Both the position numbers and the translations under genes were made by a program. Shown here one piece after another: positions 1 through 41,539 of a stretch of DNA of 41,539 bases; within the stretch, counting starts at the first letter, position 1; each line of letters begins with the position of its first letter. This DNA is from Methanobacteriaceae archaeon. GTDB lineage: Archaea; Methanobacteriota; Methanobacteria; Methanobacteriales; Methanobacteriaceae. Under the pieces are notes generated by a model, which saw only the letters and a list, made by a program, of their open reading frames with translations, was not told where the DNA came from and did no database searches. The stretch is taken from assembly GCA_020854915.1 (NCBI GenBank), contig JAHKLT010000021.1:1-41539 (forward strand), given 5' to 3'.

Positions 1-52
1 ACACGCATATACGAAGCGTTCTGTTTATAAACATGTATATCTGAATGTACTT

Positions 53-3000
53 TTAATAGGCATCATGATTAGCAAAGGTTATAAGAAAATTGAAGAAATT
101 TCCAACCTCGTAGAATTCACTTAAATCGGACACCTTGTTATTTAAATCTCCTGAAATTGGGTCAATATTTCCTGTTGATGTCTTAAATTTAAATTCCCTA
201 GTTGGTAAAGAATTATTATATTTATAAATTCCCGAACCATCAGTCCCCATGAAAGACAAAGTGAGTAATTGAGAATATCCTGGAGCATTATTTGATGTGA
301 AATTCAAAATAATCCATGAATCAGGATTAAAATTTAAAGAATTAATTTTAAACACTGGTTTGTCATTAGAACCCCACCAATTATTATTAAAATCATGATT
401 ATTTGCAGCAATACTTACTAAATCTCCTAAAATAATAGAATTAGTAACATTGATAAATAATACAGGATTTTCCAATGTTCCAAAAGTTGTGAATGATTCA
501 AAAACACAGTTTTCAAATAAAGAATTATTAGCCTTAGCTATAATATATTTTGTATTTACAAAAGTTGAATTATATACCTCATAATTTGCTGTTCCTGACC
601 CAGCAGTTAATGCAACTGTATTATATGATTGATATCCAGTAGTTTGATGAAGTATTTCATAACCATCAACAAAAACATTATCCAAATAGATATTACCTGT
701 AGATATTATAGACATAGTATATTGATAACCAGAATACATTTTACCAGTTACAATTATACTTGAATCTTTTACTGTAAGATTTCCATGACCTCCCAAAGAT
801 CCACCACTTCCAGTAAAACCATCTACCCTAAGACTATCTTCAATATGAGAGCTATAGAAATATAAATTGCCATCACTATGTATGGTTCCTGAATATTTTG
901 CAGCATTTGCAACAAATTTAGAATTCAAAATAGTCATTACACCCGCATTATATATTGCACCACCATAATTAGAATCACCATTATTTAAAAAATACGAATT
1001 AGATATAGTTACAGTACCATAACTTCTTAATGCACCACCATTATAACCATGATTTCCAATAAAATGAACATTATCAATTATAACAGTTACATTTTCAGGA
1101 ATATCAATTGGTGCAGGATAATCATAGTCAGATGGATAACTACCATAAGGATAACATCCATTAGTAAAAGTTAAATTAGCAATAGTAAGAATTTTAAGAC
1201 CAATAGCAACATCAAAGAAATAATCCATATTTGACCCATTAATAATAGTTTTTTTCGGCCCATCACCCGAAATAGTTATTTTGACAGAAGTAGGTATGAG
1301 TAGATTAACATTTCCCTCACCAAAATAGTTACCTTCTAAAATACGAATAGTAATATTATCTGAAATTTTATATGCCTCATATAATGCTTTTTTTATTGTT
1401 TTAAAAGGATTATTAAATGTTCCAATACCTGAAACATCGTTACCCTTACCGTCTGAAACAAAAATAGTAACATTATTTATTAAAGAACTTAAATCTACTG
1501 TAATATTTCCATAAATATATTTTGGGTTATTTCCAGTGTGGATATATTGGCCAGACAAAGTATATGTGCCATTTTCAAAACCAATATATTCTAAAGTCGC
1601 AACACCATTAATTAATGGTGATTCACCTAAATAAAAATCATCTAAATAAAATTTTATATTTCCTCCACCAATAAGCGCACCACTTTGATGTGAAATATTA
1701 GCACTTAAAGTATCCGCCAAATATACAATATTAAGATCATTAAACCTAATTAAAAGATCATCAATTTCACCATTAGTTTGACCAAGTGGACGAGATTTTA
1801 CTGATAAATAAATATCTTCCCCATTTTTTCCTGCAAAATTATTTTTAAATCTAGAATCACTAGATATTTTTGTAGTGAAAAACCCATCAACAAGTGATTC
1901 AAAAATATATATAGCACCACCATAAGTTAATGCTTTATTTTCTTCAAAACTAGAATTAATTATTTGCCCACCTCTAATACCTAATGCTCCACCTTCAATA
2001 GCAGAATTATTATAAAAAACAGCATTTATTATGGTAACATTATTATTAGATATAATTGCCCCATAACTTGTTAATGCAGAATTTCCTATAAAAATATCAT
2101 TTTTTGAAATAGACAATCCACCAATAGCACCACCTTGATTTGCAATATTATTTTTAAATGTGTTATTTATAGTTGTTAATTGACCACTTTGACGAGAAAT
2201 TGCACCACCATCACCATTAGTTCTTGAATTATTAATAAATTTTGAATTTTCAACAATTAAATTACCAGTACAATATATCCCCCCACCAACAATATTTTCA
2301 AAGTGAGAATTATTAACAATACCCATCATAGAAACATAACCTATATTATCCATAAAAATTGAATTATTAATTTCACAATTAGCAATTGCCCTTAACACAA
2401 ATCCATTTCCCAAATGAACATTATCATAGAAAATACAGTCAGAAACTATTGATTTTCCAGCAATATTTATTATATTGCGATTATAAGTAGGAAAATAACC
2501 TTTAGTAAAAGTTAAATTTATCATTTCAAAATTAGTATCAGAACCAATATTTAAAAACCAATCCGAATTATCACCATCAATTATTGTTTTATTATATGAC
2601 TCACCAATTAAAGTTAAATAACCTAATGAATTAGCAGAGATATTAGTATTACCTACACCAGAAAAAGTTCCCTCATTAATATGAATTACAGGGAAAAATG
2701 ATTTAGAAAATCCATATACAATTGCATGATTGATAGTTTTAAATGGTTTGCTTTGTGATCCATCACCTGTTCCATCGTTTCCAGTATTAGAATTTACCCA
2801 TAAATCTATAGGTGTTTGGTCAATATTAACAGTTAATTTTGCTGTAGTAATATTAGATTCTTTATAATTTTGTAAATTTGTACCATTAATTGTATAAATC
2901 CCATTATTTATAAGCATAGTAACAACAGCTGTTGCAGTACCATTTAATACTCTAGCATTTTTAAAAAAAGTATTATTATAATAAAATGAAATACCATTTG

Positions 3001-4087
3001 AAGTACCTGTTGGTCCTGTTATAAGATTACCCATATCATCAGTAACAGTAGCTTTAAGTGTGATATCTGTAGGGCTTGTTATAACTGCATCTTCATAAGT
3101 AATATTTAAGTTCATATATCCATTATTATAAATATGTCCATTGATTGGTGAAACTGAATTAATGAAAGTATTGTTTTTTACAAAATTATAACCACCAAGA
3201 TATATTATGGCATATGTTGTTCCAGAGTTAGTACAATTTATAAAAACATTATTTATAATATTACCAGTTTTTACAGAGTTTATATATAAGACTGCATCAT
3301 AACCATTTCCTGTAGAATTAATAAATTTATTATTTGAAACATTAGTGAAATTTGCACCATAAACAAAAGCTGCAGCACCATAAGTATTACTAGCTCTCAC
3401 ATAATTGTTAACAAATGTATTATTAATTAGTTCAGCATTTTGAATACTAGTAATGGAGTATATAGCTCCTCCACGAGTATTTGCAGAATTATTTTTAAAT
3501 ATAGAATCTTTAATAGTGTAATCACCATATCTTTGCCATATAGCTCCTCCAAAATTACTTGTTGCATAATTATTTTCAAATATACAGTTTTCTATTGTTA
3601 AAGCTCCTTCACTAACTATAGCCCCACCTTGTGTATTTTTTCCATTTATAAAACTTATATTTTTAAAAGTTACAATTGAATCTCGACCAATATTACTAAA
3701 AATTGCATTAGCATTATTTCCATCTAAAAATGTTTTGTTATAACCTGCACCTATAAAAGTTAAACTTCCATTATAATTTTTATGTGCTAAGTTAATTTCT
3801 AAATTATTATCTAAATTATTTTTATTAAAAGTTCCTTCACCTAAATAAATAACAGCATTATCAGATGAATTAGCCTTAGAAATACCATCTTTTATATTAT
3901 CATAAGGATTGTTTTTACCACCATCACCACTAGGATTAGTAGTAGTGTTTACATAAATTTCTTTATCATAATTTGCATTAGATGTAGTTTCAATAGCTAC
4001 ATCATCAATTTCTTCGTTTGCATTCAAATCATTGCCTATTTCTTCAGCACTGATTGAACTAATTGAAAATAACATTAATAAGAACAT
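53..4087 (-). CDS. Adhesin-like surface protein with parallel beta-helix modules
   Basis: Predicted secreted, cell-surface protein of 1,344 residues of the adhesin-like (right-handed beta-helix, polymorphic-repeat) type that is expanded in gut Methanobrevibacter. I see a hydrophobic leader ending near SSISAEE. Three modules follow, beginning near residues 45, 430 and 875; each opens with a GxG...P(F/Y)xxI motif (for example QSKPFKTINHAI) and continues as a ladder of N-rich rungs with repeated GGAI and FxNN turns. Ig-like beta segments (TDITLKATVTDD; TLSANISHQSG) separate the modules. The family is thought to mediate attachment to host or microbial partners; ligand unknown. The first ATG leaves no positively charged n-region, and no ATG, GTG or TTG lies in frame upstream before a stop; see the separate start-site entry at 4121. 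The stop at 53 probably reflects a frameshift, because plausible coding sequence continues in another frame to base 1. Family assignment is firm, boundaries are not. Confidence 0.85.
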   Translation of the reverse strand: MFLLMLFSISSISAEEIGNDLNANEEIDDVAIETTSNANYDKEIYVNTTTNPSGDGGKNNPYDNIKDGISKANSSDNAVIYLGEGTFNKNNLDNNLEINLAHKNYNGSLTFIGAGYNKTFLDGNNANAIFSNIGRDSIVTFKNISFINGKNTQGGAIVSEGALTIENCIFENNYATSNFGGAIWQRYGDYTIKDSIFKNNSANTRGGAIYSITSIQNAELINNTFVNNYVRASNTYGAAAFVYGANFTNVSNNKFINSTGNGYDAVLYINSVKTGNIINNVFINCTNSGTTYAIIYLGGYNFVKNNTFINSVSPINGHIYNNGYMNLNITYEDAVITSPTDITLKATVTDDMGNLITGPTGTSNGISFYYNNTFFKNARVLNGTATAVVTMLINNGIYTINGTNLQNYKESNITTAKLTVNIDQTPIDLWVNSNTGNDGTGDGSQSKPFKTINHAIVYGFSKSFFPVIHINEGTFSGVGNTNISANSLGYLTLIGESYNKTIIDGDNSDWFLNIGSDTNFEMINLTFTKGYFPTYNRNIINIAGKSIVSDCIFYDNVHLGNGFVLRAIANCEINNSIFMDNIGYVSMMGIVNNSHFENIVGGGIYCTGNLIVENSKFINNSRTNGDGGAISRQSGQLTTINNTFKNNIANQGGAIGGLSISKNDIFIGNSALTSYGAIISNNNVTIINAVFYNNSAIEGGALGIRGGQIINSSFEENKALTYGGAIYIFESLVDGFFTTKISSDSRFKNNFAGKNGEDIYLSVKSRPLGQTNGEIDDLLIRFNDLNIVYLADTLSANISHQSGALIGGGNIKFYLDDFYLGESPLINGVATLEYIGFENGTYTLSGQYIHTGNNPKYIYGNITVDLSSLINNVTIFVSDGKGNDVSGIGTFNNPFKTIKKALYEAYKISDNITIRILEGNYFGEGNVNLLIPTSVKITISGDGPKKTIINGSNMDYFFDVAIGLKILTIANLTFTNGCYPYGSYPSDYDYPAPIDIPENVTVIIDNVHFIGNHGYNGGALRSYGTVTISNSYFLNNGDSNYGGAIYNAGVMTILNSKFVANAAKYSGTIHSDGNLYFYSSHIEDSLRVDGFTGSGGSLGGHGNLTVKDSSIIVTGKMYSGYQYTMSIISTGNIYLDNVFVDGYEILHQTTGYQSYNTVALTAGSGTANYEVYNSTFVNTKYIIAKANNSLFENCVFESFTTFGTLENPVLFINVTNSIILGDLVSIAANNHDFNNNWWGSNDKPVFKINSLNFNPDSWIILNFTSNNAPGYSQLLTLSFMGTDGSGIYKYNNSLPTREFKFKTSTGNIDPISGDLNNKVSDLSEFYEVGNFFNFLITFANHDAY

Positions 4088-4120
4088 GCTTATTAATATT
4101 ATTCCTTTATTTTTCGAATT

Positions 4121-4135
4121 AATATTAACTACCTC
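4121..4135 (-). promoter_or_regulatory. Shine-Dalgarno and probable ATT start of the adhesin gene
   Basis: On the minus strand GAGGT (4135-4131) lies 7 nt before an in-frame ATT (4123-4121). Starting there adds 12 residues (reading I/M-NSKNKGIILIS) in front of the first ATG. This gives a textbook signal peptide with a basic n-region (K, K) and a hydrophobic core. The first ATG at 4087 has no Shine-Dalgarno at usable distance. An ATT start is rare, so a sequencing or mutational change of the original ATG is an alternative. Confidence 0.45.
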
Positions 4136-4401
4136 ACATTTAGTTTTTAAAAATTATCAAAACACCTAAAACAAGTCTTATTTAAACAAAATAAAAAATG
4201 ATTTAGATAAATATATTTGTGTTATTCAATGATATTTATATTTTATGAAAGATTTTTGACTTTAGAAATAATGAAAACATGTTAAGATAAAGAATTTTAA
4301 TAGCTATATCACAAAAAATTAATAAAAAGTTAAAATTGTCATTAAAAAGTAGTTAAAATTAAACAAATTGATTTAAAAATTTATTAAATTTATTCTTATA
4401 A

Positions 4402-4418
4402 GGGCTTTATAGAAACCC
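4402..4418. repeat. Left terminal inverted repeat of the IS remnant
   Basis: The bases gggctttatagaaaccc are the inverted partner of 5564-5580 (14 of 17 matches). It lies just beyond the transposase stop codon at 4433, as expected for the 3' end of an IS read leftwards. Confidence 0.7.
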
Positions 4419-4432
4419 TTTTTTTATTGTAT

Positions 4433-5445
4433 TTATGTTGATCGATGTATGTTGTAAATTGTGTTTTTAAGTTTGGTTTCTTTATTTGATAGTTTGGTGC
4501 TTCTACTTTTATTTATTCCACTGAATGATCTTTTTATAACACTGAACACACTTTCAACATTGTTTCTTTTTCTGTATATTTTGTGTTGAAATATTGTTTG
4601 ACTTTTTAATATGTATTTTCCTTTTTTAGCTCTTTTTTTAAAATATATTGGTCAAATAAATTCATTTCTTTGTTTATGTATTTTATAGATCCTGTATCGT
4701 ATGCTCCATATGCTACGATATATTTTGGTTGATATTTGTTTGTTTTTTTAATAGAATTGATTGCAAATTGTGTAATCCTATTTTGATCCTTTTTGTGTTT
4801 GGTAATTTAGTATTAAACGAGATTTAACATCAATTACAATATGGTTTTTAATGTAGCTTTTTCTCTTTTTTTTTACGTATTATGGCATAATATTTATCAG
4901 CACGATTATTTGTGAATACATTTCCATTTAATTCTGTGATTTCTAGTTTTATTTTCTTTTCTATTAATATTAGTTGGTTTATTTTGTTTAAAAGTTCTGT
5001 TAGTATTCTGTTGAAGAATTTTTTTGTATTTTGGGGAAGTGTGATGCTCTTTGGATATGTAAAAATTTCTTTAATTAATCAGATAAATCCATTAAAAAAC
5101 TTATTTCACGATAAGTTAATTTTAAGTAAATTTTTAATGCTAAAATTGTGAATAAAACAGTTTGAGAGTATAAATGATTAGAAAAATAGTTGAAATATTT
5201 GTTTAAACTTATTTTTGCATATTTATTAGTGTAAATAATGAATTTTATAATGTTATTTTTATTTTCATTGTTTTTAGTTCGATTTTAAATTTTTTTAATG
5301 TAATTTTTTAGTAGTGTTTCAAAGTGAAAATCCAGAAGATTTAATTGTTTTGAAGTCAAATTATTAAATGAAGAATATGTATTTTTGCGTTTAATATTAG
5401 TATATATTATTTGTTTTAATATTTATATCTTTTTTCTTACTAATT
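4433..5445 (-). pseudogene. Frame-broken DDE transposase of the IS remnant
   Basis: Reading the minus strand with several frameshifts and stops recovers a nearly complete transposase. The N-terminal part reads TSKQLNLLDFHFETLLKNY, then TILALKIYLKLTYREISFLM, the helical region typical of IS4/IS5-like enzymes. The first catalytic Asp is in HIVIDVKSRLI, the second in IVAYGAYDTGSIKY, and the Glu is in RKRNNVESVFSVIKRSFSG near the C-terminus, so all three DDE residues are still readable. Frame breaks fall near 5130-5280, between the GYREK-like region and the first Asp (about 4855), and just after the first Asp segment (about 4800). No plausible start codon is left. The product cannot be functional. 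The rightward ORF at 4912-5151 is only its antisense shadow. Confidence 0.8.
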
Positions 5446-5563
5446 TTAAAATTAATAATATTAAATGAATAATTAAAAAATATAAGGAAGATTAAAAGAA
5501 TTATTTCAATGAATAACTACTTATATTTCAAAAAAAATCAAATATTAAATTCTTAAAAAATTA

Positions 5564-5580
5564 GAGTTTCTACAAAGCCA
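5564..5580. repeat. Right terminal inverted repeat of the IS remnant
   Basis: The bases gagtttctacaaagcca pair with the left end at 4402-4418. The repeat is followed directly by TTAAT, which is also the left flank of the neighbouring MITE-like element. Confidence 0.7.
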
Positions 5581-5585
5581 TTAAT

Positions 5586-5692
5586 GAGTGTCGGACAAAA
5601 ATACCTTTTTCAAGAAAGATGTTTCTTCAAATCTCAAAGAAAGGATTAATCTATCGTTTTAAGAAAATGATTTTGAATTTTGGCCGACTCTC
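5586..5692. mobile_element. 107-bp MITE-like element with TTAAT target duplication
   Basis: The left end gagtgtcggacaaaa (5586-5600) and the right end ttttggccgactctc (5678-5692) are inverted repeats matching at 13 of 15 positions. TTAAT occurs as an exact direct repeat immediately outside both ends (5581-5585 and 5693-5697). The interior is non-coding. This layout (TIR, short non-coding core, 5-bp duplication) is that of a miniature inverted-repeat transposable element. Its autonomous parent is not in the window. Confidence 0.6.
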
Positions 5693-5830
5693 TTAATTTA
5701 AAAAAAGATTATTGTTTTACGTATAAATATTTAAATCATTATTAAAAAATTTTAAACCATAATATTTATTTTATTTAAAAAGAAAAGTTTAAAAAGATAT
5801 ATAATAATTATTTTAAAATGGATTGTTCTA

Positions 5831-7972
5831 ATGATAGCTCAAACACTTAAAAAAGAATTAAACATAGCTGATTGGCAAGTAAATAAAGTTATGAATTTAA
5901 TAGATGAAGGTAAAACTATTCCTTTTATTGCAAGATATAGAAAAGATGTTACAGGTTCTTTAAATGATGAAGTTCTTCGAAAATTTGATGATAGATTAAA
6001 AACTTTAAGAAATCTTGAAGAAAAAAAGGAACAAGTTTTAAAAAAGATTGAAGAGAAGGGAAAATTAACAGATGCTTTAAAAAATAAAATTTTAAATGCA
6101 AAAACACTCGTAGAACTTGAAGATTTATATAGACCATATAAAAGTAAAAAAAATACAAGAGCATCAATAGCTAAAGAGAAAGGACTTGAAAGTCTTGCAA
6201 AAACCATTTTAGAACAAAATATAAATTATCCATTAGATAAAATAGCTCAAAAATATGTTAAAAATGATGTAAAAAGTGTTGATGAAGCTATAGATGGAGC
6301 AAAAGATATTATTGCTGAAATTGTTTCTGAAAACTCTGAGTTTAGAAAGAAAATAAGAAAGAATACTTATTTTGTTGGAAATATAAAAACAAAATGTAAA
6401 GATTCAGAAAATGAAACAGAATACGAGCTATATTATAATTATGAAGAAAAATTATCTAAGATTCCTCCTCACAGAATTTTAGCAATTAATAGAGGAGAAT
6501 CTGAGAAAATTTTAAGTGGAAAAATAGATTTAGAAAAGGATGATATATTAATCTATTTAAAAAGACATGTTTTAAAAAACAAATCAAAAATTCCAGAAAA
6601 AGTAGAATACAACCCTTATACAACACCAATTATAGAGGAATCTATTGAAGATTCATATAAACGTTTAATATTTCCTGCAATTGAGCGAGAAATTAGGAAT
6701 TGTTTAACTGATAAAGCAGAGAAAAAATCAATTGAAGTTTTTAAAAAGAATTTAGAACAATTACTTATGGAGAGACCAATAAGTTCTAAAACAATACTTG
6801 GATGGGATTCTGCATTTAGAACTGGTTGTAAATTAGCTGTTATTAATTCAAATGGAAAAGTATTAGATACTTCTTTAATTTATCCTACTGAACCTCAAAA
6901 TAAAGTTGAAGAATCCAAAAAACTTGTTAAAGAACTAATAAAAAAATATGATATTGATATAATAGCTATTGGAAATGGAACTGCATCTAAAGAATCTGAA
7001 AAGATTGTTGCAGATATTATAAAAGGAACTAATACAAAATACATAATTGTTAATGAAGCTGGAGCTTCTGTTTATTCTGCAAGTAAATTAGCTAGTGAAG
7101 AATTTCCAGAATTTAATGAAGGTGAGAGAAGTGCTATTTCAATAGCTAGAAGATTACAAGACCCTCTTGCAGAACTTGTTAAAATTGATCCAAAATCCAT
7201 TGGTGTTGGCCAATATCAACATGATATGAATCAGAAAAGATTAAATGAATCTTTAAAAAGTACTATTGAAAAGGTTGTAAACGAAGTAGGTGTTGATTTA
7301 AATACTGCTTCAAGTTCTCTTTTAAATTATATATCTGGAATCTCCAAAACCGTTTCAAAAAATATAGTGGAATACAGAGAAAATAATGGTGCTTTTAAAA
7401 ATAGAAAAGAGCTATTGAATGTAAAAAAACTTGGAGATAAAACTTTTGAGCAATGTGCAGGATTTATTAAAGTTCCTGAAAGTAATAATCCATTAGATAA
7501 TACAACAATACATCCAGAATCATATAAAGCTTGTTTTAAATTTTTAAGAGAATTAAATTACGATTTAGATGATATTAAAGAAAAAAATTTAGAAGATATA
7601 AACTATGAATCATTATCTGCAGATTTAGATATTGGTCTTATTACATTAAAGGATATTGTAAAAGAGCTTAAAAAACCAGGACGAGACCCTAGAGAAGACC
7701 TTCAAAAGCCGATTTTAAGAAAAAATATTTTAGGTATTGAAAATCTTAAAGAAGGAATGGTTTTAGAAGGAACTGTTAGAAATATTGTTGATTTTGGAGC
7801 ATTTGTAGATATTGGAGTTCATCAAGATGGTCTTGTTCATATATCCCAAATTGTTGAAAATAAGTTTATAAAACATCCATTAGATATCCTAAGTGTTGGA
7901 GATATTATTACAATAAAAGTAGTAGATTTTGATATAGATAGAAAAAGAATTTCACTTACTATGATCCTTTAA
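5831..7972 (+). CDS. tex: Tex-like RNA-binding protein (S1 domain transcription accessory factor)
   Basis: Cytoplasmic nucleic-acid-binding protein of the Tex family (transcription accessory, Spt6-like core). The 713 residues show the full family order: N-terminal helical region with the signature VMNLIDEGKTIPFIARYRKD near residues 20-39; central YqgF/RNase H-like domain (ILGWDSAFRTGCKLAV, about 325-340, then IAIGNGTASKESE); tandem helix-hairpin-helix segment (VGQYQHDMNQKRL and YRENNGAFKNRKEL, about 460-540); and a C-terminal S1 domain (GMVLEGTVRNIVDFGAFVDI, about 640-713). Length and order match bacterial Tex, which is common in Firmicutes and uncommon in archaea, so an old horizontal acquisition is plausible. 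The ATG at 5831 is preceded by weak AT-rich promoter-like sequence and no strong Shine-Dalgarno. It stands alone, beside the mobile-element remnants, and converges on tpiA. Confidence 0.93.
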   Translation: MIAQTLKKELNIADWQVNKVMNLIDEGKTIPFIARYRKDVTGSLNDEVLRKFDDRLKTLRNLEEKKEQVLKKIEEKGKLTDALKNKILNAKTLVELEDLYRPYKSKKNTRASIAKEKGLESLAKTILEQNINYPLDKIAQKYVKNDVKSVDEAIDGAKDIIAEIVSENSEFRKKIRKNTYFVGNIKTKCKDSENETEYELYYNYEEKLSKIPPHRILAINRGESEKILSGKIDLEKDDILIYLKRHVLKNKSKIPEKVEYNPYTTPIIEESIEDSYKRLIFPAIEREIRNCLTDKAEKKSIEVFKKNLEQLLMERPISSKTILGWDSAFRTGCKLAVINSNGKVLDTSLIYPTEPQNKVEESKKLVKELIKKYDIDIIAIGNGTASKESEKIVADIIKGTNTKYIIVNEAGASVYSASKLASEEFPEFNEGERSAISIARRLQDPLAELVKIDPKSIGVGQYQHDMNQKRLNESLKSTIEKVVNEVGVDLNTASSSLLNYISGISKTVSKNIVEYRENNGAFKNRKELLNVKKLGDKTFEQCAGFIKVPESNNPLDNTTIHPESYKACFKFLRELNYDLDDIKEKNLEDINYESLSADLDIGLITLKDIVKELKKPGRDPREDLQKPILRKNILGIENLKEGMVLEGTVRNIVDFGAFVDIGVHQDGLVHISQIVENKFIKHPLDILSVGDIITIKVVDFDIDRKRISLTMIL

Positions 7973-8020
7973 AAAATTTTATTAAAAGGAATAAGAAAAA
8001 ATATTAAAAGAAAAAAATAG

Positions 8021-8698
8021 CTAGATTTTACTAACTAAATCAAGTAAAGCTTTTTTAGGATCATCAGCTCTTATAATTCCTGATGCAAGTAAAACTCCTT
8101 CTGCACCAAGTTCTAATGCTTGTGCCATATCTTCACCAGTTGATATTCCTGCACCACATAGTACTTTAACATCTTTATTTATTTTTTTAACTTCATCAAC
8201 TGTTCCTTGAACAACTTCTGGTTCAGCTTGTGAGACTGGTATACCTGTTCCTATGAGTTCTGGTGGTTCAATAGCTACAAATTGAGGGTTCATTGTAGCT
8301 ACTGCAATACTTGTTTTAACATTATTTGAACATATGCAAGATATTAAATCATTATCATTTAGTTTAGAGTTAACTAAATCAATATCTGCTAGTTCCATTC
8401 TTTTTTCTGAATGGTTAAGTAAGCTTCCATCGATTCCTGATGATAGTAATGTTTCAAATAGATTAGATCCTGTATTGCTCCCAGGAGATATTGCATCAAT
8501 GTGTTGAGCTAATGTTAAAATTGAGGTTTCTTCTTTAATTCTATAAATATCAGCTGATTGTGGGACTGCTATCATCGTTATTCCTGATTCTTCTTCTACA
8601 CTTTCTAATGATTTAGCTAAATTTAAAGCCTTTTCTCCACTAGATTCTAAATAAGTTTTAAAATTTAATATTACAATAGGGTTTTTAAGTTTATACAT
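8021..8698 (-). CDS. tpiA: Triosephosphate isomerase (archaeal type)
   Basis: Interconverts glyceraldehyde 3-phosphate and dihydroxyacetone phosphate in gluconeogenesis and glycolysis. The 225-residue length is that of the short archaeal TIM barrel (bacterial enzymes have about 250). Catalytic Lys14 lies in LNFKTY, the electrophilic His96 in LNHSEKR, and the catalytic Glu144 in AIEPPELIGTG; the phosphate-binding loop LCGAGISTGED is near residues 180-190. The start ATG at 8698 has GTGAT four bases upstream, complementary to the archaeal 16S 3' end. Monocistronic, convergent with tex. Confidence 0.96.
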   Translation of the reverse strand: MYKLKNPIVILNFKTYLESSGEKALNLAKSLESVEEESGITMIAVPQSADIYRIKEETSILTLAQHIDAISPGSNTGSNLFETLLSSGIDGSLLNHSEKRMELADIDLVNSKLNDNDLISCICSNNVKTSIAVATMNPQFVAIEPPELIGTGIPVSQAEPEVVQGTVDEVKKINKDVKVLCGAGISTGEDMAQALELGAEGVLLASGIIRADDPKKALLDLVSKI

Positions 8699-8912
8699 TT
8701 AATCACTTTTAAAAATTTTTATTAATTAATACTTTAAAATATAATTTATTTATATTTATGTTTATCTAATGAAAAGTATTATTTTTTCATCTTTATTATA
8801 AAAAATTTAAAATAAACCAATATTTCCATTTTAATATATACAAAAATGAGAAACAAATAGAAAAATATATTAAAAAATAAAATTATATTCATATTATAAA
8901 AGAGTGATTAAC

Positions 8913-9209
8913 ATGAGACAAAAAGATCAAAAGGTATTAATGGAATTTATTGACGTTGAGGGTGATGAAAAGTATTTTACTATTAAAGTTACTAAATATA
9001 TTGAAAATGGAAGACCTAAAGTAAAATATTGTTATACATTCGACCAAAGCTTAAGTGAAGAAGAAAAAAGGTTATTTATGGATCATTTACTTTATTTTGA
9101 AAAAGCATTAAAAAAATATAGTCATATGTTAGTTAAAAAAGAATATATTGAATATATTGGAGATAATGATAAGTGGAAAGTTAAATATACCTTAATTAAT
9201 GAATTTTAA
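8913..9209 (+). CDS. Conserved small protein of unknown function
   Basis: A 98-residue, charged, soluble protein with no family I recognise. It has no membrane segment or signal peptide. The pattern suggests an N-terminal beta region (LMEFIDVEGDEKYFTIKVTK) followed by one amphipathic helix (SLSEEEKRLFMDHLLYFEKA) and a final beta strand. I chose ATG 8913 because GTGAT four bases upstream makes a good ribosome site; the in-frame GTG at 8904 would use that same motif as its own codon. The gene is transcribed alone, divergently from tpiA. Codon use fits its neighbours, so it is very likely real. Confidence 0.7.
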   Translation: MRQKDQKVLMEFIDVEGDEKYFTIKVTKYIENGRPKVKYCYTFDQSLSEEEKRLFMDHLLYFEKALKKYSHMLVKKEYIEYIGDNDKWKVKYTLINEF

Positions 9210-9249
9210 AGAAAATATTTAAATCATTAAAATAAGAAAAGTAAATCTA

Positions 9250-10164
9250 ATGATACTTTCAAAAGAAGAAATAAAGAAACTAGAATATAGTGGATATCGA
9301 TTTGTAGGTCAAAATAAACATACCGCTGTTAAAATTTGTCATTGGACTAGGCAAAGTTTACTGGATAAGGGAGTTTGTTATAAAGAAAAATTTTATGGTA
9401 TTGAAAGTCATAGATGTCTTCAAATGTCTCCTGCTGTTAGTTTTTGTCAGCAAAAATGTGAATTTTGTTGGAGAGATTTCTCACATAATAAAACACAATG
9501 GATAGGAGACTATGATGAACCTGGAATAATCATTGATGAAGCTATCAAAAATCAAAATAAGCTTTTATGTGGTTTTTTTGGAAATGATAATGCAAATAAA
9601 AATAAATTAATAGAATCTAAAACTCCAAACAATGCAGCTATTTCTCTTGCAGGTGAACCTACATTATATCCAGATATTAGTGATTTAATTTATGAATTTA
9701 AAAAAAGAGATTTTACTACTTTTCTTGTAAGTAATGGCCAGTATGTTGATAGATTAAAAAACTTAGAAAATGAACCTTACCAGCTATATTTATCCTTAGA
9801 TGCACCAGATAAAAAAACATATGATGAGCTTTGCAACCCTCAAATCGATGATGGTTGGTTAAATTTAAATGAATCTCTTGAAACATTAGCTAGTTTTAAT
9901 AGTAGAACATGTATAAGAACAACATGTGTTAAAGACAAAAACATGAAAAATCCAGAAAATTATGCAAAATTAATTAAAAAAGCCGATCCTGATTTTGTTG
10001 AGATAAAAGCATATATGTGTGTTGGTTCATCAAGAGACAGATTAACACTCGACAATATGCCTGAGTTTAGTGAAGTATATGATTTTGCAGATAAAATAGC
10101 TAAAAATTGTGGAAGAGAAATTGTAAATAAATCTGAAATAAGCCGTGTTGTCCTTTTAGAATAG
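9250..10164 (+). CDS. taw1: tRNA 4-demethylwyosine synthase (Taw1/TYW1 radical SAM)
   Basis: Radical SAM enzyme that condenses N1-methylguanosine at position 37 of tRNA-Phe with pyruvate to make the tricyclic wyosine base. Radical SAM cysteines C66-xxx-C70-xx-C73 lie in FCQQKCEFCW. A second Fe-S cluster is indicated by C30, C43 and C56; this six-cysteine spacing is that of Methanocaldococcus jannaschii TYW1 shifted by four. Other landmarks are AAISLAGEPTLYP (SAM GEP motif) and YLSLDAPD. Length 304 residues is normal for the archaeal enzyme, which lacks the flavodoxin domain of eukaryotic TYW1. Start ATG 9250 follows the small unknown gene by 40 bp. Its stop is one base from the convergent sucC stop. 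Confidence 0.95.
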   Translation: MILSKEEIKKLEYSGYRFVGQNKHTAVKICHWTRQSLLDKGVCYKEKFYGIESHRCLQMSPAVSFCQQKCEFCWRDFSHNKTQWIGDYDEPGIIIDEAIKNQNKLLCGFFGNDNANKNKLIESKTPNNAAISLAGEPTLYPDISDLIYEFKKRDFTTFLVSNGQYVDRLKNLENEPYQLYLSLDAPDKKTYDELCNPQIDDGWLNLNESLETLASFNSRTCIRTTCVKDKNMKNPENYAKLIKKADPDFVEIKAYMCVGSSRDRLTLDNMPEFSEVYDFADKIAKNCGREIVNKSEISRVVLLE

Positions 10165-10165
10165 C

Positions 10166-11272
10166 TTACTCTAAAGATTTACAAATTTCTACTGCTTTTT
10201 TTGCAGCTTTTTCCATTGATATATCAAATGGAATACCTGCTTTTTCTAGTAATTCTTGTCCTTCTTTTTCATTAGTTCCAGTTAATCGAATTACAATATT
10301 TACTTTTTTTGGAGTCTTATTTAAAACATCAATAACGCCTTTTGCAACATCATCCGCCCGTGTAATTCCGCCTAACACATTTAAAAATATAACTTTTACT
10401 GGTTCATAATCTAAAACCATATTAAGAGCTTTTTCAATAGTATCTTGTGATGATCCACCACCAATATCTAAAAATGTTGCAGGTTTTCCACCATTAAGTT
10501 TAATCATATCCATACCTGTTAAAGTTAAACCAGCTCCATTTCCAATAACTGCAATGTTACCATCTAATTTAACAAAGTCTAATTCTTTCTCTTTATAATT
10601 ATTCATTTTAACTAAATCTTTATGTCTAAATAAAGAATCATTTTCAACTTCAAGTTTTGCATCTGCAGCTATTAAACCTTCATCTGTTAAAATTAAAGGA
10701 TTTATTTCTGCAGTTGTTGCATCGTATTTATTAAATATATTAAATAGTTTCCATATGATAGTTCCAAGTTTTGAGATTAATTCATTTGGAACTTGCATTT
10801 TACGTGCAATTTCACGAGCTTCATAAGGTAAAAATTCATCTAGTGGGTTTGGATGATATTTAATAAGTTTCTCAGGTGATGAAATAGCTAAATTCTCTAT
10901 ATCAACTCCACCTTCACTACTTGCCATAATTACAGGTTTTTTATTGTTACGATCAACTGTTACACTAATGAAAAATTCATTTTTAATATCAGCTTTTTCT
11001 TCAATTAAAAGATGTTCTACTGTTTCACCTTTAATTTCCATTCCGAATAATTCAATAGATTTTTTAAATGCTTCATCAGGTGTATCTGCAAACTTGATTC
11101 CACCAGCTTTTCCACGGCCACCAACAAGAACTTGGGATTTTAAAACTACTGATTTATCCATTTTAGATGTAATTTCTTTAGCTTCCTCTGGAGAGTTAGC
11201 AAGATACCCTTCTAAAATAGCTATTTTTTCTTTTTCAAAGATTTTTTTTCCATTATATTCAAAAAATTTCAT
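10166..11272 (-). CDS. sucC: Succinyl-CoA ligase (ADP-forming) beta subunit
   Basis: ATP-grasp subunit that, with the alpha subunit, interconverts succinate and succinyl-CoA; in methanogens it feeds succinyl-CoA to 2-oxoglutarate synthesis. I see the N-terminal ATP-grasp fold (LVGGRGKAGGIKFADTP, about 50-66), metal/substrate residues in TAEINPLILTDEGLIAADAK, and the C-terminal CoA-ligase domain (NGAGLTLTGMDMIKLNGGKP, LDIGGGSS, VFLNVLGGITRADDVAKG-like segment). 368 residues is slightly short of the bacterial 388 but normal for archaea. It is the last gene of the korDABC-sucC operon, nine bases after korC, with AGGTTG upstream of the ATG. No sucD lies next to it, so the alpha subunit must be encoded elsewhere. 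Confidence 0.95.
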   Translation of the reverse strand: MKFFEYNGKKIFEKEKIAILEGYLANSPEEAKEITSKMDKSVVLKSQVLVGGRGKAGGIKFADTPDEAFKKSIELFGMEIKGETVEHLLIEEKADIKNEFFISVTVDRNNKKPVIMASSEGGVDIENLAISSPEKLIKYHPNPLDEFLPYEAREIARKMQVPNELISKLGTIIWKLFNIFNKYDATTAEINPLILTDEGLIAADAKLEVENDSLFRHKDLVKMNNYKEKELDFVKLDGNIAVIGNGAGLTLTGMDMIKLNGGKPATFLDIGGGSSQDTIEKALNMVLDYEPVKVIFLNVLGGITRADDVAKGVIDVLNKTPKKVNIVIRLTGTNEKEGQELLEKAGIPFDISMEKAAKKAVEICKSLE

Positions 11273-11281
11273 AATAACAAC

Positions 11282-11827
11282 CTAAACAAAATTATAACCT
11301 GCTTCAAAAGCTTGAATATTTTTTTCTTCTGTACCACTTGGAACACTGTCTTCGATAGCTTTAATAGCTGCTTCTTTTGAGATTGCATTTGTAATTTTAA
11401 CAAAAGCTCCAATCATTACAATATTTGCAACTATTTTTAACTTGATTTCATTTGTTGCAATTTCTGTTGCTGGTGCCCTGTATAATTTAATATTATGCTC
11501 TTTTACAAATTCCTCAATTTCACTTTCAGTTATAGTTCCAGGATCAATTATTAATGTCCCACCATCTTTTAAATCATCAATATAAGTCATTAAAGCTTCA
11601 TGAGACATTGCAACAAATATATCAGGGTTTTGAACTTTAGGATAATCAATTGTTTCATCACTTATTACAACCTCGCATCTTGAAGCTCCACCACGAGCTT
11701 CAGGACCATATGATTGAGTTTGAACTGCATTTTTATTATCAAATAGTGATGCTGCTTTACCAACTATAATACCAGATAAAATAACACCTTGTCCACCAAA
11801 ACCTGCAATTCTAATATCTTCTCTCAT
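11282..11827 (-). CDS. korC: 2-oxoglutarate:ferredoxin oxidoreductase gamma subunit
   Basis: Gamma subunit of the reductive 2-oxoglutarate synthase. The N-terminus carries the family signature RIAGFGGQGVILSGIIVGKA, then QTQSYGPEARGGASRCEVVI, both diagnostic of the POR/KOR gamma domain. Length about 181 residues is typical. I chose the ATG at 11827 (MREDIRI) because AAGGA lies nine bases upstream; the ATG at 11836 directly abuts that motif and is less likely. It follows korB by a few bases and precedes sucC, so it is translated from the same operon mRNA. Confidence 0.94.
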   Translation of the reverse strand: MREDIRIAGFGGQGVILSGIIVGKAASLFDNKNAVQTQSYGPEARGGASRCEVVISDETIDYPKVQNPDIFVAMSHEALMTYIDDLKDGGTLIIDPGTITESEIEEFVKEHNIKLYRAPATEIATNEIKLKIVANIVMIGAFVKITNAISKEAAIKAIEDSVPSGTEEKNIQAFEAGYNFV

Positions 11828-11842
11828 TATAATCATTCCTTA

Positions 11843-12703
11843 TTAAAATTCTTCTAAATAAGCTGAATTTTGAATTGGTTCACTATCAGACTTAGATTTA
11901 GATAACTCCTTAATATTTTCAACAAATTCTGGTTTTTTAGTATTTGCAAATTCACCAACAATGATTTTTCCTTCAAGTTCTTTCCTAGAAAGAGATGGTA
12001 CTTGAGCTTTGAAAACAGTATTATTTTTCATATAACTAATCATGTCAACAGGAGATCTTAATTTGTTTTTACGTCCAAAATAAGTTGGACATTGTGAAAT
12101 TACCTCAACAAATGAAAAACCAGGATTTTTTAAAGCATCCTTAATAGATCTGACAACATGATGTATTTTCAAAGTAGTCCATCTTGCAGAATATGATGCA
12201 CCAGCTGTAGCAACAAGTTCAGCTAAGTTGAATGGATTATCAGTAGTACCATAAGGTGCAGTAGATCCAAAACTTCCTTTAGGAGAAGTTGGACTAATTT
12301 GACCACCAGTCATTCCATAAATATTATTATTAATACAAATTACAGTTAAATTAATGTTACGTCTTGCAGCATGGATTAAATGATTTCCACCAATTGAAGC
12401 TGCATCACCATCTCCTGTGAAAACAACAACATCTAAATCAGAGTTTGAAACTTTTAATCCTGTAGCAAAACTAATAGCTCTACCATGAGTTGTATGAAGA
12501 GAATCAGATTGAATATAACCAGGAATTCTTGAAGAACATCCAATTCCTGAGACTAAAGCTAAATTATCAAAATCAAGCTCTGCTTCATTTACACCTTTTA
12601 AAAAGCTATTTATAATAGTCCCAATACCACAACCTGGACAAAAAATAGTTGGGAGTCTATCTTCCCTTAAATATTTTAAAAATGGAGATTTTTCATCAGG
12701 CAT
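11843..12703 (-). CDS. korB: 2-oxoglutarate:ferredoxin oxidoreductase beta subunit (TPP-binding)
   Basis: Thiamine-pyrophosphate-binding subunit. Motifs: FCPGCGIGTIINSFLKG near the N-terminus; GIGCSSRIPGY; the TPP/Mg site FTGDGDAASIGGNHLIHAARR; and INNNIYGMTGGQISPTSP. The TGGQ-SPTS pattern and the length of 286 residues are those of the KOR (rather than POR) beta subunit in Methanobacteriales. One base separates it from the korA stop, which implies translational coupling. Confidence 0.95.
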   Translation of the reverse strand: MPDEKSPFLKYLREDRLPTIFCPGCGIGTIINSFLKGVNEAELDFDNLALVSGIGCSSRIPGYIQSDSLHTTHGRAISFATGLKVSNSDLDVVVFTGDGDAASIGGNHLIHAARRNINLTVICINNNIYGMTGGQISPTSPKGSFGSTAPYGTTDNPFNLAELVATAGASYSARWTTLKIHHVVRSIKDALKNPGFSFVEVISQCPTYFGRKNKLRSPVDMISYMKNNTVFKAQVPSLSRKELEGKIIVGEFANTKKPEFVENIKELSKSKSDSEPIQNSAYLEEF

Positions 12704-12704
12704 A

Positions 12705-13829
12705 TTAATTACCTCCTACTTTTTTAATTTCAGCTAAAATTTCATTTGGTTTTGGAATCTCTCCACCAATTTTACCAATTAAATGTGTTTTAGAATTGGA
12801 ACAAGCTACTCTTTCAACTTCCCAATAAATTTGACCTAAATTCATCTCAACAACAATAATATGACTTGCATTTTTAGAAATTTCCCTGATTTCCGCTTCT
12901 GGAAATGGCCATGGAGTATTAAGTTTAAAAGATCCTACCTTCAAACCATCATCTCTTGCAATGTTTACTGCATTAAGAGCAGATCTAAATGGAGCACCAT
13001 AAGATACAACAACAATATCTGCCTCCTCACAGAAATCTTTTTGAGTAGAAACAATATCTTTTTTATTATCCAAAATTTTACTAGATAATCTCCTAACTAA
13101 AGTATCATGTGTTTTTGGGTTATTTGCATCGGGATAACCTCGCTCATCATGAGTTAAACCTGTTACATGAATATCGAATCCTTCACCAAAAGAAGGCATT
13201 GGATTAATTCCATTATTTTTAAAAGGTAGAAAATCCTTTTGAGATTCTGGCATTTTTCTTGGAACAATATCTATTTTATCAGGAATTATAATTTTTTCCC
13301 TCATATGACCAACAATTTCATCTGCCATAACAAAAACAGGAGTTCTAAATTTTTCAGCTAAATTAAAAGCTTCTACAGTAAAATCAAAAAACTCTTGAAC
13401 AGAAGAAGGTGATAAAGCTATTGGTTCGTAATCTCCATGAGAACCCCAACGAGCTTGCATCATGTCTCCTTGACCAACCATTGTAGGCTGACCAGTAGAT
13501 GGAGAACCTCTTTGAACATCAACAATTACAATAGGAGTTTCACTCATAAATGCATAACCAATATTTTCCTGCATAAGAGAAAATCCTGGACCCGAGGTTG
13601 CAGTCATAGATTTAGAACCACCCCAAGAACCACCTATAATTGCACCTGCAGCACCAATTTCATCTTCCATCTGAACAAAAGATCCTTTATATGCTGGAAG
13701 TTTAATAGCTAAAGTTTCAGCAACTTCTGTTGATGGAGTAATAGGGTAACCTGCAAAAAATCTGCATCCTGCTTTTAAAGCTCCTTCAGCACATGCTTCA
13801 TTTCCTTGAATAAATAATTCTTTAACCAT
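12705..13829 (-). CDS. korA: 2-oxoglutarate:ferredoxin oxidoreductase alpha subunit
   Basis: Catalytic alpha subunit of the oxidoreductase that carboxylates succinyl-CoA to 2-oxoglutarate with reduced ferredoxin. Clear features: FIQGNEACAEGALKAGCRFF at the N-terminus, FAGYPITPSTEVAE (the conserved GYPITPS loop), QMEDEIGAAGAIIGGSWGG, and SGPGFSLMQENIGYA. The C-terminal transketolase-like part has VVSYGAPFRSALNAV and the terminal VVEMNLGQIYWEVER. Length 374 residues matches methanogen KorA. It starts one base after korD; its own end couples to korB. Confidence 0.96.
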   Translation of the reverse strand: MVKELFIQGNEACAEGALKAGCRFFAGYPITPSTEVAETLAIKLPAYKGSFVQMEDEIGAAGAIIGGSWGGSKSMTATSGPGFSLMQENIGYAFMSETPIVIVDVQRGSPSTGQPTMVGQGDMMQARWGSHGDYEPIALSPSSVQEFFDFTVEAFNLAEKFRTPVFVMADEIVGHMREKIIIPDKIDIVPRKMPESQKDFLPFKNNGINPMPSFGEGFDIHVTGLTHDERGYPDANNPKTHDTLVRRLSSKILDNKKDIVSTQKDFCEEADIVVVSYGAPFRSALNAVNIARDDGLKVGSFKLNTPWPFPEAEIREISKNASHIIVVEMNLGQIYWEVERVACSNSKTHLIGKIGGEIPKPNEILAEIKKVGGN

Positions 13830-13830
13830 T

Positions 13831-14100
13831 TTAAGACTCCTTTTTATTATTAAAATTTGGGTTAAATTTTGAATCTTTTTCTTTTACCCACCAATGTGTT
13901 TCAATATCCACATCAATAGCTTGGTCCGGACACATTAATTCACAATCTCCACATTTAGTGCACTCTTTTTCAAATTTAGGATAAGGTAATAAAACCCCTT
14001 TTTTATTAGGTTTTAAGGAAACCGCATAAACATTTTTATAACAAATAAAAACACAAAGGTGGCAACCCTTACATAAATCCTCATCTATATTAATCATCAT
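13831..14100 (-). CDS. korD: 2-oxoglutarate:ferredoxin oxidoreductase delta subunit (2[4Fe-4S] ferredoxin)
   Basis: An 89-residue ferredoxin subunit bringing electrons to KorAB. Two [4Fe-4S] motifs are visible: CKGCHLCVFIC (CxxCxxCxxxC, about residues 9-19) and CTKCGDCELMCPD. It is the first gene of the korDABC-sucC operon. AAGGAGATT lies just upstream of the paired ATGATG at 14100; starting at the second ATG is also possible. An AT-rich region at 14110-14150 between it and the divergent fumarase gene must hold both promoters. Confidence 0.94.
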   Translation of the reverse strand: MMINIDEDLCKGCHLCVFICYKNVYAVSLKPNKKGVLLPYPKFEKECTKCGDCELMCPDQAIDVDIETHWWVKEKDSKFNPNFNNKKES

Positions 14101-14136
14101 AATCTCCTTACAATATATATAAATTTAATTTGTTAG

Positions 14137-14150
14137 AAGTATTAAATAAA
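14137..14150 (-). promoter_or_regulatory. Candidate TATA box of the kor operon
   Basis: On the minus strand AATTTATTTAATAC sits about 40 nt upstream of the korD ATG, which would put transcription start near 14118 and leave the AAGGAG ribosome site on the mRNA. The more TATA-like run at 14112-14124 is too close to the ATG to fit. The same stretch may serve the divergent fumarase gene. Confidence 0.3.
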
Positions 14151-14185
14151 TTATTGTCTTAAAAAAATATTTTTCAAATGATATT

Positions 14186-14677
14186 ATGATACATATTAAA
14201 ATACCACTCAATGATAATGAAATATCTAAATTAAAACTAGGTGATAAAATAGCTATTTCTGGAGAAATATACACAGGAAGAGATAAAGCACTACCAAAAC
14301 TAGTTAAAGCTATTAAAAATGATGAAAAAATATTTGATATAGAAGGTGCAGCTATTATGCACACAGGAGTAAGTGATGCTGGAATTGGTCCTACAACAAG
14401 TAATAAAAAAGAAATAGAATCAACAATGGGATTTCTATCTAAAAGTGGTGTTAAAATGCATATAGGAAAAGGTTCATTATCTAGTGAAACAATTAAAGAA
14501 TTAAATAAATATAACTCTATCTTTGTTATTACACCACCAGTAACAGCTCTTTTAACAGATTGTATAAAAAATAAAAAATGTATTGCATTTAAAGAAGAAG
14601 GAATTGAAGCTATTTATAAATTAAAAGTAGAAAATATTCCAGGAATTGTAGCATCCATAAATGGAGAAGTAATCTAA
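14186..14677 (+). CDS. fumB: Fumarate hydratase class I, beta (C-terminal) subunit
   Basis: Small subunit of the two-subunit, Fe-S dependent class I fumarase that interconverts malate and fumarate in the reductive branch toward succinate. Seen: SGEIYTGRDKALPKLV near residues 29-44 (conserved GxxYTGRDAAH-like loop, here with K for the usual AH), GVSDAGIGPTTSNKKE (the conserved GPTTS substrate loop), and FKEEGIEAIYKLKVEN near the end. 163 residues is right for the separate beta subunit. The alpha subunit gene is not in this window. It is divergent from the kor operon, fitting a shared metabolic role. There is no Shine-Dalgarno before the ATG, so a leaderless transcript is possible. Confidence 0.9.
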   Translation: MIHIKIPLNDNEISKLKLGDKIAISGEIYTGRDKALPKLVKAIKNDEKIFDIEGAAIMHTGVSDAGIGPTTSNKKEIESTMGFLSKSGVKMHIGKGSLSSETIKELNKYNSIFVITPPVTALLTDCIKNKKCIAFKEEGIEAIYKLKVENIPGIVASINGEVI

Positions 14678-15148
14678 ATTAAGATTCAGTCATAGTATTC
14701 TTTTGGGTCTAAGATAAAAATCAATATACCAATGGAAAAACAAATAAAAGATTATAAATAATATTTTAAAGAGATTCTGATAATTTTAAATGGAGAAAAC
14801 TTTTTTGCATTAATACAAAATTTATGAATCATAAAATGTTTTAAAAAATTTTAAAAATAGATAAAAAAATATTAAAAATCCTAAAGTTAAAACATTAATT
14901 CAAATACAAAATGGTTTAATACATGTAGTAATTGATTTTGAATATAAAATAAAAGATAAAACATACAAAGAAGAACTATTTAAAAATATAGCAAATAATG
15001 ATAATTTTCCAGAAACTGAAAATATTATATCAATAACATAAATTTCTAATTTTACAAATCTTGTTTTAAAAAAATAAGAAAATTGTATGAAAAAAATATT
15101 ATTAAATAAAATAATTTAATTAAAAAATAGCTATTTGAAAGTTAAAGA
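14678..15148. other. 471-bp spacer with a decayed coding fragment
   Basis: The AT-rich stretch after the fumarase gene holds no intact gene. In its right half (14871-15041, plus strand) one frame is open for 56 codons with coding-like composition, but it has no start and follows stops; see the pseudogene entry. Nothing else is identifiable. Confidence 0.5.
14871..15041 (+). pseudogene. Remnant of an unrecognised gene
   Basis: A 56-codon open fragment ending in TAA reads KTLIQIQNGLIHVVIDFEY, then KEELFKNIANNDNFPETENI. It has no initiator and an in-frame stop just upstream. Weaker coding-like pieces with stops (for example ILIILNGENFFALIQN) lie at 14770-14830. This looks like the 3' end of a gene that has decayed. 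I do not recognise the family. Confidence 0.3.
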
Positions 15149-15925
15149 TTATTCTTCAACTCTCTCATCTTCAACTTCTTTCTTCTCAGATTCATCTAAA
15201 ACTACTTCATCATCATCTTCAACTTCTTTCTTCTCAAATTCATCTACAAAATTTACTTTATCAACATCCATATTTTCCCAGATATCTTTTGCAATTCTAA
15301 ACCTTGCAAATGTTATATCCATATAAGACTTTTGATCAAATCTTGCAATTTCATCTAATTTAATACTAACAACTTTCCCATCAAATGTGATTTCAGTTTT
15401 ATCAATATCCATATTAGGATAAGTATAATGAAGCTTAATCATGCTTTTGATTTTTTCTTCATCATCTTCAATGATTTCATCAATTTTAACATCATAAATA
15501 ACATCCTTGCCAGCTAATTCATGGTTAAAATCTACTTTAACTCTTCCACCATTAACAGTTAAAACTCTACCATTTTGACCATCAGCAGTAATAACCATAC
15601 CTGGAACAGGAGTCATCCCCTGTTTTTTAAACTCTTTCATAGGTATAAGTTGAACTAACTTAGAGTCTCTATTACCATAAGCATCTTGACTTTCAATTTC
15701 TATGGTTTTTTCATCCCCAACATCAAGGCCAATAACAGCTTCATCAAGTGCTTTTAAAAGATGTTCTCCCCCAACAACTATTGGGATAGGTTCATAATTT
15801 TTTTCTTCAACATAAATATCTGCTTCTTTAGCTATTTCTTCAGAAGTAGTATCAAAAACATCTCTAGTATCTGCAACTTTACCTGTAAATTCAATTTTAA
15901 TAAAATCTCCATCTTTGATTGACAT
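15149..15925 (-). CDS. FKBP-type peptidyl-prolyl cis-trans isomerase (long archaeal form)
   Basis: Folding catalyst and chaperone of the SlyD-like FKBP family. The FKBP core begins at [20 protein letters not shown] (residues 5-24) and is interrupted by an insert-in-flap region ([20 protein letters not shown]...[10 protein letters not shown]). The 258 residues exceed the short 150-residue archaeal form because of an extra C-terminal domain (about 150-225) and a strongly acidic tail. The tail contains a 16-residue near-duplication built on EKKEVED. Start ATG 15925 has AGGAG well placed upstream. Likely cytoplasmic and monocistronic. Confidence 0.9.
15166..15246. repeat. 33-bp direct repeat in the FKBP tail
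   Basis: Bases 15166-15198 recur at 15214-15246 with one mismatch (g/a), a 48-bp period. The duplication is in frame and gives two copies of an acidic 16-residue unit (EKKEVED core). It is an intragenic duplication, prone to copy-number slippage. Confidence 0.8.
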
Positions 15926-16224
15926 ATTAAATAAACTCCTATAAAATTAATAAAATAAATTTAATAAAATTATAATATAAAGATATTTATAGTTATATAC
16001 ATTTAAACTTTTCTTATTCTAATTTGTTTTTTAAAAAAAAATCAAATCCATTATCCCTTATTTTATTAGAATTTATCAAAAAAATATTTTTATTTATAAA
16101 AATAATTTAATAGCTAATATAAATTAATTTAAGTAATTATAATATAATAAATTATAAAAATAAATAATAAAAATTAATTTTTAAAAAATATTAAATAATC
16201 ATAAAACTTTTAAAAATAAAGGTT

Positions 16225-16758
16225 TTAGTTTTTATGTACATTAACATTTTTACCTTGATTATCTGGAATAACTTCAAATAGAGGATTTTCAAATTCTAAA
16301 TCAAATTCTTTGCCATCCATAAGTAAATGTTGAAAAACTCCAAGAGAGGATACTTCAGAGTGAGGTTGATTCGTAATGGAAATATTCCAATCAGCATTTT
16401 CAAAAACTTCTGTTGGAACTTTTGGTCCACCAACAATGATTAAAATATCTTTTAAAGATTTTTTAATCTCATTAATTTTTTCATTTGCTTGTGAACCATA
16501 CATTGTTAAATGAACTATTTTTCCACCATCTTCTCGCCATTTTAAAATTAATTCCATGAAATTTTTAATGTATTCAACTTGAAAATCTCCACCCCACCTA
16601 TTAACAATATCTATAACATTATCCATTAGTTTAGTGTCCTCTTGACCAGATAAATATATTTTACTTGCTCCAAAAGCACGTGATGTTAAACATACATGAG
16701 TTGTAATTCTTGTATCTCTTCCAATTCTGTGATCAAGCCTTAAAACATTTACATTCAT
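16225..16758 (-). CDS. tRNA (cytidine-56-2'-O)-methyltransferase aTrm56
   Basis: SPOUT-class enzyme specific to archaea that methylates the ribose of C56 in the T-loop of tRNAs. The N-terminus VNVLRLDHRIGRDTRITTHV is diagnostic of the family; THVCLTSRAFGA and the knot region LIIVGGPKVPTEVF (about 120-133) followed by NISITNQPHSEVSSLGVFQ complete the SAM-binding deep trefoil knot. 177 residues is the normal length. Its ATG overlaps the cobS stop by four bases (ATGA), so it is the third gene of the cobZ-like/cobS/aTrm56 operon, though the tRNA role is unrelated to cobamides. Confidence 0.95.
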   Translation of the reverse strand: MNVNVLRLDHRIGRDTRITTHVCLTSRAFGASKIYLSGQEDTKLMDNVIDIVNRWGGDFQVEYIKNFMELILKWREDGGKIVHLTMYGSQANEKINEIKKSLKDILIIVGGPKVPTEVFENADWNISITNQPHSEVSSLGVFQHLLMDGKEFDLEFENPLFEVIPDNQGKNVNVHKN

Positions 16759-17546
16759 AGAATCACACCCAAAAAAATCAACATTAAAATTAAAGATGTC
16801 ATTCTTCCAAATTCATTAGAAGCACCAAGAACATCCCCATTAGCCATTTTAAAGTTCTTTTGAGCAATCAGAGATATAATACCTCCTCCTAAAATTCCTC
16901 CTAAAACACCAATAAACCCAATTAATCCTCCAACAAGAATAGCTAGTATAATAGATATTATAAGAGAAAAAGTATAGTTTATTATATTTACTGAATTTAC
17001 AAAAATCACAGCAGAACCTTCACTATGTGGTCTTGAACTTATACATGTTGTTAAAAGTGATACTTTAGAAGCCATTTCTGCAATTATGATACCATATAGG
17101 AAATTATAATCAAGTAAATTAGCGAAACCTAAAAGAGTAACAATTCCAATTAAAAAAAAGCTAACAATGCCAGCAGATCCAACCATTGAATCTTTCATTA
17201 CAGCTATTTTCTTATTAACATCGCCATGAACCATTACACCATCAGCCATATCCATTATACCATCAATATGATGAAATCCTGTAATAATCAGGAAAAACCC
17301 ATATAGAATTGCTGCAGAAAATAAATTTGGTAAATTAAAAATATTAATAGAAATAATAGCTACAACAAATCCTAATATACCAACAAAAAAATGTATAGCT
17401 GGCCACAACCAAACCATACGAACCATATCCCTCAATGACAAATTATAACCTATAGGTAAAATGGTTGAAAATGTTAAAAGTCCTAAAATAGAACGTAATA
17501 TCGAATTTTTTTTAGTATTTTTTAATTCATTGTTCATAATAATCAC
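16755..17546 (-). CDS. cobS: Cobalamin synthase (adenosylcobinamide-GDP ribazoletransferase)
   Basis: Integral membrane enzyme that joins adenosylcobinamide-GDP to alpha-ribazole (phosphate), the late step of cobamide assembly; methanogens need the cofactor for Mtr methyltransferase. The 263 residues contain several hydrophobic spans and the family motif GFHHIDGIMDMADGVMVHGD (acidic metal-binding residues), then SRPHSEGSAVIFV. The start is taken as GTG 17546, directly after the upstream stop, with GAGGA at the end of the preceding gene acting as Shine-Dalgarno; ATG 17537 is an alternative. Confidence 0.94.
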   Translation of the reverse strand: MIIMNNELKNTKKNSILRSILGLLTFSTILPIGYNLSLRDMVRMVWLWPAIHFFVGILGFVVAIISINIFNLPNLFSAAILYGFFLIITGFHHIDGIMDMADGVMVHGDVNKKIAVMKDSMVGSAGIVSFFLIGIVTLLGFANLLDYNFLYGIIIAEMASKVSLLTTCISSRPHSEGSAVIFVNSVNIINYTFSLIISIILAILVGGLIGFIGVLGGILGGGIISLIAQKNFKMANGDVLGASNEFGRMTSLILMLIFLGVIL

Positions 17547-18671
17547 TTATTCCTCAAATATTTTAGACATAGAACCTGCAATTAGTCCAGCAAATATATC
17601 ATCAACCATTGGACCTAAACCATATATAATCCCCGGTTTTGCTTTATCATAACGTGTAAAATTAAAAATTGCTTTTGTACCAGCTATTTGATTCGAAATA
17701 GCCATACCTAAAACTTCATCAGTATATAAATATGCAGGATCCTCACTAACATCAACTTCACGAAGCCTACCATTAGAAAAATCTTCTTCTGTCCTAATAG
17801 CTGCCATTAAAAGAGCTATAACATTTATATCTGTTAATGATTTTAAAATTTGTTGATATAATTTATCTTTAAGCTCATCGGTCACTTCAATACCTTCACA
17901 TAATTCAAAACCAGCTTCAACTAAGTCCCCAATTAGTATTCCTTCTGATACAAAGTAGTCCAATATTCCAAAACTAAGTTCTAGTTTTTCAATTACATCT
18001 TCACAGCTTATTATAATTGCATCTTCGATTAAGGTTTTAAATTCACTAAATTCCATTCCTAAATCATCATATTCAATATTTCCCATATCCACAGAATTAT
18101 TATAAACGTTGTCTTCATTAAAAGTGTTTGGATCAATTTTAGAAGCTAAAACACAAAAATCATCTTTATTAATTATATTTTTTATATGTAATGGTAATCT
18201 TAATGATTCAAAAAACTGTGATTTAATACTGATAATTATTTTATATAATTTTAAAAGTGTTTTAGGAGATAATACTTTATTAATATATACAATATGAGAA
18301 ATATTAATTTCCGCTTCTTCAAATCCACAAGGAGAATTTGCTACCTTCAAACCTTGAGAAAATTCTTCAAGAATTACATCATTTGAAAAAAAGGTTAACA
18401 CGTCAAAATCTTTATAAGAATTTTCAAACAAACTTATATCTTTAAAGTTTTGAGAAATATAAGTTCCTTCAATATTATTGTCTTTATTAAATTTTTCACT
18501 TGATTCTAGTAATTCTTCTTCAGTTAAAGAATCAGAATTTAAAATATTAATAGTTTCAACAATATCAACACCTTCACTAAGAGCTAAATCACTTATAGTT
18601 AAAAAAAACTCTTTATTATTTATAGCTACACCTTCATCAGTAGATATAAGTTTAAAATTATTATTATCCAT
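17547..18671 (-). CDS. CobZ-like alpha-ribazole phosphatase / PgpA-domain protein with extra N-terminal domain
   Basis: The C-terminal 150 residues resemble the phosphatidylglycerophosphatase A fold used by archaeal CobZ to dephosphorylate alpha-ribazole-5'-phosphate: [40 protein letters not shown], and a final AGLIAGS. The first two hundred or so residues are acidic, soluble and not recognised by me; in Methanopyrus CbiS a CobZ-type domain is fused to a CbiZ amidohydrolase, but I do not see convincing CbiZ motifs here. Operon position directly upstream of cobS (TAA then GTG) strongly supports a role in nucleotide-loop assembly of cobamides rather than in lipid synthesis. Start ATG 18671. Confidence 0.75.
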
Positions 18672-18843
18672 TATAAAAACCTTTTTAATATATAAAGTAT
18701 TTAATATTTATATTATTTATATAATTTAAATTTGTTTAAATGATTAATGAAAATCAGAAAAATTTCCATATTAAATGAGATTATTTTTTAAAAATACAGT
18801 ATACCCCAAAATATAATATTAATTCAAAACAAATAAAAAAAAC

Positions 18844-20052
18844 ATGACAATTATTATTGATCCTCAAAATGCTGGAATATCAGGAAATATGATTATAGGA
18901 GCATTAGTTGATTTAGGTTCTAATCAGACAAATATTAAAGAAATCATGGAAAAATCTTCAAAAGAATTTGGCAATGTCAATGTGAATTTTCAAAAAATTA
19001 ATAAACATGGTATTGAATCTACTCATTGTTCTGTTACAGCTATCGATAATGAAAAACCCATAAAATACAAAGATTTTATAGAAAAAATAAATAATCTAGA
19101 TATAGATGAAAATATTTTAAAAAAAGTTAAAAATGTTTTTGAAAGAATAGCTATTAGTGAGTCAAAAATTCATGGAACAACTGTTGAAAAAGTTCACTTT
19201 CATGAAGTAGGTTCTGCAGATGCAGTTGCAGATGTTATTGGATCAATTTACGGATATTATGATTTAAAATTAAATGAACAAAACATTATAGGCCTACCAA
19301 TAGCTTTAGGTGGTGGATCTATAAAATCCCAACATGGATTAATACCAATACCAAGTCCTGCAACATTAGAGACTTTAAAAGGAGTTAAATGTTTTGGAGG
19401 TCCTATAAACTCAGAACTTGCAACACCTACAGGAGCAGCAATTTATATGGAAATTTGTGATGAATTTTTAGATTATATTCCTTTAATAAAACCATCAAAA
19501 ATTGCTTATGGTGCTGGAGACTATGATTTTGATTTCCCAAATGTATTAAGAATTATTGAAAGTGAAAATACTCATAAAAAACAAAAAATAAATGTAATAG
19601 AAACTAATTTAGACCATTTATCAGGTGAAGATATTGGATATTTATTTGATAATCTTTTAATAGAAGGAGCATCTGATGTGAGTGTTATTCCAACAATTAT
19701 GAAAAAAAACAGACCAGGACAAATCTTAAAAGTAATATCAAGAGAGGAAAACACAAATCATTTAGTAGATATAATATTTAAAGAAACTGGAACTCTTGGA
19801 ATTCGAATTAGTGAAGATACACATAGATCCACAGCAAATCGTGAAATCATACCTTTAAAAATTGAAATTAATAAAAAGATCTATAAAATTAATTTTAAAA
19901 TTGGATTAAGTGATAATGAAATCATATCTTGTAGACCAGAATTTGAAGATATTAAATTAATAGCTATTGATCAAGAAATGGCTTTAAATGAAGTTAGAAA
20001 TATAGCTAATATGATGATAAAAGATTATTTAGAAAATGAACAAGGTGAATAA
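18844..20052 (+). CDS. larC: LarC family nickel-insertion protein
   Basis: Family known to insert nickel into pyridinium-3,5-bisthiocarboxylate mononucleotide to form the nickel-pincer cofactor of lactate racemase and relatives. N-terminus IIIDPQNAGISGNMIIGALV; the conserved metal-binding KVHFHEVGSADAVADVIG near residues 119-136; GLPIALGGGSIKSQHG; and ATPTGAAIYM are all family landmarks. 402 residues is full length. The bacterial protein is often split by a programmed frameshift (LarC1/LarC2); here it is one continuous frame. No larA, larB or larE is nearby. It is the first gene of a two-gene unit with queC, its stop immediately followed by the queC ATG. Confidence 0.92.
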   Translation: MTIIIDPQNAGISGNMIIGALVDLGSNQTNIKEIMEKSSKEFGNVNVNFQKINKHGIESTHCSVTAIDNEKPIKYKDFIEKINNLDIDENILKKVKNVFERIAISESKIHGTTVEKVHFHEVGSADAVADVIGSIYGYYDLKLNEQNIIGLPIALGGGSIKSQHGLIPIPSPATLETLKGVKCFGGPINSELATPTGAAIYMEICDEFLDYIPLIKPSKIAYGAGDYDFDFPNVLRIIESENTHKKQKINVIETNLDHLSGEDIGYLFDNLLIEGASDVSVIPTIMKKNRPGQILKVISREENTNHLVDIIFKETGTLGIRISEDTHRSTANREIIPLKIEINKKIYKINFKIGLSDNEIISCRPEFEDIKLIAIDQEMALNEVRNIANMMIKDYLENEQGE

Positions 20053-20727
20053 ATGAAAAAAGTTATTGGAGTTTTATCTGGTGGACTTGACTCAACTGTA
20101 GCTATTTCAAAATACAAAGATTGGGAAATTCAAGGGATAACTTTTGATTATGGGCAAAAAGCAGCAAAAATGGAAATAAACTCATCAAAAGAAATTTGTA
20201 AAAAATTAGGTGGAAAACATAGTGTTATTAATCTTAAATGGCTTTCAAATATCAGCAAATCTGCATTAACTACAGATAAAAAAATTCCTAAATTAGATGA
20301 TGATGATTTAGATGATTTAGAAAAGTGTAAAAGTTCTGCAAAATCTGTTTGGGTACCTGCTAGAAATTTAGTTTTTACATCAATTGCAATATCATTTGCT
20401 GAGGCAGAAACCGCAGAAAAAATCATTGTAGGATGGGATAAAGAAGAAGCAAGCACATTTCCAGATAATTCTAAAGAATTTTTAAATAGCTTTAATGAAC
20501 TTATAAAAATTGGTTCACCTGATGATATAAAAATTGAAGCTCCAGCTATTGATTTGGATAAAAAAGAAATTGTTGAGCTAGGATTAAAATTAGATGCACC
20601 AATGGAACTTAGCTATTCTTGTTATGAAGGTCTAAAAAATCATTGTGGAATATGTGAATCATGCAGAAGAAGAAAAAGAGCTTTTAAAATAGCTGGAATT
20701 GAAGATCCTACAATTTATGAAAAATAA
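20053..20727 (+). CDS. queC: 7-cyano-7-deazaguanine synthase
   Basis: ATP-dependent conversion of 7-carboxy-7-deazaguanine to preQ0, the precursor that archaea insert into tRNA as archaeosine. PP-loop SGGLDSTVAISKY at residues 9-21; ITFDYGQKA; VWVPARNLVFTSIA; and the C-terminal zinc-site cysteines in CYEGLKNHCGICESCRRR. 224 residues is standard. GGTGAA at the end of larC supplies the ribosome site, so the two genes are translationally coupled. Converges on pycB with a 26-bp gap. Confidence 0.95.
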   Translation: MKKVIGVLSGGLDSTVAISKYKDWEIQGITFDYGQKAAKMEINSSKEICKKLGGKHSVINLKWLSNISKSALTTDKKIPKLDDDDLDDLEKCKSSAKSVWVPARNLVFTSIAISFAEAETAEKIIVGWDKEEASTFPDNSKEFLNSFNELIKIGSPDDIKIEAPAIDLDKKEIVELGLKLDAPMELSYSCYEGLKNHCGICESCRRRKRAFKIAGIEDPTIYEK

Positions 20728-20753
20728 ATATAAAAAAATAATTTAATAGTTAT

Positions 20754-22469
20754 CTAAGCAATAACCATTAAAGTATCACCTGCTTTTACTGCATCACCAG
20801 GTTCAACGTAAATCTCTTTAACAACACCTTCAACATCAGATTGTATATCATTTTCCATTTTCATAGCTTCAATAACAGCGACTGTAGAACCTTTTCTTAC
20901 TTTATCTCCAACATTAACTTTTACTTTTATAACCATTCCTTGCATTGAAGATGAAATTCCTCCTTCAACAGGAGTGAAAGGTCCTTTATCTGTTTCTTTA
21001 ACATCTAAAAATCCAGTTGGCATGATCCTAACTTCAAATACATCTCCATCAACTTCAACATTATATTCAGTAGGAATAGCACCATCAGAATCAGACATAT
21101 CTGTTCTTGATTCAATTAATTCTTCTTCTTCAGCTTCACCTTTTAAAAATTTAGTTGCAACAGAGGGGTATAATGAATATGTTAAAATATCTTCATCTTT
21201 TTTAACTAAACCTTTTTCTTCAGCTTCTTTTTTATATTTTTCGTATTTTGGTTCGATTAAATCAGCTGGTCGAACACCAATAGGTTTTTCATTTCCAATA
21301 ATTTTTTTAACTACATTTTGATTTAGTGGTGCTGGAGGAGTTCCATAACTACCTTTCATGTATTCTTTTACCTCATTAGAAACTGTTTTATATCTTTCTC
21401 CACCTAAAACATTCATTACTGCTTGAATTCCAACAATTTGACTAGTAGGAGTTACAAGTGGAGGATATCCCATGTCTTTTCTTACACGAGGCATTTCATC
21501 TAATACATCTTGATATCTATCTAATGCATTTTGTTCTTTTAGTTGTGAAATCAAGTTAGAAAGCATACCTCCAGGAATTTGATAGATCAAAACATCTGTA
21601 TCTACTTTTTCTGTAATTGGATCAATTAATGATGAATATTTTTCTCTAATATCATCAAAATACTTTTTAATATGGTTCAAAAGTTTTAAATTTAGTTTTG
21701 TATCATATTCAGTACCTTGTAATGCTGCAACTATACTCTCAGTTGGAGGTTGTGAAGTACCCCATGCTAAAGGAGAAATAGCTGTATCTAAAATATCTAC
21801 ACCTGCTTGACATGCAGCATAATAGCTTATTGGAGTCATACCACTAGTACAATGACAGTGTAAATCTACGAGTAAATCTGTTTCTTCTTTTAATCTTGAA
21901 ACAAGTTCATAAGTAGTAGAAGGATTAATTAATCCAGCCATGTCTTTAATAGCTATGGAATCACATTCTAAAGATTCAAGTTCTTTTGCAAGATCAATAA
22001 AAGTATCTAATGAATGAGCCGGACTTACAGTGTAGCTGATTGTACCTTGAACATGGGCTCCTTGAGCTTTAGCAACTTTAATAGATTGTTCCATATTTTT
22101 AACATCATTTAAAGCATCAAAAATTCTGAAAACATCCACACCATTTTCATAAGATTTTTCAACAAATTTAGTAACAACATCATCAGAATAATGTTTGTAC
22201 CCTACTAAATTCTGCCCTCTTAAAAGCATTTGAAGAGGTGTTTGGGTAATTTTTTCCTTTAAACTTCTTAGTCTTTCCCACGGATCTTCATTTAAATACC
22301 TTATACATGTATCAAATGTAGCACCGCCCCATGCTTCTATAGAAAAAAATCCAATTTTATCTAATTCTTCAGCTATAGGTACTAAATCACGAGTTCGAAG
22401 CCTAGTAGCAAGTAACGATTGATGCCCATCCCTAAGTGCTGTTTCAGTAATTTTTGTAACTTTCATCAT
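20754..22469 (-). CDS. pycB: Pyruvate carboxylase subunit B (carboxyltransferase plus biotin carrier)
   Basis: Transfers CO2 from carboxybiotin to pyruvate giving oxaloacetate, the entry to the partial reductive TCA pathway; it partners PycA (biotin carboxylase), which is not in this window. N-terminal TIM-barrel carboxyltransferase: TALRDGHQSLLATRLRTRD, SIEAWGGATFDTCIRYL, DLHCHCTSGMTP (metal-binding HxH), IPGGMLSNL. C-terminal biotinyl domain has the lipoylation-type signature VIEAMKMENDI with the biotin lysine. I trimmed the long open frame to the ATG at 22469 (MMKVTKITE) because AGAGGTG precedes it; this gives 571 residues, the family length. The 38 codons upstream have no such support. 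Confidence 0.95.
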   Translation of the reverse strand: MMKVTKITETALRDGHQSLLATRLRTRDLVPIAEELDKIGFFSIEAWGGATFDTCIRYLNEDPWERLRSLKEKITQTPLQMLLRGQNLVGYKHYSDDVVTKFVEKSYENGVDVFRIFDALNDVKNMEQSIKVAKAQGAHVQGTISYTVSPAHSLDTFIDLAKELESLECDSIAIKDMAGLINPSTTYELVSRLKEETDLLVDLHCHCTSGMTPISYYAACQAGVDILDTAISPLAWGTSQPPTESIVAALQGTEYDTKLNLKLLNHIKKYFDDIREKYSSLIDPITEKVDTDVLIYQIPGGMLSNLISQLKEQNALDRYQDVLDEMPRVRKDMGYPPLVTPTSQIVGIQAVMNVLGGERYKTVSNEVKEYMKGSYGTPPAPLNQNVVKKIIGNEKPIGVRPADLIEPKYEKYKKEAEEKGLVKKDEDILTYSLYPSVATKFLKGEAEEEELIESRTDMSDSDGAIPTEYNVEVDGDVFEVRIMPTGFLDVKETDKGPFTPVEGGISSSMQGMVIKVKVNVGDKVRKGSTVAVIEAMKMENDIQSDVEGVVKEIYVEPGDAVKAGDTLMVIA

Positions 22470-22680
22470 TAAACACCTCTTAAATTGCCTAAATTTATGA
22501 TAATTTTTTAACGAAATTATTAATTTATTAAAAAAAGATATAAAAATTATATAATCAATACTATATCCAGTATATTCATACAATTATTTAATTTATATTA
22601 AGAAGTATTTAATCTTTACTATAAGAACATTAATCATTTAAGAAAGCAATGAATAATTAATCTAAAATATTTATTATAAT

Positions 22681-22719
22681 TCCAAAAAAAGTAGTACATT
22701 CCAAAAAAAAGTAGTGCAT
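22681..22719. repeat. Two head-to-tail copies of a 19/20-bp unit
   Basis: Unit 1 (22681-22699) is tccaaaaaaagtagtacat; unit 2 (22700-22719) differs by one extra a and a/g near its end. The repeats are flush. They sit about 210 bp upstream of the pycB start and could be a tandem regulator-binding site or a slippage product. Confidence 0.55.
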
Positions 22720-22775
22720 GAAAAAAAACACAAGATTTATATATTAAGAAATAGATATATCTAACCTGTATATGA

Positions 22776-22845
22776 CTTGAGATAAACATATAAAAATATA
22801 AAATACCTCCTATTTTGCATTACCTCAATATATGTTTATCTCAAG
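22776..22845. repeat. Perfect 17-bp inverted repeat around a 36-nt loop
   Basis: The bases cttgagataaacatata (22776-22792) are followed after 36 bp by their exact reverse complement, tatatgtttatctcaag (22829-22845). The structure lies between the stop of the GT39-like gene and the pycB promoter region, both on the minus strand. It could fold in RNA as a long hairpin (terminator or regulatory leader), or be a two-half-site operator or a vestigial mobile element. It lacks the T-run of a simple terminator right after it on either strand. Confidence 0.7.
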
Positions 22846-22892
22846 ATTAATACACTATTATTTTTATTGAATAGCTAATTTTTATTTAAAAA

Positions 22893-24548
22893 TCATTTAA
22901 CTCTTTTATATAAATATAGATCACCAATATTCTTGACTTCTATAAAATTTTCTAGATTTAAAGATTTATTAGATATATAGTATGTGATATTACTTTTATC
23001 AATGGATTGTGGATCACCTGAAGACATAGCTTCTACATGAGTTTCAAGATACCAAGAATAGGGTCTTACATTGTAAACTCCAATTGATTCATTTTCATAA
23101 TTATCATCATATTCTTTTAAATAATCGGCCATAATTTCATTATTTTTAAAGTAATCTGTATCTTCAAAAGTATTTACAAAATTAAATGAAGATATAATTA
23201 AAAATATTATCATAATTACATAAGCAATATGAAAAATTTTATCTTTTTGAAATTTAGATTGTATTAGAGATATAGAACTTATAATAAAATAGCTTACTCC
23301 AACCATAGATGGAATAATATATCTATCAACTTTTATATCATAATAAGAACAAAATATTAGGTTAAATATAATCCAAGCTAGAAATGAAATATTTAAGGTT
23401 AAATAATCAAATTCATACTTTTTAAATATAAATTCCCCATATAATAATGTTAAAAAAGCAAAAATAATAGTTATAACCGAACTAACATTATTAAAAGATA
23501 ATATTGTTATAGTCATAGCTATAAATAAAGCTAATAGATTTAATTTATCTTTTTTAATATTTGATTTTTTTAATATATTGAAATAATCATAAATAGTTAA
23601 AATAAAACCAACAATAAGAATTCCTACTAATCCATAAGCAAAAAATGTAGGTTTATTTAAAAATAGTTTTAAATCAACAAATGAAGTACTAGAGCTTGAT
23701 AAAAAGTTTAAAAAGTTTTCTATATAAAAAAGTTTATTAGGATTATATGCTGGATCATTAATAGAACCAAGAGAACCTGAAATTGCATCTGAAGATTGAA
23801 AAATGAAAGTTATTTTACTTCCCATTATTGAAACTACAGTATAAATAAATATGAATATCAAAGCAGAAATTATCAGTCCTTTTACAATATAGTGAAATTC
23901 TTCACTTTTAAAATAATTCTTTAACTTTAAATATCTATTTTCACTAAGTAAATTCATTATAAAATCTTTTTTAATTAAGTAATATAAAATTATTACAGGT
24001 AAAAATAAAATTACAGTAGGACGAATGAAAAAAGATAGAGTAAATGTTATAAAAACCCAAATAAAATATTTAGGTTTTTTATTAAGTGCCCAAATAGTAA
24101 ATAACATTGTCCAAAAATTAATACTAACTGCTGGAATATCAATTGAACCATTTGCAAGCCAAGCTAAGTTAATAGAAAATGTCATAAATAATATTGTTCC
24201 AAATAAACTTAAGATATTATTAAACTTTACTCTAAAAAGTAAAAAAAGTCCAATATTACCTAAAATAGCAAAAAGACCAGTTATTATAAAAATAGCTATT
24301 TCATCTTTAATTCCAATATAAAAAAATAATGATGTTAAAAAACAAACAACAGGAGCAAGAGAAATAGTGGAACTTGCTCTGATACTTTCACCAGTAAAAT
24401 AAAGTGCATTTAATAGATAAACAAAAACATCAGAACAAAAAATCCCATAATTAATATTAAAATTAATATAATAAGCTATTAATATAACACTAAATATTAC
24501 TAATATTGTTAAATAAAACAAGTTACTATCTTTAAAATTATATACCAT
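22893..24548 (-). CDS. Polytopic membrane protein, GT39/ArnT-like glycosyltransferase
   Basis: A 551-residue protein with about 11-13 hydrophobic spans and a C-terminal extracytoplasmic segment, the layout of GT-C glycosyltransferases that use polyprenyl-phosphate sugars. Seen: an early acidic loop GIFCSDVFVYLLNALYFTGE (candidate catalytic Asp), NGSIDIPAVSINFWTMLFTI, FFIRPTVILFLPVIILYYL, and the soluble tail with YNVRPYSWYLETHVEAMSSG. The Arg-Pro-Thr in a membrane loop is typical of the family. Likely adds a sugar to a lipid or surface protein. Starts at ATG 24548 without a good ribosome site. It stands 68 bp downstream of the DGGGP synthase gene and may be co-transcribed. Confidence 0.75.
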   Translation of the reverse strand: MVYNFKDSNLFYLTILVIFSVILIAYYINFNINYGIFCSDVFVYLLNALYFTGESIRASSTISLAPVVCFLTSLFFYIGIKDEIAIFIITGLFAILGNIGLFLLFRVKFNNILSLFGTILFMTFSINLAWLANGSIDIPAVSINFWTMLFTIWALNKKPKYFIWVFITFTLSFFIRPTVILFLPVIILYYLIKKDFIMNLLSENRYLKLKNYFKSEEFHYIVKGLIISALIFIFIYTVVSIMGSKITFIFQSSDAISGSLGSINDPAYNPNKLFYIENFLNFLSSSSTSFVDLKLFLNKPTFFAYGLVGILIVGFILTIYDYFNILKKSNIKKDKLNLLALFIAMTITILSFNNVSSVITIIFAFLTLLYGEFIFKKYEFDYLTLNISFLAWIIFNLIFCSYYDIKVDRYIIPSMVGVSYFIISSISLIQSKFQKDKIFHIAYVIMIIFLIISSFNFVNTFEDTDYFKNNEIMADYLKEYDDNYENESIGVYNVRPYSWYLETHVEAMSSGDPQSIDKSNITYYISNKSLNLENFIEVKNIGDLYLYKRVK

Positions 24549-24616
24549 TATAAATTATTAGGATTTAAGAATATATTAATTTAACCATAAGTAATTTTTA
24601 TAAAGATTATAATTCT

Positions 24617-25471
24617 TTAAAAAGAACCTATTGCAAATGCAATGAAACTTATTAACATGCCTATTTTTAAAAATTTAGATGTTTTATTACAAGAAACATT
24701 AGATTGACTTTTAAATATAATGAAAGCCCCATATAAAAATAATAAAATAGCTATAGCTATTATTAAGATATAATAAATATTAAATATTCCTAAAAAATAG
24801 ACCACAGGAGATAAGATACAGTCTAAAATAATTAAAAATATTACTCCATAAGAAGATTTTTTAAGACCAATAAGAATTGGTAAGGTTTTAATATTCTCTT
24901 TTTCATCCCCAACAATATCTTCCATATCTTTAGTTATTTCTCTCGCCATTGTCATAATAAGAGCAAATAAACCTAAAAATAAAGATATGAACATAATTTC
25001 ATTTGAATTTAGTTGAATACCAATAATATAACCTGAAAATACAAAACATAAAGCTGTTAAAAGACCTACAATAAAGTTTCCAACGAGAACCGTGCCTTTA
25101 AACTTATAAGCATATAAATATAAAATAGCTATTGAAAATAATATTATTAAAAAAGGTATTAAATCCTTAATAAAATATGTTATTAAAATTCCAATAAAAA
25201 TAGCTATAATAAATAGAATATAAGCATAATTTCTTGCATTTTTTAAAGTAATTTTACCTGAAGGAATAGGTCTATCTGGTCGATTAATTAAATCAATATT
25301 ATAATCAAAATAATCATTAATAACATTACCACCACTCATTACAAAAAATACTGCGATTAATCCTAAAATAAGAGGTATTTTATAATAATTAGCTATTATT
25401 GCCATTAAAATAACGGCAACTAATGCCATCATAACATTTCCAGGACGAATTATATTAATATAGGGATTCAT
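24617..25471 (-). CDS. Digeranylgeranylglyceryl phosphate synthase (UbiA family)
   Basis: Membrane prenyltransferase adding the second geranylgeranyl chain to geranylgeranylglyceryl phosphate, a core step of archaeal ether lipid synthesis. UbiA signatures: the first Asp-rich motif GGNVINDYFDYNIDLINRPD (about 47-66) and the second REITKDMEDIVGDEKENIKT (about 175-194), with eight to nine transmembrane helices in 284 residues. Other UbiA enzymes are possible in principle, but the start MNPYINIIRPGN and the NRPDRPIPSGKI segment match the archaeal DGGGPS group best. Start ATG 25471. Confidence 0.9.
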   Translation of the reverse strand: MNPYINIIRPGNVMMALVAVILMAIIANYYKIPLILGLIAVFFVMSGGNVINDYFDYNIDLINRPDRPIPSGKITLKNARNYAYILFIIAIFIGILITYFIKDLIPFLIILFSIAILYLYAYKFKGTVLVGNFIVGLLTALCFVFSGYIIGIQLNSNEIMFISLFLGLFALIMTMAREITKDMEDIVGDEKENIKTLPILIGLKKSSYGVIFLIILDCILSPVVYFLGIFNIYYILIIAIAILLFLYGAFIIFKSQSNVSCNKTSKFLKIGMLISFIAFAIGSF

Positions 25472-25699
25472 TTAAATCATATAGTAATTTATATTTTTAA
25501 ATATAAAAATTAATAGATGATTTCAAGTTAATATGTTTTTTGTGTATTTATTATAAAAATGCTTATTCTTCTAATTTAATATAAAAAACAACAAACAAGA
25601 CTATATCTAAAATAAATGAAATCAAAAAATAAAACAAGTTTAACTATAAACATCTTAAAAAAAGAAAATAATAAGTAAAATAATTATTTTTAATTTTAG

Positions 25700-25732
25700 A
25701 TGAACAATATTTATACATATAATATTGTTCAT
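25700..25732. promoter_or_regulatory. Perfect 12-bp palindrome, candidate operator
   Basis: The half-sites atgaacaatatt and aatattgttcat are exact reverse complements separated by 9 bp. The site lies about 50 bp before the candidate TATA box of the inositol-phosphate synthase gene and more than 220 bp from the divergent gene, so if it is an operator the rightward gene is the likelier target. Confidence 0.5.
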
Positions 25733-25783
25733 AAGAACTATCTAAATAATAATTTCTATTAAATGTAAAACACACAAACAATA

Positions 25784-25795
25784 GCTTTATAAATT
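25784..25795 (+). promoter_or_regulatory. Candidate TATA box of the inositol-phosphate synthase gene
   Basis: The bases gctttataaatt match the archaeal TTTATA consensus with a purine/A-rich stretch upstream. Transcription would start near 25815 and leave a leader of about 80 nt before the TTG start with its GGTGT ribosome site. Confidence 0.35.
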
Positions 25796-25894
25796 AATTT
25801 ATTTAAATATAGTAATTAGTATAAAATAACATTATTCTTATTCTTATTTAATTTAAGATTAAATATTTTCTAATTTATAATCGTTGGTGTAAAA

Positions 25895-26989
25895 TTGAGT
25901 AAAATTAAAATAGCTATTATTGGTATTGGAAACTGTGCAAGTTCTTTAATACAAGGAATCCATTACTACAAGGATAAAAATGAAAAAGATGCAATTGGAT
26001 TAATGCATTGGGAAATTGGTGATTATGAAGCTAAAGATATTGAAGTTGTTGCTGCATTCGATGTTGATAAGCGTAAAGTAGGAAAAACCATTGATGAAGC
26101 AATATTTGCAAAACCAAATTGTACAACAATCTTTCAAAAAGATATTCCAAAATCAGAAGTAAAAGTTCAAATGGGTCATGTTTTAGATGGTGTAGCTGAG
26201 CATATGGCTAATTATGATGAAGATTATACTTTTTCAGTTGCAGAAAAAGAACCTGTTGATGTTGTTAATGTTTTAAAAGAAAGTGGTGCTGAAATTCTTG
26301 TAAATTATTTACCTGTTGGTTCAGAAAAAGCAGCAAGATTTTATGCACAATCAGCACTTGATGCAGGAGTAGGTTTTATTAATTGTATGCCTGTATTTAT
26401 TGTTAGTGATTCCCAGTGGGCTCAAAAATTCGAAGAAAAAGGAATTCCAATAGTAGGTGATGATATTAAAGCTCAAATTGGAGCAACAATCACCCATAGA
26501 ACACTTGCAAATTTATTTGAAGATAGAGGTGTTAAATTAGACCATACTTACCAAATAAACACTGGAGGAAACACTGATTTTTTGAATATGCTTAATAGAG
26601 AAAGACTAGATTCTAAAAAAGAATCAAAAACAGAAGCTGTTCAATCTATTTTCAATGAAAGAATGGATGATAGAGATATCCATATTGGTCCAAGTGATTA
26701 TGTACCATGGCAAAATGATAATAAGTTATGTTTCTTAAGAATGGAAGGACGTACTTTTGGAGATGTACCAATGAATATTGAACTTAGATTAAGTGTTGAA
26801 GATTCACCAAACTCAGCAGGTTGTGTAATTGATGCAATACGCTGCTGTAAGCTAGCTCTTGAAAGAGGTATATCAGGACAATTAACATCCATTTCTTCAT
26901 ATGTAATGAAACATCCACCAATACAATACAATGATGAAGAAGCTTATAAAAAAGTAAATGAGTTTATAGATGGTCATTTAAAAAGATAG
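25895..26989 (+). CDS. ino1: Inositol-3-phosphate synthase
   Basis: NAD-dependent conversion of glucose 6-phosphate to 1L-myo-inositol 3-phosphate, used in Methanobacteriales for archaetidylinositol lipids. N-terminal Rossmann motif IAIIGIGNCASSLIQGIHYY; VVAAFDVDKRKVGK; EILVNYLPVGSEKAARFYA; FINCMPVFIVSDSQWAQKF; VGDDIKAQIGATITHRTLA; and the catalytic region TGGNTDFLNMLNRERLDSKK. 364 residues is the length of the compact archaeal/actinobacterial form. The start is TTG at 25895 with GGTGT eight bases before it. Its position next to DGGGP synthase (divergent) groups two ether-lipid functions. Confidence 0.95.
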   Translation: MSKIKIAIIGIGNCASSLIQGIHYYKDKNEKDAIGLMHWEIGDYEAKDIEVVAAFDVDKRKVGKTIDEAIFAKPNCTTIFQKDIPKSEVKVQMGHVLDGVAEHMANYDEDYTFSVAEKEPVDVVNVLKESGAEILVNYLPVGSEKAARFYAQSALDAGVGFINCMPVFIVSDSQWAQKFEEKGIPIVGDDIKAQIGATITHRTLANLFEDRGVKLDHTYQINTGGNTDFLNMLNRERLDSKKESKTEAVQSIFNERMDDRDIHIGPSDYVPWQNDNKLCFLRMEGRTFGDVPMNIELRLSVEDSPNSAGCVIDAIRCCKLALERGISGQLTSISSYVMKHPPIQYNDEEAYKKVNEFIDGHLKR

Positions 26990-27046
26990 AATATTTATAT
27001 TAAAAAAACAATATATTAATTATTAAAAAACTAATAAAGGGATAAG

Positions 27047-28447
27047 ATGAAAGTTGTAACATGTAAGAACTGTGGTGCTAATTATCAATTAGATGATGAC
27101 GATGATATAAGTACATTTGAATGTTCTTCATGTGCAGGAAACCTTGAATTAGTTGAAAGATACCCTTCCCCCCCTAATTCTAAAAAATCTAAATTATTTC
27201 GCCAACCTTATGATGAAAATGATTTAATTGTTAAATGTAGAGATTGTGGGTTAAAATACAGACTTAATAATGAAAAAAATATTTCAGATTATGAATGTGA
27301 TAGTTGTGGAGGACTTTTAAAATACATTGATAAATCTTTAAATGAAGAATTTGAAAAAAATAATGATAAGAAAAAAAATACCTTTAATAAAACTTCAGAA
27401 CAAATAAAAACACCATATATAAAAGAAAAACATGAAAATACCAATATAGTTAAAACAGCTAGAACAAGAATTCCATCATATATATTATCAAAATTTGAAA
27501 GAGATTTTGATATTTCTAAAGTAACTAATTATAATACTTTAAAAGATTATCTTAAGAAAAACTTTTATGAAGAAATTGAAAAAGATTATACAATATCTCG
27601 AGATATAGAGAATAGTGAAGATATAACTGAACAAGGGTTTTTTAATAGAATTTCTTCAAAAAAAGCAGAAGAAGATATAAAAACAGATAAACACGATTTA
27701 ATTCCATATCCTAATGAAAAAAATAACCAATACCATTATGTCTATTTAGTAATAGGAGCTATATGTGGAATTATAGGATTTATAGATGTTTTTACATCTA
27801 ACAGAGGTTATGGAATAATATTTCTTTTTATTGGATTAATAATAACTATTTATGGAATTTATAAAACTAAAGATTATGGTGAAACTGAAAAAAGAGGAAA
27901 AATAATTAGGGAAAGATTATTATCTCTACCAGAAGAATTCTATGTTTTATACTATGTAAAAGTTCCAGAATCTCATTCTGCTATAAACCATATAGTTATT
28001 GGCCCAACAGGAATATATTCTATTATTACTCAGAAATATTATAGTAAAGAAAGTGATATTTTAAAATCTGAAAAAGAAACTAATGAATTTATAAAATCAA
28101 CAGAAGAAAATACTAGTGATATTTCTATATCTGAAAATAAATTCCATTATAATGTGAAAAAAGATAAATTCGAACACAATAACAAAATCAAACAAAAATC
28201 ATTGAAATTAGGTGAAAATCTAATAAATTTCCTTAATGAAAATGGTTTTGAACATTTTTTTGTAGAACCTCTTGTAGGATTTGTGAATAATGATGTTGCT
28301 GTAATTAACATGCCTTTAACAGATGAAGACTTATTTTTAGATGAATTAATAAATAAAATTAAAACAAACCCTGTAACATTAGATACAGTCACTATACATA
28401 AATGTGCAGTTATTTTAAGTCAATATGCAACAGAATGTTCCTCTTAA
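27047..28447 (+). CDS. Double zinc-ribbon membrane protein with degenerate NERD-like domain
   Basis: 466 residues. Two zinc ribbons at the N-terminus: CKNCGANYQLDD...CSSC (about 6-30) and CRDCGLKYRLNN...CDSC (about 65-88). A charged low-complexity linker follows to about 225, then two membrane helices (YLVIGAICGIIGFIDVFT and YGIIFLFIGLIITIYGIY). The C-terminal part has the NERD (nuclease-related) pattern: RGKIIRERLLSLPEEFYVLY then INHIVIGPTGIYSIITQKYY. In active NERD domains the Asp of IDH and the Glu of ExK are catalytic; here they are Asn and Thr/Gln-like, so nuclease activity is doubtful. It lies 57 bp after ino1 and may be co-transcribed. Function unknown; a membrane-tethered nucleic-acid or protein sensor is one guess. 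Confidence 0.7.
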   Translation: MKVVTCKNCGANYQLDDDDDISTFECSSCAGNLELVERYPSPPNSKKSKLFRQPYDENDLIVKCRDCGLKYRLNNEKNISDYECDSCGGLLKYIDKSLNEEFEKNNDKKKNTFNKTSEQIKTPYIKEKHENTNIVKTARTRIPSYILSKFERDFDISKVTNYNTLKDYLKKNFYEEIEKDYTISRDIENSEDITEQGFFNRISSKKAEEDIKTDKHDLIPYPNEKNNQYHYVYLVIGAICGIIGFIDVFTSNRGYGIIFLFIGLIITIYGIYKTKDYGETEKRGKIIRERLLSLPEEFYVLYYVKVPESHSAINHIVIGPTGIYSIITQKYYSKESDILKSEKETNEFIKSTEENTSDISISENKFHYNVKKDKFEHNNKIKQKSLKLGENLINFLNENGFEHFFVEPLVGFVNNDVAVINMPLTDEDLFLDELINKIKTNPVTLDTVTIHKCAVILSQYATECSS

Positions 28448-28468
28448 GTTAATTTTTAAAAATAACCA

Positions 28469-30121
28469 TCATGTTTTAAATCTATTTTGGAATGTGAAAT
28501 TTCTATATGATGGTCTCATTATAGACCATACACTATCAAAACCATATTTCAAATTAATTGATAACATTTTTTTATTCATTTCTTTTCTAAGATTAAAATC
28601 ATTTACTAATTTTATAAATTGATTTGAAATATCTTCTTTAGAAAGATTATTACCTAAACCCATATTAATAAATCCATTTGAAGAATTTCCAAAAGTACGA
28701 GATAATTCTAGTTCATCCTGACATAAACATATACAAGGAACACCTAAAGAACACACTTCATACATTGTCATTCCTGCAGATGTAAATATTATATCAGCAG
28801 AAACCATAAAATCACTAATGTTATTAATATTTGAGAAGATAGATATGTTTAAATGAGTTTTATATTTTTCCTCAATATCTTTTTTATTAGAATATCCTGG
28901 TCCTAAAATAACATGGATTTGTTTAGAATATCCACTGTCAATTATAGCATCTAAGACTTTTTCAGTGAAATTATTATTATCAACACCACCAAATGTTAAT
29001 AAAACATTTTTAACATCTTGAGTGATTATTTTAGGTTGTTGGAAAAAGAATTCTTCTTTTAAAATATAAAACATGGCTCCTTTAAAGACATTTCTATCAT
29101 TAAGATTACTTTCTTCAAATGGATCAAAAACTAAATCTGCAACTTCAGCACCTTTACCTAAATCTTGGAAGTTAACAACAAAATAACCTTTAGATTTTAG
29201 TGTTGAAATGTAATCTAGAGAAGTGTTTAAAATATCATTAATAACTACATCAGGTTTAAATTCATCAATTTTTTTATATAAATCTTTATCATTACCATGT
29301 AAAACAAAAGGTATATCATATTTTTTTAGAATATCAATACCTAATTCATGTTTTTTATTTAATACAAATAAAATATCATGATAAAGTAATTTAGAAGCCA
29401 TCGACATACAACGATAAATATGGCCAGTTCCTATTTTATTAAATGCATCAACTTTAAAAACAATACGTCTTTTATTAACATATCTCTCAGCAGTCCACCA
29501 ATCTTCACGTTTATTAATATCTATAGCTTCAGGGTATGATAGCTTAATTAAATCAATATTATTACCTAATCTTGAATTTTCAGACAAAAAAGTTCTTTTA
29601 GTGGCTAATATAGCATTAGTTTCTCTAAATTCTTTAGTTAAAGGTTGTTTATAATATCTATTTGTGTTTTCATCTAATTTCCAACTTAAATGGTCATCTT
29701 CAACAACACTAACAACAGAATCAACATCTGTAGAGGAAAATTTTTCAATAGCTAAATCTAATGTTTCTGTTTTTAAAATAGGGGAAGTAGGTTGTAATGT
29801 AATAACAATTTCATATTCATCAAAAACTAATTTTTCTTTTTGTAATAAAGCATCATAAATAACTGAATCCAAAGGAACATCTTCACCAGTTAGATCAGTA
29901 GACCGTCTAACAACAGTGGCACCAAATTTTTCAGAAATGAATTTAATTTCATCATCATCTGTTGATACAACAACATCATCAACATATTTAGAATTTTTTG
30001 CAGTTTTAATAGAATAAGAAATTAAAGGTTGTTCTCCTAAAATTCTTACATTTTTACGAGGAATATCTTTTGATCCTCCACTAGCAGGAATAACAACTAA
30101 AATTTTATTATTTTCAAACAT
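28469..30121 (-). CDS. Fused CMP-sugar synthetase (NeuA/PseF-like) and PseG-like UDP-sugar hydrolase
   Basis: Two domains in 550 residues. Residues 1-220 are an acylneuraminate cytidylyltransferase: ILVVIPASGGSKDIPRKNVR (nucleotide-binding), SYSIKTAKNSKYVDDVVVST, ITLQPTSPILKTETLDLAIE. Residues about 230-550 are a GT-B-type domain like PseG: FKVDAFNKIGTGHIYRCMSM, VLLTFGGVDNNNFTEKVLDA, SADIIFTSAGMTMYEVCSLG. PseG removes UDP in pseudaminic acid synthesis and PseF/NeuA activates the nonulosonic acid with CMP, so the fusion joins two steps of one surface-sugar pathway. I moved the start to ATG 30121 (MFENNK) because GAGGAG lies seven bases upstream; the frame continues 13 codons further without support. 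Whether the end product is sialic, pseudaminic or legionaminic acid cannot be told. Confidence 0.85.
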   Translation of the reverse strand: MFENNKILVVIPASGGSKDIPRKNVRILGEQPLISYSIKTAKNSKYVDDVVVSTDDDEIKFISEKFGATVVRRSTDLTGEDVPLDSVIYDALLQKEKLVFDEYEIVITLQPTSPILKTETLDLAIEKFSSTDVDSVVSVVEDDHLSWKLDENTNRYYKQPLTKEFRETNAILATKRTFLSENSRLGNNIDLIKLSYPEAIDINKREDWWTAERYVNKRRIVFKVDAFNKIGTGHIYRCMSMASKLLYHDILFVLNKKHELGIDILKKYDIPFVLHGNDKDLYKKIDEFKPDVVINDILNTSLDYISTLKSKGYFVVNFQDLGKGAEVADLVFDPFEESNLNDRNVFKGAMFYILKEEFFFQQPKIITQDVKNVLLTFGGVDNNNFTEKVLDAIIDSGYSKQIHVILGPGYSNKKDIEEKYKTHLNISIFSNINNISDFMVSADIIFTSAGMTMYEVCSLGVPCICLCQDELELSRTFGNSSNGFINMGLGNNLSKEDISNQFIKLVNDFNLRKEMNKKMLSINLKYGFDSVWSIMRPSYRNFTFQNRFKT

Positions 30122-30567
30122 TAAATCTCCTCTTTTAGATAGTTGAAAAACTTTATACAAATTGTTTTAATCATAATAAGTTATATTAAAACGATTAATT
30201 AAAGTTGTTGCTCATTAAAGTACAAAAAAATACAATATACATATCTAATAAACAATAGTGTGTAAAAATGAGAAAATATTATCAGATAAAAATTTTAAAA
30301 ATATTGTAATAATTTTTATAAAAAAATTAAAAATATTATTCAAAAAGACAATTTTTTAGTATTATATACATAATTTTGATAAATTAATCTATCAAAAAAG
30401 GAAGCTCTTTTTCTATTAACAAATTTATCTTCAATTTTAATTCCTCTTTTCAAAATATCATTTATTTGTAATATTAAATATTTAAAAATTCAATTGATAA
30501 AAATATTAAGTGTTAATTTATTAAGAAATAAAAATATATTATATAAAATAAGAATTATGGTGTTATA
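30122..30567. other. 446-bp spacer before hypD
   Basis: AT-rich divergent region upstream of the NeuA-PseG-like gene and hypD. It contains a minus-strand coding fragment (30340-30489, listed) and presumably both promoters; the TATA-like run at 30531-30545 is rather close to the hypD start. Confidence 0.4.
30340..30489 (-). pseudogene. 3' fragment of a decayed gene
   Basis: The minus strand is open for 49 codons before TGA and reads LQINDILKRGIKIEDKFVN then RKRASFFDRLIYQNYVYNTK. There is no start codon, and a stop precedes it. Composition is coding-like and unlike the surrounding non-coding DNA. It lies upstream of, and in the same orientation as, the nonulosonic-acid gene, so it may be the remains of another surface-glycan gene; that is a guess. 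Family not recognised. Confidence 0.35.
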
Positions 30568-31611
30568 ATGAAAAATATGTCTAAAGAGCTTATAAAAAGA
30601 ATAGAGAAAATAGCTACACCAATTAAAATAATGCATGTTTGTGGTTCTCATGAACATACTATAATGGAAAATGGAATTAGAACTCTTCTTCCAAAAGAAG
30701 TTGAAATTGTTGCAGGACCAGGATGCCCTGTTTGTTGTGTTCCTTCACGAGAAATTGATGAAAGTTTAGAATTAATAGAAAAAGGAGTTACAATAACGAC
30801 ATTTGGGGATATGTTAAGAGTTCCAGGTTCTAAAAGCTCTTTAGCTAATGCAAAAGCAGAAGGTGCAGATGTAAGAGTTGTTTATGGTATTAACAAAGCG
30901 GTAGAAATAGCTGAAAAAGAGGATAATGAAGTAGTTTTCATAGCAGCAGGATTTGAAACAACAGCCCCAACAACTGCTTCAGAAATTCTATCTAATCCTC
31001 CAGAAAATTTTTCAGTATTATCATGTCATAGAATCATCCCCCCAGCTATTGATTTTTTAATTAATTCTGGAGAAACTAATTTAGATGCATTAATTGAACC
31101 AGGACATGTTTGTACAATAATTGGAACTAAACCTTTCGAATATTTCTCAACTGAATATGGCATACCTCAATCAGTAGCAGGTTTTAACCCATTAGATATT
31201 TTAATGTCAATATATATGATTTTAAGGCAAGTAAAACAAGGAACACCTAAAATTGATAATGAATATGCAAGAGCAGTTAAAGATGAAGGAAACATTATTG
31301 CTCAAAAAGCTATTAACAATGTTTTTAAAGTTGAAAGTAGAGAATGGAGAGGTTTTCCAAAAATTCCTAATTCAGTTTTAGAGCTTAAAAAAGAATTTAG
31401 TAATTGGAATGCAAGAGAAAAATATGACATTGAAGTTAAAGATGTAAAAGAAGCACCTAAAGGTTGTATTTGTGGACCAATTTTAAGAGGAACAGCTAGA
31501 CCAGAAAATTGTTCTCTATTTAGAAAGGAATGTAATCCATTGCACCCAATCGGCGCATGTATGGTTAGTAAAGAAGGAACATGTAATATAGCTCATAGAT
31601 ATTCAATCTAG
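30568..31611 (+). CDS. hypD: Hydrogenase maturation factor HypD
   Basis: Iron-sulfur scaffold that, with HypC, carries the Fe(CN)2CO group into [NiFe] hydrogenases, essential in hydrogenotrophic methanogens. Landmarks: HVCGSHEHTIMENGIRTLLP (active-site Cys25), VAGPGCPVCCVP (Cys pair), AAGFETTAPTTASEIL, SCHRIIPPAIDFLINSG, EPGHVCTIIGTKPFE, and the C-terminal [4Fe-4S] cysteines spread over GCICGPILRG, NCSLFRKECNP and IGACMVSKEGTCNIAHR. 347 residues is full length. GGTG sits just before the ATG. First gene of a rightward run with short gaps (8, 3 and 4 bp) through SepCysS. Confidence 0.96.
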   Translation: MKNMSKELIKRIEKIATPIKIMHVCGSHEHTIMENGIRTLLPKEVEIVAGPGCPVCCVPSREIDESLELIEKGVTITTFGDMLRVPGSKSSLANAKAEGADVRVVYGINKAVEIAEKEDNEVVFIAAGFETTAPTTASEILSNPPENFSVLSCHRIIPPAIDFLINSGETNLDALIEPGHVCTIIGTKPFEYFSTEYGIPQSVAGFNPLDILMSIYMILRQVKQGTPKIDNEYARAVKDEGNIIAQKAINNVFKVESREWRGFPKIPNSVLELKKEFSNWNAREKYDIEVKDVKEAPKGCICGPILRGTARPENCSLFRKECNPLHPIGACMVSKEGTCNIAHRYSI

Positions 31612-31619
31612 GTGTTTTA

Positions 31620-32324
31620 ATGGTTGAAATAAAAGCTGTTGCAGTAGATGTTGATGGAACAATTACTGATGCAAGTCGTAGAATTTGTATATCTGCATTA
31701 GAATCTCTTAGAAAATGTGAGAAAAAAGGAATTCCAATAATCATTGTTACAGGAAATGTAATAAATTATGCCTACGCTACTTCAGTATTAATTGGCTGTA
31801 GTGGTGGAATTGTAGCTGAAAATGGTGGAGTTATCTTTCAAGAAGGAAAAAATAATAATGAACTTATTAAATTAGCTAACAAAAAATATATAGATTTAGC
31901 TGATAACTATATAAAATCAAAAATAAAAGATTTAAAATATTCTAATGATAATGAATATAGATTAACTGAAAAAGTTTATTATAAAAATGTTAAAAAAGAA
32001 ACTATAGTTAATGCTCTTAAGGATTTTGAATATTTAAATAAACTAAATATTTATGACAGTGGATTTGCAATACATATTACTAATAAAAACATAAACAAAG
32101 GTTCATCTCTTAAAAAGTTATGTGAAAATAACAATATCAAAATGTCTGAAATTATAGCTATTGGTGATAGTGAAAATGATGAAGAATTTTTAGAAGTAGC
32201 TGGATTAAAAATAGCTGTTGCAAATAGTGATACAAAATTAAAAAATATTAGTGATTATGTTTGTAAAAATAAATATGGTGATGGAGTAAAAGAAGCAATA
32301 GATAAATTTGTATTAGGAGAATAG
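31620..32324 (+). CDS. Phosphoglycolate phosphatase, archaeal HAD type
   Basis: HAD hydrolase of the TA0175-like archaeal phosphoglycolate phosphatase group, removing 2-phosphoglycolate. Catalytic motif I AVDVDGTITDASRRICISAL (nucleophile Asp10, acid/base Asp12), motif II IIIVTGNVINYA (Thr), motif III Lys in KNINKGSSLKKL, motif IV AIGDSENDEEFLEVAGLKIA. A C2-type cap lies between (about residues 85-160). 234 residues is typical. It follows hypD by eight bases, with GGTGTT as its ribosome site. Other small sugar-phosphate or cofactor phosphates are possible substrates. Confidence 0.88.
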   Translation: MVEIKAVAVDVDGTITDASRRICISALESLRKCEKKGIPIIIVTGNVINYAYATSVLIGCSGGIVAENGGVIFQEGKNNNELIKLANKKYIDLADNYIKSKIKDLKYSNDNEYRLTEKVYYKNVKKETIVNALKDFEYLNKLNIYDSGFAIHITNKNINKGSSLKKLCENNNIKMSEIIAIGDSENDEEFLEVAGLKIAVANSDTKLKNISDYVCKNKYGDGVKEAIDKFVLGE

Positions 32325-32327
32325 TTA

Positions 32328-33632
32328 ATGTTATATCAAATATCTGAAAATGTTAAAAAAGAAGTATTGAAATACTGTGAAGAATATGAAATATATATTG
32401 AACAAGTAGAAGCTCTAAAATTAGAATCTCAAAAATCTGATTTGAATTTTGCAAAAGAAGAACTTAGTTTCGGAATAGGAATTAGAGTTTTAAATAATGA
32501 AAAGATTGGTTTTGCATATACATCAGATATAGAACAAATTAAAAACACTGCAAAACAAGCTTTTTTAAATACAAAAATAAATGAAAAAGATGAAAATTTT
32601 GGATTTGCAGAAAAAGAAAAAGAAAAAACAATAAAAGGAACCTTCGATTCAAAAAATAAAGATTTAAATATTGATGAATCTATTGAATTTTTAAAAGAAA
32701 TGATTGCTTTTGTTGAAGAAGAAAAATGTGAAGTAAGCTCTGGTAATTTTTCTAAAACATGTAAAGAATCATTAATTATAAACTCTAATGATATTGCTAT
32801 TTCTGATAAAGGAACTTGGTTTGGATCAAGTATTTCAATTAATGCAGAGAAAAATGGAGAAAAATCATCAGCATATGATTATCTATCTTCTAGATCTTTT
32901 GATTTAGAAAGTAAGAAAATGGTGAAAAATGTTTGTAAAATAGCTAAAGATTCTATTAATGGAGAGTTTATTGAAACAAAAAATAGAGAAGTTGTTTTTG
33001 ATTATCATGCAGCTTCTGGTTTATTATCAACATTTATTAATGCCTTTTCTGCAGATAATATTCAAAGAGGAAGGTCTATTTTAAAAGATAAAAAAGATCA
33101 ATTAATCATAGATAAAAATATTACAATAACTAATGATTCAACATTAAACAAAGGATTATTATCTTCAAAATGTGATGGTGAAGGAGTTGTCTCTAAAAAA
33201 ACTAAATTAGTTGAAGATGGAACTTTAAAATCCTATATTTATGATGTTTATACAAGTAAAAAAGAAGGAGAAGAAAGTACTGCTAATGGGTATAGAGAAT
33301 CATATAATAATATTCCTCAAATATCACCTTCAAATATAATCTTTGATTTTAAAGAAGAAAAAGGAATTGATGAAATAAATGATGGATTCATAGTTACTGA
33401 TGTGCTTGGAGCTCATACTGCAAATCCAATATCTGGAGATTTTTCTGTAGAAGCAAACAACGCATTTTTAATTGAAAATGGTGAAATTACAAAACCTGTT
33501 AAAAAAGCTATGATTTCTGGAAATCTTTTTGAAATTTTAAATGATTGTAAAAAGTTGAAATCTGAAACAAAACAATATGGTCCTTTTATTATTCCAAAAA
33601 TTATTATAAATAATTTAAAAGTTTTAGGGTGA
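32328..33632 (+). CDS. pmbA: TldD/PmbA family protein (PmbA-like)
   Basis: Member of the TldD/PmbA (modulator of DNA gyrase) family, which in bacteria forms a TldD-TldE protease acting on modified peptides. Seen: [20 protein letters not shown] (about 47-66), [20 protein letters not shown] (about 222-241), and the C-terminal core [20 protein letters not shown] with the conserved GxxxGD-like turns. It lacks an HExxxH zinc motif, which marks it as the PmbA/TldE type rather than TldD; a TldD partner is expected elsewhere. 434 residues. Three bases after the phosphatase gene, so co-translated. Confidence 0.87.
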
Positions 33633-33636
33633 TGAA

Positions 33637-34773
33637 ATGGAATGTGAAAATTATAACCTAACAAGAGATATGGAAAGAGAAAATTTAAATTTAAATCCAT
33701 TACAAAGAGGAGGAATTCTCCCCGAAGCAGCAAGAGAAGCACTTTATGATTTTGGAGATGGATATAGTGTATGTGATTACTGTGCAGGTAGATTAGATGA
33801 AATTAATAAACCTTCAATCAATAATTTTTTAGGTGATTTAGCAAAGTTTATTGACTCAGATCTTGTTAGAACTGTTCATGGTGCTCGTGAAGGAAAATTT
33901 ACAGTTATAAATAAAATTTGTAATCCTGGAGATAGTGTAGTAATAGATTCTAATGCACATTATACTACTTATATTGCATGTGAGAGAGCTGGAGTAGAAA
34001 TAATAGAAGTTCCAAGTACTGATGATAACGAAAAGAAAATTACAATGGATAATTATAAAAAAACATTAGAAAAATCTATTGATGAACTTGGTGAAATAAA
34101 ATTAGCTCTTCTAACTCATGTTGATGGAGATTATGGGAATCTTACAGATGCAAAAAAATTTGGAAAAATTTGTAAAGATTTAGGAGTTGTTTCTCTTTTA
34201 AATTGTGCTTATTCAATGGGAAGACTCCCAATTAAAGCTAATGAATGGGAATTAGATTTTGTAGTAGGAAGTGGGCATAAAAGTATGGCTGCATCAGGAC
34301 CAATAGGAGTGCTTGGAATGAAATCAGAATGGGAAGAGATTATACTAAATCGTTCCCCCAAATATCCAAAAAAAGAAGTTGAAATGTTAGGTTGTACTAG
34401 TAGAGGAGCACCAATAGCTACTTTAATGGCATCTTTACCTTATGTTATTGAAAGAGTTAATAATTGGGACAGTGAAGTTCAAAAAAGTAGAAAATTTGTA
34501 AAAGAACTTGAGAAAATAGATGGAATAAGACAAATAGGTGAAAACCCAACTAAACACGATCTTGTTAGATTTAATACACCAATATTACATGAAATCGGAC
34601 TTAAACATCAAAGAAAAGGATTTTATTTATATGAAGAATTAAAATCAAGAAAAATAACAGGAATAAAAAGAGGGCAAACTGAATGGTTTAAATGTAGTAC
34701 TTATGGAATGACTGATAAGCAAAGAACTTATATTGTTGATTCGTTTAAAGAAATAGTTGAAAAATTATCTTAA
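33637..34773 (+). CDS. pscS: O-phospho-L-seryl-tRNA:Cys-tRNA synthase (SepCysS)
   Basis: PLP enzyme converting Sep-tRNA(Cys) to Cys-tRNA(Cys), the tRNA-dependent cysteine pathway of methanogens; works with SepRS. N-terminal [33 protein letters not shown] with Cys46 and Cys49; Cys253 in [10 protein letters not shown] completes the three cysteines known to carry the persulfide sulfur in Archaeoglobus SepCysS. The PLP lysine is Lys215 in [28 protein letters not shown] holds the PLP-stacking and Asp region. 378 residues is normal. Starts four bases after pmbA with GGTGA. Its stop overlaps the convergent gene by 9 bp. Confidence 0.96.
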
Positions 34774-35028
34774 ATGTTCTAATCTCTTTTTAAAATCAAT
34801 ATTCTCTTTAAATTCAAATCCCTCATCAATTAATTCTTCTTTAGAATCAATTTCAATCGTTTCCATATCCATAAATTTTTCATTTTTATTTTCTAATTCT
34901 TGAATCTTACCTTCTAAAAATGACTCATATCTTAAAATATAACTGTCTATTTTATGAGTTATATTTTCTACTTTTTCATTGAAATCATTATCTTGGAGGT
35001 CTTCTTCATTTTTTTCTTTTTTAGACAT
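34765..35028 (-). CDS. Small acidic coiled-coil protein of unknown function
   Basis: An 87-residue, highly charged protein rich in Glu, Lys and Asp, dominated by heptad-like helix ([20 protein letters not shown] and [20 protein letters not shown]). No domain recognised. It follows the GyrI-like gene with a 4-bp overlap if the TTG at 35037 is used; I prefer the ATG at 35028. The end of its frame overlaps the 3' end of SepCysS by 9 bp on the opposite strand. Probably acts with its partner gene. The tight coupling supports its being real. Confidence 0.6.
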
Positions 35029-35033
35029 TTTTA

Positions 35034-35501
35034 TCAATCAAACATTTTAATAATAGGTAATTGTATCTCAGTAACTAAATCATTATCATCATCAATTTCA
35101 AAACGATTTTGAACCAAAACTTCTTTAGGAGATCCAATAATATCATAATTTTTTTCTTCTGTATAATCCACCATTTTCTCATAAGAATCTTTAATATTCT
35201 CATAAGAACCATAGTGAGTAGAGCTTAAAACAGTATGTTCTAACATATCAACAATATTAATCAGTTCAGTTCCTTCTGCATCATTAGATATAGGCACTCC
35301 AACATCAAAAACAACTTCTTCAGGATCATAAGAAAATCTATTAGAATAATAAATTATAAAAGGAGGATTATTTGTTTCAACATCTTCAGATTCAACCCAA
35401 CCCATTAATTTTGCAATTAAAACATCCATATCTGCAATAGGGCCTTTATAATTAATAACTGCTAATTTTTGATCAGGAATAACTTTATCTTTAATCTCCA
35501 T
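35034..35501 (-). CDS. GyrI-like small-molecule-binding domain protein
   Basis: A 155-residue stand-alone effector-binding domain of the GyrI/AraC-type (SHS2-duplicated) superfamily. The typical opening EIKDKVIPDQKLAVINYKGP is present, then NPPFIIYYSNRFSYDPEEVV and FDVGVPISND, and the second half VLSSTHYGSYENIKDSYEKM ends with the usual VQNRFEIDDDNDLVTEIQLP. There is no DNA-binding part, so it likely binds or hydrolyses a small ligand. The start ATG 35501 follows AAGGTGTAT. First gene of a two-gene unit with the coiled-coil protein. Confidence 0.8.
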   Translation of the reverse strand: MEIKDKVIPDQKLAVINYKGPIADMDVLIAKLMGWVESEDVETNNPPFIIYYSNRFSYDPEEVVFDVGVPISNDAEGTELINIVDMLEHTVLSSTHYGSYENIKDSYEKMVDYTEEKNYDIIGSPKEVLVQNRFEIDDDNDLVTEIQLPIIKMFD

Positions 35502-35694
35502 AAATACACCTTAATTAAAAAATATAGTTTTTAAAATTAATAAATATATTTATTTTAAAACTTTTTAAATAAATTAGTTCTAAATTAAAAAAGTTAATTA
35601 TTGTGCAGTCCCAAAAATAAAAATTATAATTATTTAATTAATTAAATCAATTTAAAGTTATCCTTTTTAATAAAATTTCAAAAAGGTTTTAAAA

Positions 35695-35808
35695 ATGAGT
35701 GAAGTCGAAAAATTTTTATTAACACTAATATTAGCTCTTTGTGGAATAGCTATTACATTACACCCCATAATAAAAATAATGAAGAGATATGGAAATAAAA
35801 AAAGGTAA
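35695..35808 (+). CDS. 37-residue single-pass membrane protein
   Basis: A small ORF beginning MSEVEKFLLTLILALCGIAI: one acidic N-terminus, one hydrophobic span of about 20 residues, a short His-Pro turn and a strongly basic C-terminus (KIMKRYGNKKR). AAAGG precedes the ATG by nine bases. It ends immediately before the convergent moeA stop. The positive-inside tail suggests an N-out/C-in membrane peptide. No homologue recognised; small size limits certainty, but the pattern of hydrophobicity and charge is not expected of random AT-rich sequence. Confidence 0.55.
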   Translation: MSEVEKFLLTLILALCGIAITLHPIIKIMKRYGNKKR

Positions 35809-37032
35809 TTAATCAAATAGATATACTTCTACTTCTTCTTTTTCATCTACTAATTCAACAGATTTTAAAACTTTAACATAACCATCAGCTTCAGATAATG
35901 AAAAAATAGCCCCAGAATCTTTAAAAATAGGTTCAACAAAACCATCCCTAAATTTAACAAGTTGATATTGTAATCTACCTACTGAAGAGTGAATTTTCTT
36001 AGATAACTTAGCTTTAATTGTTTTTTTACTTAAATTTAAATTAAACCCCAATAGTTTAGCTATTTGAGGAGCTATAAATACATTGAAAATTACAATAGCT
36101 GAAACAGGATTTCCTGGAAGTCCAATTACAATCTTATTATTAACTTCAGCTACAATTGTTGGTTTTCCAGGCTGAACAGAAATTCCATGAATATGCACCT
36201 CACCTAATTCATCTAAAACTTGTTTTAATACATCACCTAAACCTGCAGAAGTTCCACCAGAACATATTAAAATATCTACTTCTTTTAAAGAATTTTGAAT
36301 CTTTAACTTTAAAGAATCATAATCATCTTTAACAATTCCAAAAGATTTTCCAATAGCTCCAAAAGAAATAATTGAATTTTTAATCATCTCACAATTAACA
36401 TCATAAATCTTACCATAGCTTAATTCATCATTTTGAGAGATGATCTCATTTCCAGTAGAAATAACACCAACAATTGGTTTTTTAAACACTTCGACTTTCT
36501 CAAAACCTTGAGATAATAAAACACCAATTTTTCCTGGGTTTAAAAAATCCTTCTTTTTTAATAAAAGATTAGATTCTTTCATATCAGAGCCTTTTTTAGC
36601 TATCTCATTGAAAGGTGTAATGCTTTTTAAGATATCTACTTCATCTCCGTGTTTATTAGTATATTCAACCATGGCCACACTATCAGCACCATCTGGAATA
36701 GGTGCACCAGTACTGATTTCAATACATTTACCTTTTTCAACAGATTTTTCACTTATAAATCCAGCTTCTAAAAAATCAATAATTTTAAGAGTATTAGGAT
36801 TTTCTTCATTGGCACCATAGCTATCTTCTGATTTGATTGCAAAACCATCTTTTAAAGCTTTATTAAATGAGGGATAATCCATCAAGCTATAAACATCTTG
36901 GAAAAGAATCCTAGAATAGGAATCTTTTACATAAACTTCTTCATTTAACGGAGTGTAATATTTATCAAATAAATCGTTAATAATATCCTTAGCTTCACTA
37001 TATTCTTTAATCTTTAAAAATTCAGTTCCCAT
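35809..37032 (-). CDS. moeA: Molybdopterin molybdenumtransferase MoeA
   Basis: Inserts molybdate or tungstate into molybdopterin; methanogens need the cofactor for formylmethanofuran dehydrogenase and formate dehydrogenase. Family landmarks: YSRILFQDVYSLMDYPSFNK (about 20-39), DGFAIKS, IEISTGAPIPDGADSVAMVE, ILLSQGFEKV-type hinge, GVISTGNEI, ICSGGTSAGLGDVLKQVLDE (MPT-binding), and VIGLPGNPVSAIVIFNVFI. The C-terminal domain IV ends VYLFD. About 407 residues is normal. I use the ATG at 37032 (MGTEFLKIK); the GTG at 37041 is an alternative start. Confidence 0.93.
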   Translation of the reverse strand: MGTEFLKIKEYSEAKDIINDLFDKYYTPLNEEVYVKDSYSRILFQDVYSLMDYPSFNKALKDGFAIKSEDSYGANEENPNTLKIIDFLEAGFISEKSVEKGKCIEISTGAPIPDGADSVAMVEYTNKHGDEVDILKSITPFNEIAKKGSDMKESNLLLKKKDFLNPGKIGVLLSQGFEKVEVFKKPIVGVISTGNEIISQNDELSYGKIYDVNCEMIKNSIISFGAIGKSFGIVKDDYDSLKLKIQNSLKEVDILICSGGTSAGLGDVLKQVLDELGEVHIHGISVQPGKPTIVAEVNNKIVIGLPGNPVSAIVIFNVFIAPQIAKLLGFNLNLSKKTIKAKLSKKIHSSVGRLQYQLVKFRDGFVEPIFKDSGAIFSLSEADGYVKVLKSVELVDEKEEVEVYLFD

Positions 37033-37255
37033 ATAAAACACTTTTTTATTTCTATATATACTAATTTCTTTAATTTGAAATATTATAAATTTTTATACTT
37101 AATTATAAATTAAAAATAGCTAATAAAAATCTTTAATTAAAAAATAATATTAAATATAAAGAAAAATAAAATTATTAATATTAATTTATAATTTTCCTAA
37201 TTATTAAAATTTAATTTAAGAAATGGATAATTTATAAAAATATGGAGATGAATAT

Positions 37256-37558
37256 TTGTCAAAACCACAAAATAATACCCAAGAATTTAGAAGAGTTAGA
37301 ACACCAAGAAAGGGAGAAATTCCTGGTGTTGTAGAACAAATTATGGGTCATGGAAAACTAAAAGTTAGATGTGCAGATGGGAATATGCGTATGACACGCA
37401 TTCCTGGAAAAATGAAAAAACGTATTTGGATTAGAGAAGGAGATGTAATCTTAGTAAAGCCTTGGGATTTCCAATCTGATGAAAAAGCAGATGTTATATG
37501 GAGATATACTAAAACTGAATCCAATTGGTTAGAAAAAAAAGGCTACTTGAAAATGTAA
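37256..37558 (+). CDS. eif1A: Translation initiation factor aIF1A
   Basis: OB-fold initiation factor binding the 30S A site. The 100 residues contain [40 protein letters not shown] and [20 protein letters not shown], the complete family signature. The start is TTG at 37256, with GGAGATGA about five bases before it. First gene of the rightward cluster with RIO1 kinase and the KH protein, all involved in small-subunit function. Confidence 0.96.
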
Positions 37559-37595
37559 ATATTAGATAGTTATTTTATCCGTAAACTGTGTTAAA

Positions 37596-38372
37596 ATGGA
37601 TTCTAAAATAACAAAAGCAGATGATGAAGTTCAAAAATTAATTTCTAAAAAGAGATTAAAAAGTGTTGAAGATAGAAGAGTAGCTAGTGAAATTTTTGAT
37701 AAAATAACACTAGAATCATTGTATAAGTTAGCTAATCAAAATTATTTAGATATTTTAAATGGAGCTATTAGCACTGGTAAAGAAGCTAATGTTTTAAAAG
37801 GAATCAAAAATGATGATTCTCCTGTAGCAGTAAAAATTTATAGAATATCTACATCTGATTTTAAAAAAATGAATTATTACATTGCAGGAGATCCTAGGTT
37901 CAATCTTAGAACCAAAAATAAACGTCAAATAATCTATGCATGGGTTAATAAAGAATTCAGAAATCTTAAACGATTGTATGAAGAAAATTTAAGTGTTCCA
38001 AAACCAATCACAACCTTAAATAATATTTTAATTCTTGAATACATTGTAGATAGACAAGGAAATCCATCTCCAACTGTCAAAGTAAAACCACCAAAAGATG
38101 TAGACAGTTTTTTTGAAAAATTACTTAATGAAATGAGTAAATTTGTAAATAAAGGAAAACTTATACATGGAGATTTATCTAATTTTAATATATTAAATCA
38201 AGAAGAAACCCCTGTAATAATTGATGTATCTCAATCAGTTGTAACTGATCATCCATTAGCAGAAGAGCTATTAAAAAGAGATATAAACACTATTGCAAAA
38301 GAATATAAAAAATTAGGTGTTAATACTTCTTCAGAAGAAATATCTAACTTTATTAATTTTAAAAATAATTAG
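37596..38372 (+). CDS. rio1: RIO1-type serine protein kinase
   Basis: Atypical kinase/ATPase for late 30S subunit maturation. Visible: the RIO1-type P-loop AISTGKEANVLKG (about 56-68), ATP-binding Lys in VAVKIYRISTSDFKKM followed by the RIO1-specific flexible loop YYIAGDPRFNLRTKNKRQII, the hinge LILEYI, catalytic loop LIHGDLSNFNIL (Asp), and metal-binding VIIDVSQSV (Asp). This identifies RIO1 rather than RIO2 (no N-terminal winged helix). 258 residues. Start ATG 37596 is 37 bp after aIF1A. Confidence 0.94.
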   Translation: MDSKITKADDEVQKLISKKRLKSVEDRRVASEIFDKITLESLYKLANQNYLDILNGAISTGKEANVLKGIKNDDSPVAVKIYRISTSDFKKMNYYIAGDPRFNLRTKNKRQIIYAWVNKEFRNLKRLYEENLSVPKPITTLNNILILEYIVDRQGNPSPTVKVKPPKDVDSFFEKLLNEMSKFVNKGKLIHGDLSNFNILNQEETPVIIDVSQSVVTDHPLAEELLKRDINTIAKEYKKLGVNTSSEEISNFINFKNN

Positions 38373-38424
38373 AAATTAATAAATAATATAAAAGATAAAT
38401 TTAATTTAATTAAGAGGTGTAAAA

Positions 38425-39039
38425 ATGCCAGAAACGGATTATATTAAAGTCCCACAAGATAGAGTAGGAGTTATAATTGGAACTAATGGTAAAGTAAAAA
38501 AAGCTATTGAAAAAGAAACAGAAACACGATTAGAAATTGATAGTAATGATGGAATAGTTACTATTATACCAAAAGAAAACATGGAAGACCCTCTTGGTGG
38601 ATGGAATGCAAATCATATAGTAAAAGCTATTGGAAGAGGTTTTAATCCAGAAAAAGCCATTAAATTAACTGATGATGATATATATTTAGAAATAATAAAG
38701 TTACCATTAATTATTGGAAAATCTAAAAAAGCTCTAGCTAGACATAAAGGAAGAATCATAGGAAAAGATGGTAAAACTAGAGAAATTATTGTTGATATGG
38801 CTGAAGTAGACATGGCAATTTATGGAAAAACTGTTTCTTTTATTGGAAAATTAGAAAATATTATGATAGCAAAAGAAGCTGTTAAAATGATTTTAAATGG
38901 ATCCAGACATAAAACTGTTTATAACTTCCTAGAACAAAAACAAAATGAACTTAAAGTTAAAGAATTTGAATCTGTTGTTGGAATTAATAATGATGAAATA
39001 GAATTTAAAGATGACATTGAATTAGATATTAAAAAATAA
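38425..39039 (+). CDS. KH-domain rRNA-processing protein (Dim2/Pno1-like)
   Basis: Archaeal relative of eukaryotic Pno1/Dim2, which binds the 3' end of small-subunit rRNA during maturation. First KH domain: VPQDRVGVIIGTNGKVKKAI with the GxxG loop GTNG; second KH domain: ARHKGRIIGKDGKTREII with loop GKDG, then IYGKTVSFIGKLENIMIAKE and AVKMILNGSRHKTVYNFLE. 204 residues, with an acidic C-terminal tail. AGAGGTG precedes the ATG. Conserved linkage with aIF1A and RIO1 supports a 30S assembly role. Confidence 0.92.
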   Translation: MPETDYIKVPQDRVGVIIGTNGKVKKAIEKETETRLEIDSNDGIVTIIPKENMEDPLGGWNANHIVKAIGRGFNPEKAIKLTDDDIYLEIIKLPLIIGKSKKALARHKGRIIGKDGKTREIIVDMAEVDMAIYGKTVSFIGKLENIMIAKEAVKMILNGSRHKTVYNFLEQKQNELKVKEFESVVGINNDEIEFKDDIELDIKK

Positions 39040-39103
39040 ATAAATTCTACTAAAATATAAAAATTTATTAATCATAAAAATTAAGTATAAATAAGGTGAT
39101 AAA

Positions 39104-39448
39104 ATGCATGGTTTATTATTTAATATAAAGAGCGATAAAGATAAATACGATGGAAATGAATTTAAAGTAAATTATAAAGTTACATTTAAAGATCCTAATA
39201 AACAATGGGACGATAATATAGCTAATTCTTTCTTTATAAATGATATGAAAAAGGGTAGTCCTCAAGAAGTTAAAGGTGGATGTGGAAGTTTAGACCCTGT
39301 TCAATTTGATAAATTCTATGATAACTTAACTAAATTACATGAATCTAAAGAGATGGAAAAAATTGCATCAAAGATGAGTTCTACAAAAACTCATGTTTTT
39401 GAAGATGAAGGAATTATTCTTTTCTGTGTTGGAGAAACAATAGTTTAA
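39104..39448 (+). CDS. Conserved protein of unknown function
   Basis: 114 residues, soluble, no signal peptide or membrane span. Features: a beta-rich N-terminus (EFKVNYKVTFKDPNKQW), a Gly/Cys stretch KGGCGSLDPVQFDKFYDNL, a charged helix, and a final hydrophobic strand GIILFCVGETIV. Not recognised. A strong AGGTGAT ribosome site before the ATG makes it very likely a real gene. It follows the KH gene by 64 bp. Confidence 0.7.
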   Translation: MHGLLFNIKSDKDKYDGNEFKVNYKVTFKDPNKQWDDNIANSFFINDMKKGSPQEVKGGCGSLDPVQFDKFYDNLTKLHESKEMEKIASKMSSTKTHVFEDEGIILFCVGETIV

Positions 39449-39490
39449 TTGTTTTAATCAAAAATATATTAGAACCCTTTAAGGAAAAAA

Positions 39491-39979
39491 ATGAAAAAAA
39501 TTGTTATTATATTGGTGATTTTAGTAGCTTTAATAAGTGTAGCAACTATTTATGAAACAGGAGTTTTTCAAAATTCTAAGAAAGTTTCATTAAACACCTT
39601 TGAATTTATAATGCCCGATGGTTTTATAACAACCGAAAAAACAAAACAAACTGCAGATATATTTAATGAAAATAAAAGTTTAAAAATAAAAGTAATTCAA
39701 TTAAACAATATATCAAATAAAGAAGAATATTTTAGTTTTGTTTCAAAAGATAATTGGACAAAAACATATCAAGATTCTTTAAAATATAAAGATATAGATG
39801 TTTCTTTAATTTATTTAGAAAGAAATGAATATAATGAAACAGAAAAATTAACTCAAATATATTTCAAAAAAGATTCTGAATCTTATGTTATAAGCACTTC
39901 TAATCTTGATAAAAAAAATAATGAATTCTTTATTAAAGTATCTGAAGAAATAATTAATACTATTAAAAAAAGCAAATAA
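39491..39979 (+). CDS. Membrane-anchored or secreted protein of unknown function
   Basis: 162 residues beginning KKIVIILVILVALISVATIY, an uncleaved signal anchor or signal peptide, then an extracytoplasmic domain with FEFIMPDGFITTEK, a form seen in small methanogen envelope proteins of unknown role. The remainder alternates beta strands and Lys/Glu/Asn-rich segments (VSLIYLERNEYNETEKLT) and ends in a basic tail. AAGGA lies six bases before the ATG. No cysteine lipobox is present. Function unknown. Confidence 0.7.
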   Translation: MKKIVIILVILVALISVATIYETGVFQNSKKVSLNTFEFIMPDGFITTEKTKQTADIFNENKSLKIKVIQLNNISNKEEYFSFVSKDNWTKTYQDSLKYKDIDVSLIYLERNEYNETEKLTQIYFKKDSESYVISTSNLDKKNNEFFIKVSEEIINTIKKSK

Positions 39980-39994
39980 CTTTAAAAATATTCT

Positions 39995-40807
39995 TTAATT
40001 AATTGAAAACCTGTTCTTTTTCTTTTTTTCAATAAATAATTTTTTTATAAAGTCAACTTTCCCTTCAGGATCTAATTCTTTTAATATTTTATCAATAGCA
40101 TCTAAAGAAATAGATTCAGTTTTATTGAATTCAAAAAGATAGATTCTACTAAGATATTCATCTATGCCAATTGTTTCTTCTTCTTTAAAATTACCTAAAT
40201 ACTCTTTTACAAAGAAAACATCCTCTTTAATTAGTGAAGCAGGATTACCACTAGAAAAGCTGTTTGATTTTCCAATAAAGTTTGGAGCCATATAACAATT
40301 ATTATCAATTATAGCTCCAGAACCAATTTTTACCCCACGAGAAATATAAGACAAATGACCTAACCATACGTGATCACCTATAAAAACACTTTTAGATAAG
40401 TTTATTCTTTTTTTAGATTTAGCACTATAAATAGGATGAGCATCAGAAGTTCTTATATTCGAATTACTACCAATTAAACAATCATCACCTATAATTAAAT
40501 TTTGATGTTCTTGAACATTAACATTTAACATTGGTGTGATAGATGTGTCTCTACCAAAAAAAACAAGCGAATCATTATAAATTTGTAAATTCAAAGGATA
40601 ATTAGAATTCGAAGAGTTCGACAAATAAACAACTGAATTATTACCTTCAAACCTTATTGAACAGTTTAATAGCTTAACATTACTCTCACAAGCAAAAATA
40701 TTATTTTTTCCTTTAAAAATTATTGAAGAATCAATAAATTCAGGACTTCCAGAAATTTTATTATATTTTAAGTCATTAATTTGATCTTTATTTCTAACTG
40801 ATTCCAT
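39995..40807 (-). CDS. Acyltransferase with left-handed beta-helix (hexapeptide repeats)
   Basis: 270 residues. The central part has hexapeptide-type repeats typical of LbetaH acetyltransferases: QNLIIGDDCLIGSNSNIRTS, DAHPIY (His in the usual TSDxH catalytic position), VFIGDHVWLGHLSYISRGVK, IGSGAIIDNNCYMAP, SGNPASLIKEDVFF. The N-terminal 90 residues form an additional beta-coil (IIFKGKNNIFACESN). Such enzymes O- or N-acetylate surface polysaccharide sugars; acceptor unknown. The monocistronic gene starts at ATG 40807 after TAGTGATATA. It joins the NeuA-PseG-like and GT39 genes as a possible glycan modifier. Confidence 0.85.
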   Translation of the reverse strand: MESVRNKDQINDLKYNKISGSPEFIDSSIIFKGKNNIFACESNVKLLNCSIRFEGNNSVVYLSNSSNSNYPLNLQIYNDSLVFFGRDTSITPMLNVNVQEHQNLIIGDDCLIGSNSNIRTSDAHPIYSAKSKKRINLSKSVFIGDHVWLGHLSYISRGVKIGSGAIIDNNCYMAPNFIGKSNSFSSGNPASLIKEDVFFVKEYLGNFKEEETIGIDEYLSRIYLFEFNKTESISLDAIDKILKELDPEGKVDFIKKLFIEKKKKNRFSIN

Positions 40808-41376
40808 TATATCACTACTATCATATGTTTTTTATTGGTTTAGTTTAAATTTTCACCATAATTTATAAAAAACCTCTAATTCTCAAATACAAAGAGTATC
40901 TATTATTTAAGAATTAAATAAAATTATCTCTTGAAAAATTAATTTTCACCAAAACCCAATTAAACTATTAAAAAGAAATTTATTAAAATAAAAATTATAT
41001 ATCTCATATAATATTAATTATGTAATTATTAATTTGTTAAATCGATAGATATTAAATATAAATCCTTATAAATATTTTTAATCATTGAACCACTACCAAA
41101 TAGTTATTTTTTATTTTAATATTTTAGATTTTTGTTATAGTTAAATTAAATTGTAATTTTTATATATAGTTGATTACCTAATATTTTTTAATTAATTTAA
41201 TATTTATATATAAATAAAACATGTATTTATATGAAAAAGTTTGGTAACACACTATAATATTAATTGATAAAAATTTTTAACCCAATTATTTTTATATAAA
41301 TTCTGTTTATATAATCATGATTTTTATTTTTTATTAATATTAAAATTAATTCTAAATATCAAACTAAACCAAGCAC
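40808..41376. other. 570-bp AT-rich non-coding region
   Basis: I see no gene, RNA or convincing structure between the acetyltransferase and the transposon end. Several long A/T runs could hold the acetyltransferase promoter near 40830-40900. Confidence 0.45.
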
Positions 41377-41386
41377 TTGACATACT

Positions 41387-41421
41387 CTCTGAGTGATCAT
41401 TTTATGAAGTTTCACTCGGAG
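41387..41421 (-). repeat. Subterminal hairpin of the IS605-like end
   Basis: The arms ctctgagtga (41387-41396) and tcactcggag (41412-41421) pair at 9 of 10 positions around a 15-nt loop. The hairpin overlaps the tnpB stop codon, as right-end hairpins of this family often do. Confidence 0.5.
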
Positions 41422-41539
41422 ATTTTTGCTCTCTATTATAAGCTACAGTTTCTTGTTTAGATAGAACTAATGTTCTATAGTAACACAAGCTTAAATTCCT
41501 ACATGTCCTGTAGTACATTCATTATTCATTCGGATAGCT
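41402..41539 (-). pseudogene. tnpB: C-terminal remnant of tnpB (IS605 OrfB)
   Basis: The last 38 codons before TAA read from MYYRTCRNLS to LVLSKQETVAYNREQKSPSE, ending in ETS. A KQE...SPS ending is characteristic of OrfB proteins just before the right-end hairpin. Upstream the frame is broken: a TGA precedes the ATG at 41518, and another frame reads RMNNECTTGHVGI before a stop. It is therefore decayed. The zinc-finger and RuvC parts would be outside the window. Confidence 0.45.

What the first reader, a model, noticed from the sequence alone, without database searches (positions are those of the whole stretch)
5581..5697. 107-bp MITE-like element with 5-bp TTAAT duplication abutting the IS end
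Two 15-bp ends (13/15) and an exact TTAAT duplication make a complete non-autonomous transposon. Its left duplication coincides with the last bases of the IS, so either it inserted exactly at the IS end or both elements share a target preference. Such elements appear not to be well described in Methanobrevibacter, as far as I know.
Basis: partly seen in the sequence, partly recalled or inferred. Interest (0 to 1): 0.6.

Follow-up and report, generated by a model that had tools for sequence, protein, structure and literature searches.

The report
107-bp IS1182-driven MITE family
The 107-bp sequence is a real miniature transposon that cannot move by itself: near-identical copies sit at 17 places in this archaeon's genome, distant cousins occur across most genera of its methanogen family, and its ends match those of IS1182-type jumping genes that probably move it.

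Summary
Window 5586-5692 is exactly 107 bp with 13/15 terminal repeats and a TTAAT duplication on each side. The genome carries 17 copies (mean pairwise identity 95%). Of 16 independent insertions, 13 have exact 5-bp duplications (shuffle mean 0.94, maximum 7 in 20,000). It is a genuine MITE. One detail is wrong: the neighbouring IS (IS5-like) ends at 5579, so TTAAT lies outside it.

The wider picture is new. A sequence profile finds about 250 relatives in 25 of 139 Methanobacteriaceae genomes and 12 of 17 genera, nearly all 105-109 bp. Their interiors are homologous to one another but not to IS interiors. Two end types exist: xCGCCAAAA, mostly with 4-bp duplications as in 1.78-kb IS1182 elements, and GGMCAAAA with 5-bp duplications as in a second, 2.1-kb IS1182 clade. 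MITEs and IS share a target (T-rich, duplication, A-rich). Copies in M. cuticularis, M. curvatus and a termite-gut MAG are up to 94-96% identical although host synonymous sites are near saturation.

No intact IS1182 partner was found in this genome, only remnants. New member of a known kind (IS1182 MITEs are known in Methanosarcina), but an unusually old, length-constrained lineage.

The parts
5586..5692 (+). MITE, 107 bp, no open reading frame; one of 17 close copies in the genome
5581..5585 (.). left target-site duplication TTAAT, one base outside the neighbouring IS end
5693..5697 (.). right target-site duplication TTAAT
5586..5600 (+). left terminal inverted repeat GAGTGTCGGACAAAA
5678..5692 (-). 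right terminal inverted repeat GAGAGTCGGCCAAAA (read on the - strand)
5601..5677 (+). interior, homologous to interiors of other MITE families across the family Methanobacteriaceae; carries AAGAAA-GATG-TTTCTT and AAAxAAAGGATT blocks
4403..5579 (.). neighbouring decayed IS (ends GGCTTTRTAGAAACYC, IS5-like transposase remnant on the - strand); a bystander, not the parent

Best explanation
The element is a miniature inverted-repeat transposable element. It encodes nothing. An IS1182-family DDE transposase supplied in trans binds the two 15-bp ends, moves the element, and inserts it into intergenic DNA where a T-rich stretch meets an A-rich one, with a 5-bp staggered cut that is repaired into a 5-bp duplication. 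It belongs to one old lineage of 105-109-bp MITEs in Methanobacteriaceae. Members fall into two end types: xCGCCAAAA, mostly with 4-bp duplications and sharing ends with the 1.78-kb IS1182 clade, and GGMCAAAA, with 5-bp duplications, most like the 2.1-kb IS1182 clade. Shown: MITE structure, transposition by duplicated target sites, relatedness of interiors, matching ends and matching duplication lengths on IS1182 elements. Inferred: that an IS1182 transposase moves this copy, which IS1182 clade does so, and the chemistry.
For: 17 copies in the genome with distinct 5-bp duplications, all in gaps between ORFs. Full-length IS1182 elements in relatives carry the same kind of ends; their transposases match NF033551 transpos_IS1182 best over nearly the whole length, at 246-250 bits (cut-off 270), plus Pfam DDE_Tnp_1_6 and DUF772. 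Several genomes hold both A-type IS and A-type MITEs with the same ends, e.g. G033, G061, G139, G030. Duplication length follows end type: MITEs 14 vs 4 (4 bp: 5 bp, A type) against 1 vs 21 (B type), Fisher p = 1.7e-6; A-type IS 17 vs 0. Three B-type IS have 5-bp duplications, CACTT, ACAGT and TGTTT. The A and B transposases form two groups, each supported 100/100. MITEs and IS share the T-rich/A-rich target: 47 sites with against 4 opposite for MITEs (p = 2.4e-10) and 20 against 3 for IS (p = 5e-4).
Against: No intact IS1182 transposase was found in the window's genome (about 90% complete). There are only remnants at C38, C41 and C11, whose right end GAGTCTTGGCCAAAT matches the MITE ends at 11/15. 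Full-length B-type IS were found only in genus g3, not in the hosts of B-type MITEs. End sequence alone does not tell clade A from B for this copy: left end 13/15 to either. The IS transposases score just below the NCBI IS1182 equivalog cut-off.
Confidence: 0.87

Rival explanations
1. A conserved intergenic RNA gene or regulatory element spread by recombination rather than transposition.
For: The interior is conserved between genera, all copies are intergenic, and the sequence folds modestly better than shuffles as DNA (z -2.2).
Against: Exact 5-bp duplications at 13 of 16 independent sites, no Rfam match, RNA fold z only -1.5, no fixed gene context, and ends shared with full-length IS1182 elements.
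Confidence: 0.04
2. The MITE is moved by a transposase of another family (for example the IS5-like neighbour), not by IS1182.
For: The IS5-like IS lies one base away, and no intact IS1182 was found in this genome.
Against: The IS5-like ends are GGCTTTGTAGAAACCC, unrelated to the MITE ends. IS1182 ends, duplication lengths and target preference match the MITEs.
Confidence: 0.08
3. Each MITE family arose separately as an internal deletion of its local IS1182, so the shared length of about 107 bp reflects a size optimum only, not common ancestry.
For: Lengths cluster at 105-109 bp in both end types, close to a whole number of DNA turns.
Against: Interiors of different families align far above shuffles, including A-type against B-type (z 5-6.6), while the same interiors do not match IS interiors (z at most 3.1).
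Confidence: 0.12

Closest known systems
MITEs associated with ISMac2 (IS1182 family) in Methanosarcina acetivorans (Kamoun et al. 2013, PMC3852290, Table 4)
   Same: Archaeal, IS1182-associated, only the ends resemble the IS, 4-bp duplication for one of the two, 7-14 copies.
   Different: 160-169 bp with 25-26-bp repeats, in a different class of methanogens; here 107 bp with 15-bp repeats, two end types with 4- or 5-bp duplications, and one interior shared across many genera.
IS1182-family insertion sequences (NCBIfam NF033551; Pfam DDE_Tnp_1_6 + DUF772)
   Same: Terminal repeats, target preference and duplication length match the MITEs.
   Different: Autonomous, 1.78 or 2.1 kb, with a transposase of about 500 aa; interiors unrelated to those of the MITEs.
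19 'MITE-like' archaeal repeats without an identified partner IS (same paper, PMC3852290)
   Same: Repeats with inverted ends and sometimes direct repeats.
   Different: Here candidate partner IS elements with matching ends are identified in relatives, though no intact one in the window's genome.

Membership tests
MITE (non-autonomous DDE transposon derivative) | Short, no coding capacity | tested here: met
   107 bp; the ORF list shows none of 50 aa or more inside
MITE (non-autonomous DDE transposon derivative) | Terminal inverted repeats | tested here: met
   13/15 in this copy and in the consensus of the 17 close copies
MITE (non-autonomous DDE transposon derivative) | Flanking duplications of constant length, different at each site | tested here: met
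   13 of 16 independent sites, exactly 5 bp
MITE (non-autonomous DDE transposon derivative) | Multiple dispersed copies | tested here: met
   17 close copies on 17 contigs, 26 family members in the genome by profile
MITE (non-autonomous DDE transposon derivative) | Empty orthologous sites | not tested
   The only same-genus genome (G001) has no copies by DNA search or profile, but its match to the flanking gene starts at residue 33, so the site itself was not compared
IS1182-mobilised MITE | Ends match those of an IS1182 element | tested here: met
   13/15 of the left end to both IS1182 clades in relatives; identical ends in A-type IS and MITEs within one genome
IS1182-mobilised MITE | Same duplication length and target as the IS | tested here: met
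   5 bp as in three B-type IS; shared T-rich/A-rich target
IS1182-mobilised MITE | Intact partner transposase in the same genome (usual, not strictly required) | tested here: inconclusive
   Only remnants at C38, C41 and C11; the assembly is 75 contigs, about 90% complete, and C38 and C11 are cut by contig ends
IS1182-mobilised MITE | Transposition by an IS1182 transposase in an assay | not testable with these tools
   needs the bench

The most novel reading that the evidence does not exclude
One ancient MITE backbone of about 107 bp has persisted across the genera of Methanobacteriaceae by changing its ends to suit different IS1182 transposase clades, switching its duplication between 4 and 5 bp as it did so, moving between genera in insect guts, and keeping its interior and length under selection because they matter for assembling the transposition complex or for a host factor.
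Probability: 0.35. Interest if true: 0.6.

Novelty: new member of a known kind. Interest (0 to 1): 0.42.

Why it matters
Prokaryotic MITEs are usually seen as genome-specific deletion products of a local IS. Here one lineage of nearly fixed length spans at least 12 genera, with interiors related to each other and not to the IS. Two end types with two duplication lengths give a natural experiment on how a MITE changes transposase, and the cross-genus near-identity makes it a possible marker of gene flow between gut methanogens.

Tried and rejected
The idea that the MITE inserted into the last bases of the IS was rejected on IS boundaries. IS-end/MITE clustering (4 near, 4 far) was rejected as weak because both are confined to intergenic DNA. 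Non-archaeal hits of the end-pair pattern (Parcubacteria, Brevibacillus, Clostridiales, Victivallis, Alphaproteobacteria) look like chance: unrelated interiors and mostly no GAG...CTC ends. A viral or plasmid route was tested and not found: no match in viral contigs, phages or plasmids. The interior was compared with IS ends to see if it is an IS deletion product: no similarity beyond chance. An RNA-gene reading was tested and not supported. The orthologous empty site at this locus could not be examined in G001. A paralogous empty site was looked for among fetched loci and not found.

Full report
THE OBSERVATION. Window 5586-5692 is 107 bp, flanked on both sides by TTAAT, with ends GAGTGTCGGACAAAA and GAGAGTCGGCCAAAA that match at 13 of 15 positions. 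No ORF of 50 aa or more lies in it. Searching the window's own genome (1.66 Mb, 75 contigs, about 90% complete) gives 17 close copies and one decayed relative. Flank inspection shows 14 of 17 copies with an exact 5-bp duplication. One pair (C72/C61) is a segmental duplication of the same insertion (97% identity over 742 bp). Of 16 independent insertions, 13 have an exact 5-bp duplication, against a mean of 0.94 and a maximum of 7 in 20,000 shuffles; none has a duplication of 6 bp or more. Copies differ from their consensus at 1-8 positions, mean pairwise identity 95%, and all lie between ORFs. This is a transposon family that has spread fairly recently.

THE NEIGHBOURING IS. In the window it ends at 5579. 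Base 5580 is a spacer and the duplication follows. The MITE therefore sits next to the IS, not in its last bases, and the IS is not its parent. Both elements live in AT-rich intergenic DNA, which is enough to explain the contact.

RELATIVES. End patterns were then found across the family Methanobacteriaceae. Regions around them contained two things: full-length insertion sequences with these ends, and more 104-109-bp elements. G025 (2,937,203 bp, which I take from memory to be M. ruminantium M1) has six 1789-bp IS with ends GAGGGTCCGCCAAAA/GGGTGTCCGCCAAAA, a 502-aa transposase and 4-bp duplications. Its transposase matches the IS1182 model best (250 bits, cut-off 270) and Pfam DDE_Tnp_1_6/DUF772. 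A second IS1182 clade, in genus g3, has ends GAGTATTGGACAAAA or similar, is about 2.1 kb long, and has 5-bp duplications (CACTT, ACAGT, TGTTT). The two clades are each supported 100/100 in the transposase tree.

ENDS, DUPLICATION LENGTH AND TARGET AGREE. With elements sorted by the bases at end positions 8-10, A-type MITEs have 4-bp duplications in 14 and 5-bp in 4; B-type MITEs (GG at 8-9) have 5-bp in 21 and 4-bp in 1 (that one, L022, reads as 5-bp when the element is taken as 106 bp); Fisher p = 1.7e-6. A-type IS: 17 with 4 bp, none with 5. Elements are not fully independent, since some are copies within one genome, so the p-value is indicative. MITEs and IS also share a target: T-rich DNA before and A-rich DNA after the duplication at 47 MITE sites against 4 opposite, and 20 IS sites against 3. 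These three agreements are the case that IS1182 transposases move these MITEs.

ONE LINEAGE. Interiors (without the 15-bp ends) of the different MITE families align far above shuffled sequences, within a type (z up to 27.7) and between A and B types (z 5-6.6), but not with the sequence 16-140 bp from the ends of the IS (z at most 3.1). A 107-position sequence profile finds about 250 members in 25 of 139 family genomes and 12 of 17 genera at E up to 1e-4; the number is a lower bound because at most 28 candidates per genome were scored. Lengths among 56 end-defined elements: 107 bp in 39, 105-109 bp in 54. Pattern searches that allowed about 92-122 bp returned only 105-109-bp members in this group. 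So length is constrained, and 107 bp is close to ten DNA turns; that this matters for the transposition complex is inference.

MOVEMENT BETWEEN GENERA. MITEs of M. cuticularis, M. curvatus and the termite-gut MAG Lab288P3bin120 are up to 94-96% identical, interiors included, whereas fourfold-degenerate sites of a shared gene (the gene beside the window's element) are only 54% identical between M. cuticularis and M. curvatus (one gene only). Either the MITEs moved between genera or the interior is under strong constraint. No copies were found in viral contigs, phages or plasmids, so a carrier was not identified.

THE WINDOW'S GENOME. Its only IS1182 sequences with similar ends are remnants: C41 (transposase end at 550-1023), C38 (8459-9245) and the edge of C11, with right end GAGTCTTGGCCAAAT (11/15 to the MITE ends). 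C38 and C11 are cut by contig ends and 97% alike over 142 bp, so an unassembled full copy is possible. The direct parent is therefore not shown. The genome also has older members of the same lineage (C53, C6, C74, C67:8645).

LITERATURE. IS1182-associated MITEs are known in Methanosarcina acetivorans (160 and 169 bp, partner ISMac2; PMC3852290). No paper found in the held library describes MITEs in Methanobrevibacter; subscription literature and ISfinder could not be searched.

VERDICT. A real MITE, correctly spotted, of a known kind. The parts that go beyond the ordinary are the age and nearly fixed length of the lineage, the two end types with two duplication lengths, and the cross-genus near-identity.

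Noticed in passing
window 41165-41256: A second dispersed repeat, 92 bp, ends TATAGTTGATTACC / TATAGTGTGTTACC, 92-99% identical full copies at several other places in the fetched parts of this genome plus partial ones. TA at both ends suggests an IS630/Tc1-type MITE (inference).
   Followed up: partly
window 4403-5579: Decayed IS5-like insertion sequence with ends GGCTTTRTAGAAACYC; four long copies in the genome, similar ends near MITEs in other methanogen genomes.
   Followed up: partly
window 53-4087: 1344-aa ORF on the - strand with a repetitive composition, adhesin-like by eye.
   Followed up: no
L018 1-740 and L023 1556-2296: A 740-bp stretch carrying one MITE copy is present on two contigs at 97% identity: a segmental duplication or strain variation in the assembly.
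   Followed up: no
L293 (genome G020): This genome of genus g4 gave 28 profile matches out of 28 scored, so the true copy number of this MITE lineage there is probably higher.
   Followed up: no
L218 3202-3312: Parcubacteria contig with a 111-bp near-palindrome beginning CAGCGTCGGACAAAAATATTG; interior unrelated to the MITEs by eye.
   Followed up: no

Follow-up and report, generated by a model that had tools for sequence, protein, structure and literature searches.

An AT-rich perfect hairpin and T-tracts in the spacer between pycB and a membrane glycosyltransferase gene of a Methanobrevibacter-like archaeon

The spacer between pycB and a membrane glycosyltransferase gene contains a perfect 17-bp inverted repeat and, further along the minus strand, a cluster of T-tracts. 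In the best reading, to which we give an even chance of being right, the repeat is a lineage-specific 3'-UTR hairpin that is followed by an archaeal U-tract terminator of the UbiA-glycosyltransferase gene pair, with pycB transcribed separately. The transcript-end region of this pair would have been placed before pycB by a gene-order inversion. If so, the locus is one more archaeal gene end and little is changed; it serves as a small warning that a perfect repeat lying ahead of one gene may instead belong to the preceding gene. The 41,539-nt stretch of DNA analyzed (the window) comes from a Methanobrevibacter-like member of the Methanobacteriaceae, and no account of this locus was found among the top-ranked literature matches.

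Position and anatomy of the inverted repeat

Both pycB and the glycosyltransferase gene are encoded on the minus strand and read leftwards, and the repeat therefore sits behind the glycosyltransferase gene and ahead of pycB. Their 423-nt spacer (22470-22892) holds both the inverted repeat and two flush units. The repeat begins 47 nt past the glycosyltransferase stop codon (22893) and lies 306 nt ahead of the pycB start codon (22469). The features of the locus are as follows.

20754-22469, minus strand: pycB, pyruvate carboxylase subunit B (NF006761, E 1.9e-264), with its ATG at 22469
22680-22698, minus strand: flush unit of 19 nt, TTCCAAAAAAAGTAGTACA, with a T7 tract at 22684-22690 (from sequence and TRF)
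22699-22718, minus strand: flush unit of 20 nt, TTCCAAAAAAAAGTAGTGCA, with a T8 tract at 22703-22710 (from sequence and TRF)
22721-22728, minus strand: T8 tract lying 47 nt beyond the 17-bp hairpin, a candidate element of an archaeal U-tract terminator
22736-22743, plus strand: TTTATATA, which may be the TATA box of a hairpin RNA on this strand
22767-22854, no strand assigned: extended hairpin with 26-nt arms (17 bp, 4 unpaired on each side, 5 bp)
22776-22792, no strand assigned: left arm of the perfect 17-bp inverted repeat, CTTGAGATAAACATATA
22793-22828, minus strand: 36-nt loop between the 17-bp arms, AAAAUAGGAGGUAUUUUAUA
22829-22845, no strand assigned: right arm, the exact reverse complement of the left arm
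22893-24548, minus strand: PMT_2-type membrane glycosyltransferase gene (PF13231, E 9.1e-13; no NCBIfam match), with the hairpin and T-tracts in its 3' flank
24617-25471, minus strand: UbiA-family prenyltransferase gene (PF01040; NF009523 above its cut-off), upstream of the glycosyltransferase gene on the same strand

The original prediction described an exact 17-bp inverted repeat with a 36-nt spacer and two flush 19/20-bp repeats, and these were recovered at 22776-22845 and 22680-22718, respectively. Its description of the surrounding DNA as otherwise featureless did not hold, as the spacer also contains three minus-strand T-tracts of 7-8 nt and a gene-order joint. The extended arms (22767-22792 and 22829-22854) are paired at 22 of 26 positions (85%), and 4 of the 17 bp of the perfect stem are G+C. 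Folded as RNA, the hairpin was far more stable than shuffled sequences on the minus strand (z -6.0) as well as the plus strand (z -8.3). It persisted in a 216-nt minus-strand context (z -2.9), where 1 of 200 shuffles folded equally well.

A 51-aa minus-strand open reading frame (22634-22789) was considered as a small protein and rejected by inspection. Its start lies within the hairpin, the AGGAGGT motif of the loop is 15 nt from the ATG and thus seemingly too distant, and its sequence consists largely of translated T-runs.

T-tracts behind the glycosyltransferase gene

The flush units differ by one A plus one A/G. On the minus strand they read as ...CACTACTTTTTTTTGGAATGTACTACTTTTTTTGGAA..., preceded by a further T8. 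By score, the tandem unit does not stand out (TRF score of 68; 5 of 99 rows in the window score at least 68, itself included), and it would most simply be a duplicated piece of a terminator.

In Methanococcus maripaludis, aCPSF1 binds the U-tracts of terminators with a minimum need of two U4 tracts, and a hairpin upstream is not a strict requirement for the majority of archaeal terminators (PMC8716108). Runs of at least four U were present on the sense strand behind the glycosyltransferase coding region (T8, T8, and T7, minus strand). In a sample of the genome, runs of at least seven T outnumbered runs of at least seven A by 42 to 10 within 100 nt past the gene end (sense strand, 112 co-directional gaps), compared with 71 to 43 over the whole of these gaps and 21 to 12 in their last 100 nt; the three runs of the present spacer are counted among the 71 and fall outside the 42. 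The corresponding numbers were 15 and 21 in convergent gaps (n = 30) and 23 and 30 in divergent gaps (n = 54), while the bias was reversed in coding DNA (82 T-runs versus 441 A-runs). This strand bias fits U-tract termination as described for M. maripaludis (PMC8716108). The pycB-glycosyltransferase gap, with three T-runs and no A-runs, ranked fifth by T-run count. However, its T-cluster lies 164-209 nt past the stop codon, whereas in the sample 42 of 71 T-runs are found no more than 100 nt behind the gene, which argues against the terminator reading.

The arrangement resembles archaeal aCPSF1 U-tract terminators in having several runs of at least four U behind a gene and no abutting hairpin. 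It differs from them in run length, with 8, 8, and 7 nt here versus the four to seven given as usual for such terminators (PMC8716108), in the location of two runs within a tandem duplicated unit, and in the long perfect hairpin 47 nt before. With bacterial intrinsic (Rho-independent) terminators it shares an inverted repeat and downstream T-runs. Unlike in those terminators, the stem is AT-rich and the loop is 36 nt long. The hairpin was rejected as a bacterial-type terminator because it is not GC-rich and stands 47 nt away from the first T-tract; a scan for bacterial-type terminators, covering loops of 3-8 nt only, found none.

Under the preferred reading, RNA polymerase would pass the glycosyltransferase stop codon, transcribe a 3'-UTR containing the perfect hairpin, and stop at the U8, U8, and U7 cluster (22728-22684), two tracts of which are carried by the tandem unit. 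Termination would follow the archaeal mode, with the nuclease aCPSF1 binding and cleaving the U-tracts, and the hairpin would be unneeded, at most protecting or spacing the 3' end. Co-transcription of the UbiA and glycosyltransferase genes is assumed here from their spacing. Transcription of pycB would be its own, from a promoter near its start codon, and the hairpin would probably have no effect on it.

Gene order, conservation, and chance expectation

INO1 is the gene immediately upstream of pycB, in the same orientation, in 47 of the 53 relatives with at least 700 nt of upstream sequence, and the pycB-glycosyltransferase spacer is thus a derived joint. Among the other six, INO1 is approximately 780-870 nt away in four, and two have no INO1 match. 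The order in one relative (G081) is pycB(-), INO1(-), UbiA(+), PMT(+), 27047-homologue(+), while that in the window is pycB(-), PMT(-), UbiA(-), INO1(+), 27047(+). This comparison indicates an inversion of the block at 22893-26989 (glycosyltransferase-UbiA-INO1), with joints at 22470-22892 and 26990-27046. The T-tracts may originally have terminated INO1 and stayed behind at pycB.

Among the 138 family genomes, the sole other genome of the window's genus is that of Methanobrevibacter sp. OttesenSCG-928-I08, one of two nearly clonal single-cell genomes from the cockroach gut (PMC10266427). Only 119 nt of sequence precede pycB on its contig, and the closest homologue of PMT is found on another contig, where it is followed by a gene that appears glycosyltransferase-like by eye. 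As this genome and the window have the INO1-27047 joint in common, the inversion looks older than their split. Had a neutral stem been present since the inversion, it should have decayed; the perfect stem is therefore either younger or maintained. Its presence in a fast-changing AT-rich spacer suggests a recent origin or selection and is not explained by the terminator reading.

An inversion driven by the repeat was also considered and rejected, as the exact arm is absent from the second joint (26990-27046). A total of 102 inverted pairs were detected over 22380-27200; of the 25 longest, one weak pair connects the two joints (22652-22678 with 26998-27024; 27 nt, 74% complementary), and it is no better than the AT-rich background.

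When the 88-nt hairpin was searched against the 138 family genomes, with up to six candidates scored per genome, matches occurred in 24 genomes (own included) and consisted of the hairpin itself and 29 pieces, none longer than 49 nt and none with an E value better than 4.9e-4; the 137 other genomes yielded no copy. A 428-nt query covering the entire spacer gave matches in 35 of 60 genomes, the own genome among them, with E values as low as 3e-8, and among the matches listed none outside the own genome spanned both arms. The longest perfect stem in the 3' flanks of glycosyltransferase homologues was 13 bp (15 of the 29 showing the true 3' flank). No Rfam 15 family reached its gathering score (best hit, 20.8 bits versus a cut-off of 76). 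Within its own genome, the arm 15-mer occurs exactly twice, as the two arms, and in one more place at one mismatch. With up to three mismatches there were 329 matches versus 261 for a reversed control, and most of these are thus background. At the same tolerance, the tandem unit was present only as its own two copies.

The 17-bp repeat is the sole perfect stem of at least 13 bp (loop of 3-60 nt) in the window. It is also the sole 17-bp stem in 425,339 bases of the genome (383,800 sampled in 20 stretches, plus the window), where the next longest, a 15-bp all-AT stem, was the only other one of at least 14 bp. A 20-Mb Markov-3 simulation gave two stems of at least 17 bp, which corresponds to 0.004 in a window and 0.17 in a 1.66-Mb genome; with only two events, these values are rough. 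A 20-Mb model of intergenic composition gave 37 stems, i.e., 0.012 for the 6,566 intergenic bases of the window. One 17-bp stem appeared in 20 simulated windows, and no stem of at least 15 bp in a simulated sample of 1.28 Mb. The stem is rare here but not extraordinary, with one per several genomes expected by chance; in spacer DNA that is 83% A+T, as are the intergenic regions of the window, a 17-bp palindrome somewhere in the genome is unremarkable. The earlier statement that a perfect 17-bp match is very unlikely by chance is accordingly borne out for the window (0.004-0.012 expected) but not for the genome (about 0.17 expected).

Alternative readings of the hairpin

These expectations bear directly on the possibility that the stem is a functionless, neutral palindrome, which arose by chance or by a recent template switch during replication that turned a quasi-palindrome of the AT-rich spacer into a perfect one. 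The genome-wide Markov-3 expectation favors such an origin, as do the lack of a copy in the other family genomes, the rearranged spacer, and the longer partial symmetry that encloses the perfect stem. Given the low expectation for the window itself and the lack of a second 17-bp stem in the sampled bases, we regard a neutral origin as possible but rather unlikely. A hairpin RNA, also raised in the original prediction, is possible: it gains from folding beyond shuffled sequences on both strands but has neither an Rfam match nor comparative support. Should such an RNA be made, this methanogen lineage, whose relatives include insect-gut forms, would have a regulatory RNA of recent origin. One version is a small gene on the plus strand, whose hairpin RNA would be antisense to the 3'-UTR of the glycosyltransferase gene. 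Its TATA box would be at 22736-22743 and its start close to 22767, where the extended repeat begins; the hairpin would form its body, and it would end at the T5 tracts 22861-22865 and 22879-22883. This layout, defined as TTTATATA ending 18-40 nt before the body and two T5 tracts within 50 nt after it, was found here and at 9 of the 15,894 intergenic 88-nt bodies that the sample provides when each strand is counted separately; these bodies overlap, and the 9 may include the hairpin site. The strong plus-strand fold also speaks for such a gene. However, the layout criteria were chosen post hoc, after the sequence had been inspected, and TTTATATA is barely commoner upstream of genes in the sense than in the antisense orientation (24 versus 20; 165 genes with clear upstream DNA). 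As no Rfam family or homologue was found either, a plus-strand RNA gene is improbable in our view. A minus-strand occurrence of TTTATATA at 22908-22915 was rejected on the same layout test. Within the loop, 20 nt (22797-22816) are complementary at 19 positions to the UbiA message (25365-25384, codons 30-36). The local score of 17 compares with maxima of 15 for the UbiA-glycosyltransferase region (300 shuffled loops) and 16 for the window (100 shuffled loops), and 1 of 300 random 36-mers of the genome reached it; found post hoc among many comparisons, the pairing is a lead only. A lineage-specific regulatory RNA of the membrane-lipid/glycan block, acting by feedback of the 3'-UTR loop on UbiA or as a plus-strand antisense RNA of about 100 nt, is very doubtful.

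The remaining two explanations offered originally, a transposon relic and regulation of pycB, fared worse. As a short piece with inverted ends in a spacer, the hairpin resembles a MITE or the relic of a transposon end, the 17-bp arms being its terminal inverted repeats. Unlike a MITE, it is a single-copy sequence, with the arm 15-mer confined to this locus apart from the one-mismatch place, and no direct repeat of 4-12 nt, as a target duplication would leave, was seen within 4-nt offsets of the 17-bp ends. Many scattered copies with target duplications had been named as the sign of a MITE, and the single copy without such a duplication makes a MITE unlikely. In addition to the missing family copy, a phage search gave no match, and exact matches in viral contigs were limited to two single arms. 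The sole plasmid match (64 nt, 80%, E 3e-4), to a plasmid of the cockroach symbiont Blattabacterium, covers the flush units (22663-22726) rather than the hairpin and is possibly AT-rich background. With these results, a mobile-element origin is highly improbable. Equally little favors a role as a pycB operator or leader responding, for example, to biotin or carbon supply, beyond the location of the repeat in the spacer upstream of that gene. The distance of 306 nt to the start codon argues against it, and the hairpin ends 221 nt upstream of a TATA-like stretch (22547-22554, picked by eye). A loop of 36 nt is also long for a single protein dimer. Comparison with relatives had been suggested, and the hairpin was not conserved: no perfect stem of at least 13 bp was present in the pycB upstream regions of 55 relatives (longest, 12 bp; 600 nt each, 119 nt only for the nearest relative; bacterial loci and the methanogen loci without a pycB start, L139, L157, L159, and L167, excluded), and across the family the hairpin was represented by itself and fragments. 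The element that does recur about 60 nt before pycB is a different short block, absent from the window. Regulation of pycB by the repeat is therefore hardly to be expected.

This block, ACATATATTATAGTTGGAT, was found upstream of pycB with up to two mismatches in 29 of the 55 relatives, including L094, mostly about 60 nt before the gene. In three of eight genomes searched (G138, G084, and G142), it occurred with 0-2 mismatches at pycB only; the other five, own included, had only matches with three mismatches. The block may be a promoter or operator element of pycB that is missing from the window. Elsewhere in the same genome, a 1.76-kb stretch of contig 67 (L233:8611-10368) contains no open reading frame of at least 100 aa and appears by eye to be a decayed transposase gene.
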